This document shows positions 1 to 56,017 of a DNA stretch of 56,017 nt, in pieces. The notes beneath the pieces are model-generated. The model had not been told where the DNA came from, did not search any database, and saw only the letters and a program-made list of their open reading frames with translations. Every line of letters begins with the position of its first letter. Within the stretch, counting starts at the first letter, position 1. Location: NCBI GenBank assembly GCA_938048755.1, contig CALIUG010000091.1, forward strand, positions 1 through 56,017, in the 5' to 3' direction. Both the position numbers and the translations under genes were made by a program. The DNA comes from an uncultured Alphaproteobacteria bacterium (GTDB taxonomy: Bacteria > Pseudomonadota > Alphaproteobacteria > SP197).

Positions 1-108
1 ATCTGCTCAGGCGTATATCTCTTCCGGCTCATCTCTTCCTCCTCCCGTGGAGTTCAGATTAGCCGGACTCGCTCATTCAGCATGGACCAGTTTTAGGGGA
101 GCAGGTCA
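1..108 (-). mobile_element. IS3-family insertion sequence, left end with start of OrfA (partial)
   Basis: Read on the minus strand, the block ending at 108 begins with TGACCTGCTCCCC, typical of IS3-family terminal inverted repeats. A leader with a GGAGGAGGAAGAG ribosome-binding stretch follows, and an ATG at 32 encodes MSRKRYTPEQ before the window edge. That peptide is the usual N-terminus of an IS3-family OrfA (helix-turn-helix part of the transposase). Only the left terminus is visible; OrfB and the right inverted repeat lie outside. The element abuts a headless DUF992 gene exactly at 108/109, so it appears to have inserted into that gene. Subgroup cannot be assigned from this much sequence. 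Confidence 0.8.
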
Positions 109-356
109 TCGGTTATCTCGAAAGCGCTGTCATGATCTGGGGTGTTGTCACGGCAGGTGAAGCGATTCCCGAAGATGGTCTGGCCGGCAAGTATGCCGGT
201 GTCAGTGCCGAAATCGCAGCGGGTTACGGCGTTGGCGCAAATGCGCTCGTCTTCGGCGAAGAGTCGATTGCCTTGCAGCCGCTATCGGTTCAGGGCGGCG
301 AAGGTCTCAACATCGCTGCCGGTGTTGCCCAACTGACACTCAAGAGGGTTCAGTAA
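109..356 (+). pseudogene. DUF992 family protein, 3' fragment cut by the IS element
   Basis: The open frame runs from the IS boundary to a TAA at 354-356. It encodes about 80 residues that resemble the C-terminal half of DUF992 proteins: a VMIWGVV strand, GLAGKYAGVSAE, GYGVGANALVFG, SIALQPLSVQG and a closing AGVAQLTLK. DUF992 members are small exported alphaproteobacterial proteins of unknown function, usually with a signal peptide and a total of about 150-170 residues. Here the signal peptide and first half are missing because the IS lies directly upstream in the frame. The ATG at 132 is internal to the domain, not a natural start. A truncated product is unlikely to be exported. Confidence 0.75.
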
Positions 357-413
357 CCGACCAGGCCTGACACGGGGCCAGCAATGGAGGGCCGGATATC
401 CACTAGACCGGAT

Positions 414-454
414 CATGTTTACACGGAAGCACGTTGTGCTTCCGTGTAAACATG
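414..454. repeat. Perfect 19-bp hairpin palindrome
   Basis: Arms 414-432 and 436-454 are perfect inverted copies (core ACACGGAAGCAC / GTGCTTCCGTGT) around the 3-nt loop GTT. There is no T-run, so it is not a classical intrinsic terminator. It lies between the DUF992 remnant and the 3' end of the XRE regulator operon and could stop transcription from both sides or be a dispersed palindromic element. Confidence 0.8.
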
Positions 455-478
455 TGAATCCGTTCTACATCATATAGT

Positions 479-542
479 TAGAGCATCTTCACCTGTCTTG
501 GTTGTATCGCAAAGCGATTCAATCAAGACAGGATATGCTCTA
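479..542. repeat. Imperfect TAGAGCAT-type palindromic repeat
   Basis: The 64-bp element starts TAGAGCAT and ends ATGCTCTA, with inner arms CCTGTCTTG / CAAGACAGG and GTATCGC / GCGATTC around an AAA loop. Palindromes with TAGAGCAT ends and a TTGATTGAATCGC-like core are widespread intergenic elements in alphaproteobacteria. It is placed downstream of the regulator gene at 587-1255. Together with the hairpin at 414-454 it fills the 357-586 gap, in which I see no gene. Confidence 0.65.
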
Positions 543-586
543 GGGATGTTCGGTCCTTTCCGTTTGGGACTTGGCCCTGTCAGGCG

Positions 587-1255
587 TCACCCTGACTTGA
601 AACTGGGGCGCAGGTTCACCGGTGTGTTGCACCAGATAAACGTCGCGCGTTTGTTTCCCACATTGAAGAAGCGGTGTGACAGCTCGCTCGAGAAGCCATA
701 ACTGTCGCCTGCTTCCAGGACAAAGGTCTCGCCTTGGATGGTCAGTTCGATGCTGCCTTCCAGGATGTAACCGGACTCCTCGCCTTCATGGCAATAGGCG
801 TCGTCGCCGGTCGAACCCTGCGGCTCCAAAGTGGTCAGCCCCATGGCCTGGCTGCCTTCCAGATTGGGAGAAAGCAGGTAGTCCTTCATGCCCAGGTAAT
901 CGGTGTAGCCAAGGTCGCTATAGGCCAGGCGGCGGCGGCTGTTCTTGCGCACGATATAACGCTGCTCGCGCGGATCGGCGTCTTCATCGGCCGGATAGAA
1001 CCAACCGATCTGCACACCCAGCGCGTTACTGATGGTCTGGAGCATCAGATGGGAAGGTTTGGTGATATCGCGCTCGACCTGGCTCAGATAACCGATCGAC
1101 TTTCCGGTGCGCTCGGAGAAATCGATCAGAGTCATTCCCTTGACCTTGCGCAGCGCGCGGATTTCCGCGCCCAGGGACCAGGTTTCCTCTGAGTTATCGT
1201 GGGGAATCGCGTCGACCACGGGTTCTGTTTCCAACTGCCAAAGAGGTCCCGACAT
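587..1255 (-). CDS. XRE-family regulator with C-terminal cupin domain
   Basis: The 222-aa protein has an XRE helix-turn-helix at about residues 29-83 (TLIDFSERTGKSIGYLSQVE) and a cupin sensor domain at about 140-215 with H156, E158 and H194 in the usual metal or ligand pocket. This is the family architecture of small-molecule-responsive repressors and activators such as PuuR-like regulators of amine or amino-acid catabolism. It is the last gene of a minus-strand operon that starts near 12605, 33 nt after the acyl-CoA dehydrogenase stop, so it would be co-transcribed with the enzymes. I infer that it may read the 24-bp dyads at 12648, 18809 and 19261; the sequence does not prove that link. Confidence 0.85.
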   Translation of the reverse strand: MSGPLWQLETEPVVDAIPHDNSEETWSLGAEIRALRKVKGMTLIDFSERTGKSIGYLSQVERDITKPSHLMLQTISNALGVQIGWFYPADEDADPREQRYIVRKNSRRRLAYSDLGYTDYLGMKDYLLSPNLEGSQAMGLTTLEPQGSTGDDAYCHEGEESGYILEGSIELTIQGETFVLEAGDSYGFSSELSHRFFNVGNKRATFIWCNTPVNLRPSFKSG

Positions 1256-1288
1256 CGTAGTCCCCCAATCCCGCGAAACAAAGGAACT

Positions 1289-3088
1289 TCACAACCAGTC
1301 GGGATCGGTCTCCAGCACCGTCCCATCCCCCTCTGCCGTGGTCTTGAGCCATGCGCGCGCCGAATCCAGCTCGTACTGCACCATGTAGCGCATGGCCTGG
1401 ATCTTGCCGCGATAGAAGGCGGCATCCCCGGCCGAAACCTCATTCTCAAGTGCACGGCCGGCCGTGGCGGCCTGGCGCAACCACAACGCCGTTACGACGA
1501 TATGCCCGAACCCGTTCAGGAAGGGCGTGGCACTGGCCAGCGCCGCGGCAATCTTACCGGCACCCAGGCGCACCCGTGTAGCCTCCAGCGCGGAGCCGAC
1601 CTCCCGCCATGCGTCCCGCACCGCCAATGCCTCATCAGCAAACCCGGCGTCTTCGGCCTCGGCAGCCATGGTTTCGACTTCCCGGGAGAGCGCATCCAGG
1701 CAGGCCCCGTCCTCCATCACCGCCTTGCGGCCCAGGAGATCAAGCCCCTGAATACCCTGTGTTCCCTCATGGATCGGGTTCAGTCGGTTGTCGCGATAGA
1801 GCCGTTCGACCGGAAAGTCCCGCGTATAGCCATAGCCACCATGCACCTGGATCGCGAGTTTGTTGGCTTCCAGACAGAACTCGCTTGGCCATGCCTTGGC
1901 CACGGGCGTGATGATGTCGAGCAGACGCCTGGCATGCTCCCGATCCTCTTGGGCATCGGCGGTCTTTTGATCATCAACCATCATGCCGCACCACAAACCC
2001 AACGCCAGGCCGCCTTCGACATAGGCTTTCTGCTGCAACAGCATACGCCGTACGTCGGGGTGTTCAATGATGGGGATAGGCGGCGTCGTCGGATCACGAC
2101 CGTCCAGCGGTCTGCCCTGCTTGCGCTCGCGCGCATAGGCCAGCGCATGGAGATAGCCGGAATAACCCGACATGGTCGCACCCAGACCAACACCGATCCG
2201 GGCCTCGTTCATCATGTGGAACATGGCGATCAGGCCTCGGTGCGGTTCACCCACCAGCTCACCGATGGTCTCGCCGTTCTCGCCGAAATTGAGCAGGCAG
2301 TTGGTGATCCCGCGGTAACCCATCTTGTGGTTTAGGCCCGCGAGCTCGATGTTGTTCCAGTCGCCGGGGTTACCATCGTCATCCAGACGGTACTTCGGCA
2401 CGACAAACAGCGAGATTCCCTTCACGCCCGGCGGCGCATCGGGAAGTTTGGCCAGAACCAGCTGCACGATGTTCCGGGATATCTCCTGGGCCCCGCCGGA
2501 GATCCACATCTTGTTGCCTTTGATCGCATAGGTCCCGTCATCACGCGGTGTGGCGCGTGTGCGGATATCTGCCAGGGATGATCCGACATCGGGTTCACTC
2601 AGGCACATAGTGCCGAAAAACCGCCCTTCGTTCATGGGCACCATGTAGCGGCGCTTCTGATCCTCTGTCCCGTGCGCCTCCAGCAGATTGGCCGCTGCGC
2701 GCGTCAGCAACAGGTAACCGGTCGTCGACACATTCGCGCCCTTGAACAGCGCAGCACAGGCCTGCCCGATCGTGAACGGGAGCTGCATGCCGCCCAGTTC
2801 TTCGCTCACGGTGGAGGCAAAGAAACCTGCATCCCGCAACTGCTCCAGCGCGGCTCCGGTTTCGGGAATCTGCACCACCTTGCCGTCGACGACATGCGGC
2901 TCCGCGACATCGGCCTTGGCCGCATGGGGCTGGAGTTGTTCATCGGCCAGGCGGAACGCGAGATCAATCACCGCGTCAAACGAAACCCGGTCATGCATGG
3001 CATAACGCTCACGCTGTGTCAGCGCGCCGGCATCCAGCATTTCATAGAGCAGAAACTGCAGATCACGCCTGCTGCACACCGTGGACAT
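1289..3088 (-). CDS. Acyl-CoA dehydrogenase, long DmdC-like type
   Basis: A protein of about 599 residues with the full acyl-CoA dehydrogenase fold: FGTMCLSEPDVGSS and KMWISGGAQ (FAD/substrate loops), a central four-helix domain, HGGYGYTRDFPVERLYRD, and IHEGTQGIQGLDLLGRK holding the likely catalytic Glu. The length near 600 and the extra C-terminal helical domain match the family that includes 3-methylmercaptopropionyl-CoA dehydrogenase (DmdC), rather than short 380-aa enzymes. It would oxidise an acyl-CoA to the enoyl-CoA in the cytoplasm; the substrate is not predictable here. An upstream GTG at 3091 is possible, but the ATG at 3088 has a GAGGG site 6 nt before it. It sits 9 nt after the methyltransferase stop, in the same operon. 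Confidence 0.85.
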   Translation of the reverse strand: MSTVCSRRDLQFLLYEMLDAGALTQRERYAMHDRVSFDAVIDLAFRLADEQLQPHAAKADVAEPHVVDGKVVQIPETGAALEQLRDAGFFASTVSEELGGMQLPFTIGQACAALFKGANVSTTGYLLLTRAAANLLEAHGTEDQKRRYMVPMNEGRFFGTMCLSEPDVGSSLADIRTRATPRDDGTYAIKGNKMWISGGAQEISRNIVQLVLAKLPDAPPGVKGISLFVVPKYRLDDDGNPGDWNNIELAGLNHKMGYRGITNCLLNFGENGETIGELVGEPHRGLIAMFHMMNEARIGVGLGATMSGYSGYLHALAYARERKQGRPLDGRDPTTPPIPIIEHPDVRRMLLQQKAYVEGGLALGLWCGMMVDDQKTADAQEDREHARRLLDIITPVAKAWPSEFCLEANKLAIQVHGGYGYTRDFPVERLYRDNRLNPIHEGTQGIQGLDLLGRKAVMEDGACLDALSREVETMAAEAEDAGFADEALAVRDAWREVGSALEATRVRLGAGKIAAALASATPFLNGFGHIVVTALWLRQAATAGRALENEVSAGDAAFYRGKIQAMRYMVQYELDSARAWLKTTAEGDGTVLETDPDWL

Positions 3089-3097
3089 CACAAACCC

Positions 3098-3721
3098 TCA
3101 AACCACCCGGAAGAGCCAGATACGATGCTGTACTTCGGGTTCACCGTCCGGCATGGAGAAGAACGGCGCACCTTTTTCCACCAGCTCCCACCTTCCCTCT
3201 GCGATCAACGCATCGAACAACTCGACAAAGCCCGGCGGCCGTTCATCGTCGCGCAGGGTGAAACAGATCAGGCCACCGGGTTTCACAACCCGTATCAGCT
3301 CTGCAAACGAGGAAGGCGGTGCATGGCCCGGCGTAAAGACACCCGAACTCAGCACCGCGTCATAGCTGTCATCAGCGTAATCCAGCGGCTCTCCGAGCAC
3401 ACCGACCCGGACATCGCGATAGACCCCCTTTTCGCGGGCAATCTCGAGCATACCCAGGGAAAGGTCCATGGCATCCACACAGGTGAAGCCATGCGCCTTG
3501 GCTGCCATCCCGACCGTGCCGCTGCCTGCTCCGGCGTCAAGGATCGCAGCATCGTCGGCAAGCAGATCACGCACCCGCGCAACAATCAGCTCATGCCCGC
3601 GATAGCCGTAATCGCCAACTATCTGCTGGTCGTAGCTGGTGGCCCAGTCGTCATAGGCCTTGCGCAGTTCATCCAGATTCCCTGCGCGGTAAACCTTCTC
3701 AAGATCAAGGTGGTCGGCCAT
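3098..3721 (-). CDS. Class I SAM-dependent methyltransferase
   Basis: A 207-aa protein with a seven-strand Rossmann methyltransferase fold: motif I AAILDAGAGSGTVG at about 78-90, motif II with an acidic residue in CVDAMDLSLGMLEIA, a DAVLSSGVF strand, and the VVKPGGLICFTLRDDE post-motif. The overall pattern resembles the WBSCR27-like methyltransferases of unknown substrate. It lies between a flavoprotein (15 nt upstream) and the acyl-CoA dehydrogenase (9 nt downstream), so translation is probably coupled. In a demethylation operon it might act on a small substrate, but the sequence does not show which one. Confidence 0.8.
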   Translation of the reverse strand: MADHLDLEKVYRAGNLDELRKAYDDWATSYDQQIVGDYGYRGHELIVARVRDLLADDAAILDAGAGSGTVGMAAKAHGFTCVDAMDLSLGMLEIAREKGVYRDVRVGVLGEPLDYADDSYDAVLSSGVFTPGHAPPSSFAELIRVVKPGGLICFTLRDDERPPGFVELFDALIAEGRWELVEKGAPFFSMPDGEPEVQHRIWLFRVV

Positions 3722-3736
3722 CGTTTCGCTCCGTGT

Positions 3737-5704
3737 CTAATGCAACGCCATCGCCGCCTGAAGTCCCTCCACCACAGCCTCTTCGGCTGTACGCGGTGAG
3801 AGTGCATCACCGATCAGATGCAGGTCGCCAGACCAGGACTCCGACAACGCATCATAGAGCGAAACCTCACGTCGGTGACCCTGGGCCAGAACCAGCGTAT
3901 CCACTTCTTCAGCCACCAGCGCATCACCGTTTGTCATGTGCTGGAAGAAGACGCTGTTGTCATCCGCGCCAAAAAGCCGCGTATAGGCGCGGGTTTCAAC
4001 GCCCAGGCTGTCGAGCACGCCAATCCAGTGATCGCGCAGATAGGACTGCAGGTTCTGGCCGGGCTGTGTGCCCTGACAATAGAGCCGCACATGGCAACCG
4101 TTGCGCGCCAGCATTTCGGCCACGCCCATGCCGACCCAGTCGCAACGCCAGTCGGCGATCACGACCCGGCCGCCCACATTGGCCTCCCCCTTGATCACCG
4201 ACCATGCATCCACCGCATGGGCCTCATCCAGGCCGTCCAGCGCCGGCAGATATGGCACCGCACCGGTCGCCACAATCACGGCATCGGGCTTTTCGGCGGC
4301 CACCAGGTCGGCATCGGCCGTCACACCGGTTTTCACCGAAACGCCGTGTATCGCCATCTCGTGGGTCAGATTGGTGATGATGCCACCAAATTCGGCACGG
4401 TCGGGCAGCATCTGCGCCAGCCGGGTCTGGCCGCCAAGCAGGCGGTCCTTCTCGACAAGGGTCACATCATGTCCGCGCTCCGCGGCTACCGCAGCAGCCT
4501 TCATACCGCCCGGCCCGCCGCCGATCACCATCACCTTGCGCGGATTTTCTGTGCGATCCTTGGTATGGGGAAAGGTCCGCTCGCGCCCGGTTTCGGGATG
4601 CTGGATGCAGGAGACAATCGCACCCATGTGGCGATGGCCGATACAGGCCTGATTGCAGGCGATACAGGCGCGGATATCTTCCGCCTTGCCCGCTTCGGCC
4701 TTGGCGGCAAAAAACGGATCGGCGATCAGCGCCCGCACCAGACAGACCATGTCGGCCTGCCCACCGGCGATGATCTGTTCTGCCGTCTGGGGTTGGTTGA
4801 TCCGCCCGCCCAGCATGGTGGGAACTCCAACGTCCCTTTTCAGGCGCGCAGCAGGATCGGCGAGGTAACCCTGCTCGACAAACATCGGCGGCACGATATG
4901 CACCGCGCCGCCGACCGATGCCCCGGACCCGCCGATCACGTTGACGTAGTCGATCAGCCCGGCATCGGCCAGCGCCTTGGCAACAGCGCTGCTTTCATCA
5001 GGCGAGAGGCCGCCATGGTCCAGTTCATCCACAGAAATGCGGATGCCCACCACCGTGTTGCTATCCACCGAGGCGCGGATCGCCGTCAGGGATTCCGTCA
5101 CAAACCGCAACCAGTTTTCAAAACTGCCACCGTATGCGTCTGTTCGGATGTTGGCGCGCGGGTTGATGAACTGCGCGGGTAGACAACCCATCGAGATCAT
5201 GTATTCGATACCGTCGAGTCCGGCCTCGGCCATGCGCCGCGCACCCTCACCATAGGACCGGATGATGTCGCGGATCATCGCCTGGGACATCGGTGCAGGC
5301 ATCACATGATGGCGTTCGTCGGGCACTTCCGAAGGCGCATAGGCTGGCAACAGAGCACCGTTTACACGATGCGCCACCGCCCGGCCGGGATGGAACAGCT
5401 GGCCGAACATGCGTGCCCCGTGTTTATGGGCAACCCCGGCCATCTCCCGAAGTTCCGGGATGGCATCATCGTCGCTCACGGCCAGCAGGTTGTGGCGCAC
5501 CTCATAACTTTCGTGAACCGTATGCGCCTCAGTGATGATGAGCCCCACGCCCCCTTCTGCCCGCGCCGCGTGATAGGCGACCAGATCGGGCATCGTCCCC
5601 GGCGCGCGCCCCTGACTGGTGCCGTGGGGCCCGAAGATCACCCGGTTTCTGATTTCCAGGCCGCCCAGCTCGATGGGTTGGAAGAGATGCGGGAAGGCAA
5701 CCAT
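3737..5704 (-). CDS. OYE/TMADH-type FMN, 4Fe-4S, FAD oxidoreductase (N-methylproline demethylase-like), copy 1
   Basis: The 655-aa protein has an N-terminal old-yellow-enzyme TIM barrel (about 1-340), a CX2CX3CX11C cluster motif (C347, C350, C354, C366) for 4Fe-4S, and two C-terminal dinucleotide-binding regions beginning VIGGGPGGMKAAAVAAERG at about 394. This is the 2,4-dienoyl-CoA reductase/TMADH architecture. The closest described functions I recognise are the demethylases of stachydrine (proline betaine) catabolism such as StcD. The Cys that carries covalent FMN in TMADH is absent (GPHGTS at that position), so FMN should be non-covalent. The start ATG overlaps the previous stop by 1 nt (TGATG). 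It probably oxidises an N-methyl group of a tertiary amine, releasing formaldehyde; the substrate is inferred from context only. Confidence 0.8.
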   Translation of the reverse strand: MVAFPHLFQPIELGGLEIRNRVIFGPHGTSQGRAPGTMPDLVAYHAARAEGGVGLIITEAHTVHESYEVRHNLLAVSDDDAIPELREMAGVAHKHGARMFGQLFHPGRAVAHRVNGALLPAYAPSEVPDERHHVMPAPMSQAMIRDIIRSYGEGARRMAEAGLDGIEYMISMGCLPAQFINPRANIRTDAYGGSFENWLRFVTESLTAIRASVDSNTVVGIRISVDELDHGGLSPDESSAVAKALADAGLIDYVNVIGGSGASVGGAVHIVPPMFVEQGYLADPAARLKRDVGVPTMLGGRINQPQTAEQIIAGGQADMVCLVRALIADPFFAAKAEAGKAEDIRACIACNQACIGHRHMGAIVSCIQHPETGRERTFPHTKDRTENPRKVMVIGGGPGGMKAAAVAAERGHDVTLVEKDRLLGGQTRLAQMLPDRAEFGGIITNLTHEMAIHGVSVKTGVTADADLVAAEKPDAVIVATGAVPYLPALDGLDEAHAVDAWSVIKGEANVGGRVVIADWRCDWVGMGVAEMLARNGCHVRLYCQGTQPGQNLQSYLRDHWIGVLDSLGVETRAYTRLFGADDNSVFFQHMTNGDALVAEEVDTLVLAQGHRREVSLYDALSESWSGDLHLIGDALSPRTAEEAVVEGLQAAMALH

Positions 5705-6009
5705 CAGGTGCTGACCGGAAGGTTGTGAACCGTGAGTTCAAACTCTTCTCTGGAGTATGGCCCGTCCAGTAGATGCTCCATGGCCTTCATCACCTCAGGC
5801 CACCGCGCTCCGCTGGCCTCAAACTTCTCCTTGTCGGACCAAACGGTTACACCAATGGACGGACCACCTTCATCGTCAAAAGTATCAAGGATGTAGAGCA
5901 GACCTGATTCCTCAGGGTCGTTGCTTGCCAGAAAGTCCTCGGCAACCCTGCTGATCTCGTCCCTGGTTCCCGGTTTCAGCTTGAAGTGATTGATCCGCAT
6001 GTAAGGCAT
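5704..6009 (-). CDS. Small ABM/dimeric alpha-beta barrel protein
   Basis: A 101-aa protein, INHFKLKPGTRDEISRVAED ... GLLYILDTFDDEG ... VTVWSDKEKFEASG, with the beta-alpha-beta pattern and length of antibiotic-biosynthesis-monooxygenase (ABM)/Dabb-like domains. Such proteins form dimeric barrels acting as cofactor-free oxygenases, haem-degrading enzymes or binding partners; none of these roles is shown by specific residues here. It sits between two paralogous flavoproteins, 19 nt after one and overlapping the next by 1 nt, which suggests a stoichiometric role in the same pathway. Function is unassigned. Confidence 0.65.
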   Translation of the reverse strand: MPYMRINHFKLKPGTRDEISRVAEDFLASNDPEESGLLYILDTFDDEGGPSIGVTVWSDKEKFEASGARWPEVMKAMEHLLDGPYSREEFELTVHNLPVST

Positions 6010-6028
6010 CGTGTCGTTCTCCGTGTTG

Positions 6029-7993
6029 TCAGACCGCGAAACCGGCGCGCAGGCCTTCCAGAACAGCCTCTTCAGCCGTGCGTGGGGCTAGCGCATCGCC
6101 GATCAGATGTACCGCCACACCGGTACCATGAAGCTCTTCCCACAGGCCGGCTTCGCGTTTGTGGGGCGCGGCCAGCACGAGGGTTTCGACATCGTCACAG
6201 ATGATCGGCTCGCCGCTGGTGACATGCTGCATGAAGACGCTGCTGTCATCGGCACCGTAGAGCCGGGCGTAGGGGATCACCTCCACACCAAACTTGTGGA
6301 GCTGTCCCATCCAGCCATCGCGCACCATCATGGGCAGGTGCTCGCCGGGCATTGGTCCGTTGACGCACAAGCGCACGGAACAGCCGTCACGCGCCAGTTT
6401 TTCGGCGACACCCAGCCCGATCCAGTTGGCATGCCAGTCATAAACAACGACCTTGCCGCCGACATTCGCCGTGCCCTTGGCCACCGCCCAGGCATCAACG
6501 ACATGGGCCTGGTCCATGCCCTCCAGGTCGGGGCGTTGCTCCACCGCACCGGTCGCCATGATGACGACATCGGGCGCCTCAGCCGCAATGATCTCCTTGG
6601 TCGCTTCGGTGCCCCTGCGGATCGTGACACCATGGATTTCGCATTCACGGGTCAGGTTCGTGACGATCCCGCCAAACTCCGTGCGCCCCGGCAACAGCTG
6701 CGCAATCAACGCCTGCCCGCCCAGCTGCGTTGCCTTCTCCATCAGCGTCACGTGGTGTCCGCGCTCGGCCGCAACAGCCGCGGCCTTCATGCCACCAGGA
6801 CCACCGCCAATCACCAGCACCTTGCGCGGCTCCTCGACCTTTGGTTTGTCGTAGTAGTCCAGTTCCCGTCCGGTCTCGGGGTGCTGGATGCAGGAGATGG
6901 CAAAACCCTTCAGACGGTGGCCGATGCAGGCCTGATCACAGGCAATGCAGGCGCGGATGTCATCGACTCTGCCTTCGCGCGCCTTGTTGACGAACTCCGG
7001 ATCAGCAATGTGGCCGCGCACAATGCCGATCATGTCGGCCTCGCCTCTGGCAACAATCTCCTCGGCGATCTGGGGCTGATTGATGCGCCCGGCGATCATC
7101 ACCGGCAGGCGTTTCACCGCCGACTTCAGTTCTCCCGACTTCTTGCCGGTATAGCCGGCGTCATACTGCATATGGGGAATGATGTGCTGCCAGCCGGTAT
7201 AGGTCGCGGTCGAACCCAGCACGATGTTGAGGTAGTCGAGCACACCGTCCCCGTCGAGCGCAGCGCAGGCGGTCTGGGATTCCGCCATGGTGAGGCCCTC
7301 TTCGTCCATCTCGTCGGCAGAGATACGCAGGCCCAGAATTTTGTCGCCTCCGATCTTGGCACGAATGTCGGCGGCGACCTCGCGAACAAACCGCATCCGG
7401 TTCTCGAAACTGCCGCCGTACTCATCCGTGCGTCGGTTCAGGCGCGGGTTGATGAACTGGCTGGCGAGATACCCCATGCTGGAAATGATCTCGACGCCGT
7501 CCAGCCCTGCTTCAGCCATGCGTGCAGCACCGTCACCATGGGACGTCACGATTTCGCGGATCAGATCCGCCGTCAGGGGTGTTGGTACCGTCTTGTACAT
7601 CTCATCGGGAACCTCGGACGGCGCATAGGCCACCATCTTGGTGCCATCGACCGAGGCTGCCGCAACACGACCTGGATGAAAGACCTGGCCGATGATCTTC
7701 ACGCCATAGTCCCGGCCCTTCTGACCCAGACGCCGCAAACCCGGCAGGCAATCGTCGTTGGATGCCCATGCCCGCCCGCCGGGCATGTAGGTCGGGTGCA
7801 CGCAATGCACCTCGGTCATGATCATGCCCACACCGCCCTTCATGCGGGCTTCGTGATAAGCGATCATGGCGTCGCCGATGCGCCCGCCCTCAGACAGCGA
7901 TGTGTTGTGCCCAGGGACAAAGACCCGGTTCTTGATTTCCTGCCCCCTGATCTCGATGGGCGAAAACAGATGGGGAAACTGGGAATGGCTCAA
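6029..7993 (-). CDS. OYE/TMADH-type FMN, 4Fe-4S, FAD oxidoreductase (N-methylproline demethylase-like), copy 2
   Basis: The 654-aa paralogue of the 3737-5704 protein has the same order of parts: FMN barrel (FSPIEIRGQEIKNRV at the start), CX2CX3CX11C (CIACDQACIGH ... SCIQHP), then VIGGGPGGMKAAAVAAERG and the second nucleotide-binding domain. It also lacks the flavinylation Cys. The start is a TTG at 7993 whose TTGA overlaps the stop of the Rieske gene upstream, the same coupling used elsewhere in this operon. Two such flavoproteins in one operon suggest either two successive demethylation steps or two related substrates. A Rieske enzyme acting first on a quaternary amine, followed by these, would mirror the stachydrine pathway; that is inference. 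Confidence 0.8.
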   Translation of the reverse strand: MSHSQFPHLFSPIEIRGQEIKNRVFVPGHNTSLSEGGRIGDAMIAYHEARMKGGVGMIMTEVHCVHPTYMPGGRAWASNDDCLPGLRRLGQKGRDYGVKIIGQVFHPGRVAAASVDGTKMVAYAPSEVPDEMYKTVPTPLTADLIREIVTSHGDGAARMAEAGLDGVEIISSMGYLASQFINPRLNRRTDEYGGSFENRMRFVREVAADIRAKIGGDKILGLRISADEMDEEGLTMAESQTACAALDGDGVLDYLNIVLGSTATYTGWQHIIPHMQYDAGYTGKKSGELKSAVKRLPVMIAGRINQPQIAEEIVARGEADMIGIVRGHIADPEFVNKAREGRVDDIRACIACDQACIGHRLKGFAISCIQHPETGRELDYYDKPKVEEPRKVLVIGGGPGGMKAAAVAAERGHHVTLMEKATQLGGQALIAQLLPGRTEFGGIVTNLTRECEIHGVTIRRGTEATKEIIAAEAPDVVIMATGAVEQRPDLEGMDQAHVVDAWAVAKGTANVGGKVVVYDWHANWIGLGVAEKLARDGCSVRLCVNGPMPGEHLPMMVRDGWMGQLHKFGVEVIPYARLYGADDSSVFMQHVTSGEPIICDDVETLVLAAPHKREAGLWEELHGTGVAVHLIGDALAPRTAEEAVLEGLRAGFAV

Positions 7994-9129
7994 GACATAG
8001 CCTCCACGATCAGGTTGGAAAAATGCTGGTGTGGCGGGTCCCAGAAGCCCGAGAGGACACCGCCATCAAAGGCCGGCGACCGGCGGCCAATCTGCATCCA
8101 CTCGACCGCGCCGATATCCTCGCGATTCAATTCGTCCCACATGTCGGCCACACACTGTGCGGCTTCGGCGTACATCGGGTCGGTAGCAGCGTCACCGACC
8201 AGGAAGATATGCAGGTGCTCGACCGTGTGATCGGGCGCCGCCGGAAACACCTGAAACACGGTCAGCTGATCGGGCCAGAGCTGGAAACAGGTGCTGGGAA
8301 ACAGATGATAGCCGCCCGAAAACCGCGCCTGTTCGGGCGTCAGACCCGGGTGGTAGGGAAGCCCCAGCCCCCGGCCCTCCTGGGGTTCGCCAACCAGATA
8401 CTCGGTCCTCAGAAACTTGCCGTCGGGCACAAAGGCGCTGCGTTTGCTCATGGGATAGAAGGCATTGAGCCGGGGATGAATGGTCGCAATGTGGTGGTTG
8501 TCGAAGTAGTTTTCGAACACCAGCTTCCAGTTCGCCCGAAACTCCCAGGTCACCGTCTTGTAGAGACGCAGCGCCCCCAGATCATGATCGGGAAGCCGCC
8601 GGGCAAGCGGTGCGATGTAGTCCTCGAACGGCTCAGCCCTGCCGTCCAGATTGACGAAAATCGAGCGAAACCACATGGCCATGCGGATCGGCGTCAGGCC
8701 CGGCCCATCCCTGGGAACGTCATGCTCGCCTGCGCCATGAAAATGCGGACGCGTGCGCAATCTGCCGTCCAGACCATAGGCCCAGGCATGATAGGGGCAG
8801 GTCAGGACCGACTGATTGCTGCAGGCCTCATCCACCAAGACCACGCCGCGATGCCTGCAGACATTGTGGAAGGCCCGGATCTCACCATCGCGTCCGTGCA
8901 CCAGGACCACGGGCTTACCGGCGATCGTTGTCGGGAACACGTCGCCGGGTCGAGGCACCTGATCGACACATCCGGCATACATCCAGGTGCGCGCAAACAG
9001 CCGCTCGTTCTCAAGCGCCAGCCATTCGGGATCGGTATAGCAAGCATTAGGCAAGCAGGTGCCGCCTTCGCCAGTCGGACGTGAGAGCCGCTCCCGCAGA
9101 TCCGATGTGATGATGGTCTGGAAACTCAT
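7990..9129 (-). CDS. Rieske non-haem iron oxygenase, alpha subunit (tandem copy 1)
   Basis: A 379-aa protein. The Rieske 2Fe-2S ligands are C91-R-H93 and C111-PY-H114; the catalytic iron site is NYFDNHHIATIHP with bridging D210, H213 and H218, and an Asp in NREDIGAVEW. After the Rieske domain comes LRTRPHFHG, shared by all four tandem copies. The frame is open further upstream, but MSFQTII at 9129 is preferred because its ATGA overlaps the upstream stop at 9126 and its paralogue starts identically. It should hydroxylate an unactivated C-H, plausibly an N-methyl group. Its first 138 residues are nearly the same as those of the 10273-11436 protein, while the catalytic halves differ strongly. 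No reductase is encoded nearby. Confidence 0.88.
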   Translation of the reverse strand: MSFQTIITSDLRERLSRPTGEGGTCLPNACYTDPEWLALENERLFARTWMYAGCVDQVPRPGDVFPTTIAGKPVVLVHGRDGEIRAFHNVCRHRGVVLVDEACSNQSVLTCPYHAWAYGLDGRLRTRPHFHGAGEHDVPRDGPGLTPIRMAMWFRSIFVNLDGRAEPFEDYIAPLARRLPDHDLGALRLYKTVTWEFRANWKLVFENYFDNHHIATIHPRLNAFYPMSKRSAFVPDGKFLRTEYLVGEPQEGRGLGLPYHPGLTPEQARFSGGYHLFPSTCFQLWPDQLTVFQVFPAAPDHTVEHLHIFLVGDAATDPMYAEAAQCVADMWDELNREDIGAVEWMQIGRRSPAFDGGVLSGFWDPPHQHFSNLIVEAMS

Positions 9130-10276
9130 GACATCGCCTCGGCCACAAGGTCGGCGAAGTGCCGGGTTGCGGGGTCCCAGAACGGGGAAAAAGCGCCGCC
9201 ATCGAAGCCCGGCGAGCTTCGGGCCCGCTGCATGTTCTCGACGATCCTGAAATCTTCCGTGTTGAGCTCGGTCCACATGTCGTACACGTCCTGACGTTGT
9301 TGTGCGAGCGCCGGATCTTCAGCTCCCTCGCCGACAAAATAGAGATGAATGTATTCGATCGTCCGGTCCGGCGCTTCTGCGTGAAGCTGGAAGACCGCCA
9401 TCTGATCGGGCCATATCTGGATGCAGGTGGTGGGGAACAGATGGAAGTACCACTCGGTGTGCGCCGTATACGCATCAAGGCCCGGATAGTGCGGCATGCC
9501 AAGCCCGCGTCCTTCCTCCAGTTCGGGGATTTGCACGGTGGCGAAAAACCACGGTCCCTCGACGCTTGTCGCAGGACGCTCCGTGATGGCGGTAAACGCC
9601 TCGAGCTTGGGGTGCACGGCAGGCACGTGATAGGGATCGAAGAAGTTCTCGTAGACGAGCTTCCAGTTGGCCTGAATCTCGAATCGCAGCGATGAAGCGT
9701 GACGCAATACCGAAAAGTCATAAGCCTGCGTGCGCTTCGAAAAGGGCTTCCAATGCTGCTCGAATTCTGGCGCCTCTCCGGAAAGATCGACGAAGACCAG
9801 ATCGTTCCAAACAGCGCTTCGCACAGGCACGAGCCCCGGCGCATCCGGCCCGGGGTCGGTATCGTGGCGCCCGCCGCCGTGGAAATGCGGCCGCGTGCGC
9901 AGCTTGCCATCAAGACCATGGGCCAGGCATGGTACGGACAAGTCAGCAGCTTGCGGGCCTTGCACGCCTCGGGCACCAGGATCGCGCCGCGGTGGCGACA
10001 GACATTGTGAAACACCTGAAGGGAGTCCTCATCGTCGCGGAGCAGTAGCAACGGAACGCCTGCAACTTCCACAGGACACACATCGCCCTTGCCGGGTACA
10101 TCGTGCTGAAACCCCGCCAGCATCCAGGTCCTCCCAAAGAGATGTGCGTTCTCCAGCGAAAGCCAGCCGGCATCGGTGTAGCAGTGGTTGGGCAGGCCGG
10201 TCGCCTCTGCCGTGGGTTTGCCGATACTGCTCAGGACGTCGTCACTGAGCACATCGCGAATCAGGTTCATGGTCAT
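9126..10276 (-). pseudogene. Rieske oxygenase alpha subunit, frameshifted (tandem copy 2)
   Basis: The N-terminal part (from ATG 10276, MTMNLIRDV) is in one frame through CRHRG and LLTCPYHAW. The protein then continues in another frame from AHGLDGKLRTRPHFHG to the stop at 9126. Comparison with the sister genes indicates loss of one G in TGGGCC at about 9921-9925 (minus-strand TGGCCC instead of TGGGCCC). Downstream of the shift, all catalytic features remain: ANWKLVYENFFDPYHVPAVHP, and an Asp in NTEDFRIVE. It starts and ends with ATGA overlaps, so the gene was an integral operon member. Either it is a recent pseudogene or the missing base is a sequencing/assembly error. Confidence 0.82.
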
Positions 10277-11436
10277 GCGTTTTCATGCTCCAGCATCAAT
10301 TCGGCGACCTGACGGGCAAAAAAGTGCGTGCCGGGGTCCAAGAACGGAGAGAACGTCCCGCCATCAAAACCGGGGGAAACACGACCGCGCTGCATGGATT
10401 CCAGAGGATCGATATCTTCGCGGTTGAGGTTATCCCAGGTCTGTATCGCAGCCTGTCGCATCCGGTCATATTGCCCCGCCATGGCTTCGGGGGCGAAGAG
10501 CAGGTGGATGGTTTCGCGCGTGGTCTCCAGTCCGGTCGGCTCAGCGACCAGGATGGCGATCTGGTCGTACCAGACATTGATGCTGCAGATCGGGATCATG
10601 GTGAAGAACCGCCCCTCGCGGTGCAGCACATCGGGTAACCCCGGCAATGCCGGCAAACCCTTGCCTCTTCCCTCTTGTGGCGCCGCAATGACATGCCACG
10701 TCTTCAGCAGATGATCGGCGATGGGCACCATCGGGTGGCTGGTTTCCATTGGCGCGAACGCGCACAGCGCGGGATGGATCGCGAACTTGTGGTAAACGTC
10801 GATGAAGTTCTCGTGGATATGCTTCCAGTTCGCCGCGACCTCGAAGGTCAGCGCCCCGCCATAGGCCAGTTCCTGGGGTGCCCAGCCCTCCAGCGCATCG
10901 TCGGCCAGCAGCATGTGCTCGGCCAGCGGCGCGGCATCCCCGTCGATGTTGACAAACAGCATGCCCCGCCAGCTCTCACACCGGACAGTACGCAGTTTAC
11001 CGCGCGCATCGCCGTCTTCCAGGACATCATGTTCCCCGCCTCCGCGAAAGTGCGGACGCGTGCGCAGCGTTCCATCCAGACCATAGGCCCATGCGTGGTA
11101 GGGACAGGTCAAAACAGACTTGCCGCTGCACGGTTCCTCGACCAGCACCGCTCCGCGATGGCGGCAGAGATTGTGAAACGCACGGATCCTGCCGTCGCGT
11201 CCATGCACTAGGATCACCGGCTTGCCCGCGATGGTCGTGGGGAAAACGTCTCCCGGCCGGGAAACCTGATCGACGCAACCGGCATACATCCACGTGCGCG
11301 CGAAAAGGCGCTCGTTCTCCAGCTCCAGCCATTCCGGGTCGGTGTAGCAGGCGTTGGGCAGACATGTGCCGCCCTTACCGGTTGGACATGACAGGCGCGC
11401 CCTGATCTCGGGCGTGATGATCGATTGAAAGCTCAA
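10273..11436 (-). CDS. Rieske oxygenase alpha subunit, apparent domain mosaic (tandem copy 3)
   Basis: A 387-aa protein with Rieske ligands C91/H93 and C111/H114, and iron site ENFIDVYHKFAIHP (D213, H216, H221) with Asp in NREDIDPLE. The start is TTG at 11436 inside a TTGA overlap with the upstream stop. Residues 1-138 differ from tandem copy 1 (7990-9129) at only about 20 positions by eye. From about residue 139 onward it instead follows copy 4 (11433-12605), including ANWKHIHENFIDVYHKFAI and LLKTWHVIAAPQEGRGKGL. It therefore looks like a recombinant that joins copy-1-type electron-transfer and copy-4-type catalytic domains, with the crossover near the CPYHAWAYGLDG block that all copies share. 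Confidence 0.88.
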   Translation of the reverse strand: MSFQSIITPEIRARLSCPTGKGGTCLPNACYTDPEWLELENERLFARTWMYAGCVDQVSRPGDVFPTTIAGKPVILVHGRDGRIRAFHNLCRHRGAVLVEEPCSGKSVLTCPYHAWAYGLDGTLRTRPHFRGGGEHDVLEDGDARGKLRTVRCESWRGMLFVNIDGDAAPLAEHMLLADDALEGWAPQELAYGGALTFEVAANWKHIHENFIDVYHKFAIHPALCAFAPMETSHPMVPIADHLLKTWHVIAAPQEGRGKGLPALPGLPDVLHREGRFFTMIPICSINVWYDQIAILVAEPTGLETTRETIHLLFAPEAMAGQYDRMRQAAIQTWDNLNREDIDPLESMQRGRVSPGFDGGTFSPFLDPGTHFFARQVAELMLEHENA

Positions 11437-12605
11437 GGTGCGCTGCCTTCATGCGCCACCATCAATTCGGCGACCTGGCGAGCAAAGAAATGGGTGCCGG
11501 GATCCCAGAACGGCGACAACGTTCCCCCGTCGAAACCCGGTGAAACTCTTCCACGCTGCATGGATTCCAGCGGTAGGATGTCTTCCCGATTGAGACCGTC
11601 CCAGGTGTTGAGCGCGTTCTGGCGCGCCCCGTCGTACTGGGCGGCCATGGCTTCAGGCGCAAACAGTAGGTGGATGGTCTCGCGGGTCGTGCCGGTCCCC
11701 GTCGGCTCGGCCACCAGAATGGCAATCTGGTCATACCAGATGTTGATGTTGCAGGTCGGGATCATGGTGAAGAAGCGACCCTCGCGATGGAGCACATCAG
11801 GCAGGTTCGGCAGCGGCGGCAGGCCCTTGCCGCGTCCTTCCTGGGGCGCCGCGATGACATGCCATGTCTTCAGCAGGTGGTCGGCAATGGGGACCATCGG
11901 ATTGCTGGTTTCCAGCGGCGCAAACTCACAGAGCGCAGGATGGATCGCGAACTTGTGGTAAACGTCGATGAAGTTCTCGTGGATGTGTTTCCAGTTGGCC
12001 TTGACCTCAAAGGTCAACGAGCCGCCATAGGCCAGGGTCTGGGGCTCCCAGCCTTCCAGATGTTCGTCGGCAGGTGCCATATGTTCGGCCAGCGGTGCAG
12101 CCTTGCCGTCGATGTTGACGAACAGCATGCCCCGCCAGGACTCGCAGCGGACGCTGCGCAGATTGCCGCGCGCATCACCGTCTTCGGGAATGTCATGCTG
12201 CCCGCCACCATGGAAGTGCGGGCGCGTCCGCAGCTTGCCGTCCAGGCCATAGGCCCATGCATGATACGGACAGGTCAGGGTCGCCAGACCCTTGCAGGGT
12301 TCGGTCACGATCACTGCACCGCGATGCCGGCAGACATTGTGAAACGCGGCGATCCCGCCATCCCGACGATGCACCATAACGATCGGACAGCCCGCCACCG
12401 TCACGGGCAAGGCATCACCGGGTTCGGAAATCTGACTCTCGAAACCGGCCAGCATCCACATTGGCCACATCAGATGCCGGCGTTCATGTTCCAGCCAGGT
12501 ATCGCTGGTATAGGCCATGTTCGGCAGCCCGCGCCCCTGCGATGTCTCGGCCCGCAATCGCGCAAGCGCGTCGTCCCCCAGCAGTTCGCCAGCACCGTCC
12601 ATCAT
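11433..12605 (-). CDS. Rieske oxygenase alpha subunit (tandem copy 4, first gene of operon)
   Basis: A 390-aa protein from ATG 12605 (AGGAACAGG site just upstream; the frame is open to 12641, and ATG 12602 is also possible). Rieske ligands are C92/H94 (CRHRG) and C112/H115 (CPYHAWAYG). The catalytic half has ANWKHIHENFIDVYHKFAI-HP and an Asp in NREDILPLESMQ. It is promoter-proximal in the 12605-to-587 minus-strand operon, divergent from the Rieske gene at 12714, with a 24-bp dyad in between. The catalytic domain is almost the same as in tandem copy 3, but the N-terminal 130 residues are clearly different, so the two proteins could share a substrate but not necessarily an electron donor. Confidence 0.88.
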   Translation of the reverse strand: MMDGAGELLGDDALARLRAETSQGRGLPNMAYTSDTWLEHERRHLMWPMWMLAGFESQISEPGDALPVTVAGCPIVMVHRRDGGIAAFHNVCRHRGAVIVTEPCKGLATLTCPYHAWAYGLDGKLRTRPHFHGGGQHDIPEDGDARGNLRSVRCESWRGMLFVNIDGKAAPLAEHMAPADEHLEGWEPQTLAYGGSLTFEVKANWKHIHENFIDVYHKFAIHPALCEFAPLETSNPMVPIADHLLKTWHVIAAPQEGRGKGLPPLPNLPDVLHREGRFFTMIPTCNINIWYDQIAILVAEPTGTGTTRETIHLLFAPEAMAAQYDGARQNALNTWDGLNREDILPLESMQRGRVSPGFDGGTLSPFWDPGTHFFARQVAELMVAHEGSAP

Positions 12606-12647
12606 CCTGTTCCTGCAGTCAGTCTCGAGAACAACATACATCAGCTA

Positions 12648-12671
12648 TGAAATTTGTATTCATAAATTTCA
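12648..12671. promoter_or_regulatory. 24-bp dyad operator A in divergent promoter
   Basis: Perfect 8-bp arms TGAAATTT and AAATTTCA are separated by 8 nt. It lies in the 108-bp gap between the starts at 12605 (minus) and 12714 (plus), so it could control both the ten-gene operon and the Rieske/aldolase pair. Two further sites with the same spacing occur at 18809 and 19261. The arms suggest a dimeric regulator; the XRE-cupin protein at 587-1255 is the only regulator in these operons. Confidence 0.7.
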
Positions 12672-12713
12672 CACACTTTGTTAGAGTGCGAAAAATCAGC
12701 TGAGGAACAAGCC

Positions 12714-13826
12714 ATGGCCGCGCTGCAAGCCCATGATATCGATGTTGCCGAGATCGACCAGAGGCTGGCCGACAACTACAGCCTGCCGACACGGTTCTAC
12801 TGGGATCCCGAGATATTCGCCTTCGAGCAGGAAGCCATCTTCGCCAAACGCTGGCAGTTCTTCGCCCCCGTCCACAAGGTCATGAATCCCGGCGATGTCG
12901 CCGTGCGCCAGGTTGGCAAGTACCCCATCGTCGTCACGCGCGACCGCAAGGGGAAGCTGCATGGCTTTCTCAACATCTGCCGTCACCGCGGCTACACGGT
13001 GGCCGAGCAGGATCAGTCGAAATGCCTGCGTCTGGTCTGTCGTTACCACGCCTGGTCCTACAATCTGGACGGCACCCTGGCGAACGCGCCCGATGCCGAC
13101 GGCGAGGCCGGTTTCGACAAGGACCAGCTCGGACTCACGCCCGTTTCGGTCGAGGAATGGGGGCCCATCATCATGGTCCATCCCGATCCCGGCGCACGTG
13201 CGTTCCGCGAGACCTATCCGATCCTCATGCAGACGACGGAGGAACTTGGCTTTGCGCCCGACCCCGCGCGCTACACACCTGCAAAGGAAATCACCTACGA
13301 AATCGATACCAACTGGAAGCTTTGGTACGACAACGGTACCGAGTGCTACCACTGCCCCAACATCCACGGCTCTTCGTTCGGTGATGCCTTCAACGTAGCG
13401 CCCGAGGACACCACGATCCGTCTTGATGAAAAGTTCAGCTCCTACAAATTCAAGGGCAGCGCGAACCCGAAGGCGAATGGCCTGACGGCAGAAAACTACA
13501 TCTCGTTCCAGGTCTTTCCTGGCCTTGTCGTCGTCGTCCACGACGACCTCCTGCACATGACGGCCATGACACCGTTGGGTCCCGGCAAGACACGCCACAG
13601 CACCTGGTACCTTGCCGAGGAAGGCGCCGACCCGACCCGCGTCGAAGGCTGGATCAAGATCTGGCACGACACCTATTCCGAAGACAACGCGGTCACGGGC
13701 ACCCAGTACGAAAACCTGACGAGTGCCAGACAGCCCTATAACCGTTATGTGGCCGGCCGCGAGGCCGCCGCACAGCATTTCAACGCGATGATCTGGCAGG
13801 ATTACAAGGAAGCTCTGGCTGCCTGA
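12714..13826 (+). CDS. Rieske oxygenase alpha subunit, ECYHC type
   Basis: A 370-aa protein from ATG 12714 (GAGGA site 8 nt upstream). Rieske ligands are C89/H91 (CRHRG) and C109/H112 (CRYHAW). The iron site is DNGTECYHCPNIHG with E210, H213 and H218. The Glu before the first His corresponds to the bridging Glu of quaternary-ammonium oxygenases such as CntA and GbcA, where the four tandem copies across the promoter have Asp. The usual HP after the second His is HG here. It is followed by a class II aldolase gene on the same strand and shares operator A with the divergent operon. The likely reaction is hydroxylation or N-demethylation of an amine; substrate unknown. Confidence 0.85.
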   Translation: MAALQAHDIDVAEIDQRLADNYSLPTRFYWDPEIFAFEQEAIFAKRWQFFAPVHKVMNPGDVAVRQVGKYPIVVTRDRKGKLHGFLNICRHRGYTVAEQDQSKCLRLVCRYHAWSYNLDGTLANAPDADGEAGFDKDQLGLTPVSVEEWGPIIMVHPDPGARAFRETYPILMQTTEELGFAPDPARYTPAKEITYEIDTNWKLWYDNGTECYHCPNIHGSSFGDAFNVAPEDTTIRLDEKFSSYKFKGSANPKANGLTAENYISFQVFPGLVVVVHDDLLHMTAMTPLGPGKTRHSTWYLAEEGADPTRVEGWIKIWHDTYSEDNAVTGTQYENLTSARQPYNRYVAGREAAAQHFNAMIWQDYKEALAA

Positions 13827-13834
13827 TGCAGCCT

Positions 13835-13857
13835 CCTGCCAGATTTCCATTGGCAGG
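13835..13857 (+). terminator. Weak hairpin after the Rieske gene
   Basis: CCTGCCA (13835-13841) pairs with TGGCAGG (13851-13857) around a 9-nt loop just after the stop at 13826. No T-run follows, so it may be an attenuator or mRNA-end stem rather than a strong terminator. Confidence 0.35.
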
Positions 13858-13908
13858 CGCGCGCCAGATGTTAGAAATGCAGTCAAATCCACGCGCAGGA
13901 GAGAGATC

Positions 13909-14667
13909 ATGGCCACCTCGCCCCAACAAGTCAGCAACCAGCTCAACGAACACCATGTCCGTGTCGAGTTGGCTGCGATGTACCGCATCTCGCATTTCTA
14001 TGGCTGGACTGATGTCATCGACACGCATTTGACCGCGCGCGTGCCGGGCAGGGATGATCAGTACTTCATCAATCCCTATGGCCTGATGTTCGACGAAATC
14101 ACCGCTTCAAATCTGCTCAAGGTCGATTTCGACGGCAACGTGCTGGAAGGCGACTATCCCACCAACGAGGCCGGCCATCTGATCCACACCGCCATCCTGA
14201 AAGCGCGGCCGGATCTCAACGTCTCCCTGCACACACACTCGCGTGCCGGTTCTGCGGTTTCTGCCATGCAATGCGGGCTCCTGCCGCTCAGCCAGCAGGG
14301 CAACGAGATTATCAAGCTGGTTGCCTATCACGACTATCACAACGTGACGTCAAGCCCGCAGGACGAGTGCGATTCGCTCGCCCGTGACCTGGGTCAGGAC
14401 GCCAAACTGATGATCATGCGCAATCACGGCCTGCTTTCAGCCGGGCGCACGATGTCGGAAGCCTTCTGGCTCCTGATGCGTCTGGAAACAGCCTGCAAGA
14501 TTCAGGTCGACGTTCTGGCTTCCGGCCAGCCCTATGTCACGCCCTCACAGGACGCGATCGACGATCTTGCCGCTTACGCGTTACATGCCGATGCCGACGC
14601 CCACGATCATTACTGGCAGGCCGCCTTCCGCCTTGCGCAGCGGAAACATCCCGGCTTCGACGCCTGA
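13909..14667 (+). CDS. Class II aldolase/adducin family protein (copy 1)
   Basis: A 252-aa protein with the class II aldolase fold: HLTARVPGRDDQYFINPYG near residue 40, VSLHTHSRAGSAVSAM with the zinc-binding HTH at about 105-107, and MIMRNHGLLSAGRTMSEAF with the third zinc His at about 167. Family members are sugar-phosphate aldolases, epimerases or decarboxylases, many of them uncharacterised. It follows the Rieske gene by 82 nt with a GGAGAGAG site. The paralogue at 17987-18772 sits in the neighbouring sulfatase operon, so an aldol-type cleavage seems to recur in this locus. It ends 4 nt from the convergent sulfatase stop. Confidence 0.82.
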   Translation: MATSPQQVSNQLNEHHVRVELAAMYRISHFYGWTDVIDTHLTARVPGRDDQYFINPYGLMFDEITASNLLKVDFDGNVLEGDYPTNEAGHLIHTAILKARPDLNVSLHTHSRAGSAVSAMQCGLLPLSQQGNEIIKLVAYHDYHNVTSSPQDECDSLARDLGQDAKLMIMRNHGLLSAGRTMSEAFWLLMRLETACKIQVDVLASGQPYVTPSQDAIDDLAAYALHADADAHDHYWQAAFRLAQRKHPGFDA

Positions 14668-14671
14668 TCCG

Positions 14672-16108
14672 TCAGGCCACATCCGGCATCGGCGTATAGG
14701 CATGTTCGCCATCGTCGAGCGCAGCTTCGCGGCCGCCTAGCGCGGCAATCTTGGCTGCCTGCTCGGCCATGCACTGTTTGTTGACCGCTTCGTAGTCCAC
14801 GATTTGGCGCAGCCTGGCATCACATGCCGCGATGGTATCGGCGTGCGCGGCATCGCCGGCCAGATCACGGGCCTCGATGGGGTCGGCATCAAGATCGAAG
14901 AGTTGGGGCGCATAGCCTGGATAGGCAATGTACTTCCAGTTCCGCCAGCGCAGCATGAACATGCCCGTGATTGCACCGGCCTCGTGAAACTCAGAAAGCA
15001 CACCGCGCTCCTCGTGGCCCCCGACAGCCAGATCCTGCAGCGCGACCCCGGAAAGATTACCGTCAGCATCGGTCAGCGGCAGGTCATGAGCCTTCAGAAT
15101 GGTCTGGTGCAGATCAACATGGGAGGCTGGCGCTTCACAGCGTTTCCCTTCCGCAATACCTGGCCCTGCCATGATCAGCGGAATGGCCGAGGACTCCTCA
15201 TACATGTTCATCTTGGCCCACATGCCGTGGTTGCCCAGCATCTCGCCGTGGTCGCTGGTGTAGATAATCAGCGTGTTGTCAGCCTGCCCGGACTCCTCCA
15301 GCGCATCGAGCACCTTGCCGATGTTGTGGTCCAGGAACGAGACGTAGCCGGAGTACGACAGCCGGGCCTCGCGGATATGCTCGTCATCGCGGAAATGTTT
15401 GTCGTAGTCCCAGACCGTCTGCTGCACGTCGAGCACGGGATGATCGGGCCGTTCGTCCGCTCCGCGCAGGCGCGGCGGCGTGATCGCGTCGCGGTCATAG
15501 AGGTCGTAGAACGCATCGGGCGCCACGATCGGGTGATGCGGTGCCACAAACGAGGCAAACAGCGTCCAGGGCTGGTCGAGTTTGGGCGCTTCGTCCCGCA
15601 GCCAGTCACAGGACAGTTCGCAGACCTTGCGATCATAGGCCGTGTAGCGCGACTCACCGCGCCCGATATCGTTGGCAAAATCGGCGTTGCTCGGATAACC
15701 GAAGTCTCGGTCCCTCACCATCGTCGATGTGAAACCGATTCCGTTCAGGATATGGACTGGAATGACCTCGCGGGCGAACCCGTTGTTGTCCTCGCTGGAC
15801 CGGAAATGAAGCTTGCCGATCGAGAGGCACTCGCGGCCTTCGGCTTGCAGGCGGTGGCCCCAGCCTTCGACAGAACCGTCATAGGGTTCACAACTCGACC
15901 ACGTGCCCAACTGATGGACCCAGCGGCCGGTCTGCATGGATGCCCGGGTCGAGACACAGATCGGCCCGGCGCAATAGGCCGTATCGAAGGTCGTGCCCCG
16001 TGCCGCCAGACGGTCCAGATTCGGCGTCTTGACCAGCGGGTCGCCGTAACATCCCGCAATGTCGCGTTGATGCTGGTCGGAACAGATGAACAGGACATTC
16101 TGTGGCAT
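14672..16108 (-). CDS. Sulfatase-family hydrolase with unusual CVSTR active-site motif
   Basis: A 478-aa protein of the type I sulfatase/alkaline phosphatase superfamily: NVLFICSDQHQRD at the start (metal-binding D11), GPICVSTRASMQTGRW at about 48-63, IYTSDHGEMLGNHG in the middle (metal D and H) and MNMYEESSAIPLIMAGPG. The formylglycine position is C51, but the canonical C-X-P/A-X-R reads C-V-S-T-R, with Ser at the Pro/Ala position. It could therefore still be matured to formylglycine, or use Cys directly as phosphonate-monoester-hydrolase-like relatives might. No signal peptide is visible, so it is probably cytoplasmic. It is the last gene of the 19225-14672 operon. Choline-O-sulfate-like or other sulfate esters are conceivable substrates. 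Confidence 0.82.
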   Translation of the reverse strand: MPQNVLFICSDQHQRDIAGCYGDPLVKTPNLDRLAARGTTFDTAYCAGPICVSTRASMQTGRWVHQLGTWSSCEPYDGSVEGWGHRLQAEGRECLSIGKLHFRSSEDNNGFAREVIPVHILNGIGFTSTMVRDRDFGYPSNADFANDIGRGESRYTAYDRKVCELSCDWLRDEAPKLDQPWTLFASFVAPHHPIVAPDAFYDLYDRDAITPPRLRGADERPDHPVLDVQQTVWDYDKHFRDDEHIREARLSYSGYVSFLDHNIGKVLDALEESGQADNTLIIYTSDHGEMLGNHGMWAKMNMYEESSAIPLIMAGPGIAEGKRCEAPASHVDLHQTILKAHDLPLTDADGNLSGVALQDLAVGGHEERGVLSEFHEAGAITGMFMLRWRNWKYIAYPGYAPQLFDLDADPIEARDLAGDAAHADTIAACDARLRQIVDYEAVNKQCMAEQAAKIAALGGREAALDDGEHAYTPMPDVA

Positions 16109-16129
16109 GATGGGCGACCCCCCAGGGTT

Positions 16130-16939
16130 TCAGGCATAGAACACATTGTGCAATGACCGCACCGTTTCGTCACGGAAGGCAATGTCGGCAGGATCGAGAT
16201 CCCGTTCAGGACGGTCGAACGGCAGGAAATGGCCATGGCGGTCCGCGCCTGAAACACGGCAGGCCCAGTCCCGATCCGACTTTGTCTGGCGCATGGCCGG
16301 TGTGATGTAGCGGATGGTAAAACCAATCCGGCGGTCTTGCGAAACATTGGGCAGCGAACCGTGAAAGGCATCACCGTGGTGCAGCGAAATCTGACCGGGC
16401 TGCAGGATCAGATCGACCGCCTCGTTCTCATCGATACCGACGATTTCCTGCCCCCGGGAAAGCAGGTTGTTGGCATCCCAGGTGTCCCGGTGCTCGATCT
16501 CGTCAATGCTGTGGGAACCGGGAATCACCCGCATGCAGCCGCTCTCGGGCGTACTTGGCGCAAAGGCTAGCCAGGCAGTCACTTCATCGCCGCCCTCCAG
16601 GCCCCAATAGTGCAGGTCCTGATGCCAGGAGATATACTTCTCATCACCGGGTTCCTTGATGAAGAAGCCGGTGCTCCAGCACAGCACGTCCTCGCCAAGC
16701 GCCGCCTTTGCCGCCGCCACGATCTTGGGGTGGTGGATCAGGTCGAAGGCAAATTGCAGGCAATAATGCGGGTTGTTCAGCAGGATGTCTTTGACATCCA
16801 CATCACCGCGCTCTCGCTCGAGGTTCTCGAGATGTGTCCGGAGTGCAACCGCCTCCTCAGGACTCATCACCGTGATCGGACTGAAATAGCCATCGCGCTG
16901 GTAAGTTTCATGCAGGCCGTTCGTGTCGATCTGCGTCAT
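16130..16939 (-). CDS. Phytanoyl-CoA dioxygenase (PhyH) family protein (copy 1)
   Basis: A 269-aa Fe(II)/2-oxoglutarate oxygenase. The facial triad is H106-Q-D108 (ISWHQDLHYW) and H193 (DAFHGSLPN), with an Arg for 2-oxoglutarate in RRIGFTIRY. The frame is open upstream to 17104, but ATG 16939 (MTQIDTNG) starts 2 nt after the upstream stop and matches family length. PhyH proteins hydroxylate small molecules and lipids; many bacterial ones act on amino or quaternary compounds. It lies between a hydroxyacid dehydrogenase and the sulfatase. A chain of hydroxylation, oxidation and aldol cleavage can be inferred for this operon but no substrate. Confidence 0.85.
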   Translation of the reverse strand: MTQIDTNGLHETYQRDGYFSPITVMSPEEAVALRTHLENLERERGDVDVKDILLNNPHYCLQFAFDLIHHPKIVAAAKAALGEDVLCWSTGFFIKEPGDEKYISWHQDLHYWGLEGGDEVTAWLAFAPSTPESGCMRVIPGSHSIDEIEHRDTWDANNLLSRGQEIVGIDENEAVDLILQPGQISLHHGDAFHGSLPNVSQDRRIGFTIRYITPAMRQTKSDRDWACRVSGADRHGHFLPFDRPERDLDPADIAFRDETVRSLHNVFYA

Positions 16940-16941
16940 GG

Positions 16942-17985
16942 TCACGTCACATTCGATCCGAAGGTTTCGAGTTTCGTGCGCCAGGCAGGATGGTCCTCGA
17001 CGGCCGTGTTCACCAGGTTGCCAGGCACCTCGCCGCGTTTGACGGCCAGCACGGCACCGATTGCCTCCTGGGCAGCATCGCCGTAACTGCGGTCGGTCAT
17101 GCACAGCGAATGCGGCGTCACAACCACGTTGGGCATCGTCAGCAGCGGGTTATCGTCCTCAATGGGTTCGTGGGTCGTGACGTCGAGACCGGCTCCACCC
17201 AGCCAGCCCTCTCTGAGAGCAGCGATCAGCGCCGCTTCGTCAATCAGGCCGCCACGGCCGGTATTGAGGATCACCGCACCGGGTTTCATCAGTGCTATGC
17301 GTTCGGCCGAAACAATGTGACGGGTCTCCTCATTCAGCGGCAGACAGACCGAAAGCACGTCGGCCTCACGGAACAGGGTGTCCATATCGACCGCAGTGCA
17401 GTCGAGTGCGGCAATCTCCTCTGGCCGCGGCGTTCGGTTCCAGGCCATCAGGCGCATGCCCAGCGGAGCGGCAAAACGGATCAGCGCCTTGTTGATCTCA
17501 CCAAAGCTCAGCAGCCCCAGGGTCTTGCCGCGCGGGTCATTTCCGAACAGATACGAAGACGCGACCCAGGCCTCCTCCCCGCCCCGCGCACCATCCACAC
17601 GTTCGATCAGCCGCGAGGTTACAGCGAGCATCAGGGTATAGGCGACGAGTCCGACAGCTGTGTCATAGGCGGTGGGCGCGTTGGTGTAACCCACACCAAG
17701 CCGGGCCAAGCCTTCAACATCCATATCGTCGTAGCCATCGCTGCCACGCGACACCATGGCCAGCCGTGGCTCCCGCCCCAGCGCCTCCACCGGCACCAGG
17801 CACTCGAACGAAATGAACGCATCGAGGTCAGCCAATTCGTCTGCGGTTGCCACCTCGTCACTCTCGATGCGCACGACCTCAAGATCGGGCTCGGCTTCAA
17901 GCCGGGAGAAGTCGACACCCGGATAGGTAGGATTGCCGTTGCTGTCCCAGAACTCGCCCGACAGACCGACGCGAAAAATGCTCAC
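16942..17985 (-). CDS. D-isomer-specific 2-hydroxyacid dehydrogenase (copy 1)
   Basis: About 347 aa from the GTG at 17985, which follows the aldolase stop by 1 nt with an AGGGG site; an ATG at 18012 would add nine residues. A Rossmann domain is present (GKTLGLLSFGEINKALI, slightly divergent from GxGxxG). The catalytic residues are Arg in ILNTGRGGLIDE, Glu in THEPIEDDNPLL and His in VVTPHSLCM. The family oxidises or reduces 2-hydroxy/2-oxo acids with NAD(P). It is the middle gene of the sulfatase operon. A second, only distantly similar enzyme is encoded at 53700-54668 in the TMADH-3 cluster. Confidence 0.85.
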   Translation of the reverse strand: MSIFRVGLSGEFWDSNGNPTYPGVDFSRLEAEPDLEVVRIESDEVATADELADLDAFISFECLVPVEALGREPRLAMVSRGSDGYDDMDVEGLARLGVGYTNAPTAYDTAVGLVAYTLMLAVTSRLIERVDGARGGEEAWVASSYLFGNDPRGKTLGLLSFGEINKALIRFAAPLGMRLMAWNRTPRPEEIAALDCTAVDMDTLFREADVLSVCLPLNEETRHIVSAERIALMKPGAVILNTGRGGLIDEAALIAALREGWLGGAGLDVTTHEPIEDDNPLLTMPNVVVTPHSLCMTDRSYGDAAQEAIGAVLAVKRGEVPGNLVNTAVEDHPAWRTKLETFGSNVT

Positions 17986-17986
17986 G

Positions 17987-18772
17987 TCACAAACCCCTAT
18001 AGGAGGGGTCATCACGATCCAGCAGCCGCTTGAGCGCGGGCCATTCGTGCACGCCCGGCCGGAAGTCATCGGTGATGTCGCGCGGCTCGTCTTCCTGGCC
18101 GGAGTAGTGGTTGGCAATCTCTTCAGGCACCGTCGTCCAGGGCAGGTTGCTCGCCAGCACCTTCATCTGGATGCGGCAGGCACGCTCCAGCCAGTACATC
18201 AGAACAAACGCTTCACCGACCGAGCTGCCGACGGTCACGACACCGTGGTTCTGCATGATCATCGCCCGATTGGTGCCCAGGCTCTTCGCCAGACGGGTCC
18301 GCTCGTCGGTATCCATGCTGGTGCCTTCGAATGGGTGGTAGCCCATGCTGTTGTAAAAGAAGAGCGCTTCCATGCAGATTGGCTGGAGTCCGTCTTTCAA
18401 GGCACAGACCGCAACTGCGTCATCGGTATGTGTGTGCACGATGGCGTTGATATCGGGACGCGCCTCGAACACGCCGCTGTGGATCACAAACCCGGCCTTG
18501 GGCACCAGCCCTTCGCCGTCGATCACTTCGAGCGTGTTGCCTTCAACATCCACCTTCACCAGCAAGCTTGCCGTCATCTCGTCCCAGCGCACGCCCATGG
18601 GGTTGATCAGAAAGTGGTTGGGGTTGTCGGGGCAGCGCGCCGTAATGTGGTTCCATACAAGCTGCGACCAGCCGAAGCGATCCGCCAGACGGAAGGCAGC
18701 GGCAAGATCGACCCTGAGATCGTGTTCGGCCTGTGAAACGCGGCCCTGGTTCAAGGTGAGGACGGATGACAT
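17987..18772 (-). CDS. Class II aldolase/adducin family protein (copy 2)
   Basis: A 261-aa protein with VWNHITARCPDNPNHFLINP, the zinc-binding AIVHTHTDDAVAV at about residues 105-111 and RAMIMQNHGVVTVGSSVGEAF at about 170. The start ATG at 18772 has a GGGAG site. It is related to, but clearly different from, the 13909-14667 protein. It sits between a CMD-fold gene and a 2-hydroxyacid dehydrogenase, with a 24-bp dyad (18809-18832) immediately upstream. That placement suggests that this internal promoter can drive the aldolase-to-sulfatase part separately from the CMD gene. Confidence 0.82.
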   Translation of the reverse strand: MSSVLTLNQGRVSQAEHDLRVDLAAAFRLADRFGWSQLVWNHITARCPDNPNHFLINPMGVRWDEMTASLLVKVDVEGNTLEVIDGEGLVPKAGFVIHSGVFEARPDINAIVHTHTDDAVAVCALKDGLQPICMEALFFYNSMGYHPFEGTSMDTDERTRLAKSLGTNRAMIMQNHGVVTVGSSVGEAFVLMYWLERACRIQMKVLASNLPWTTVPEEIANHYSGQEDEPRDITDDFRPGVHEWPALKRLLDRDDPSYRGL

Positions 18773-18808
18773 GGCATTGCTCCCGTTCGAAGGCGTCTGT
18801 CGGCACCA

Positions 18809-18832
18809 TGAAAAATTCTGCTCAAAATTTCA
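18809..18832. promoter_or_regulatory. 24-bp dyad operator B
   Basis: TGAAAAAT, 8 nt, AAATTTCA: same length and arm spacing as operator A. It lies 37 bp upstream of the aldolase start at 18772, and its last 3 nt form the stop codon of the CMD gene. The position fits control of an internal promoter. Confidence 0.6.
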
Positions 18833-19225
18833 CGCAGTTTTCGCCGAGCCGATCGAGTTCTGCACCTTGCGTGCCGCCTCCATCGCGATATAGCCCTTGG
18901 GAAAGCCGGCGTAGAGCGCGGTCTGGGTAATGATGTCGCGAATCCTGTCCCACGCCATACCGCGTTCGGCGGCTGCACGGATGTAGGGTTTCAGATGATC
19001 GGCGTGGCCCAGGACTGTGAAGACGGCAATGTTGACCTGGAGCTTGGTCATCTCATCGAGACCAGATTCTGCCCAGACCCGTCCCCAAACGACCTCGCTT
19101 GCGAGATCGAAGTACGGCTTTTCCAACGCCTCCATCGATCCTTCGAAGGACTCCATGTATTCGGCATCAAACAAGGCCTCTCGAATGGCTGCCCCTTTGC
19201 TCCTCAGTTCGTCTCTTTCGCCCAT
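18830..19225 (-). CDS. Carboxymuconolactone decarboxylase (CMD) family protein
   Basis: A 131-aa all-helical CMD/AhpD-fold protein: LDEMTKLQVNIAVFTVLGHA, LKPYIRAAAERGMAWDRIRD and QTALYAGFPKGYIAM. It lacks the CxxC redox pair of AhpD peroxidase-type members, so it belongs with the PcaC-like or unknown-function branch. A strong GGGGAGGT site precedes ATG 19225. It is the first gene of the minus-strand sulfatase operon, divergent from the TMADH-like gene at 19316. A role in isomerising or decarboxylating a pathway intermediate is possible but not shown. Confidence 0.8.
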   Translation of the reverse strand: MGERDELRSKGAAIREALFDAEYMESFEGSMEALEKPYFDLASEVVWGRVWAESGLDEMTKLQVNIAVFTVLGHADHLKPYIRAAAERGMAWDRIRDIITQTALYAGFPKGYIAMEAARKVQNSIGSAKTA

Positions 19226-19260
19226 CGCCGACCTCCCCGGTCACGTTTCTCTCGACATCC

Positions 19261-19284
19261 TGAAACATTGCAACCAGAATTTCA
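19261..19284. promoter_or_regulatory. 24-bp dyad operator C in divergent promoter
   Basis: TGAAACAT, 8 nt, GAATTTCA. It lies between the starts of the CMD operon (19225, minus) and the TMADH-like gene (19316, plus), a position equivalent to operator A between two divergent units. The three sites give the pattern TGAAA-N14-TTTCA within a 24-bp dyad. Confidence 0.62.
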
Positions 19285-19315
19285 GCAAATGCACGGCAAG
19301 AACCAGGGGACAGCC

Positions 19316-21385
19316 ATGGCCCGCGATCCGCGCTACGACATTTTTTTCGAACCGGTAAAGATCGGCCCGGTTACGGCCAAGAACCGCTTTTATCAGGTGC
19401 CCCACTGCAACGGCATGGGGCGCAAGCATCCCACGGCCATGGCGGTGATGCGGGGCGTGAAGGCCGAGGGCGGCTGGGCCGTGCTCTGCACGGAACAGTG
19501 CGACATCCACGTCACCTCGGACACCGAACGCGAGATCCGCCTGTGGGACGATCGCGATATCCCCTATCTCGCGCGCATGACCGAGGAGGTCCACAACCAC
19601 GAAAGCCTGGCGGGTATCGAACTCACCCATATGGGTTATCACGCGGGCAACTATATCGGGCGCGAGGTGGCGATGGCGCCATCGGGCAAACCGGCCTACG
19701 GCAACATGCCGTTCCATGCCCGCACCATGGACAAGACCGACATCGCCGACTATCGCCGCTGGCATCGCAACGCGGCAATCCGCGCCAAGAAGGCCGGATT
19801 CGACATTGTCTGTGTTTATGCCGGTCACAGCCTCTCCTTGCCCATGCATTTCCTTTCTCCGCGCCACAACTTCCGCACGGATGAGTACGGCGGCTCCATG
19901 GAAAACCGCGTGCGCCTGCTGCGCGAGGTGATCGAGGAGACCAAGGAAGCGGTTGGCGACACCTGCGCCGTCGTCGTGCGCATCGCCATGAACGAGATGA
20001 TGGGGCCCAAAGGCATCACGCCGGAGATCGAAGGCCGGGCCGTCATGGAGATGATCGGCGAACTGCCCGACCTCTGGGACGTCAACGTCGCCGATTGGGA
20101 AAACGACAGTCAGACTTCGCGCTTCTCCGAGGAAGGGTTCCAGGAAGACAGCATCAGCTTCGTCAAATCGATGACGTCCAAGCCGGTGGTCGGCGTAGGC
20201 CGCTACACCAGCCCCGACAAGATGGTTTCGCTCATCAACGGCGGCGTGCTCGACATGATCGGTGCGGCCCGTCCCTCCATCGCCGATCCCTTTCTGCCAA
20301 AGAAGATCGAGGAAGGCAGGCCCGAAGACATCCGCGAATGCATCGGCTGCAACATGTGTGTCGGTACGGCCAACCAGAACACCTACATGCGCTGCACCCA
20401 GAACCCGACCATGAGCGAAGAATGGCGGCGCGGCTGGCACCCCGAGGTCATCACGAAAAAGGATACCGACGACCGCATTCTCATCGTCGGTGCAGGCCCC
20501 GCAGGTCTGGAAGCCGCGCGCGCCTTGGGCCAGCGCGGCTACGATGTCATGCTTGCCGAAGCAGGCCAGGAGCTGGGCGGTCGCGTTGCCCGCGAAGCGC
20601 GCCTGCCCGGCCTTTCAGCCTGGGCCCGCGTTCGCGACTGGCGGGTCGGCCAGCTTCACAAGATGCCCAATGTCGAGATCTTCATGGATTCAGAGATGAC
20701 CGCTGAATCCGTGCGCGAGACCGGCGCCAGCCTCGTTGCCATCGCCACGGGTGCGCAATGGCGCCGCGACGGATCAGGGCGTTATCACGACTACCCCATG
20801 GAGAGTGCCGTCGTTCATACCGACAAGATCCTCACACCCGATGACATCATGGCAGGAGCACAACCCGATGGCCCGGTCGTCGTCTTCGATGATGACCACT
20901 ACTACATGGGCGGCGTGATCGCCGAGAAACTGGTGGCCGACGGCCACAAGGTTTCTCTGGTCACATCGGATTCCACCGTGTCGTCCTGGACGGCCTTCAC
21001 CCTGGAACTCGGCCGCATTCAGGCCCGCATGCGTGACCTGGGCATCGATCTTCATCTCAACCACGTGCTCTCCACCATCGACAGCGAAGAGGTCGAGATC
21101 ACCGACGTCTATAGCGGCAGCACCGAATGGCTCAATGCCGACTCCATCGTCATGGTCACGGCACAGGATCCTGTCGACGGCCTCTTCCATGAACTCATGG
21201 CCGACGACGCAGCGAACCAGGCTGCCGGCATCCGGCGTATCTCGCGCATCGGCGACTGCTACGGCCCCGGCCCTATCGCCGCGGCTGTGTTTGGTGGCCA
21301 TCGCTATGCCCGCGAACTGGGCGAACCCATCGGCGATGATGTCCCCTGGAAGCGCGAGATCGTGGAGCTGTCCGCGGAGATTTGA
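19316..21385 (+). CDS. TMADH/DMADH-family iron-sulfur flavoprotein (copy 1)
   Basis: A 689-aa protein collinear with trimethylamine dehydrogenase from its first residues (ARDPRYDIFFEPVKIGP). NRFYQVPHC places C31 at the TMADH cysteine that binds FMN covalently through C6. Y168/H171 (VYAGH) and D264 (WENDSQTS) match the TMADH catalytic triad. C342, C345, C348 and C360 form CX2CX2CX11C for 4Fe-4S. VGAGPAGLEAARALG at about 391 opens the C-terminal nucleotide-binding part. Q61 (CTEQCD) is where TMADH has Tyr60; Gln is found in dimethylamine dehydrogenase. The TMADH cage Trp105 is Thr104 and Trp355 is not conserved, so the substrate is probably not trimethylamine. The start at 19316 has an AGGGGA site, and operator C lies upstream. 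Confidence 0.85.
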   Translation: MARDPRYDIFFEPVKIGPVTAKNRFYQVPHCNGMGRKHPTAMAVMRGVKAEGGWAVLCTEQCDIHVTSDTEREIRLWDDRDIPYLARMTEEVHNHESLAGIELTHMGYHAGNYIGREVAMAPSGKPAYGNMPFHARTMDKTDIADYRRWHRNAAIRAKKAGFDIVCVYAGHSLSLPMHFLSPRHNFRTDEYGGSMENRVRLLREVIEETKEAVGDTCAVVVRIAMNEMMGPKGITPEIEGRAVMEMIGELPDLWDVNVADWENDSQTSRFSEEGFQEDSISFVKSMTSKPVVGVGRYTSPDKMVSLINGGVLDMIGAARPSIADPFLPKKIEEGRPEDIRECIGCNMCVGTANQNTYMRCTQNPTMSEEWRRGWHPEVITKKDTDDRILIVGAGPAGLEAARALGQRGYDVMLAEAGQELGGRVAREARLPGLSAWARVRDWRVGQLHKMPNVEIFMDSEMTAESVRETGASLVAIATGAQWRRDGSGRYHDYPMESAVVHTDKILTPDDIMAGAQPDGPVVVFDDDHYYMGGVIAEKLVADGHKVSLVTSDSTVSSWTAFTLELGRIQARMRDLGIDLHLNHVLSTIDSEEVEITDVYSGSTEWLNADSIVMVTAQDPVDGLFHELMADDAANQAAGIRRISRIGDCYGPGPIAAAVFGGHRYARELGEPIGDDVPWKREIVELSAEI

Positions 21386-21482
21386 ACAGGGTTAACGCTC
21401 TGTTATCGCGCATCCGGCCACCCCATATCCCCGTAAAGTTGTGCCCATTGGCTTGGTAACCTAGGATGAAAGCCACAGTGGG

Positions 21483-21509
21483 GCGCCATGGATCCCATCC
21501 ACATGGCGC
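21483..21509. repeat. 8-bp inverted repeat upstream of dipeptidase
   Basis: GCGCCATG and CATGGCGC flank an 11-nt spacer 20 bp before the dipeptidase start. It could be an operator or an mRNA leader stem. The rest of 21386-21528 shows nothing else I recognise. Confidence 0.4.
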
Positions 21510-21528
21510 GTCGAGCCAAGGGGGTACG

Positions 21529-22911
21529 ATGGCATTGGGCACAGGGCAGATAGGTTGCAGACCTCTGGTAGTTCTCCTGATGTTTTTCCTGGCAGGTTGC
21601 GCGGGCAGTGCCGTCGATGCCCTGCTCAACACGACCTATCAGGCCAGCGACGAGCCAACCCCCACTCCCCAGGAACGATGGTTTCACCAGAACATCTTTA
21701 TCGCCGACCTCCACGGCGACACGCTAATGTGGGATCGTGACCTTCTCGAGCGCAGCGATCTCGGTCATATAGACCTCCCCCGCCTGATCGAAGGCAATGT
21801 CGCCCTGCAGGTCTTTTCGGTGCCGACTCGCACACCCTACGGGTTTTCGAATCTGAACGGCGACTGCTTCCACCCTGACGGCCTCAACGCTGTGCGCCTA
21901 CTTCACGCCATGCAGTCGGATCAGCTCCAGGGCTGGGGCTCTACCCTCCAGGAAGCAAACCGTCAGGCTGACAAACTGCATGCTGCCATCACCCAGTCGC
22001 AAGCCGATAACAAACGTGATCCCGACCTGCCCTACCTGATGCTCATCAGATCGGCACATGACCTCAATCAACTGATCGAACGCCGGTTCATTTACAGGGA
22101 GCCCGTAGTCGGTGCCCTGCTGGCGGTGGAAGGGGTTCATTGGCTCGGCGCCGCGGGCATGACCGATGTCGAGATCGAGGCAGGTGTCGAGACGCTCTAT
22201 AGCAAGGACTTCCGCATGCTTGCCGCCACACACCGGTTTCACAACGATCTGGGCCTCAGCAGCGAAGGTTGTTCCATCCCCCGCAGCATCGACAATCCCG
22301 AAGCGCGCCGTATCTTCTACCGGGCAGCACAGGAACGCGGCATGGTCATCGACCTCGCCCATTCTGGAACGATCACCAACGATCTTGAAGGCGGCATGAT
22401 CCAGGGGCCTTTTGTCGTTTCCCATGGCGGTTTCGAAGAGCATCTGTGCCGGCGGGAACCGGGGGCATGTGAGAGTGAGCGGAACCTCGGCAACGAGGAA
22501 ATCGGACTGATCGTCCGCAACGGCGGTGTCATCGGCGTGGGGTTCTGGCCCCAGGCGGTGGGAAAGGACTACGCGGGCATCGTCGGCGCATTCAACCACG
22601 CCTGCGGCGTCATCGCGGGGCTTGAATCCGATTCCGAGATCGACCCCTCGGCCCACCTCGCTTTCGGGTCTGATTTCGATGGCTCCGTATCGACACCGTT
22701 TGATGCTGGAGGCTATGTCCACCTCGTGGCGGCACTGATGCGCAACCGCCCTGATGAATTCCCGGACCCAGCATCAACCCTGCCGAACGACCCCACGACT
22801 CTGCGCAGGGTCGCGGGCCATAACGCCTGTCTTGTCCTTGCGGCGGCGCTTGGTGCCAGCGGCAGCCTTTCGGCGGACTCGATCTGTGCGCCCTTGCTTG
22901 CAGGAGACTGA
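21529..22911 (+). CDS. M19-family membrane dipeptidase, lipoprotein
   Basis: About 460 aa from ATG 21529 (AAGGGGGT site). A short hydrophobic signal ends in the lipobox LAGC with C24, so the mature protein should be lipid-anchored. Renal-dipeptidase features follow: FIADLHGDTL with zinc ligands H62 and D64, LLAVEGVHWL with the bridging Glu, IDLAHSGT and VVSHGGFEEH with the further His ligands, and HLAFGSDFDGSV near the C-terminus. M19 enzymes cleave dipeptides and some N-acyl-D-amino acids. The next gene, a subtilase pseudogene, begins 3 nt after its stop, so the two probably formed a peptide-degrading operon. Confidence 0.85.
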   Translation: MALGTGQIGCRPLVVLLMFFLAGCAGSAVDALLNTTYQASDEPTPTPQERWFHQNIFIADLHGDTLMWDRDLLERSDLGHIDLPRLIEGNVALQVFSVPTRTPYGFSNLNGDCFHPDGLNAVRLLHAMQSDQLQGWGSTLQEANRQADKLHAAITQSQADNKRDPDLPYLMLIRSAHDLNQLIERRFIYREPVVGALLAVEGVHWLGAAGMTDVEIEAGVETLYSKDFRMLAATHRFHNDLGLSSEGCSIPRSIDNPEARRIFYRAAQERGMVIDLAHSGTITNDLEGGMIQGPFVVSHGGFEEHLCRREPGACESERNLGNEEIGLIVRNGGVIGVGFWPQAVGKDYAGIVGAFNHACGVIAGLESDSEIDPSAHLAFGSDFDGSVSTPFDAGGYVHLVAALMRNRPDEFPDPASTLPNDPTTLRRVAGHNACLVLAAALGASGSLSADSICAPLLAGD

Positions 22912-22914
22912 ACG

Positions 22915-23952
22915 ATGACAAACCGTGACTGGAATCTTTCCATGGTCAGGGCGCGTGAAGCACTCGCCATGTTGCCTCGCCGCCCCGACAGCGACGATAT
23001 GATCGACTGGCGCGGCGTTGAAATCGCCCAGATCGACACCGGATACACTGAACACAACGTGTTCGGACCCTGGAACGAAGGCAAAAGCCCCGCGCTCCGG
23101 GTGAGTGATGGTGTCAACTTCGTCGAACCTGGCAACCTCCCCTTCGACTCACTGGATTACGAAGGCGTCCAGGGACACGGCACTCGCATCCTCAGCGTTC
23201 TGTGCGGTAACCTTCCAGGCAGCATGGTCGGCGTTGCCCCGGGCGTACCCACCATTCCCTATCGCAGCATTCGTCATGTCGTGATTGCCTCGAAAGAGGC
23301 ACGGAAACGGATTGCCGCGGCCATCCGACATGCCAGCGACGTTAACTACGCCGAAGTCATTTCCATGAGCTTGGGTTTTCCCCAGATGAGCCTGTTTGCT
23401 CAGCGTCATCTGGGCGAAGCCGTGGATCACGCCTATGACCGTGGCATTATCGTCGTGGCCGCCGGAGGCCAGATTGTCGACCGGGTCACCTATCCTGGAA
23501 AATTCTCGCGAACCATCGGCGCCGGAGGCGTGTCGCCGGACGGTTCAGTCTGGTTCCGCTATGACAAGAGCATGGCCAAACGCTCCATCGACATCTGGGC
23601 TCCAGCCAATCCGATCTAACGTGCCAACAGTGTTCTGGAGAACGGCCGTGTCGTGCAGGGCAAGTACGGCGTCGGGGACGGCACGTCCTACGCGACCGTG
23701 CACGTGGCAGCTGCCGCCGCAATGTGGTTGGCCTTTCATGACGAAGAGATCGAGAACCGCTATGCCCTGCCATGGCAGCGAGTCGAGGCTTTCAGGAGCC
23801 TGATCCGGAGCACAAGCCGGCCGATCAAGGGAACGTACTGGCCCGACAGGAAACGCGGCATCCTCGATATCGAAGCTCTGCTCAGGGCCCAATTGCCAGC
23901 ACCTTCAAAGCTCGTATACGAAAAACGGAAGGCAGCCGACGAAGTCTTCTAA
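22915..23952 (+). pseudogene. S8 subtilase interrupted by an in-frame TAA before the catalytic Ser
   Basis: Starts MTNRDWNLSM at ATG 22915 (AGGAG site). Catalytic D41 (IAQIDTGY) and H88 (GVQGHGTR) lie in the first 234 codons, then codon 235 is TAA (23617-23619). The same frame continues without a shift through GVGDGTSYATVHVAAAAA, which holds the catalytic Ser at codon 258, and ends at 23952. A full-length product would be about 345 aa without a signal peptide. One base change (for example CAA to TAA) explains the break, so decay is recent. The upstream product lacks the Ser and cannot be active; readthrough or an assembly error are the alternatives. Confidence 0.82.
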
Positions 23953-23965
23953 TAAGTTGACCTGG

Positions 23966-24748
23966 TCATGCTTGCTCGAGACGCTCGATCAGGGCGGGAA
24001 GGTCGGCAACCGTATCAATCACGTGATCCGCGCCTAGCGCTTTCAACATCGTTGTTGCGCGCGTTCGCAACGCCGCAATCCCGGCCTCGGGCATCGCCGT
24101 CAGTTGCCCGGGGGACAAGCCAGCATGGTTGCCAGAGAGCGTTACACCAACCGCCAGGGTGCCAGCGGCCACGCCTTCTGCGATGCCGGGCTCAGTATCG
24201 TCCACCTTGATCACTGTTGACGGGTTATCGATACCCAGTTCCTCAAAGCAGCGCATCATGCCGAAGGGGCCCGGCCTGGTTCTGGGCAAATCATCGGAAC
24301 ATACCAGACAGTCGGGAACGTACCCCTGTGCCGCAGCAATGGGCAGGACACGCTCCATGATCGAGCGTGTGTAACCTGTCGTTGATCCGACATTCATACC
24401 CCGTGCGCGCAGGTTCGCCAGCATGTCGAGCGCGCCGGGCACCAGTTCGGCATGGTCAGCGACCACGCTTTCGTTCAACGGCACAAACATTCGGTAGAGC
24501 GCATCGACATCGGCGTCACACGGCGATGCTCCATAGCGTTCCCGCCATTGGCGGATGATATCGTCACGTTCCAGCATCGCCTGGATGTGATCGCGTTTGG
24601 GCATGCCCATGGGCGCGCGTGCGTCGGCGACTTCCGCGACGATGCCGAATTCGGCAAAGGCCTGAACGAAGGCCGCCACCGGCGCAAACGATCCGAAGTC
24701 GATCATCGTTCCGGCCCAGTCGAAGACCACAGCCTTGAATCCGGTCAT
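23966..24748 (-). CDS. phnX: Phosphonoacetaldehyde hydrolase (phosphonatase)
   Basis: A 260-aa HAD-superfamily protein. KAVVFDWAGTMIDFGS carries the nucleophile Asp with Ala two residues later, as in PhnX. APMGMPKRDHIQAM places a Lys where the Schiff-base Lys53 of the Bacillus enzyme lies, and GSTTGYTRSIMERVLPIAA and VIKVDDTEPGIAEG are the core motifs. It converts phosphonoacetaldehyde to acetaldehyde and phosphate. The ATG at 24748 is chosen because the frame upstream (to 24844) runs into the divergent promoter. No phnW transaminase or phosphonate transporter is in the window, so the source of its substrate is unclear. It is divergent from the TcuA-like gene with a GntR-type palindrome between them. 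Confidence 0.85.
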   Translation of the reverse strand: MTGFKAVVFDWAGTMIDFGSFAPVAAFVQAFAEFGIVAEVADARAPMGMPKRDHIQAMLERDDIIRQWRERYGASPCDADVDALYRMFVPLNESVVADHAELVPGALDMLANLRARGMNVGSTTGYTRSIMERVLPIAAAQGYVPDCLVCSDDLPRTRPGPFGMMRCFEELGIDNPSTVIKVDDTEPGIAEGVAAGTLAVGVTLSGNHAGLSPGQLTAMPEAGIAALRTRATTMLKALGADHVIDTVADLPALIERLEQA

Positions 24749-24849
24749 GTCGTGGGACGTTTCCTGGCTCGGGGTTTCAACGAACGATCTCACTCTCACT
24801 CCTACCATATCCAAAGCCAGCAACAGCGCTTGCAGTGGCTCCAACTCAG

Positions 24850-24861
24850 ATTGTATACAAT
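24850..24861. promoter_or_regulatory. Perfect palindrome ATTGTATACAAT, probable GntR/FCD operator
   Basis: A 12-bp perfect palindrome lies 28 bp before the TcuA-like start (24889) and about 100 bp before phnX. TTGTATACAA-like sites are typical of FCD-type GntR regulators, and such a regulator is encoded at 26391-27041 in the same transcription unit, so autoregulation with control of both directions is likely. Confidence 0.7.
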
Positions 24862-24888
24862 TGCATTCTATTTTATGGAGCCACTGTT

Positions 24889-26388
24889 ATGCTTCCACAA
24901 TCGACCGACGTTCTCGTCATTGGCGCCGGCAATGCGGCTTTCGCTTCGGCCCATGCCGCACGAGAAAAGGGCTGCAGCGTCACGGTCCTCGAACGTGCGC
25001 CCGAGGATGAGGCTGGCGGCAATACGCGGTTCACGGCTGGCGCCATGCGTTTTGCCTATCGCGGCGTCGATGACCTCGTCGCACTCATGCCCGACCTCAC
25101 CGACGAAGAACTGGCAACCGCGGATTTCGGCACCTACAGCGAAGAGCAGTTCTTCGACGACATGTACCGGGTCACCGAGTACCGCACTGATCCTGACCTC
25201 TGCGAACTCCTGGTCAACCGAAGCCGTGAAACCATGTTGTGGATGCGCTCAAAAGGCATCCGCTTTGCCCCGATCTATGGGCGACAGGCTTTCAAGATTG
25301 ATGGCCGCTTCAAGTTCTGGGGCGGGCTCACGGTCGAGGCCTATGGTGGTGGCCCGGGTCTTCTGGAAGCCTGGCAGCAGGCCTGCGAACGTGACGGCAT
25401 CGACATCCTCTATCAGGCCCGCGCCGAACGCCTGATCGTCGAGGACGGCAAGGTCACGGGCGCCATCGTACGCCACAACGGAACCGATCAGACGATCACG
25501 GCGACCAGCGTCGTCATCGCCAGCGGCGGTTTCGAAGCCAACCCGGAATGGCGCACACGTTACCTTGGCCCCGGCTGGGATCTGGCCAAGGTGCGCGGCA
25601 GCCGCTTCAACACCGGCGAAGGCATCCGCATGGCGCTAGATATCGGTGCCGCACCCTATGGCAACTGGTCGGGCTGTCATGCCGTGGGCTGGGAACGCAA
25701 CGCACCGGAATTCGGCGACCTCGCCGTGGGCGATCACTTCCAGAAACACAGCTATCCCTGGGGCATCATGCTCAACGCCAGGGGCGAGCGATTCGTCGAT
25801 GAAGGGGCCGATTTCCGCAACTACACCTACGCCAAGTACGGCCGCGTCATCCTGGAGCAACCCGGCCAGTTCGCCTGGCAGATCTTCGATGCCAAGGTCA
25901 CCGACCTGCTGCGCCCCGAATACCGCATCAAGGAAGTCACAAAAGTCACGGCCGATACCCTCGAAGACCTCTGCGCCCGACTCGACGATGTCGATGGCGA
26001 ACGCGCACTCGAAACCATCGGGGCCTACAATCAAGCCGTCCAGGCCGATATTCCCTACGACCCCAATGTGAAGGACGGCCGCTGCACCAAAGGCTTGCCG
26101 GTTCGCAAGTCGAACTGGGCCAACACGCTCGACACGCCGCCTTTCGAAGCCTATGCCGTGACCTGCGGCATCACCTTCACCTTTGGCGGCCTGCGCATCG
26201 ATACCTCGGGCCGTGTGCTCGATCAGGACCTCACACCCCTGGAAGGCCTCTATGCGGCAGGTGAGCTGGTCGGCGGCATTTTCTATTTCAATTATCCCGG
26301 CGGTACAGGCCTCATGTCCGGCTCCGTGTTCGGGCGCCTTGCCGGAACCTCGGCAGGCGAACACGCCCGATTGCAGAACCGGAGCTGA
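24889..26388 (+). CDS. FAD-dependent oxidoreductase, TcuA/fumarate-reductase flavoprotein-like
   Basis: A 499-aa protein from ATG 24889 (MLPQSTDVLVIGAGNAAF). The dinucleotide-binding GAGNAAFASAHAAREKG is followed by an AGGNTRFTAGAMR FAD loop, VVIASGGFEANPEW, and a C-terminal GLYAAGELVGGIFYFNYPGG-type FAD/active-site region. The pattern matches the FAD-dependent tricarballylate dehydrogenase (TcuA) and fumarate reductase flavoprotein family. The partner iron-sulfur/haem protein TcuB is not adjacent. It is the first gene of a unit with a GntR regulator (2 nt after its stop) and a Rieske oxygenase. The exact substrate, a carboxylated compound by family, is unassigned. Confidence 0.78.
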   Translation: MLPQSTDVLVIGAGNAAFASAHAAREKGCSVTVLERAPEDEAGGNTRFTAGAMRFAYRGVDDLVALMPDLTDEELATADFGTYSEEQFFDDMYRVTEYRTDPDLCELLVNRSRETMLWMRSKGIRFAPIYGRQAFKIDGRFKFWGGLTVEAYGGGPGLLEAWQQACERDGIDILYQARAERLIVEDGKVTGAIVRHNGTDQTITATSVVIASGGFEANPEWRTRYLGPGWDLAKVRGSRFNTGEGIRMALDIGAAPYGNWSGCHAVGWERNAPEFGDLAVGDHFQKHSYPWGIMLNARGERFVDEGADFRNYTYAKYGRVILEQPGQFAWQIFDAKVTDLLRPEYRIKEVTKVTADTLEDLCARLDDVDGERALETIGAYNQAVQADIPYDPNVKDGRCTKGLPVRKSNWANTLDTPPFEAYAVTCGITFTFGGLRIDTSGRVLDQDLTPLEGLYAAGELVGGIFYFNYPGGTGLMSGSVFGRLAGTSAGEHARLQNRS

Positions 26389-26390
26389 TC

Positions 26391-27041
26391 ATGACCGGAT
26401 CCGCCAGCGCGTCCCGCGGTCATTGGGTCAGCGAGACCCTGCGTGAGAACATCCGTGACGGCCGTTATGGCCCTGGCGACCGGGTGACCGAGCTCGAAGT
26501 GGCCGGACGACTGGGTGTCAGTCGCACGCCGGTCCGCGAGGCCATGCGACGGCTCGAATCCGAAGGCCTGCTGATCCAGTTGCCCTGGCGTGGTGTCGTG
26601 GTTGCCGAACTCGACCGAGCGCAGGTCCTGGAGCTCTATGCCATGCGCGAAGTGCTTGAAGGCACCGCAGCCAGATTTGCCGCACAACATGCTGATCCCG
26701 GTGAACTTGAGCTGATGCGCGATCTTCTGAACCAGGAAGAAGCCGCCGGTGACGATGCAGAACGCGCGGCACACATCAATCGGGAACTGCATGCGGCCAT
26801 CTATGCCGCTGCGCGAAACCGCTATCTGCTCTCCACACTCTCTTCCCTTGGAAACGCACTGTCTCTGCTCAAGGGCACGACCTTCGCCGAACCAGGACGA
26901 ACCGCAGAGGGCCTTCAGGAGCACCGGTCCATCGTTGAGGCCATTGCCAAACGTGATGGCGATGCAGCCGAGACCGCGGCAAGGCTCCATATCGCCAATG
27001 CGCGCCGCATCCGCCTGAAATTGCTTTACGGCAACGCCTGA
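26391..27041 (+). CDS. GntR-family regulator, FCD type
   Basis: A 216-aa protein with an N-terminal winged helix (ENIRDGRYGPGDRVTELEVA, RLGVSRTPVREAMRRLESEG) and a C-terminal all-helical FCD domain with LYAMREVLEGTAARFAA and metal/ligand-type residues NRELHAAIY and EHRSIVEAI. It starts 2 nt after the flavoprotein stop, so is translationally coupled. By family it represses catabolic genes until a carboxylic-acid effector binds. The ATTGTATACAAT palindrome at 24850 is the obvious candidate operator. Confidence 0.88.
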   Translation: MTGSASASRGHWVSETLRENIRDGRYGPGDRVTELEVAGRLGVSRTPVREAMRRLESEGLLIQLPWRGVVVAELDRAQVLELYAMREVLEGTAARFAAQHADPGELELMRDLLNQEEAAGDDAERAAHINRELHAAIYAAARNRYLLSTLSSLGNALSLLKGTTFAEPGRTAEGLQEHRSIVEAIAKRDGDAAETAARLHIANARRIRLKLLYGNA

Positions 27042-27106
27042 TTGGGCGCACGCTCTGGGCTGGCCTACGGGCTTCGTGACGTCCTGAAACAGGGAGTTCG
27101 CGTATC

Positions 27107-28252
27107 ATGGCTCTTGTTCAACCAGCCAACGACACCGGCGCAGCAGCACCCCGCCCGCAGCTCACCCTGCCCGCACGCTGCTTCACCGATCCGGACCTCT
27201 ACAACATCGAACTGCAGCGCATCTTCCGCAGGTCCTGGCAGGTTGCCGGCAATGCATCCGATGTCGCCGAACCCGGTACGTATCTGACCTGTCGCATCGC
27301 CGACCAGGACCTTGCCGTCGTGCGCGGACGCGATGGTGAACTGCGTGCCTTCTACAACATCTGCCAGCACAGGGGGCACCGCCTGCTCAATGGCAAGGGC
27401 ACGCTCAAGGTTACCATCACCTGTCCCTATCACGCTTGGGCCTATGGTCTGGACGGTCGCCTGCGCGGTGCGCCCAATGCAGAAAATGTGCCCGGATTCG
27501 ATCCGGACTCCGTCGCCCTGGCTTCGGTCCGAGTCGAGGAAGTCGGCAATCTCGTCTTCGTCAATCTCGATGCCGACGCACCTGCTTTCGAAGAGCAGTT
27601 CCCTCGGGTTCGCGAAGAGCTTGCAGCCTTTGCGCCGCGTCTTGGCGAAACCCAATTCCATCATCGCAGCACCGCCATGCTCGACTGCAACTGGAAAGTC
27701 GCCATCGAGAACTACGGCGAATGTTATCATTGCCGCCACGCCCACCCGTCCCTCACCGCGGGTCTGATCGACCCGGACGCCTATCGCGTGGAATTGCACA
27801 GGAACCACCATCGCCATAGCAGCGCGCCGCCTGCCAGCGGCATCACGCTTTATGCCATCGATGAGGCAGCCGGCGATCACAGCCGTGAGTTTGCAGCCTG
27901 GCTGCTCTGGCCCAACATCTCGCTACAGGTCAATCCAGGCGGCAACTTCTGCGTCTTCCAGTACCTGCCAGACGGTGTCGACCGCACGATCAGTCATGTC
28001 GACTGGCACTTCGGTCCCTGGGTCGAACCTGCCGAACGCGACCGCATTGTCGAGGAGCATCGGCGCGACACCATGCAGGAAGACATCGGCCTGGTGGCCA
28101 ACGTGCAGATCGGCCTCAACAACGACGGTTACGACCGTGGTGTTCTGATGATCGACCAGGCCAGTCCGCAGGCCGGATACAGCGAACATTCCGTCGCACA
28201 CATGCAGGATCTCTGGCGCGACGCCATGGGTGAGGCCTTCACGGACATTTAG
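27107..28252 (+). CDS. Rieske oxygenase alpha subunit, CntA/GbcA-like
   Basis: A 381-aa protein. Rieske ligands are C86/H88 (CQHRG) and C106/H109 (CPYHAWAYG). The mononuclear iron site is ENYGECYHCRHAHP with E205, H208 and H213; a later Asp in MQEDIGLVA completes the triad. The bridging Glu and the CYHC spacing match carnitine/glycine-betaine-type monooxygenases that hydroxylate quaternary ammonium substrates. ATG 27107 has a GGGAG site, 65 nt after the GntR gene. It overlaps the convergent TPR gene by 4 nt. No reductase (CntB/GbcB type) is adjacent. The neighbouring phnX would fit an N-methylated aminophosphonate substrate, but that is speculation. Confidence 0.86.
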   Translation: MALVQPANDTGAAAPRPQLTLPARCFTDPDLYNIELQRIFRRSWQVAGNASDVAEPGTYLTCRIADQDLAVVRGRDGELRAFYNICQHRGHRLLNGKGTLKVTITCPYHAWAYGLDGRLRGAPNAENVPGFDPDSVALASVRVEEVGNLVFVNLDADAPAFEEQFPRVREELAAFAPRLGETQFHHRSTAMLDCNWKVAIENYGECYHCRHAHPSLTAGLIDPDAYRVELHRNHHRHSSAPPASGITLYAIDEAAGDHSREFAAWLLWPNISLQVNPGGNFCVFQYLPDGVDRTISHVDWHFGPWVEPAERDRIVEEHRRDTMQEDIGLVANVQIGLNNDGYDRGVLMIDQASPQAGYSEHSVAHMQDLWRDAMGEAFTDI

Positions 28253-29784
28253 GCCGGGAGCTTCTCGGCCGGCGCGGCTTTCACCGCCTCGATCACCGAC
28301 TTCCAGTCTCCAGGCTCCGGCTGGCGGAACAGACGCACGCTGGGATACCAGGGACTGTCGTCACGCCCGGTCAGCCAACGGTAATCCGAAGCATAGGAGA
28401 GCAGGATCCAGCACGGCTTGCCCAGCGCACCGGCAATGTGGGCGACCGACGTATCGACCGTGATCACAAGATCAAGGCCTGCAAGAGCAGAAGCGGCATC
28501 GGCAAGATCGCCGTCATCAGGCTCAAGATCTTTCAGCTTCAACGCACCGCTGTCATAGGCATTCCTGCTCTCGACTTCGCGCTGCAGACGAAAGGCCGTC
28601 ACGCCTTCCATTTCCGTCAGCGGCCGCAGCGCATCGGCCGGGATCGAGCGATGACGGTTGTGGCGATGTTCCGCATTGCCAGTCCAGGCAAATCCCACCT
28701 TCATCCCATCAACCTGCAGGCGCTCCGCAACAACCGGGTGTGTGGTGGCCGGCGGCGTCAGATAGGGCACTTCGCAGGGGATGGTTTCGATCGTCGTTCC
28801 CTTGATCAGCGGCAGGGACATCGCCGGCACCCAGGCATCAAAGGCCTCGTCATCAAGGCTCTCGCGGTCCACCGTGATCATCCTGTCCACCCCTGGCGCC
28901 GTCGACAGAAGCCTCCATGTGCGTTTGCCTCCGGTCAGCACGACTTCATCACAATGCTCCCGCAGCCATGCGGCATAACGCACGTGCTGCAACGTGTCGC
29001 CCAGGCCCTGTTCCGCCCACAACAGGATCTTCCCGCCAGGCAGCTTGTCCCCTCGCCAGCGTGGCGCAGCAACCGGAGGTTTGCGCGTCGAGAACTTCTC
29101 CCATTTCCATCGCCACTCGAAGGCTTCAAGGCCGCGCTGCAACGCGCCAGCGCGCATCAGCGCCAGGCCACGGTTGACCCAGTTCTGCGGCTGATCAGGA
29201 CGCAGCACGTCACATCTCTGGAAGCAGGCATCGCTCTCTTCAAAACGCGCCAATGCTGCCAGCACGTTGCCCATCACCATATGGGCCGGCGCATGGTCGG
29301 GATTGCAGGCAAGGGCCCTGCGCAGGTAGGGAAGCGCCGTGCGATAGTCGGCACGCTCATAACAGATGTCGGCCAGGGCGCTCAGCAGGTTGGCGTTTGC
29401 CGGCGCCAGCTCCACGGCCCGGGTCGCCGCTGCAAGCGCACCATCGAGATCGTCGATCTCGAGCAGAATTCTTGCCTTGGTACGAAACTGCGCCGGATTG
29501 GCAGGCTCGGCTTCAATTGCACGGTCGATATACTCCCCGGCAAGCTCATAGTCGGCGGCATCGTGAAGGGATGCGGCCATGATGTGCAGCACATCGGCCT
29601 TACCCGGTTCAACCTGCAGGATCGACGCGCAGATCGATTGCGCCTCAAGATACTTGCCGTTCTTGAGATATCTCAGAGCACGTTGCGCGGCCGCGCCGAC
29701 GGAGAGTTCCTGTGCAACTTCCGCACCCAGATACGGGTCGGAACGTGCGACCGCAGCAACACCGTTCTGGTCATCCAGGGCCAA
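28249..29784 (-). CDS. TPR protein with C-terminal glycosyltransferase-9-like domain
   Basis: A 511-aa protein. Residues about 25-230 form roughly six tetratricopeptide repeats (patterns such as ADYRTALPYLRRALACNPD and GLALMRAGALQRGLEAFEW). The C-terminal half has GGKILLWAEQGLGDTLQHVR and DLVITVDTSVAHIAGALGK, typical of heptosyltransferase/GT9-like or O-GlcNAc-transferase-like domains in TPR-glycosyltransferase fusions. It probably modifies a surface glycan or protein. It lies 50 nt downstream of putR on the same strand, but the function appears unrelated to proline catabolism. Confidence 0.82.
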   Translation of the reverse strand: MALDDQNGVAAVARSDPYLGAEVAQELSVGAAAQRALRYLKNGKYLEAQSICASILQVEPGKADVLHIMAASLHDAADYELAGEYIDRAIEAEPANPAQFRTKARILLEIDDLDGALAAATRAVELAPANANLLSALADICYERADYRTALPYLRRALACNPDHAPAHMVMGNVLAALARFEESDACFQRCDVLRPDQPQNWVNRGLALMRAGALQRGLEAFEWRWKWEKFSTRKPPVAAPRWRGDKLPGGKILLWAEQGLGDTLQHVRYAAWLREHCDEVVLTGGKRTWRLLSTAPGVDRMITVDRESLDDEAFDAWVPAMSLPLIKGTTIETIPCEVPYLTPPATTHPVVAERLQVDGMKVGFAWTGNAEHRHNRHRSIPADALRPLTEMEGVTAFRLQREVESRNAYDSGALKLKDLEPDDGDLADAASALAGLDLVITVDTSVAHIAGALGKPCWILLSYASDYRWLTGRDDSPWYPSVRLFRQPEPGDWKSVIEAVKAAPAEKLPA

Positions 29785-29834
29785 TCCGGCTCCTCCTCGA
29801 TTTCACGCGATTGGAGCGGCCCGTCGGCCCTGCG

Positions 29835-30296
29835 TCAAATCACCTCGTCCTTGACCGCCTGCATTGACACATGGGTCGACGTGCTTGCGACATGAGGCAA
29901 GGTCGAGATCACCTCCCCCAAGGCGCGGCGATAGTCGCGGATGTTCCGCGTTCGCACCTTCAGCAGGTAGTCAAAGGCCCCGGCAATCATGTGGCAGGAC
30001 TCCACTTCAGGCACCTTGCGCACGGCAGCGTTGAACGCCTGCAGCGCCTCCTCGGTCGTGCTCGAGAGTTTGATCTCGGCAAACGCGACATGTTCCATCT
30101 CCATCTTTTCGGGATCGAGAACCGCCCGGAACCCGGTGATGAAACCTTCCTCGATCAGACGTTTCAGGCGCGCCTGACACGGGCTCTTCGACAGTCCGAT
30201 CCGCGCTGCAAGCTCCGTCACGGGAAGCCTGCCATCCCGGCTCAGTTCACGGATGATTGCCGCATCCAGACGGTCTAGTTGTCCTTGATTCTTCAT
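29835..30296 (-). CDS. putR: Lrp/AsnC-family regulator of proline dehydrogenase
   Basis: A 153-aa Lrp-family protein: winged helix with LDAAIIRELSRDGRLPVTEL and IGLSKSPCQARLKRLIEEG, then a RAM ligand-binding domain ending SCHMIAGAFDYLLKVRTRNI. It is divergent from putA with 124 bp between the starts, the classic arrangement of PutR, which activates putA in response to proline in alphaproteobacteria. The 8-bp inverted repeat at 30348-30372 lies in this gap. Since putA is broken here, the regulator may have lost its main target. Confidence 0.85.
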   Translation of the reverse strand: MKNQGQLDRLDAAIIRELSRDGRLPVTELAARIGLSKSPCQARLKRLIEEGFITGFRAVLDPEKMEMEHVAFAEIKLSSTTEEALQAFNAAVRKVPEVESCHMIAGAFDYLLKVRTRNIRDYRRALGEVISTLPHVASTSTHVSMQAVKDEVI

Positions 30297-30347
30297 ATTT
30301 CAGACGATCTGCCTCTACAATGGCATCAATTCAATCCGTATCGCCTG

Positions 30348-30372
30348 ATTCTGACGCAAGATCGGTCAGAAT
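30348..30372. promoter_or_regulatory. Inverted repeat, probable PutR operator
   Basis: ATTCTGAC and GTCAGAAT are perfect 8-bp arms around a 9-nt spacer, centred in the divergent putR/putA promoter region 30297-30420. Lrp-type regulators bind dyads of this size. No other copy was noticed in the window. Confidence 0.55.
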
Positions 30373-30420
30373 GAAAGCGGAAGCGGGCCTATCATGGCGC
30401 CAGCATCGGAGAGCAAGGCC

Positions 30421-33400
30421 ATGTCGACCCTTTCGGAACTTCGCCAGACTGTTCGCGCCTGCCATTTGAGCCCCGAAACCTCGCTTCTCGAACAGTTGCG
30501 CGGTTCTGCTGCAATTGATGAACGCACCCGCGCCGCCGCCTAGGCGCGCGCCATCAGGCTGGTCAACGCGATCCGCGATGACAGCTCACCTGCCCTGATG
30601 GAAGTCTTCCTGGCCGAATACGGCCTGTCGACCGACGAAGGCGTTGCGCTGATGTGTCTGGCCGAGGCCCTGCTGCGCGTACCCGATGCCGATACCATCG
30701 ACGTGCTCATCGAAGACAAGTTCGCCCCCAGTGCCTGGGGTGAACATCTGGGTCATTCCAGTTCCTCGCTGGTCAACGCATCGACATGGGCGTTGATGCT
30801 GACTGGTCGGGTCCTGCGTGACGGTGAGTCCAGAGGCGTGGCCGCCATCATGCGTGACGCCATCCGCCGTCTTGGCGAACCGGTCATCCGGGTGGCCGTC
30901 GAACATGCCATCCGCGAAATGGGCCACCAGTTCGTGTTGGGCCGCACCATCGAAGAAGCCCTCAAGCGCGGCGAGGATCATCAGGAACAGGGTTACACCT
31001 TCTCCTACGACATGCTCGGCGAAGCAGCACTCACCGCTCGTGACGCCGCCAAGTTCTTCGATGCCTATGCCCGTTCCATCAGGAAGCTGGCCGCATCCTG
31101 CACATCATCGGACATTCGCGAGAATCCCGGCATCTCGATCAAGCTCTCGGCCCTCCACCCGCGTCATGAAGTCGGCCAGAAATCGCGTGTGCTCGGCGAG
31201 TTGACGGAACGGGTTCTCACACTCTCGAAAATGGCGGCCGAAGCCGGCATGGGTCTCAACATCGATGCCGAGGAAGCCGACCGCCTGGATCTCTCGCTGG
31301 ATATCATCGAAGCCGTGCTTTCCGATGAGGCGCTGGCCGGCTGGGATGGCTTCGGCATCGTCGTCCAGGCCTATGGCAAACGTGCCGGTCCGGTCCTCGA
31401 CTGGCTCCATGCACTGGCCGAACACCTCGACCGCCGGATCATGGTGCGCCTGGTCAAGGGCGCCTATTGGGACACCGAGATCAAGAGTGCCCAGGTCGAG
31501 GGCATTGCCGATTTCCCGGTTTTCACACGCAAGGTCGCCACGGACGTTTCATATATCTGCTGTGCCGCGCGTCTGCTTGCCATGACAGACCGCATCTACC
31601 CGCAGTTTGCCACGCACAACGCCCACACTGTCAGCGCCATCCTGGAGATGGCCGACAACAGGACGGCCTTTGAGTTCCAGCGTCTCCACGGCATGGGCGA
31701 AACGCTCCACGATCTTGTTCTGGCAGACGAAGGCACACGTTGCCGCATCTATGCTCCCGTGGGTGCCCACCGCGATCTCCTGGCCTATCTGGTCCGCCGT
31801 CTCCTGGAGAACGGCGCCAACAGTTCCTTCGTCAACCAGATCGTGGATGAAGACGTCCCCGCCGAAGAGGTCGCAGAAGACCCCTTTGATGCCTTGGATC
31901 AGCTTCACGCGGACCTGCCGTAAGCCGTTGTCCCTCCGCAAGCGATCTTTGGCGAACATCGGCGCAACTCCAGAGGCTGGGACCTGCACAACGAGACCGA
32001 CCTTGCCGAGATCGAAGCAGCGCGCATGGCCTACCATCGGCACATCTGGCAGGGCGGCCCTCTCATTGTCGGCGAGAGCCAGGACGAAGAAACCATGACC
32101 ATTCTCAGTCCGTGCAACCACAAGGATCATGTCGGCGACCTCGTCATGGCCGGCGCAGACGATGTCGAAACAGCCCTGGCAAACGCCACGGACTGGATGG
32201 CAACACCGGTTGCCGAACGCGCTGCCATCCTGCGCAGGGCATCGGATCTCTATGAAGCCAGTTTCGGCGAGCTTTTTGCGCTGCTCGCGCGTGAAGCAGG
32301 AAAAACAGCGATGGATTGCATCGGCGAACTGCGCGAAGCCGTCGACTTCATGCGTTACTACGCAGACGAAGCTGAACGGCTGGGCGATCAGCCCGCCCGC
32401 GGCCTCTTTGCCTGCATTTCTCCGTGGAACTTCCCGCTCGCCATTTTCTCGGGCCAGATCAGCGCTGCCCTGGCCGCCGGCAACGGCGTTCTCGCCAAAC
32501 CTGCCGAGTCCACGTCCCTGACCGCACATCGCGCAATCGAACTGATGCATGAGGCCGGTGTCCCCCGCAACGTACTGCAGTTGCTCCCCGGCAAGGGGTC
32601 GGTCGTAGGCGCCATCCTTTCAGCGGACCCGCGCATCGCCGGGCTGTGTTTCACCGGCTCCACCGCGACCGCCCAGACCATCCATCGCGCCATGGCTGAA
32701 CATCTTGCGCCTTCGGCACCGCTCATCGCAGAGACTGGCGGCCTGAATGCCATGATCGTCGACAGCACGGCCCTGCCGGAGCAGGCGATCCGTGACATCC
32801 TGGCATCGTCCTTCCAGTCCGCGGGCCAGCGTTGTTCGGCCCTGCGGGTTCTCTACCTCCAGGACGATATTGCCGAGCCGTTTCTGGACATGCTTTACGG
32901 CGCCATGGACGAGCTGGTCATCGGCAATCCCTGGGAGTTCTCGACCGATATCGGGCCCGTCATCGACGCCCCGGCCAAACGGCGCATCGTCAAGCATATT
33001 GAAGCCATGCGTAGCCAGGGCCGCGTTCTGAAGGAACTCAAGGCTCCGGCCATCGGCACGTTCGTCGCTCCAACCGTCCTGCAGGTCGACGGCATCAGCG
33101 ATCTCGAAGAGGAAATCTTCGGCCCCGTCCTCCATGTTGCCCGCTTCGAATCCGAAGACCTCGACGCGGTCATCGCCGCGATCAACGGGACCGGATTCGG
33201 CCTTACCTTCGGCCTTCACTCGCGCATTGATTCACGGGTTCAGCAGGTCACCTCCCAGCTCCATGTCGGCAACATTTACGTCAACCGCAATCAGATCGGT
33301 GCCATCGTCGGCTCCCAGCCTTTCGGTGGCGAAGGCCTCTCCGGCACCGGGCCGAAGGTCGGCGGACCGGCCTATGTTCCGCGCTTCCTGAAGGCCCAGA

Positions 33401-33903
33401 CCTGCGCAACAGCCGTGCCTGAAGGCACCCCAGCCGATCCCTCTGAAGTCCAGAAGGCTCTGGATCGCGCGGCGAAACGCAGCGCAGCCAAACTCAACAC
33501 CCTTGCCCTGCCCGGACCCACCGGTGAATCCAACCAGCTGACCCGCTTTGGCCGCGGTACGGTCCTGTGTCTGGGCCCGTCTGCCGAAGACTTGAAGGCA
33601 CAAGCCATGGCCGCACGCGCCGCCGGCTGCTGGCCTGTGACGGTCGATTCAGAGGGCGCCGATGTCGCCGGCGTTCTGGCCCCTGAACATCTAGCCAGCC
33701 TCACGAAGCTCGACGCCGTGGTGTCGTGGTCGGGCGAGACGCACCTGCGTGCCCTGCGCGTGGCACTGGCGCAGCGGCCGGGAGCCATCGTTCCCCTCAT
33801 CTGCGACTGTGACCTGGAACTACGCCTGCACCTTGAACGCCATGTCTGCATCGACACGACCGCTGCAGGAGGCAATGCCGCTCTGCTTGCCAATGTCGCG
33901 TGA
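30421..33903 (+). pseudogene. putA: Bifunctional proline/P5C dehydrogenase PutA with two in-frame stop codons
   Basis: The frame runs unbroken from ATG 30421 (GGAGAG site) for 1160 codons except for TAG at codon 41 (30541-30543) and TAA at codon 501 (31921-31923). The first segment carries the proline dehydrogenase barrel (MVRLVKGAYWDTEIKSAQ, FATHNAHTVSAI). After the second stop comes the aldehyde dehydrogenase domain with PWNFPLAIFSG, the general-base Glu in IAETGGLNAM and the catalytic Cys in SAGQRCSALRVLYL. PutA oxidises proline to glutamate. An internal start at 30598 could give a 441-aa proline dehydrogenase piece and 32026 a 625-aa P5C dehydrogenase piece, so split function cannot be excluded. 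Two independent nonsense changes and no frameshift suggest recent inactivation. Confidence 0.85.
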
Positions 33904-33942
33904 TCCTGCAATGCATGTCCCGGATCAATCCGGAGTGCTCCC

Positions 33943-34629
33943 GTGACCTTCATCCTCCCGCCTCTCGCTCCCGTCGGCATCACCATCGCCGGCAGCACCG
34001 ACCTCTTCCCGGTCGCCCGTGCCTTCTGCATCGGACGCAACTACGCCGATCATGCCATCGAGATGGGCGGCAACCCTGATCGTGAGGAGCCGTTTTTCTT
34101 CTCCAAACCCGCAACCGCCATCATTCCCGGCGGCGGCGCAATCCCCTACCCCACCGCAACCCGGGACCTTCACCATGAAGTCGAACTGGTTGTTGCCCTG
34201 GGCAAGGGCGGAAGCGGCATCGCAGAGGCTGACGCGCTCGATCATGTGTTCGGCTATGCCGTGGGCATCGACCTGACACGGCGTGACCTCCAGGCAGCCG
34301 CCAAGAAGGCGGGCCGCCCCTGGGACATGGCAAAGGGTTTTGATGCCTCCGGACCCGTCGGCACCCTGACCAAAGTTGCAGATGCCGGGCACGTTGACGA
34401 CGCGGCCATTACCCTCACCATCAACGGCGAAGTTCGTCAGTCCGGCAACGTCAACCAGATGATCTGGAAGACCGGTGAAGCGATCGCCTTCCTTTCCGGC
34501 CTTGTGGAACTCAAGGCGGGCGACATCATCTTCACCGGCACGCCGGCCGGCGTCGGCTCCGTGAAGCGTGGCGACACACTTCATGCCGAAGTGGCCAGCC
34601 TGCCCACCATGAGCTGCACCCTGACCTGA
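33943..34629 (+). CDS. Fumarylacetoacetate hydrolase family protein
   Basis: A 228-aa protein from GTG 33943 (GGAG site). It has the FAH fold: FCIGRNYADHAIEMG, EEPFFFSKPATAIIPGGG, the metal-binding HHEVELVVALG with the Glu pair, GYAVGIDLTRRDLQ and IIFTGTPAGVGSVKRGD. The short length matches fumarylpyruvate hydrolase, acylpyruvase and oxaloacetate-decarboxylase members rather than full fumarylacetoacetases. It cleaves C-C bonds of 2,4-dioxo acids or decarboxylates oxo acids. It begins 39 nt after the putA stop and may have been in the same operon; DUF6165 follows by 4 nt. Confidence 0.85.
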   Translation: MTFILPPLAPVGITIAGSTDLFPVARAFCIGRNYADHAIEMGGNPDREEPFFFSKPATAIIPGGGAIPYPTATRDLHHEVELVVALGKGGSGIAEADALDHVFGYAVGIDLTRRDLQAAAKKAGRPWDMAKGFDASGPVGTLTKVADAGHVDDAAITLTINGEVRQSGNVNQMIWKTGEAIAFLSGLVELKAGDIIFTGTPAGVGSVKRGDTLHAEVASLPTMSCTLT

Positions 34630-34633
34630 AACA

Positions 34634-34978
34634 ATGCGCGTCACGGTCGAAATCTCGCCTGGCGAACTCCTTGACCGGATCTCGATCCTCGAGATCAAGA
34701 CCGAGCGCATCAGCAACAGGGACAAGGTTAAAAAAGCTAAGCGGGAACTTGAAACCCTCAACAGATCGCGTGCCGCGACACTGACCGACAGCCCGGAGGC
34801 CCTGCAGCGGTTTGCAGATCTCAAGTCGATCAACGAAGCGCTGTGGGATATCGAGAACCGCATTCGCGAATGTGAAGTTGCTGGGAACTTCGGTCCCGAA
34901 TTCATCGCCCTGGCGCGTGCGGTCTATCAGACCAATGACCGCAGGGCCGTAGCGAAACAGGCGATCGATGCGCTTTAA
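34634..34978 (+). CDS. DUF6165 family protein
   Basis: A 114-aa protein with SPGELLDRISILEIKTERI at the N-terminus, a predicted coiled helix rich in charged residues (RDKVKKAKRELETLNRSRA), then INEALWDIENRIRECEVAG and FIALARAVYQTNDRRAVAK. This is the signature of DUF6165, a small helical family of unknown function that is often found near TPR/glycosyltransferase genes, as here. No signal peptide is visible. It starts 4 nt after the FAH stop, so translation is probably coupled. Confidence 0.75.
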   Translation: MRVTVEISPGELLDRISILEIKTERISNRDKVKKAKRELETLNRSRAATLTDSPEALQRFADLKSINEALWDIENRIRECEVAGNFGPEFIALARAVYQTNDRRAVAKQAIDAL

Positions 34979-35059
34979 GCCAGCGATATCGGAGAGGTGA
35001 AGTCCTATACCTGACCACAGGCGTGGTAGGATCGGTTTTGGATTGTGGGCCCAGGCACC

Positions 35060-36430
35060 ATGCACGAATTCGGCATCCTTTTTGTTGCAACCAGGGACGG
35101 GCGTTACGTCGACGAGGCTCTGGCGTCTCTGAAGAGTCTGAAGGCGGTCGCACCTGATGTTCCCGCCAGCCTGATGACCTCCATGCCCGGCATGCTCGAC
35201 GGTCAGGAGCACGATTTCGATCTGGTTCTCACCATCCCGACGACACGCGGCCACGGATCGCACCTGGCCGAAGCCAGACTCGATCGCTGGCTGGCTCTCC
35301 TTCGCTCACCCTATGAAAAGACCCTGCTGCTCGACACCGATGTTGCCGTCAACTCCGACACCATTTCCGAGATGGCCGGCATTCTCGAGCACGCCGATCT
35401 TGCCCTGGTCCGCGGGAACAATCAGCAGGCGCTTCCCGGGGCGTTGGCGCAGCATGCCTATAGCACCCATCTCATGGGAATCCGCAGATCTGCATCAGCC
35501 GATCATCTGATTGAAGAACTCGGCAACAGCCTTCGGGCGCAACTCACTCTGGCTGACGATGCAGAAGCCATCCTGGAAGGTGATCTTTCAGGTCTTGCGC
35601 GTCTTCCGGAATCGCAGCGAACCAACCTTCTGTGTTCCGACAGTCTTGCGCTCTCTCGTATTCTCCATAGCGGATCGCAGCACCCTGACCTTGTCCTCCA
35701 CGAACTCGATGGAACGTGGCTGCAGGATGATGAACACGCACTAACAGACTGCAGGGCAAGGCGATCACGCGGGGCTCCAGCGCGAACGAACGAGGTCACG
35801 TTCGTCGATCGGCATACGATCCTGTTCCCCCAATCTCTGTACTGGCGCCAACACAAGAACGTCGCCGGGTTCAACAAACAACTGGCAGAACTGGCTGATG
35901 AGCTCTGCACGCACGGTCCCACGAGCCAGGCCGGCGCTTCGGGAGGCAAACGCTCACAGGGGAACCTTCTCGAACACGACGCACCCGTGATCGGACCACT
36001 GCGTCAGTTGATCGAGGGCGCCATCAATCCCTTTGTGGACCGCGGTATCCGCCAACTCATGCCTGCAACGGGGAGCATGAACCTGGTAATCACGGCATGG
36101 GCGCACCTTCTCGAAGAAGGTGAGTACCTGCCCCCACACATCCATAACCAGGCGACGGTCTCTGGGTGCTACTGTGTGGAGACGCCCTATCTCGGCACAT
36201 CGGATGACGGCAGGCAGGGTCGCCTCATCATCGAAAACCCGGCCACACGGGCCGATATGGTGCCCACGCCTGTGCCCCTCACGACCCAGCATATCGTCGA
36301 CCTCAACGAGGGCGCCCTCGTGCTGTATCCAGCTTATCTCCAGCATCATGTCGCGCCGTTTCGGGGAACGGGTAAACGCATCATGATTGCCTTTACGGCC
36401 TCGCTTGCACCTGCGACTCAGACCGGATGA
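35060..36430 (+). CDS. Fusion of a GT-A-like glycosyltransferase domain and a putative 2OG-Fe(II) oxygenase
   Basis: A 456-aa protein from ATG 35060. The N-terminal ~250 residues (FGILFVATRDGRYVDEALAS, then YEKTLLLDTDVAVNSDTI) look like a nucleotide-sugar transferase with D92-T-D94 as the metal-binding DxD motif. The C-terminal ~140 residues (YLPPHIHNQATVSGCYCVET, LVLYPAYLQHHVAPFRG, RIMIAFTASL) resemble the putative 2OG-Fe(II) oxygenase family described as TIGR02466-like, with His ligands and a final Arg. Such domains are usually separate proteins; some occur next to TPR genes. A role in hydroxylating and glycosylating a surface or peptide substrate can be guessed. It ends 38 nt inside the convergent hyuB gene. 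Confidence 0.65.
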   Translation: MHEFGILFVATRDGRYVDEALASLKSLKAVAPDVPASLMTSMPGMLDGQEHDFDLVLTIPTTRGHGSHLAEARLDRWLALLRSPYEKTLLLDTDVAVNSDTISEMAGILEHADLALVRGNNQQALPGALAQHAYSTHLMGIRRSASADHLIEELGNSLRAQLTLADDAEAILEGDLSGLARLPESQRTNLLCSDSLALSRILHSGSQHPDLVLHELDGTWLQDDEHALTDCRARRSRGAPARTNEVTFVDRHTILFPQSLYWRQHKNVAGFNKQLAELADELCTHGPTSQAGASGGKRSQGNLLEHDAPVIGPLRQLIEGAINPFVDRGIRQLMPATGSMNLVITAWAHLLEEGEYLPPHIHNQATVSGCYCVETPYLGTSDDGRQGRLIIENPATRADMVPTPVPLTTQHIVDLNEGALVLYPAYLQHHVAPFRGTGKRIMIAFTASLAPATQTG

Positions 36431-38165
36431 CACCTGTGGCATCAGCGTCCACCACGCCGTCTTCATCAATCACGACACCATAGACCTGCCGGGCACGATT
36501 ACGGCTGACATACCCTTCAGCGACATCATGCGCCACACGCCGGGGGTCACGCGCCATCGCCGGACCATAACCACCGCCACCCGGCGAAATACCCGTCACG
36601 CCATCACCTTCGTCCAGCGTCAGGGTCGCCCAGCCATCTGCCTTCTCACGCACGCCATCACGACGCGTCACATAGTTCTCTGCCGGTCCGCCGGCACCGC
36701 CACCACGGGCACCAAGGGCCGGAAACACCGTGCCGTCACTCTGATAGAGAACCTCCAACCGTGCACCATGGGCGGAAAAGCTCACCTGTGATGCCGGTGC
36801 GCCGCGAAACGTTCCGGTTCCCTCATGATCAGGCACAAGTCTGCGTTCGGTCACCAGAACGGGATGGCGCAGTTCATCGACCTCGACGCTATCGAAGAAC
36901 GACATGCCGGCCGTCCCCGTCGTGATCATGGCCAGCCAGCCATCCGCTCTGGGGCTTCCCGCACCCAGCGTGTCGCCCAGGATCAGTTGATCGACAAAGG
37001 GTCGTCCGCCACGTTTCTCCTCATGCCCGGAAATCACAGCCTGGGCAGCTGTCTGCACGCCCCCGATCTCTGCCATGCCGTAACCATCGGCAAGATTGGC
37101 AAAAGCCAGATGCACGGCGTTGGTCAGGCGGTCGGCAACGTTCTGGGTCGCCACGGAGCAGCTTGTAGGATGGCATGGAATGCCGACCACACAGTTCTCG
37201 CGCAGCAACACGTCCAGACACCGAAAGCTGCCGGCATTGGTCGGCACCGTCAGGCCAAGGCTGTTGAACGTTCCCACCATGGCGGCCGTACGCGCACAGG
37301 CCTCGCTCAGATTAAGGCCATTGGGCAGGCAGTCCACGTTGTTGGTGAGATCAATGGAGATTCTTCCCTCATCAGGCCGGACATCGATCTCCGCCTTGAT
37401 CGGGATACCATCCTCCGGTGTACCCGGGAAGGGATCGTGCCGTGTCTCGCCCGTCGCTGTGCCCGCGGGCAAACTGCCGACGGCAAGCGCCATGCGCCGT
37501 TCGCTGTAATCGAACCAATCCGACACCATCGCATCAAGACGGTCCCATCCCATTTCACCGGCCAGGGCGATCAGCTCGCGCTCGCCCACCCGCGCCGATC
37601 CCAGGCTTGCCAGATAGTCGCCGCGCCATTGTTCGGGACTGCGAATGCGCATCTCGCACATCCGGATAATGTCGTCGTTATCCCGGTAGTCGCGCTGCAC
37701 TCTGGTCGCGGCAAAGATCAGCGCGCCTTCCTCGTAAACGTCCCTTGCTGCCGCGTGATAGGTCGTGGGGATGGCGTTTCCGATATCGGCCTGATGCGCC
37801 TTGGCCAGCACGGTGAACCGGTGCCGTCCGTCGTCATCCATCACGGGCACCAGAACCGAGAGATCGGCCGCATGGGAACAGCCGTGATAGGGCGAGTTGT
37901 GCAGAAACGCATCGCCCCTGGCCAGAACAGGATGAAACGCCTTCATCGATTCCGCCATCTGGTCGGGGCCGGCCATGACATGGATCGGCAGGCTTTCGGC
38001 AGCCGCGACCAGTTCACAGTCTGCGGTGAGAACACAGCAGGAGAAGTCCCGCCCTGTGTTGATCACGCCGGAACGGGCAGTGCGCAGCAGCGTGTTCTGC
38101 ATCTTGCGGGCGACCCCTTCCATGCGTTTGGAAATGATTGCGAGATCAAGGCCGCTCGTCGCCAT
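36393..38165 (-). CDS. hyuB: Hydantoinase B/oxoprolinase family protein
   Basis: A 590-aa protein of the HyuB family: DLAIISKRMEGVARKMQNTL at the start, DFSCCVLTADCELVAAAESL, GDAFLHNSPYHGCSHAADLS, NVDCLPNGLNLSEACARTA and the Gly-rich GARGGGAGGPAENYV. ATG 38165 overlaps the hyuA stop by 1 nt (TGATG), so the subunits are made together. With HyuA it should hydrolyse a cyclic amide using ATP. N-methylhydantoinase (creatinine route to sarcosine), hydantoinase and 5-oxoprolinase are all possible. The N-methyl theme of the window favours the first, by context only. Confidence 0.85.
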   Translation of the reverse strand: MATSGLDLAIISKRMEGVARKMQNTLLRTARSGVINTGRDFSCCVLTADCELVAAAESLPIHVMAGPDQMAESMKAFHPVLARGDAFLHNSPYHGCSHAADLSVLVPVMDDDGRHRFTVLAKAHQADIGNAIPTTYHAAARDVYEEGALIFAATRVQRDYRDNDDIIRMCEMRIRSPEQWRGDYLASLGSARVGERELIALAGEMGWDRLDAMVSDWFDYSERRMALAVGSLPAGTATGETRHDPFPGTPEDGIPIKAEIDVRPDEGRISIDLTNNVDCLPNGLNLSEACARTAAMVGTFNSLGLTVPTNAGSFRCLDVLLRENCVVGIPCHPTSCSVATQNVADRLTNAVHLAFANLADGYGMAEIGGVQTAAQAVISGHEEKRGGRPFVDQLILGDTLGAGSPRADGWLAMITTGTAGMSFFDSVEVDELRHPVLVTERRLVPDHEGTGTFRGAPASQVSFSAHGARLEVLYQSDGTVFPALGARGGGAGGPAENYVTRRDGVREKADGWATLTLDEGDGVTGISPGGGGYGPAMARDPRRVAHDVAEGYVSRNRARQVYGVVIDEDGVVDADATGVIRSESQVQARP

Positions 38166-40249
38166 CACATCGCCTCCCGGCCAGCCGTCGCCACCGCTAC
38201 CACCAGATTGCCTTGCGGATCCTTGTGAAAGCTTGCCTGGCTGTCGATCACGAGGGTTGTCACATCGGTCTCGACAAAGGCCGGCCCCTGACACTCTTCG
38301 CCTTTTGCGACGTTGCCGAAGCCGATCACCGGCACCGGCTGCCACGCTCCCTCCAGAAACCCCATGCGGGTCGTATCGGCGCTGACACGCGCCTCACCTT
38401 GCTGGATCGTCGCCAGCGGCTGCTTCCTCATATCCGCCGAAACCCGGGCCCGCCAGTTGACGAACTCCACTTCACCATCACGATCATCATAGGCAAAGAT
38501 CTCGTGATGCAGGCGGTGAAAGTCCTCCATCAAGAGGGCAACGTCCAGATCGGATTCCAGATAACCCTGCCGCAAGGGCACCTTGATCTCCCAGATCTGC
38601 TGGGCATAACGCGCCTCCACGCTGTAGTTCACCTGCGCAAGCGAGGAGTCACCGAGCCTCTGCGCAAAGATGTCACAGCGCTCTCGCAGGCGAGCCAGTG
38701 TGGCATTGGCCAATTCCAGATCGAACGATCCCGACCGGACAAGGTTGAACTCTGCGGCATCGTCACTCAGAGGGCACAACAGGCCACCCGCAGCACTGAT
38801 CGCCGCACCGCTGTCAGGGAACAGCACCGTGCTGCAGCCCAGACGGCGCGCGATCGCGATACTGTTGAGCCCTGCCGCACCGCCACCACCGATCAATACG
38901 GCATCGCGCGGATCGATGCCCTGATTGACGGTGATGTCCTCAATGGCGCCGGCCATAGTCTCGGTCAGCAGTGCCATCACTGCTTCGGCCCCTTCTTCAA
39001 CCGTCATGCCCAGCGGCCCAGCGACATCGCGCATCAGCGCATCGCGCGCCAGATCGGGATTCAGGTGCATGCGGCCACCCAGGAAATAGGCCGGATCGAC
39101 AAACCCCAACACGACAGCAGCATCGGTGACCGTGGGCTTCCTCCCACCGGCGCCAAAACAGGCAGGCCCCGGCACCGCGCCCGCACTTTGGGGGCCGACA
39201 TGCAGCAGGCCGGCCTCATCGACTCCGGCGATGCTTCCGCCACCCGCTCCGACACTGGAGATGTCGACCGACGGAAAGCCTGTCATATGACCCAGATAGG
39301 GCTGGCCGATCCAGGTCTCGCGCGTCTCTGGAATGACACCGTCGCGCACCAGAGCAACGTCATAGGTCGTGCCGCCGGTATCAGCGACAATCGCATTGCG
39401 GCCCAGGTACCCGTTCTCCACGATGTACTTAGCCGCCACCGGCGCCATGGCAGGGCCGGACTTCACGACATGGATGGGTGACGACGCCAGGTCCCCGGCA
39501 TCCTTCATCATGCCCTGGGATGTCACGACCAGCAGCCGCCCTCCGTAGCCGGCGTCGCGCAGCCGTTCCTCGAGTTCGCCCAGATAGGCCGACATGACCG
39601 GCTTCAGGGCCGCATCAATCGCTGTGGCCGAAGCCCTGCGGTACTCGCGCAGGGACGGATTGACCCGATGCGACAGGCTGATGAACAGGTCGGGGAACCG
39701 CTCACGCAACAGGGCTTCCAGACGCAGTTCATGGGTGGGATTGACGATCGACCAGAGCAGACAGACGGCAACCGACTGAACCTCAGCCACAGCAAGCTGA
39801 TCGAACAGAGTGTCCAGCGCCTCTTCGTCCAGCGCCTCGATTACCTTGCCGGTCGCATCCACGCGTTCGGGCACCTCGAAGGTCAGCGCCCTGGGCACAA
39901 ACGGCTCGGGATAGGCAATACCGTGATCGAACAGCGGCAAGCCGATCCGCCCGCCTTCGCGCAGGACCAGAACGTCGGGATGCCCCCGCGTTGTCAGGAA
40001 TGCCGTGCGTGTCGTGTTGCCGGTGATGACGGCATTCGTCGCCGTCGTCGTGCCGTGCACGAAGAGTTCACCCTGCTCCAGCAGTTCGCGGCAACCCTGC
40101 CCCAGGTCACGCGCCGCCACTTCCAACACATCCAGGACCCCGTCCACAGGATTGGACGGGGTTGTCGGCGCCTTGAACAGGTGGAGGCGCGCACCTTCCT
40201 CGATCACCAGATCGGTGAAGGTGCCGCCGGTATCGACCGCAAACCGCAT
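38165..40249 (-). CDS. hyuA: Hydantoinase A/oxoprolinase family protein
   Basis: A 694-aa protein: RFAVDTGGTFTDLVIEEG at the N-terminus and NAIVADTGGTTYDVALVRDG at about 295 are the two phosphate-binding ASKHA-like loops of HyuA. HVVKSGPAMAPVAAKYIV and DISSVGAGGGSIAGVDEAG are also characteristic. It supplies the ATP-dependent activation for ring opening with HyuB. It is the first gene of a two-gene minus-strand operon; 82 nt upstream is the truncated repeat protein. No regulator or transporter is adjacent on this strand. Confidence 0.87.
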   Translation of the reverse strand: MRFAVDTGGTFTDLVIEEGARLHLFKAPTTPSNPVDGVLDVLEVAARDLGQGCRELLEQGELFVHGTTTATNAVITGNTTRTAFLTTRGHPDVLVLREGGRIGLPLFDHGIAYPEPFVPRALTFEVPERVDATGKVIEALDEEALDTLFDQLAVAEVQSVAVCLLWSIVNPTHELRLEALLRERFPDLFISLSHRVNPSLREYRRASATAIDAALKPVMSAYLGELEERLRDAGYGGRLLVVTSQGMMKDAGDLASSPIHVVKSGPAMAPVAAKYIVENGYLGRNAIVADTGGTTYDVALVRDGVIPETRETWIGQPYLGHMTGFPSVDISSVGAGGGSIAGVDEAGLLHVGPQSAGAVPGPACFGAGGRKPTVTDAAVVLGFVDPAYFLGGRMHLNPDLARDALMRDVAGPLGMTVEEGAEAVMALLTETMAGAIEDITVNQGIDPRDAVLIGGGGAAGLNSIAIARRLGCSTVLFPDSGAAISAAGGLLCPLSDDAAEFNLVRSGSFDLELANATLARLRERCDIFAQRLGDSSLAQVNYSVEARYAQQIWEIKVPLRQGYLESDLDVALLMEDFHRLHHEIFAYDDRDGEVEFVNWRARVSADMRKQPLATIQQGEARVSADTTRMGFLEGAWQPVPVIGFGNVAKGEECQGPAFVETDVTTLVIDSQASFHKDPQGNLVVAVATAGREAM

Positions 40250-40331
40250 GAGCCTGACTTACCTGCCTTTCACACGCAGCATGGCCCGTGGGCAGGCACC
40301 GTGTCGAGCAGCAACCCAAGCGCGGACGGCG

Positions 40332-41246
40332 TCAGGGAAAGCGCGATCCCACCTTCAACAGCGTTGTGGAAACAGAGTCGACCTGGATGTCGCCAACCGC
40401 TCCGTCGGTGAAATCGATCCCCGTAAACGTTGCCGTGGCGTTGACCGGACCCTGAGCGGTCGCAAGGCCATTGCCCGCCCAGATCAGCACCGCGTCAGAA
40501 GCACGATCGGCAAAACCCAGAAAGCTGCCGTTGGGGGCGACCGAACCGTCATAGTTCCAGATGCTGAATTCGTCAGTCGGGCGGATCGTCTCGACACTGT
40601 CGGCATAGCTGCGTGCTTCAACAAGCCAGTCGTCGTTGTTGCCGTTGAGATGAATCACGAAGCCGTTCTGGGGAACCACGTCGGGCACCGTTGCACCGCC
40701 CGAGCGCGGCGTCACCGAGGTTGTCTGCCGGTCGAAGTCGACAACAAAGAAGGTCCCGGCATTGGGCACCACCAGATCCGTTGCCAGCAGCGCCGAATAG
40801 GGCTTCTCACCCTGTGTGATACGCACACCGGGGCTGACCTGGGCCGACGCCGAGCCAACCTGCACATCGCCCACTGCACCATCGGTGAAGTCGATACCGG
40901 TAAACGTCACCGTTGCATCGACCGGCCTGTCGGTGGTCTCAAGATCGTTGGCAGACCAGATCAGCACCGCATCGGATGCGCGGTCGGCAAAGCCCAGAAA
41001 ACTGCCATTGGGCGCGACTGCGCCTTCATAATTCCAGATACTGAATTCACTTAAGGGGCGCAGGGTCTCGACCCCGCGCACGTAACTGCGCGCCTCGACA
41101 ACCCAGTCATCGTTGTTGCCGTTGAGATGGATAAAAAATCCGTTCCTGGGAACATTCGGCGGCACGGCCGCACCGCCGGTGCGGGCAACCGTTGTCGCGT
41201 TCTGCGTATCGAAATCGACAACAAAGAAGTACCCTGCGTTGGGCAC
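40332..41246 (-). repeat. Direct tandem repeat, about 477-bp period
   Basis: Two in-frame units start at about 41246 and 40769 on the minus strand; the VPNAG motif recurs after 159 codons. Units share long stretches such as NGSFLGFADRASDAVLIW, so they arose by duplication. The second unit is slightly shorter at its end. Confidence 0.75.
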
Positions 41247-41249
41247 CAC
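40332..41249 (-). pseudogene. Tandem-repeat protein, 5'-truncated, family unknown
   Basis: An open frame of 305 residues built from two repeats of about 159 residues, each containing VPNAG-FFVVDFD, NGF-IHLNGNNDDW-VEARSY, an FSIWNY-G-VAPNGSFLGF stretch, ADRASDAVLIW and FTGIDFTDGAVGD. A TGA lies in frame two codons before the first possible start (GTG 41249), and the first repeat lacks the RITQGEKPYSALLATD segment that precedes VPNAG in repeat two. The original start, and probably a signal peptide, are therefore gone, perhaps by a deletion just upstream. The beta-rich, low-charge repeats look extracellular. I do not recognise the family. Confidence 0.55.
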
Positions 41250-41587
41250 GTTTCAGGAACATCAACATCTCTCCTAACTTCGACAACCAATAGGGCAAAC
41301 TCGGTCACACCAGACGCGGCCAGCGCCAGGGAAGGAATGGCACCCTTCACGCAGCCCCTGATTAACGCCAACCACGGCAGCCATCAATGCACGCAAGGTG
41401 TGGTCGGCCTCCTACGCAGAAACACCGCTCGACCAAAGAACCGAAGATCGGCGCCCTGCCTCTGATCACACAAAACAAGTGATTCCCGGTTCAGAAGCGG
41501 ACAGGCGGAAAAGTTTGTCGCGGGCACCCATGGTATCGAAGGCTGAATCCGGCGAGCATGACGTCAAGCCATGAAGAGGTCATCCCC
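41250..41587. other. Gene-poor gap, possible remnant
   Basis: A 338-bp stretch between the truncated repeat protein and the second TMADH-like gene. On the minus strand it holds a short frame (SLALAASGVTEFALLVVEV) that looks like a shifted or rearranged lead-in to the repeat protein but cannot be joined to it. On the plus strand only the GAAGAGGT ribosome-binding site of the next gene (about 41573) is clear. No RNA gene or operator was recognised. Confidence 0.4.
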
Positions 41588-43657
41588 ATGCCCCGCGATC
41601 CCCGCCACGACATCCTCTTTGAGCCAGTCAGGATCGGTCCGGTCACTGCGCCAAACCGCTTCTATCAGGTGCCCCATTGCAACGGCATGGGCCGCATGTT
41701 TCCCAATGCCATGATTGCCATGCGCGAAACCAAGGCTGAAGGCGGTTGGGGAATCGTGAGCACGGAACAGTGCGACTTTCACGTCACCAGTGACATCCAG
41801 CCCTACACCGAAACCAACCTCTGGGATCAGGGTGACGAGCTCTATCTGGGCCGCATGGTGGAGGGCGTGCATCGGCATGGAAGCCTGGCAAGCATCCAGC
41901 TCGCCCATAGCGGCCAGGACAGCGGCAATCTCTACAGCCGTGAGGTGCCCATCGGCCCTGCCCACCGCCCGGTCTCTTCGTTGAACCATCCCATCCAGGC
42001 CCGCGCCATGGATCTTTCCGACATCGTGGCCTATCGCCGCTGGCATCGGTCCGCGGCTCTGCGCGCCCGTGACATGGGGTTCGACATGGTCGTGGTCTAT
42101 GCCGGACACAACAACACGGTTCCCGGCCAGTTCTTTTACAAACGCCACAACAACCGCAGCGACGCCTATGGCGGCAGTCTTGAAAACCGCCTGCGTCTGC
42201 TGCGCGAGCTCATCGAGGAGACCAAGGAAGCTGTCGGCGACACCATGGCCGTGGTTGTACGCATGGCCGTGGACGAACTGATGGGCCCCGACGGCCTGGA
42301 ATGGCAGAACGAAGGCCGCGACGCCATCGAGATGCTCGCGGAATTGCCCGACCTCTGGGACGTCACCATTGGCGACTGGTCCAATGATTCCCAGTCCTCA
42401 CGCTTTTCCTCTGAAGGCTACCAGGAGGACTACGTCGCCTTTGTCAAAAAGGTGACGACCCGGCCTGTGGCCATCGTTGGGCGTTACACCTCTCCCGACA
42501 CCATGGTGTCGGCCATCCAACGCGGCATTACGGACCTGATCGGCGCGGCGCGGCCGTCGATTGCCGACCCGTTTCTGCCCACAAAGGTCAAGGAAGGCCG
42601 AAGCAGCGACATCCGCGAGTGCATCGGGTGCAACATCTGCGCTGCCTGGAACAACCTCTCGGCACCATCGCGCTGCACCCAGAATCCAACCTTTGGCGAG
42701 GAATGGCGCAAGGGATGGCACCCCGAGCGGGTTGGTACTGCATCTGCGAAGTCTCATATCCTGATTGTCGGTGCGGGGCCGGCAGGTCTCGAAGCCGCCA
42801 GAGCTGCCGGTGAAGCCGGGTATCGCGTCACTCTTGCCGAGGCCTCCGACACGCTTGGCGGGCGGGTAAGCCGCGAATCACGACTGCCCGGCCTTGCCGC
42901 ATGGGCCCGCGTCAGGGACTACCGTACCGAACAGATCGCAACCATGGCCAACGTGGAGGTCTTCCAGGCAAGCCGGCTGGATGCCGCGCATATCCTCGAA
43001 ATGGGTGCCGAACACGTCGCCCTTGCCACCGGCGCGACCTGGCGGCAGGACGGTGTCGGACAGACCCTGCGCACCGCACCGCCCGTGTCCGAGGGAACCC
43101 GGTTCCTGACGCCTGACGACATCATGGCAGGCCAGCGGCCACCTGGAGGGCCGGTCGTCATCTTTGATGATGACGGCTACTACATGGCCAGCGTGCTTGC
43201 AGAACTCATGGCTGCAGAGGGGCGCGAGACCTGGCTTGTGACGCCTGCCACGCTGGTCGCGCCATGGACCCAGTATACCCTTGAGCAGCATGCCATCGAG
43301 GAGAGGCTCGCCGAGCGGGGCATCAACATGCTCGTTCGCCACACACTCATGAGCATGAACGATGGCGAGGCAGTGTTCAGAGATGAACTCCGCCGATGTG
43401 ACCGGCGGATTGCCTGCGCCGGCATGATCAGCGTGACCGCCAGATTGCCGGACGACGATCTCTGGCATGCCCTGAACGGCAGCGCCGAACTCGAAAAGGC
43501 CGGCACCCGCTCACTGACACGGATCGGCGATTGTTATGGCCCGGGCCTCATCGCAGCAGCCGTTTATCAGGGCCACCGCTATGTCCGCGAACTGGAAAAC
43601 CCCACCGAACCTGACGCAATTCCGTTCAAGCGCGAGCGTCACGTCATCGAGGCTTAG
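41588..43657 (+). CDS. TMADH/DMADH-family iron-sulfur flavoprotein (copy 2)
   Basis: A 689-aa protein from ATG 41588 (MPRDPRHDILFEPVRIGP), chosen over an upstream ATG because TMADH-type proteins start at this point and an AGAGG site precedes it. NRFYQVPHC gives C31 for covalent FMN; Q61 (STEQCD) again replaces TMADH Tyr60. The triad Tyr/His is in VVYAGHN and the Asp in DWSNDSQSSRF. CX2CX2CX11C is in CIGCNICAAW ... SRCTQN. The position of TMADH Trp105 is Ala (IQLAHSG). A nucleotide-binding GAGPAGLEAARAAGEAG follows. It is a stand-alone gene; 188 bp downstream begins a periplasmic binding protein that may supply its substrate. Confidence 0.84.
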   Translation: MPRDPRHDILFEPVRIGPVTAPNRFYQVPHCNGMGRMFPNAMIAMRETKAEGGWGIVSTEQCDFHVTSDIQPYTETNLWDQGDELYLGRMVEGVHRHGSLASIQLAHSGQDSGNLYSREVPIGPAHRPVSSLNHPIQARAMDLSDIVAYRRWHRSAALRARDMGFDMVVVYAGHNNTVPGQFFYKRHNNRSDAYGGSLENRLRLLRELIEETKEAVGDTMAVVVRMAVDELMGPDGLEWQNEGRDAIEMLAELPDLWDVTIGDWSNDSQSSRFSSEGYQEDYVAFVKKVTTRPVAIVGRYTSPDTMVSAIQRGITDLIGAARPSIADPFLPTKVKEGRSSDIRECIGCNICAAWNNLSAPSRCTQNPTFGEEWRKGWHPERVGTASAKSHILIVGAGPAGLEAARAAGEAGYRVTLAEASDTLGGRVSRESRLPGLAAWARVRDYRTEQIATMANVEVFQASRLDAAHILEMGAEHVALATGATWRQDGVGQTLRTAPPVSEGTRFLTPDDIMAGQRPPGGPVVIFDDDGYYMASVLAELMAAEGRETWLVTPATLVAPWTQYTLEQHAIEERLAERGINMLVRHTLMSMNDGEAVFRDELRRCDRRIACAGMISVTARLPDDDLWHALNGSAELEKAGTRSLTRIGDCYGPGLIAAAVYQGHRYVRELENPTEPDAIPFKRERHVIEA

Positions 43658-43710
43658 GGATCGACAGCAAACGGTTCCGGATCGAGGAAGCCCGTCACGC
43701 AGACGCTCGA

Positions 43711-43725
43711 TTAATGGCTGATTAA
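43711..43725. promoter_or_regulatory. TTAAT-N5-ATTAA box, probable LysR site 1
   Basis: The 15-bp dyad TTAAT-GGCTG-ATTAA lies 120 bp before the first binding-protein gene. The same arms and 5-nt spacing occur at 47403-47417, directly between the LysR gene and the second binding-protein gene. The spacing matches LysR-type T-N11-A boxes. Confidence 0.55.
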
Positions 43726-43845
43726 CTGATTGACTGAATAGTCAATTGTCCACCCATTGAACAACTGCACACTCAATTGCGATCTGGAATCTGATTTCGG
43801 ACCTGTTCCGAGATTGAGACTGTAGCAAAACCAACGGAGGGGTAG

Positions 43846-44979
43846 ATGCCGACCAGCAAATCATCTGTCGACGACATGATCGAAAATGCTTCCAGGGGGA
43901 GACTTTCTCGACGCCAGTTTGGCGAATTGCTCAGCTTGACCGGCGTTTCCCTGGCCGCCGTACCGGCTTTTTCCGGACCGGCAGCAGCGGCCGAAGGTGA
44001 AGAGGCCTTCTATTTCACATGGGGTGGCTACGATATTCCCGAACTGCTGGGAGAGTACCACGAGAAACATGGCGCCTATCCCGACATGGCCCCCTATGCC
44101 AGCAGCAACGACGGGCTTGCCAAGGTCAGGTCGGGCTTTGTCGTCGACGTCCTGCATCCCTGCAATGCGAACGCCCCGAACTGGGTGGAAGCCGGCGTGG
44201 TGCAGCCCATCGATACGTCGAGGCTCACGCACTGGGAGGATGTGATCCCATCCATGAGACACATCGCCGATCGCGACGGTGAGACCTACTTCGCCCCCAT
44301 GGACTGGGGCCAGACCTCCATCACCTATCGCACCGATATCGTCGACTTTCCCGACGGTGAGGAATCCTGGAGCGTTCTGTGGGATGAACGCTACAAGGGA
44401 AAGATCGCCATGATCGGCAACGAAGGCGATGCATGGTGGTGCGCGGCGATCTATGCCGGGGTACCGTTCGACCAGATCGATACCGATGAAAACATCGAGA
44501 AGGTTGCCGCCCTGTTGCGCGAACAGTTGCCGCTGGTGCGCATGTACACCGATGACATGACCAGCGTGGAACAGGCCCTTGCATCCGGTGAACTGGTCGC
44601 TGCCATGACCTGGAACAGTTCCCCTGTCGCCCTGAAGGCCGATGGCGTGCCCGTGGCCTTTGCCGCACCCAAGGAAGGGGCACTGACATGGGTTTGCGGA
44701 GCCATGATCTATGCCGGAGCGCCGCATGTGGACAAGGCGCACGATGTGATTGATTCGTTGCTCAGTCCGGAATCAGGTCGGTTCCTGATCAACGACTACG
44801 GTTATGGACACTCCAACCGCAAATCGTTTGATCTGGTGAGCGAAGAACGGCTCGCTGAACTGGGGCTTAGTCGCAATCCTGAGGATATCCTGGGTTCGGG
44901 CAAGTACCAGATCCCCACTCCGGACGAGTTTGCCAGCCGGATTGCCGAGGTCTATGCGGAGATTCAGGCAGGCTACTGA
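43846..44979 (+). CDS. Periplasmic solute-binding protein, spermidine/putrescine-type (copy 1)
   Basis: A 377-aa protein with a twin-arginine-like export signal: LSRRQFGELLSLTGVSLAAV (R22, R23) and an AxA-type cleavage region near 49. The mature part (FYFTWGGYDIPELLGEYHEK) has the PotD/PotF-like fold of extracellular solute-binding proteins, and EQALASGELVAAMTWNSSP is typical of the hinge region. GGAGGGG precedes the ATG at 43846. It should deliver an amine or other cationic solute to an ABC permease, but no permease or ATPase genes are present in the window. Its paralogue is at 47549-48709, and the amine oxidase gene follows. Confidence 0.8.
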   Translation: MPTSKSSVDDMIENASRGRLSRRQFGELLSLTGVSLAAVPAFSGPAAAAEGEEAFYFTWGGYDIPELLGEYHEKHGAYPDMAPYASSNDGLAKVRSGFVVDVLHPCNANAPNWVEAGVVQPIDTSRLTHWEDVIPSMRHIADRDGETYFAPMDWGQTSITYRTDIVDFPDGEESWSVLWDERYKGKIAMIGNEGDAWWCAAIYAGVPFDQIDTDENIEKVAALLREQLPLVRMYTDDMTSVEQALASGELVAAMTWNSSPVALKADGVPVAFAAPKEGALTWVCGAMIYAGAPHVDKAHDVIDSLLSPESGRFLINDYGYGHSNRKSFDLVSEERLAELGLSRNPEDILGSGKYQIPTPDEFASRIAEVYAEIQAGY

Positions 44980-45005
44980 CGCGCGCAAGTGCGCCATGAA
45001 CCGGT

Positions 45006-45037
45006 CGCGAAAAGCACATAAGCCTGTGCTTTTCGCG
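45006..45037 (+). terminator. 13-bp perfect hairpin after binding protein 1
   Basis: CGCGAAAAGCACA (45006-45018) and TGTGCTTTTCGCG (45025-45037) flank the 6-nt loop TAAGCC, 27 nt after the stop at 44979. The stem is long and stable and probably ends or stabilises the binding-protein transcript, reducing read-through into the amine oxidase gene. The remaining 44980-45169 sequence shows only the AGGAG site of the next gene. Confidence 0.65.
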
Positions 45038-45169
45038 GCTGTCTGGAAGGACACCGGCAGGTCAAGTTTGCGTGGAACCAATCTGTGGTTTCACGCAATG
45101 CTGTAGTTCGGCTCGGCCACAACAAGCCAGAGCATCGTTCCAAATCTGACAATGGCAGGAGAATGAAGC

Positions 45170-46432
45170 ATGTCAGCTGAAACGCAGGTCGTTGTCATCG
45201 GCGCAGGATCGGCGGGCCTTTCAGCCCACAAGGAGCTCGCCAGACTGGGGATTTCATCGACCGTCATCGAGGCATCGCACCGGATCGGAGGGCGCGCCTA
45301 TTCGGAGGAACTCACACCGGGCGTCTGGTTTGATCTGGGCTGTGCCTGGCTGACCGACGGCGATGCCAATCCCTTCGCCGCGATCGCGGATCGTCTGGGA
45401 ATCGCATTGGGACGGGCGACCTGGGAGGCCTACAACAACCCCGACCATCACCGGTTCATCCGAAACGGCGTACGTCTGGGGAAAGAAGAGCACGCCGCCT
45501 GCCGGCGTTACTACGATGACAGCTATGCAGCGGTCGCAGATGCTGCAGAGAACGGTTCGGACCCGTCGATGGGCGACGTCATCGATCTTGAGAGTCCCTG
45601 TGCGCCGCCCTTTCTCGAAAGTATCGCCACCGGCTGGGGCGTCGATGTGGATGGCGTCTCCTGCGCCGACAACACAAGCTCGGTCGGTGAGCTCGGCTAT
45701 CCGGTTCCGCACGGCTACGGCAACCTCGTTGCCGCCTGGGGTGCCGATGTCCCGGTAACCCTGAATGCCCGCGCAGAACGCATCGACTGGTCCGGACCCG
45801 GCGTGGTGGTGGAGACCCCCAAGGGCGCCATCAAGGCCGATCTGGCACTGGTCACGGTGTCGACAGGTATTCTGGCATCGGGCGAGATCGACTTTGCGCC
45901 CTTGCTTCCCGACTGGAAGTTACAGGCCGTTCTGGGCCTGCCCATGGGGACCGAAAACAAGATGGGCCTCGCCTTCGACCGGGACGTGTTCGGTCCGGAG
46001 GGTCGCGGCCATCACACTGTCTGGAGCGATGACTCTCCGTCTGCAAAGGTTGATGTCAACGGCATGGGCTTCAACTCGGTATCAGTGTTTACCGGCGGCC
46101 GATACGCCATCTGGCTTGAGAAGCAGGGCCCGCAGGCATGCCATGACTTTGCTGTCGATCGCGTGGCCGAAATCTTCGGCAACGACATCCGCAGGCACGT
46201 GGTTCGTTCCATCACCACAGCCTGGAGTTCCGAGCCATGGACACGGGGATCGTGGGCCTGTGCCCTGCCGGGCCAGGCCCATCAGCGTGAACATCTGGCA
46301 CGCTCCATCGATGACCGCTTGTTCTTTGCTGGTGAAGCCACCATGGTCGGCGGTCAGGGGACCTGCGATGGCGCCTACAGGTCCGGCGTGCGGGCCGCAC
46401 AGGAGATCGCGGCGAATCTAAAGCCCCGCTAG
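45170..46432 (+). CDS. Flavin-containing amine oxidase
   Basis: A 420-aa protein of the monoamine/polyamine oxidase family. VVVIGAGSAGLSAHKELARL and VIEASHRIGGRAYSEE form the FAD-binding start, and the closing RLFFAGEATMVGGQGTCDGA binds the flavin pyrophosphate and ring. No export signal is present, so it should be cytoplasmic. It oxidises a primary, secondary or tertiary amine to the imine, producing an aldehyde and H2O2. It sits between two amine-type binding proteins and is convergent, with a 4-nt overlap, with a LysR gene, which suggests that the imported solute is its substrate. AGGAG precedes ATG 45170. Confidence 0.85.
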   Translation: MSAETQVVVIGAGSAGLSAHKELARLGISSTVIEASHRIGGRAYSEELTPGVWFDLGCAWLTDGDANPFAAIADRLGIALGRATWEAYNNPDHHRFIRNGVRLGKEEHAACRRYYDDSYAAVADAAENGSDPSMGDVIDLESPCAPPFLESIATGWGVDVDGVSCADNTSSVGELGYPVPHGYGNLVAAWGADVPVTLNARAERIDWSGPGVVVETPKGAIKADLALVTVSTGILASGEIDFAPLLPDWKLQAVLGLPMGTENKMGLAFDRDVFGPEGRGHHTVWSDDSPSAKVDVNGMGFNSVSVFTGGRYAIWLEKQGPQACHDFAVDRVAEIFGNDIRRHVVRSITTAWSSEPWTRGSWACALPGQAHQREHLARSIDDRLFFAGEATMVGGQGTCDGAYRSGVRAAQEIAANLKPR

Positions 46433-47325
46433 ATCTCGATAACGTCTTTCATGCGCGCCCTGTGTGTCTTGCAGGCGTCAAGAATCCAGGCAAGGAAGAG
46501 GTCGAGCTCGCGGCGTCGGCGTGACGACCGCAAGGCGAAGATGAATTGGTTGCCGTCCAGGGTTTCAGAGAACAGGCGCACAAAGCGACCCGCGACCAGA
46601 TCGTCGCCATAAACCATGGCATCGCCCATCAGGATACCCCGGCCTTCCATTGCCGCCTCATAGAGGCGGTCGTGTGAAAAGAAGGTCTCTGCGCTGTGCG
46701 CCTTCACACCGCTCACGCCTGCAGCTTCAAACCATCGCTGCCACCAATCGTCGCTGTCGTCATGCAGCAGACAATGGCCTTCCAGATCGCTTGGTTGTTT
46801 GAGCGGAGGCTCCGCTTCAAGCAGGGCTGGAACGCACATGGGGAAAACAGTCTCACGGAACAGCAGATAGCGATCCCGCCCGAACTTCTGGCGAAAACCA
46901 TAGAAAATGAGGCCGTCAGGCTCATCGTTTTCGTTTTGCAGTTCCAGCTCGACGTGAATGTCGGGATGCAAGGCGTGAAAGGCGTCAAGACGTGGCGCCA
47001 GCCAGCGTTTGGCAAAGGCGGTCTCGCAGCCAATGCGGAGCGTGCGCGCGCCTGATCGCTGGCGTACCTGCTCGACACCCCGAACCATCGCTTCAAAGGC
47101 CGGCACCAGTTCATCACGCAGCTCGCATCCAGCCTCTGTCAGTCTGACACCACGGTGCAGGCGTTCAAACAGATCAACGCCGAACTCGACCTCCAGCCAC
47201 TTGATGTGACGTGTGACCGCAACCGGCGTCACGGCCAGTTCCACGGCTGCTTCCTTGAAGCTCTCATGGCGCGCGGCAGCCTCGAACGCACGAAGGGCAT
47301 AGAGATTCAGCGTCATCCTGGTCAT
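46429..47325 (-). CDS. LysR-family transcriptional regulator
   Basis: About 298 aa from ATG 47325 (GGAAGG site); the frame is open to 47427, but MTRMTLNLYALRAFEAAARH is the normal LysR start. Helix-turn-helix SFKEAAVELAVTPVAVTRHI is followed by LFERLHRGVRLTEAG and a periplasmic-binding-fold effector domain, of the GcvA-like subgroup. It is divergent from the second binding-protein gene. The TTAAT-N5-ATTAA dyad in that promoter and its copy at 43711 make it the likely regulator of both binding proteins. Confidence 0.88.
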   Translation of the reverse strand: MTRMTLNLYALRAFEAAARHESFKEAAVELAVTPVAVTRHIKWLEVEFGVDLFERLHRGVRLTEAGCELRDELVPAFEAMVRGVEQVRQRSGARTLRIGCETAFAKRWLAPRLDAFHALHPDIHVELELQNENDEPDGLIFYGFRQKFGRDRYLLFRETVFPMCVPALLEAEPPLKQPSDLEGHCLLHDDSDDWWQRWFEAAGVSGVKAHSAETFFSHDRLYEAAMEGRGILMGDAMVYGDDLVAGRFVRLFSETLDGNQFIFALRSSRRRRELDLFLAWILDACKTHRARMKDVIEI

Positions 47326-47400
47326 GAACCAAGCACCTTCCATTGCCGACCCGCATGATACTGAAAGGTCAGCAGGATCCCGTTGTTGAGAACAGGATAC

Positions 47401-47419
47401 AGTTAATCCACAATTAACT
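47401..47419. promoter_or_regulatory. AGTTAAT-N5-ATTAACT dyad, probable LysR site 2
   Basis: Perfect 7-bp arms around CCACA lie in the gap between the LysR start (47325) and the second binding-protein start (47549). The inner TTAAT-N5-ATTAA equals the site at 43711. The position fits autoregulation plus activation of the divergent gene. Confidence 0.65.
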
Positions 47420-47548
47420 GAAGTCACTAATATTCAGTTGTCACACCTTGCTACAAAACCAAACCTTTATTCAGCTACGGAACCGGGCGCAGAATAATGG
47501 GCTTTGCGCCGGGTATGCCGTCGTTCACGAACTCTGGTAGAGAAAAAC

Positions 47549-48709
47549 ATGAAACCTATGATGGAAACCGCACGCTTCCACGATCTGATTTGCGGAGGCA
47601 AGCTCAACCGACGCCAGGCGCACAAGATCATGGCGTCCTTCGGCATTGGCACGGTCGCGACACAGACGATGGCAGGCGCCGCCCAGGCCCAGGAGGCTGA
47701 TGAGGAACATCCGGTCTTCTTCACCTGGGCCGGCTATGACGAGCCGGAGTTCATGGTTCACTACACCGGGAAGTATGGCCGCGAACCGAATTACGCAATC
47801 TTCGGCGACGAGGACGAAGCCTTTGCCAAGATGCGGGCTGGTTTCGAACCCCACGTCACCTATCCCTGCGGCCCCTCCCTCAAGCTTTGGTATGACGCTG
47901 GCCTTCTGGCGCCGATCGAGACGGATCGTCTGTCGAACTGGCCCGATGTCCTGCAGATCTTCAAGGACGTGCCCAATTCGGTTGTGGACGGAGAGCGGGT
48001 CTATGTGCCGGAAGACTGGGGTCAGACAGCGCTGATCATCCGAACCGACCTGGCACCCGAATATCTGGATCCCGAAAACCAGACGTGGAACGCGTTGTGG
48101 GATCAGAAGTATGCGGGCCGCATGGCGATGTCGAACTACTCCTACGAAGCCTTTGCGATCGCTGCTCTCCTTCTGGGCATCAGCCCCTGGCACATGAACG
48201 AGAACGAACGTCTCCAGTGCGAAGATCTCCTGCGCACGCAGGTTCCGCTGAACCGTGCGCTTGAGTCATCGTTCACCGAGCGTGTCCAGGCAATCGCATC
48301 AGGCGAGGTCATTGTCGCGGCAGCCGGCAACGGGACCTATTCGGAACTTGCCGCGCATGCCGATGGCACCGACTTCGAGTTTACCTTCGTGACGCCCAAG
48401 GAAGGTGCCATCACGTGGCATTGTGGCCTTTGCATCCATCCTGCCGCCATCCGCGACGGGTTCTACGAGCAGGCGCACGAAATCATCGACTCCTTCATCT
48501 CTCCAGAGGCCGGCGTCTATGAGATCGGAAACTGGTACTACGGCCATTCCAACAAGAAGGCCTATGACAGTTTCTCCGAAGAGTTCCTGCTTTCGATCGG
48601 TCTCTCCAAGAATATCGAGGAGTTTCTTGCCGGCACCCAGTTCCAGCAGGCGATGAACGAGCCGGAAGTTCTGGCCCTGCGTTGGGAAGAACTGAAGGCC
48701 GGTTTCTGA
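47549..48709 (+). CDS. Periplasmic solute-binding protein, spermidine/putrescine-type (copy 2)
   Basis: A 386-aa protein from ATG 47549. The N-terminal LNRRQAHKIMASFGIGTVAT (R21, R22) and AGAAQAQE form a Tat-like signal with a probable cleavage after AQA. The mature sequence PVFFTWAGYDEPEFMVHYTG parallels that of the 43846-44979 protein, as do VPEDWGQTALIIRTD and FVTPKEGAITWHCG. The two proteins are clearly paralogous and share the LysR-type box, yet no ABC permease or ATPase is nearby, so they may feed one transporter encoded elsewhere with different ligands. A 12-bp hairpin follows the gene. Confidence 0.8.
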   Translation: MKPMMETARFHDLICGGKLNRRQAHKIMASFGIGTVATQTMAGAAQAQEADEEHPVFFTWAGYDEPEFMVHYTGKYGREPNYAIFGDEDEAFAKMRAGFEPHVTYPCGPSLKLWYDAGLLAPIETDRLSNWPDVLQIFKDVPNSVVDGERVYVPEDWGQTALIIRTDLAPEYLDPENQTWNALWDQKYAGRMAMSNYSYEAFAIAALLLGISPWHMNENERLQCEDLLRTQVPLNRALESSFTERVQAIASGEVIVAAAGNGTYSELAAHADGTDFEFTFVTPKEGAITWHCGLCIHPAAIRDGFYEQAHEIIDSFISPEAGVYEIGNWYYGHSNKKAYDSFSEEFLLSIGLSKNIEEFLAGTQFQQAMNEPEVLALRWEELKAGF

Positions 48710-48731
48710 TCGAAGCCTGACCAAAGCAGCC

Positions 48732-48764
48732 GGAGAGCGGTGCTTCATAGCCGCACCGCTCTCC
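48732..48764 (+). terminator. 12-bp perfect hairpin after binding protein 2
   Basis: GGAGAGCGGTGC (48732-48743) and GCACCGCTCTCC (48753-48764) pair around a 9-nt loop, 22 nt after the stop at 48709. A GC-rich stem without a T-run; a probable transcription end or mRNA stabiliser. Confidence 0.65.
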
Positions 48765-48855
48765 CTGCATTCGTTCACAAGACACAGCCTGTCATGCACC
48801 GGGGCATCACGGTTCATGCCGGGTCAACGGTTCAGTTCAAGAGAGGGCGGCGAAC

Positions 48856-49752
48856 GTGAAGTTTGTCAGCTACAACATTCAGTACGGCTATGGCCAGGAC
48901 GACCGCAACGACCTGGCGCGCACCGTTGATGCAATCGCCGACGCCGATGTCATCGCGCTTCAGGAGGTCGAACGTCATTGGGATCGAACCGGTAACGACG
49001 ACCAGCCTGCCCTGATTGCCGCGATGCTGCCCGAGCACTATTGGGTCTATGGGCCGGCCTTCGACATGGACGCCAGCTTTCGTGATCACAACGGGAAGCT
49101 CACCAACCAACGTCGCCAGTTCGGCACGATGGTCCTGTCACGACTTCCGATCGTCTGGTCGCGGTTGCACTGCCTTCCGATGTGGCGCGTGACGAATCCG
49201 CTCAACACACAGAATCCCGCTTTGGAAGCCATGATTCGAACACCGTGGGGGCCCATCCGCATCTTCTCGCTGCACCTGTCCCACATATCGGTCGAGGAAC
49301 GCCTAGCCCAGATCGATTGGCTCATGGCCCGAGAGGCCCGTGTACCTTTTGAGGGCGCTTCGTGGTGTGGCACCGACGATGAACCCGAGCGCCACTGGAC
49401 CCATGCGGAATCCGAACCCGAGAACCCCGTGGCTGCCATTCTGATGGGCGACTTTAATAGTGTTGCGCAGGGCGCTGAATATCACCGGATCGTGGGGGCG
49501 CCCCAACAGACCTATGCGCCAGGAGCAACGCATTATGCCGGGCGGTTTGTTGATGCCTGGGTCGTTGCCGGACACGATCCCGGCGAGGGCATCACGCGCG
49601 ACCAAAGGATCGATTACTGCTTTATCGAAGGATCCCTCGCGCATCGTATACGCCGCGCCTGGATCGACAACGACACACCAGCGTCTGATCATCATCCGGT
49701 CTGGACGGAGATCGATCTGGACGCCCCCGCCCTCGAAAACCAGCAATGCTGA
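48856..49752 (+). CDS. Endonuclease/exonuclease/phosphatase family protein
   Basis: A 298-aa protein from GTG 48856 (GAGAGG site). The EEP fold is marked by FVSYNIQYGYGQ, the metal-binding Glu in VIALQEVERHWD, ILMGDFNSVAQG and the terminal ASDHHPVWTEI. Members hydrolyse phosphodiesters: nucleic acids, sphingomyelin, inositol phosphates or other small diesters. No signal peptide is visible. It opens the plus-strand series that continues with PhyH, a methyltransferase and the third TMADH-like enzyme, 65 nt before the PhyH start. A small phosphodiester is conceivable as the entry substrate of that series, without direct evidence. Confidence 0.8.
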   Translation: MKFVSYNIQYGYGQDDRNDLARTVDAIADADVIALQEVERHWDRTGNDDQPALIAAMLPEHYWVYGPAFDMDASFRDHNGKLTNQRRQFGTMVLSRLPIVWSRLHCLPMWRVTNPLNTQNPALEAMIRTPWGPIRIFSLHLSHISVEERLAQIDWLMAREARVPFEGASWCGTDDEPERHWTHAESEPENPVAAILMGDFNSVAQGAEYHRIVGAPQQTYAPGATHYAGRFVDAWVVAGHDPGEGITRDQRIDYCFIEGSLAHRIRRAWIDNDTPASDHHPVWTEIDLDAPALENQQC

Positions 49753-49817
49753 CTGACCATGACACACCCGCCAGGCAGAACCACGCATAGCGGAACGCGC
49801 AAGTCCCGGAGACAACG

Positions 49818-50696
49818 ATGCCCTTGACTTATCTCGCTTCAAGCACCGATGCGCAGACGGTCGCGAACGTTCTGCGCCGCGAAGGCGCGGTGGCGGTGAC
49901 CGGTCTGGTTGCGCCGGAACTGGCCGACAGGATCGCCGCCGAATTGCGGCCCCAGCTTGATGCCAACGGGCTGAAGTCGCGCGGCATCTTCAACAACAAC
50001 CTCACCAACCGCTACGACGGCGCGCTGCAGACAGCGCCCAGCTCGGCCGAGCTCATCGATCATGAGATGGTCCTGGATGTTCTCGACGACATTCTCCTAC
50101 CCTTTGCTTCGACCTATCGGATCAGCAGCCTGAGCGCGATCGAGATCATGCCTGGCGAGCAACACCAGGCGCTGCACCGGGATGACACGGTTTACCCCAT
50201 CGACATCGCGGGTATGGAACTGACCGTCGGCGCCATGTGGGCTCTGAGTGACTTCACCGAGGAGAATGGCGGCACACGCGTGATCCCCGGCAGCCATCGC
50301 AACCTGCGTTCGTGGCATCTTCCCAGCCTCGATTCGTGGGAGAACGCCGTCATGCCCAAGGGATCGGTCATATTTTATCTGGGATCGACCTGGCACGGCG
50401 GCGGTGCAAACCGGAGCAATGCGCCGCGCATGGGGCTGGTCAACACCTACTGTCTGGGTTGGCTGCGGCCGGAATCCAACATGTACCTGAAGGTCCCGCC
50501 TCAAGTCGCAGCACGCTACAGCCTCCAAATCCGGGCGCTGCTGGGCTACATGCCCCACGGCGCAACCGACGATCTGTGCGGCGGATTCCGCGGCGAGTGC
50601 GAGGCATGGGTTGAGACGCCGCCACGTGCATCCTGGCGGGCCGAGCGCGGCCAGGCCGCGACGGTGGAACACGCAAAATCGCAAGGTGCTGGATGA
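49818..50696 (+). CDS. Phytanoyl-CoA dioxygenase (PhyH) family protein (copy 2)
   Basis: A 292-aa Fe(II)/2-oxoglutarate oxygenase. The facial triad is H120-R-D122 ([12 protein letters not shown]) and H193 ([12 protein letters not shown]); VIPGSHRNL is the conserved strand before it, and the 2OG-binding basic residue is likely the Arg of [16 protein letters not shown] precedes ATG 49818. It differs from the PhyH at 16130-16939 in motif form and length, so it probably has a different substrate. It lies 31 nt before a methyltransferase and in the same run as the third TMADH-like enzyme; an oxygenation step preceding or following demethylation is implied. Confidence 0.85.
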
Positions 50697-50727
50697 ACAC
50701 GTACAGTTATCCTGCGGTACAAGATTA

Positions 50728-51519
50728 ATGGAGTGCAACGTGCAAGAAGAAGATCTCTACAGCGACGCCTATAACGACTTCCTCGCCACGATCTGGGGTG
50801 AGGGATACCTCTCGCCGGGAGGCCCAGAAGAGGTCGCGCGCATTCTGGAAGGTCTCGATCTCAAGGGTGCCCGTGTGCTCGACATAGGCTGTGGCACGGG
50901 AGGCATCACCGTCTCGCTCATCAACGACCACGGCGCGGCCCATGTCACCGGCATCGACATCGAAGCACCGGCCTGCGCGACAGCAACCCAGCGCGCCGAA
51001 GCGGCGGGCCTTGCTGACCGGATCACAATCCGTGAGATCGAACCCGGTCCGTTCGACTTCGCCGACAGGAGCTTCGACCTCGTGTTTTCGAAGGACTCGA
51101 TCATCCACATCTCGGACAAGGAAGCGCTCGCGGCTGACGTGTTCCGTGTGCTCGAGCCAGGCGGCTGGTTCGCCGCGTCCGACTGGCTGATCAGTCATGA
51201 CGGTGAGCCCAGCGCGGACATGAAAAGCTACATTGCCGCGGAGGGCCTCGACTTCGCCATGGCGCCGCCGGCGCGCTACGAGTCGGCGCTCAAGTCGGCG
51301 GGCTTCGAGAACGTCCGTCTGGTCAACCGCAACCCCTGGTACGCCGAAGTGGCCCGTCACGAGCTCGACCAGATGTCGGGAGAATCCTATGCCGAGCTGG
51401 TCGAAAGGCACGGCCACGACTTTGTCGACCACAACATCGAAATCTGGGAAGCCATGGTGAAGGTTCTCGAGTCGGGCGAACACTGCCCCCATCACCTGCG
51501 CGGCCAGCGCCCGTCCTGA
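50728..51519 (+). CDS. SAM-dependent N-methyltransferase-like, related to phosphoethanolamine methyltransferase
   Basis: About 263 aa. IWGEGYLSPGGPEEVARILE, VLDIGCGTGGITVSLI (motif I), GIDIEAPACATATQRAEAAG, FDLVFSKDSIIHISDKEALA and VFRVLEPGGWFAASDWLI follow the layout of phosphoethanolamine N-methyltransferases (PMT), including the SKD-IIHI-DK stretch. The ATG at 50728 has a weak site; a GTG at 50740 with GGAG 6 nt upstream is also plausible. An N-methyltransferase next to enzymes that remove N-methyl groups is notable. It may act on a phosphobase, or transfer methyl groups within the pathway. It ends 34 nt before the third TMADH-like gene. Confidence 0.78.
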   Translation: MECNVQEEDLYSDAYNDFLATIWGEGYLSPGGPEEVARILEGLDLKGARVLDIGCGTGGITVSLINDHGAAHVTGIDIEAPACATATQRAEAAGLADRITIREIEPGPFDFADRSFDLVFSKDSIIHISDKEALAADVFRVLEPGGWFAASDWLISHDGEPSADMKSYIAAEGLDFAMAPPARYESALKSAGFENVRLVNRNPWYAEVARHELDQMSGESYAELVERHGHDFVDHNIEIWEAMVKVLESGEHCPHHLRGQRPS

Positions 51520-51553
51520 TTTCGCAACACGATCCTGTTTCAAAGGAAGACCC

Positions 51554-53635
51554 ATGACCCGTGATCCCCGCTACGACATCCTGTTCGAGCCCCTGAAAAT
51601 CGGGCCCAAGACCGCACCCAACCGCTTCTACCAGGTGCCCCATTGCAACGGCATGGGCCGGGTCTACCCCAACGCCATGGTCGGCATGCGCGGCATGAAG
51701 GCCCAGGGCGGCTGGGGCATCGTGTGCACCGAACAGTGCGACTTCTACGCCAGTGGCGATGCCTCGCCCTATGCCGAGACCAACATGTGGGACAAGGGCG
51801 ACGAGGTCTATCTCGGACGCATGTGTGAGGAGGTTCACAAGTACGGCAGCCTTGCCGGCATCGAACTGGTCCACAACGGCCACGACACGCCCAATCTCTA
51901 TAGCCGGGAGGTTCCGATCGGCCCCATGGACCGGCCGATGAACTGGAGTCTTGCACCGATCCAGGCACGCGCAATGGACAAGCAGGACATTCGCGACTAC
52001 CGCCGGGCGCACAGACAGGCCGCGATCCGGGCACGCGACATCGGCTTCGATATGGTGATCGTCTATGCCGGCCACGACGGTACGGTGCCCAGCCACTTTC
52101 TGGCCAAGCGGCACAACCAGCGCACCGACGAATACGGTGGCAGTCTCGAGAACCGGCTGCGCCTGTTCCGTGAGCTTCTCGAAGAGGCAAAGGATGCGGT
52201 GGGCGGCGATATCGCGGTCACGGTGCGCTTCGCCGTCGACGAGATGATGGGTCCCGATGGTCTGGAATGGCACGCCGAGGGTCGCGAGGCGGTCGAGATG
52301 CTGGCCGAAATCCCCGACCTCTGGGATGTCAACGTCTCCGACTGGGACAATGACTCCAAGACCTCGCGTTTTGCTCCCGAAGGCTATCAGGAGGAATATG
52401 TCGCCTTCGTCAAACAGGTCACGACCAAGCCGGTCTCCACCGTCGGGCGCTACACCTCTCCTGACGCCATGGTCTCGGCGATCAAACGCGGCATCGTTGA
52501 CCTGATTGGTGCGGCACGCCCCTCGATTGCCGATCCCTTCCTGCCCCGCAAGGTCGAGGAGGGCCGGATCGAGGACATCCGTGAATGCATCGGCTGCAAT
52601 GTCTGCGTGGGCTGGACCCAGATGACCGCCCCGGCACGCTGCACCCAGAACCCCACCTTCAGTGAGGAATGGCGCAAGGACTGGCACCCGGAAACCCTGC
52701 CGGCTGCAGATTCGCAGGACCATGTTCTTATTGTCGGCTCCGGCCCGTCCGGTCTCGAGGCCGCACGGGCAGCAGGATTGCGTGGCTATCGCGTGACTCT
52801 TGCCGAGGCTCAGGACGAGCTTGGCGGGCGCGTCACGCTTGAAAGCGCCCTGCCCGGTTTTTCCGCCTGGGCGCGCGTGCGCGACTACCGCGTCGGCCAG
52901 ATCCAGAAGATGACCAATGTCGAGATCTACCGCGCCAGCAGGCTCGACGCGGATCAGGTTCTCGAGCTCGGTGCCGACCATGTCGCCATCGCAACAGGTG
53001 CAAGCTGGCGTCGCGACGGCTACGGACGCCACCTCACGTCACCGGTACCGGGAACCGATGCCGATCACGTTCTTACACCCGATGACATTCTTGCCGGGCG
53101 ACGCCCGTCGGGACAGAAGGTCATGCTCTACGATGACGACCACTACTACATGGCCAGCGTGATCGCAGAACTGCTCAGCAACGAAGGGCACGACGTCACA
53201 CTTGTGACGCCCCTGGCCACGATTGCCGCCTGGATGGTCCATACGCTGGAACACGGTGCCAACCAGGGACGCCTTCTGGAATCGGGCATCACGCTGATGC
53301 CCAACACAAACCTTCGTGCCGTGGAACCAGGGCAGGTGTTGCTGCATGACTCCGTCAAGGGTCAGGATGTCGAACATCAGGCTGACTCTGTCGTCATGGT
53401 GACGTCCCGTTCGCCCCAGGACGGGCTCTTTCATGAGATCAAAGCGGCCCTTGAGGCTCGACCCGATGTCAAGGCGCCCACACTGCGACGGATCGGCGAC
53501 TGCCAGGCGCCGGGCATCATTGCAACCGCCACCTATGAGGGCCACCGCTATGCCCGCGAACTCGGCAAGGAAATCGACCCCGTCGATGTTCCGTTCCGCC
53601 GCGAACGCATCGTGATTGAGCAGGCAAATCAGTGA
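51554..53635 (+). CDS. TMADH/DMADH-family iron-sulfur flavoprotein (copy 3)
   Basis: A 693-aa protein (MTRDPRYDILFEPLKIGPKT; AGGA site). NRFYQVPHC places C31 for 6-S-cysteinyl FMN; Q61 (CTEQCD) is in place of TMADH Tyr60. The triad Tyr/His is in VIVYAGHDG and the Asp in DWDNDSKTSRF. CX2CX2CX11C is CIGCNVCVGW ... ARCTQN. GSGPSGLEAARAAGLRG opens the second half. The TMADH Trp105 position is Val (IELVHNG), so the aromatic cage for a trimethylammonium group is not complete. It lies between the PMT-like methyltransferase and a hydroxyacid dehydrogenase plus the Rieske-less oxygenase. Probably a tertiary/secondary amine dehydrogenase with N-demethylase activity. Confidence 0.85.
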   Translation: MTRDPRYDILFEPLKIGPKTAPNRFYQVPHCNGMGRVYPNAMVGMRGMKAQGGWGIVCTEQCDFYASGDASPYAETNMWDKGDEVYLGRMCEEVHKYGSLAGIELVHNGHDTPNLYSREVPIGPMDRPMNWSLAPIQARAMDKQDIRDYRRAHRQAAIRARDIGFDMVIVYAGHDGTVPSHFLAKRHNQRTDEYGGSLENRLRLFRELLEEAKDAVGGDIAVTVRFAVDEMMGPDGLEWHAEGREAVEMLAEIPDLWDVNVSDWDNDSKTSRFAPEGYQEEYVAFVKQVTTKPVSTVGRYTSPDAMVSAIKRGIVDLIGAARPSIADPFLPRKVEEGRIEDIRECIGCNVCVGWTQMTAPARCTQNPTFSEEWRKDWHPETLPAADSQDHVLIVGSGPSGLEAARAAGLRGYRVTLAEAQDELGGRVTLESALPGFSAWARVRDYRVGQIQKMTNVEIYRASRLDADQVLELGADHVAIATGASWRRDGYGRHLTSPVPGTDADHVLTPDDILAGRRPSGQKVMLYDDDHYYMASVIAELLSNEGHDVTLVTPLATIAAWMVHTLEHGANQGRLLESGITLMPNTNLRAVEPGQVLLHDSVKGQDVEHQADSVVMVTSRSPQDGLFHEIKAALEARPDVKAPTLRRIGDCQAPGIIATATYEGHRYARELGKEIDPVDVPFRRERIVIEQANQ

Positions 53636-53699
53636 CTCGCCGGGCCCTGAGCGGAACAATCCCACGCACTGATGAACTCTGGCATGAAGGGAACTGCGC

Positions 53700-54668
53700 A
53701 TGGCTGCGCCACTACGCATTCTGATCCATACGGTTGATGCTGAAGGCATTGCCGCGAAGGTCGCAGAACGCCATCCGGATGCCGGGATCACGACCTGCAA
53801 CAGCTTTGCAGGCCTGCCTGAAGCAGCCAAGTGCGATCCTCATGTCGTCTTCTCGGACCTTTTCGAATCAAAGCGTTATCCCCGCGAAGCACTGATGAGT
53901 CAGCCTTCGCTGGGTTTCATTCATGTCTCGGGTGCGGGCATCAATCATCTGGCGCCCTGGGACACCGATAAGATCCAGGTCTGTAATGCCGGCGGTGTGC
54001 AGGACGAAGGTCTGGCGCAGTTCGCCATCGCGCGACTCATCGCCATGAACTGCAACTTTTTCCTCTATCACGACCAACAGAAGCGGCACGAATGGAAGGC
54101 CCACGACGTTCCCCACTCGACCGGCGGTTCGCTGACCGTGGTGGGGCTGGGCAGAATCGGTCAGGCCTGCGCGCGCGTCGCCCATGCCCTGGGCATGACG
54201 GTCTATGGCGTGCGCGCGCGCCCTGCACCCTGGGAACATGTGGAAACCGTGGTGCCGCCCGCGCGGATGCACGAGGTTCTGGCGCAGTCGGACTATGTCA
54301 TCGTGATCACGCCGCTGACCGAGGAAACGTCCGGCATGATCGATGATGCAGCCTTTGCCGCCATGAAACCGGGTGTCATGTTCCACGATATGTCTCGCGG
54401 CGGCGTGGTCGATGAAAATGCGTTGATGTCAGCTCTCAAGAGCGGACAGGTCCGCGCGGCGTCGCGCGATGTCTTTACCCAGGAGCCCCTGCCCGATGAC
54501 TCTCCCCTGTGGGACCTTGAGAACCTCTTCATCACACCCCACAACGCCGGCATGATCACCGGTGAGGACTATGACCGATTGAGCACAGAGGTTTTCCTCG
54601 ACAATCTGGATCGTTTCGTAAGAGGCGAGCCTCTGGTCAACGTCACCGATCCCGTTCGGGGTTACTGA
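53700..54668 (+). CDS. D-isomer-specific 2-hydroxyacid dehydrogenase (copy 2)
   Basis: A 322-aa protein (AAGGGA site). It has Rossmann GSLTVVGLGRIGQACARVAH at about 142-160 and the catalytic set: Arg in DMSRGGVVDENAL, Glu in FTQEPLPDDSPLW and His in LFITPHNAG. The HVSGAGINHL loop is at about 75-85. It should interconvert a 2-oxo acid and D-2-hydroxy acid with NAD(H) or NADP(H). It is 65 nt after TMADH-like copy 3 and 4 nt before the Rieske-less oxygenase, so the last two are probably co-translated. Confidence 0.87.
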   Translation: MAAPLRILIHTVDAEGIAAKVAERHPDAGITTCNSFAGLPEAAKCDPHVVFSDLFESKRYPREALMSQPSLGFIHVSGAGINHLAPWDTDKIQVCNAGGVQDEGLAQFAIARLIAMNCNFFLYHDQQKRHEWKAHDVPHSTGGSLTVVGLGRIGQACARVAHALGMTVYGVRARPAPWEHVETVVPPARMHEVLAQSDYVIVITPLTEETSGMIDDAAFAAMKPGVMFHDMSRGGVVDENALMSALKSGQVRAASRDVFTQEPLPDDSPLWDLENLFITPHNAGMITGEDYDRLSTEVFLDNLDRFVRGEPLVNVTDPVRGY

Positions 54669-54672
54669 GACC

Positions 54673-55656
54673 ATGACGCTCCTGCAAACCAAGCCATCGT
54701 TCGTGCCGCTCACCATTGCGCCCGAGCTGTCGCCGACCCTGCCGTCCTGGGTTTACCACGATCCCGACGTTCTGGATCTCGAGCGTGAGCGTGTGTTCGG
54801 ACGCAACTGGGTCTTTGTCGCCCATGCATCAGAGGTCGCGCCTGGACAGCCGTTCCATGGCGAGGTCAATGACGAACCGGTGATCCTCACTCGCAAGGTG
54901 GATGGCAGCCTGACTGCAACCGCCAGTAACCCGGCATCGGAAAGCCTGGCCCTCCGTGCCGAGACCCTGGCCGGCCTCGTCTTCGTCAACATGGATCCCC
55001 AGGCAGCTGGCCTGGCGGCACAGGCCCCCGACCTTGAGGCTTCGATCCGCGGCTTTGTTCCCGAGGCCGACGCGCTGGTGAAATGTCACAAGGTCGTTCA
55101 TGAGGTCGCAAGCAACTGGAAGGTCTTCGTGGAGAATTCGCTCGAGTGTTATCACTGCGAGCCCTGCCACCCCGGATTTTCCACCGACGTGGACATGGAA
55201 ACCTACCGCTCGTTCAGCGATGGAATCGTCACCATCCACACCAGCCAGCGTCAGCAAACACCCGAAATGGCCGGCAAGGGTCCGGCCGAGGCCGACCTGG
55301 TCGAGAAGTTCATGTACTGGTACGTCTGGCCCAGCACGGAAATCGATGCAACGCCGGGCGACCACCCACAGCTCTCCATCTATACGCGCAAGGCCGTGGG
55401 CCCGCATCGCCACCAGGTGACCGGCCACTACTACCGGTTGCCGGGGGATGGACTTTCGTCGGCCGAAAAGCAGGCTCTTGACGAGGATGCGACGGTTCGT
55501 GAGGACATTGCCATCTGCGAGGCGGTCCAGCGTGGTCTTGCCTCGCGCGGCTACTCTCAGGGCCGCTTCATTGTCGATGCAGAGCGCTCACACATCAGCG
55601 AACACTCGGTGCATCACTTCCAGTGCATGGTCTCAGACGCTCTTGATCTGCGATGA
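54673..55656 (+). CDS. Rieske-oxygenase alpha-subunit homologue lacking the Rieske cluster ligands
   Basis: A 327-aa protein homologous end-to-end to Rieske oxygenases of the ECYHC type: VYHDPDVLDLERERVFGRNW at the start, AGLVFVNMDPQAAGL, and SNWKVFVENSLECYHCEPCH with E158, H161 and H166; D278 in VREDIAICEAVQRGL completes the iron site. Between DGSL (about 80) and LALRAETLAG (about 91), where the family has CxHRG ... CPYHAW, there are no Cys or His ligands: roughly 47 residues are missing relative to the 27107-28252 protein, exactly covering both Rieske loops. The frame is intact. The catalytic site seems preserved, so it may use another electron source, need a Rieske partner, or have a non-redox role. 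Confidence 0.83.
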   Translation: MTLLQTKPSFVPLTIAPELSPTLPSWVYHDPDVLDLERERVFGRNWVFVAHASEVAPGQPFHGEVNDEPVILTRKVDGSLTATASNPASESLALRAETLAGLVFVNMDPQAAGLAAQAPDLEASIRGFVPEADALVKCHKVVHEVASNWKVFVENSLECYHCEPCHPGFSTDVDMETYRSFSDGIVTIHTSQRQQTPEMAGKGPAEADLVEKFMYWYVWPSTEIDATPGDHPQLSIYTRKAVGPHRHQVTGHYYRLPGDGLSSAEKQALDEDATVREDIAICEAVQRGLASRGYSQGRFIVDAERSHISEHSVHHFQCMVSDALDLR

Positions 55657-55694
55657 GCGCGTCAGGCTGAGCCTGCGCCAGGAGAACAGGACGC

Positions 55695-56017
55695 TTATGG
55701 CCGGACCTCATGGGCGGCAAGCGCCGCCTCGTTCATGTGTACGCCAAGCCCCGGCCTATCGCCGATCGTGACCGTGCCGCCCGCTATCCCGATATCGAGC
55801 GCACCGAACTGGCTGCAGAACGGTTCGTAATCGGGAAAGTATTCACCAATCAGGGCATTGGGCATGACCGCACAGGCATGTGCCATGGCTGCCACGGCCA
55901 CGAGGGGGCTGTTCCAGCAATGCGGAGCAATCTTCACACCGTGCTTCCCCGCCAACTCTGCGATCTCGAGCATCTCGAGAATCCCGCCGACACCAACGAT
56001 GTCAGGGTTGAGAATGT
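55695..56017 (-). CDS. Mandelate racemase/muconate lactonizing (enolase-superfamily) enzyme, 3' end
   Basis: The minus-strand frame enters at the window edge (ILNPDIVGVGGILEML), continues EIAELAGKHGVKIAPHCWNS and ends at TAA 55695-55697. ILNPDIVGVGGI is the C-terminal barrel strand with the conserved Asp region of MR/MLE proteins, and IAPHCWNSPLV the following strand. About 107 residues are visible; the N-terminal capping domain and the catalytic Lys residues are outside. A betaine epimerase of this superfamily (HpbD) acts in hydroxyproline-betaine catabolism, so this could be an epimerase or dehydratase of the local pathway; the substrate cannot be told from this part. Confidence 0.8.
   Translation of the reverse strand, partial: ILNPDIVGVGGILEMLEIAELAGKHGVKIAPHCWNSPLVAVAAMAHACAVMPNALIGEYFPDYEPFCSQFGALDIGIAGGTVTIGDRPGLGVHMNEAALAAHEVRP

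Follow-up and report, generated by a model that had tools for sequence, protein, structure and literature searches.

The window analysed here is the whole 56,017-nucleotide stretch of DNA from an uncultured alphaproteobacterium (genome G000; 4.16 Mb, 92.7% complete), which was compared with related genomes that include a congener (G002) and a member of another genus of the same order (G014). An open reading frame at 54673..55656 (+ strand), hereafter the shortened gene, starts with ATG, has 0 internal stops and encodes a 327-aa protein. Directly upstream is a D-2-hydroxyacid dehydrogenase gene (53700..54668, +), an arrangement that is kept in G002 and not in G014. On the other side, in convergent orientation, a mandelate racemase/enolase-type gene is represented by its C-terminal part (55695..56015, -); this gene adjoins the shortened gene in G002 too. 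The gene at 51554..53635 (+) encodes a TMADH/OYE-like 4Fe-4S flavoprotein (Cys345/348/351/363), which the original prediction proposed as an electron donor. Elsewhere in the window, an oxygenase gene at 9050-10282 (-) is split between two overlapping frames, 9050-10282 and 9129-10028, one with the Rieske part and the other with the iron-site part, and is either interrupted or affected by sequence error. The short PF00848 frames that were examined in G000 and G002, a part of those listed, stop at contig ends or have the Rieske part in another frame.

PF00848 was the sole Pfam match of the 327-aa protein (6.5e-24; 85.4 bits, cut-off 24.9; residues 134-324), and places a Ring_hydroxyl_A catalytic domain at 55072..55644 (+). 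The Rieske domain, PF00355, had no match at E <= 0.001, and the Rieske [2Fe-2S] ligand motif, C-X-H...C-X2-H, is absent from the whole frame. In five full-length homologues from the same order, the segment with both Cys-His loops is 57-58 residues long, whereas the window gene has a linker of 10 residues in its place (residues 83-92; 54919..54948, +). This linker is also 10 residues long in G002 and 9 in G014, a net loss of 47-49 residues. Because the linker is in frame, a frameshift concealing the Rieske part is ruled out, and because the same gap recurs in two other genomes, so is an accident of one assembly or of a single gene. The N-terminal flank is kept, in that residues ~12-84 align with full-length Rieske oxygenases. 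Alignment to full-length homologues and predicted strands further delimit a retained N-terminal Rieske-domain scaffold without cluster ligands (residues 22-82; 54736..54918, +). In an AF2 monomer model, likewise, the beta strands that surround the site of the lost lobe are kept as a scaffold and predicted to fold, although the model is biased to the full-length fold because 15 of the 17 rows in its input alignment were full-length relatives. The clean absence of about 47 residues without a frameshift, and the presence of the family's N-terminal flank, had both been predicted and are borne out here. The loss of the Rieske domain needs rewording: both ligand loops are gone, but not the whole domain, as its beta-strand scaffold is predicted to remain. 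Pfam and the alignments make the protein a homologue of CntA/GbcA-type Rieske oxygenase alpha subunits, without cluster ligands of its own.

The predicted ECYHC-type iron site (E158, H161, H166 and D278) was recovered in an alignment with 83 full-length rows. In these rows the positions of H161, H166 and D278 are His, His and Asp, respectively (83/83 each), and that of E158 is Glu or Asp (83/83). The 2-His-1-carboxylate site (H161, H166, D278) is thus present in the window protein. E158 (55144..55146, +) is the counterpart of the bridging Glu of CntA, E205, which is reported to carry electrons between the Rieske cluster and the iron; E205 mutants were made and were inactive, with no major change in secondary structure (PMC7948474). 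Residues 159-163 (55147..55161, +) comprise the iron ligand H161 together with C159 and C162, the counterparts of CntA Cys206 and Cys209, which are reported to help in keeping the iron ferrous (PMC10952381). The Cys-X-X-Cys found beside the iron site in some group V members is accordingly present as C159 and C162. The remaining ligands are H166, which follows C165 (55165..55170, +), and D278 (55504..55506, +). The group V aromatic residue at CntA Y203 is not found: this position is S156 in the window protein (55138..55140, +) and Ser in 3/3 shortened orthologues, while among the 32 full-length rows that carry ECYHC it is occupied by Tyr in 14, Phe in 12 and Cys in 6.

Serine 156 is one of seven residues conserved across the three shortened orthologues, the others being C138 and H139 (55084..55089, +), H143, C165, E223 and D225. 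Six of these occur in 0/32 full-length ECYHC rows and H139 in 2/32; among all 83 full-length rows, C138 occurs in 1, H139 in 9, H143 in 3, Ser156 in 5, D225 in 3, and C165 and E223 in none (0/83), counts that are not independent because both sets include many near relatives. This pattern makes a changed substrate likely and a Rieske-independent reaction possible. The protein could be a mononuclear iron enzyme that obtains all its electrons from its substrate, a small reductant or peroxide, and whose active site has been reshaped to carry out a different reaction. This is the main rival to the reading preferred below, and we regard it as unlikely. It is consistent with the kept iron ligands, with the seven clade residues, with the lack of a donor linked in all three genomes, and with the reported ability of CntA itself to use a peroxide shunt (PMC10952381). 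However, the bridging Glu, with its electron-transfer role in CntA, is kept in 5/5 shortened proteins. Somewhat less probable still is a more specific form, in which an O2-activating iron enzyme free of any Rieske cluster would use a clade-specific Cys/His/acidic pocket and electrons from the substrate or a small reductant.

The shortened clade is restricted in its distribution. When all candidates were scored, it was found in 3/16 genomes of the order, namely G000, G002 and G014. The G002 and G014 orthologues are 79% and 54% identical to the window protein, respectively, and both frames are open. Among 143 relatives, with up to 15 candidates scored, three genomes had a match at E <= 1e-60, the window genome included. 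Samples drawn from the larger class and phylum, with up to five candidates scored per genome, gave, at E <= 1e-55, matches in 2/385 genomes and 1/398 genomes, respectively; these were the window's own genome in each case and, in the class sample, one full-length protein with a Rieske motif (L052). The Rieske motif was present in 19/19 relative loci checked, of 23 loci other than L023. Plasmids gave 73 records, the best 20 listed being at 27.8-30.9% identity, and phages gave 2 records at 28.6% identity; no relatives were found in viral contigs.

Between G000 and G002, dN/dS is 0.153 (CI 0.107-0.215) for the whole shortened gene. Within the gene, the catalytic part has the lowest point estimate, 0.122 (CI 0.073-0.198), and the scaffold core (residues 44-83) has 0.344 (CI 0.147-0.764). 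A full-length paralogue gave 0.052 (CI 0.030-0.081) and the neighbouring D-2-hydroxyacid dehydrogenase gene 0.073 (CI 0.046-0.108). These ratios indicate that selection on the shortened gene is real, if about threefold laxer than on the paralogue and about twofold laxer than on the neighbour. A decaying gene under residual selection might also evolve faster than its paralogue and neighbour, and relatives discussed below, one interrupted and another shortened with a remnant counterpart, illustrate such a course. Nevertheless, decay is very unlikely for the window gene, given three frames that are intact and have the gap in common, dS of ~0.8 and 1.5 with dN/dS of 0.15 and 0.28 among the three orthologues, and an invariant metal site. 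A gap confined to this one gene had been named beforehand as a sign of a dead copy; G002 and G014 share the gap, and the shortened gene is, on this evidence, not a dead copy but a selected, lineage-restricted subunit. Its retention in shortened form by related bacteria makes it probable that the gene encodes a working protein that receives its electrons from elsewhere.

The lower constraint could also reflect a non-catalytic or regulatory role, in which the protein would assemble with full-length oxygenases and tune their activity, and the predicted persistence of the scaffold and fold is compatible with this. We consider such a role improbable, since a pure scaffold would not need metal ligands and the ligands are invariant; in addition, constraint by point estimate is highest in the catalytic part.

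Two further shortened homologues were found in genome G013, on contigs C42 and C37. In a tree of 89 catalytic pieces, from which rows without the iron motif, shorter than 180 aa or identical to others were dropped, they group together (99/93), apart from the window clade (100/100). A test of a single origin for the window clade and the G013 pair was borderline (p-AU 0.0505); the tree group of six included an interrupted piece, G013:C61, which was omitted from the label count in this test. A stop interrupts G013:C61 inside its Rieske part, and it was rejected as a case of Rieske loss by deletion. The C42 gene (L080, 8542-9495 within 7042-10835) lies directly after a glycine dehydrogenase gene (PF21478) and before an AMP-binding-type enzyme gene. 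Its counterpart in G011 (L176, G011:C34:23241-23621; up to five candidates per genome) is a small remnant that has lost most of its middle, and the frame upstream of it reads as the same glycine dehydrogenase gene. With a borderline p-AU and a remnant as counterpart, the G013 pair was not relied on as independent confirmation. Given this remnant, loss of the lobe can also mark a step on the way to decay; what sets the window clade apart from the G013/G011 case is its conservation in three genomes.

Since its own Rieske ligands are absent, the protein would need another electron source for the usual oxygenase reaction. To this extent the original prediction, which had electrons from elsewhere as one of its options, stands; its example of a donor, the 51554-53635 flavoprotein, is not supported. 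Homologues with the same gap do not always neighbour a TMADH-like gene: neither in G002 nor in G014 did the ORFs listed around the shortened gene include one for a flavoprotein. In G002, the nearest flavoprotein homologue (91%, match to residues 1-620) is on C12 and the shortened gene on C8; similarly, in G014 the nearest homologue (83%) is on C128 and the shortened gene on C96. The search, which covered 6/16 genomes of the order, also returned homologues of 82, 68 and 69% in G007, G011 and G013, respectively, where the shortened clade was not found. As a dedicated donor the flavoprotein is therefore unsupported. G000 itself has 13 matches to the flavoprotein at E <= 1e-60, self included. Around the shortened gene in G014 lie genes for a sulfate permease and an arginase-family protein, with a TauD-family gene farther out, and no partner gene common to the loci of G000, G002 and G014 was found.

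G000 has 53 PF00355 matches, fragments included. Of these, 45 lie in frames that have the length of an oxygenase subunit (357-497 aa) and could be candidate partners. The genome is rich in these families, with at least 53 PF00848 matches, fragments included, in a survey of 4/16 genomes of the order. A lone Rieske ferredoxin (G000:C72:61109-61366) adjoins a fatty acid desaturase gene (PF00487) and was set aside as a donor. A system of the NdmC type, with a dedicated Rieske-bearing reductase encoded elsewhere in the genome, would involve a loss of the same kind as that reported for NdmC, yet it appears highly improbable here. NdmD, the reductase of that system, is reported to be ~65 kDa (PMC4408171, PMC10380055), whereas the longest PF00355 frame in G000 encodes 551 aa with Rieske and Glu_synthase (glutamate synthase-type) domains (L153:973-2625, -). 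The next, of 537 aa (L152:596-2206, -), has Rieske-type domains only, namely an N-terminal Rieske, and ~420 residues that no Pfam family matched at E <= 0.001. No NdmD-like reductase with an extra Rieske was thus found among the 53 matches, in a search of G000 (92.7% complete) alone. Furthermore, no chain named NdmA or NdmB was present among 29 PDB sequences at E <= 10 in a profile search.

The best explanation, with a probability of roughly 0.42, is that the protein is an iron subunit fed in trans by a Rieske cluster across a subunit interface, as suggested by the bridging Glu being kept without the lobe. A CntA/GbcA-type alpha subunit would have lost its cluster-binding lobe. The loss presumably took place in an ancestor shared by the three genes found in this alphaproteobacterial order, as the common gap and the tree suggest; the sequences show that the gene was then kept under selection. 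The predicted fold is that of a Rieske-oxygenase subunit in which a stub of the Rieske scaffold remains and the iron site is intact, and the protein would most likely bind Fe(II) and activate O2. Electrons would enter through E158; the donor would be a separate Rieske protein or else a full-length paralogue within a mixed trimer. A hetero-oligomer is the preferred class and is possible. Several observations weigh against a donor in trans, including the lack of a partner gene linked in all three genomes and of an NdmD-like reductase in G000. Additionally, the scaffold core is weakly constrained, which would be unexpected for a firm trimer contact, the clade residues at 138-143, 156, 165, 223 and 225 would fit changed chemistry equally well, and the predicted fold comes from a model pulled to the full-length fold.

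Electron transfer from the Rieske cluster of one subunit to another is central to the understanding of Rieske oxygenases. With its iron site and bridging Glu kept and only the cluster lobe lost, a selected homologue of this kind puts that cross-subunit rule to a natural test, and raises the question of whether mixed trimers or donors in trans exist beyond NdmCDE, or whether such an iron site can work without a Rieske cluster. Such a shortened protein is easily mislabelled, because Pfam reports the ring-hydroxylating catalytic domain only and is silent on the missing cluster.

Among NCBIfam families, the best match was GbcA, glycine betaine monooxygenase (NF058607; 2.7e-15), but at 55.8 bits against a cut-off of 670 the window protein is not an equivalog. 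The closest solved relative, by sequence and fold, is the group V enzyme CntA of Acinetobacter baumannii. Rieske oxygenase alpha subunits are described as forming a C3-symmetric oligomer, commonly an alpha3 trimer (PMC12445004), and in CntA the Rieske cluster is reported to lie 44 A from the iron of its own subunit and 12.2 A from the iron on the other side of the subunit interface (PMC7948474). The iron ligands, the bridging Glu and the Cys pair beside the iron site of CntA all align in the window protein. In contrast, the Rieske domain of CntA is complete and its Tyr203 serves the quaternary ammonium group, whereas the window protein is without the cluster lobe and has Ser at that position. 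A phrase search of the open-licence literature for Rieske-lacking oxygenases gave no relevant match among the papers listed, a result that does not imply absence in print. A Rieske-less oxygenase subunit nevertheless has a published precedent in NdmC, of the NdmCDE 7-methylxanthine N7-demethylase of Pseudomonas putida CBB5. NdmC works with NdmD and the GST-like NdmE, and the extra-Rieske reductase NdmD is the component for which no equivalent was found among the PF00355 matches of G000. The likeness lies in the catalytic subunit itself: by its description NdmC, like the window protein, is an oxygenase subunit without a Rieske cluster, and it is reported to use the extra Rieske of NdmD instead (PMC4408171, PMC10380055).
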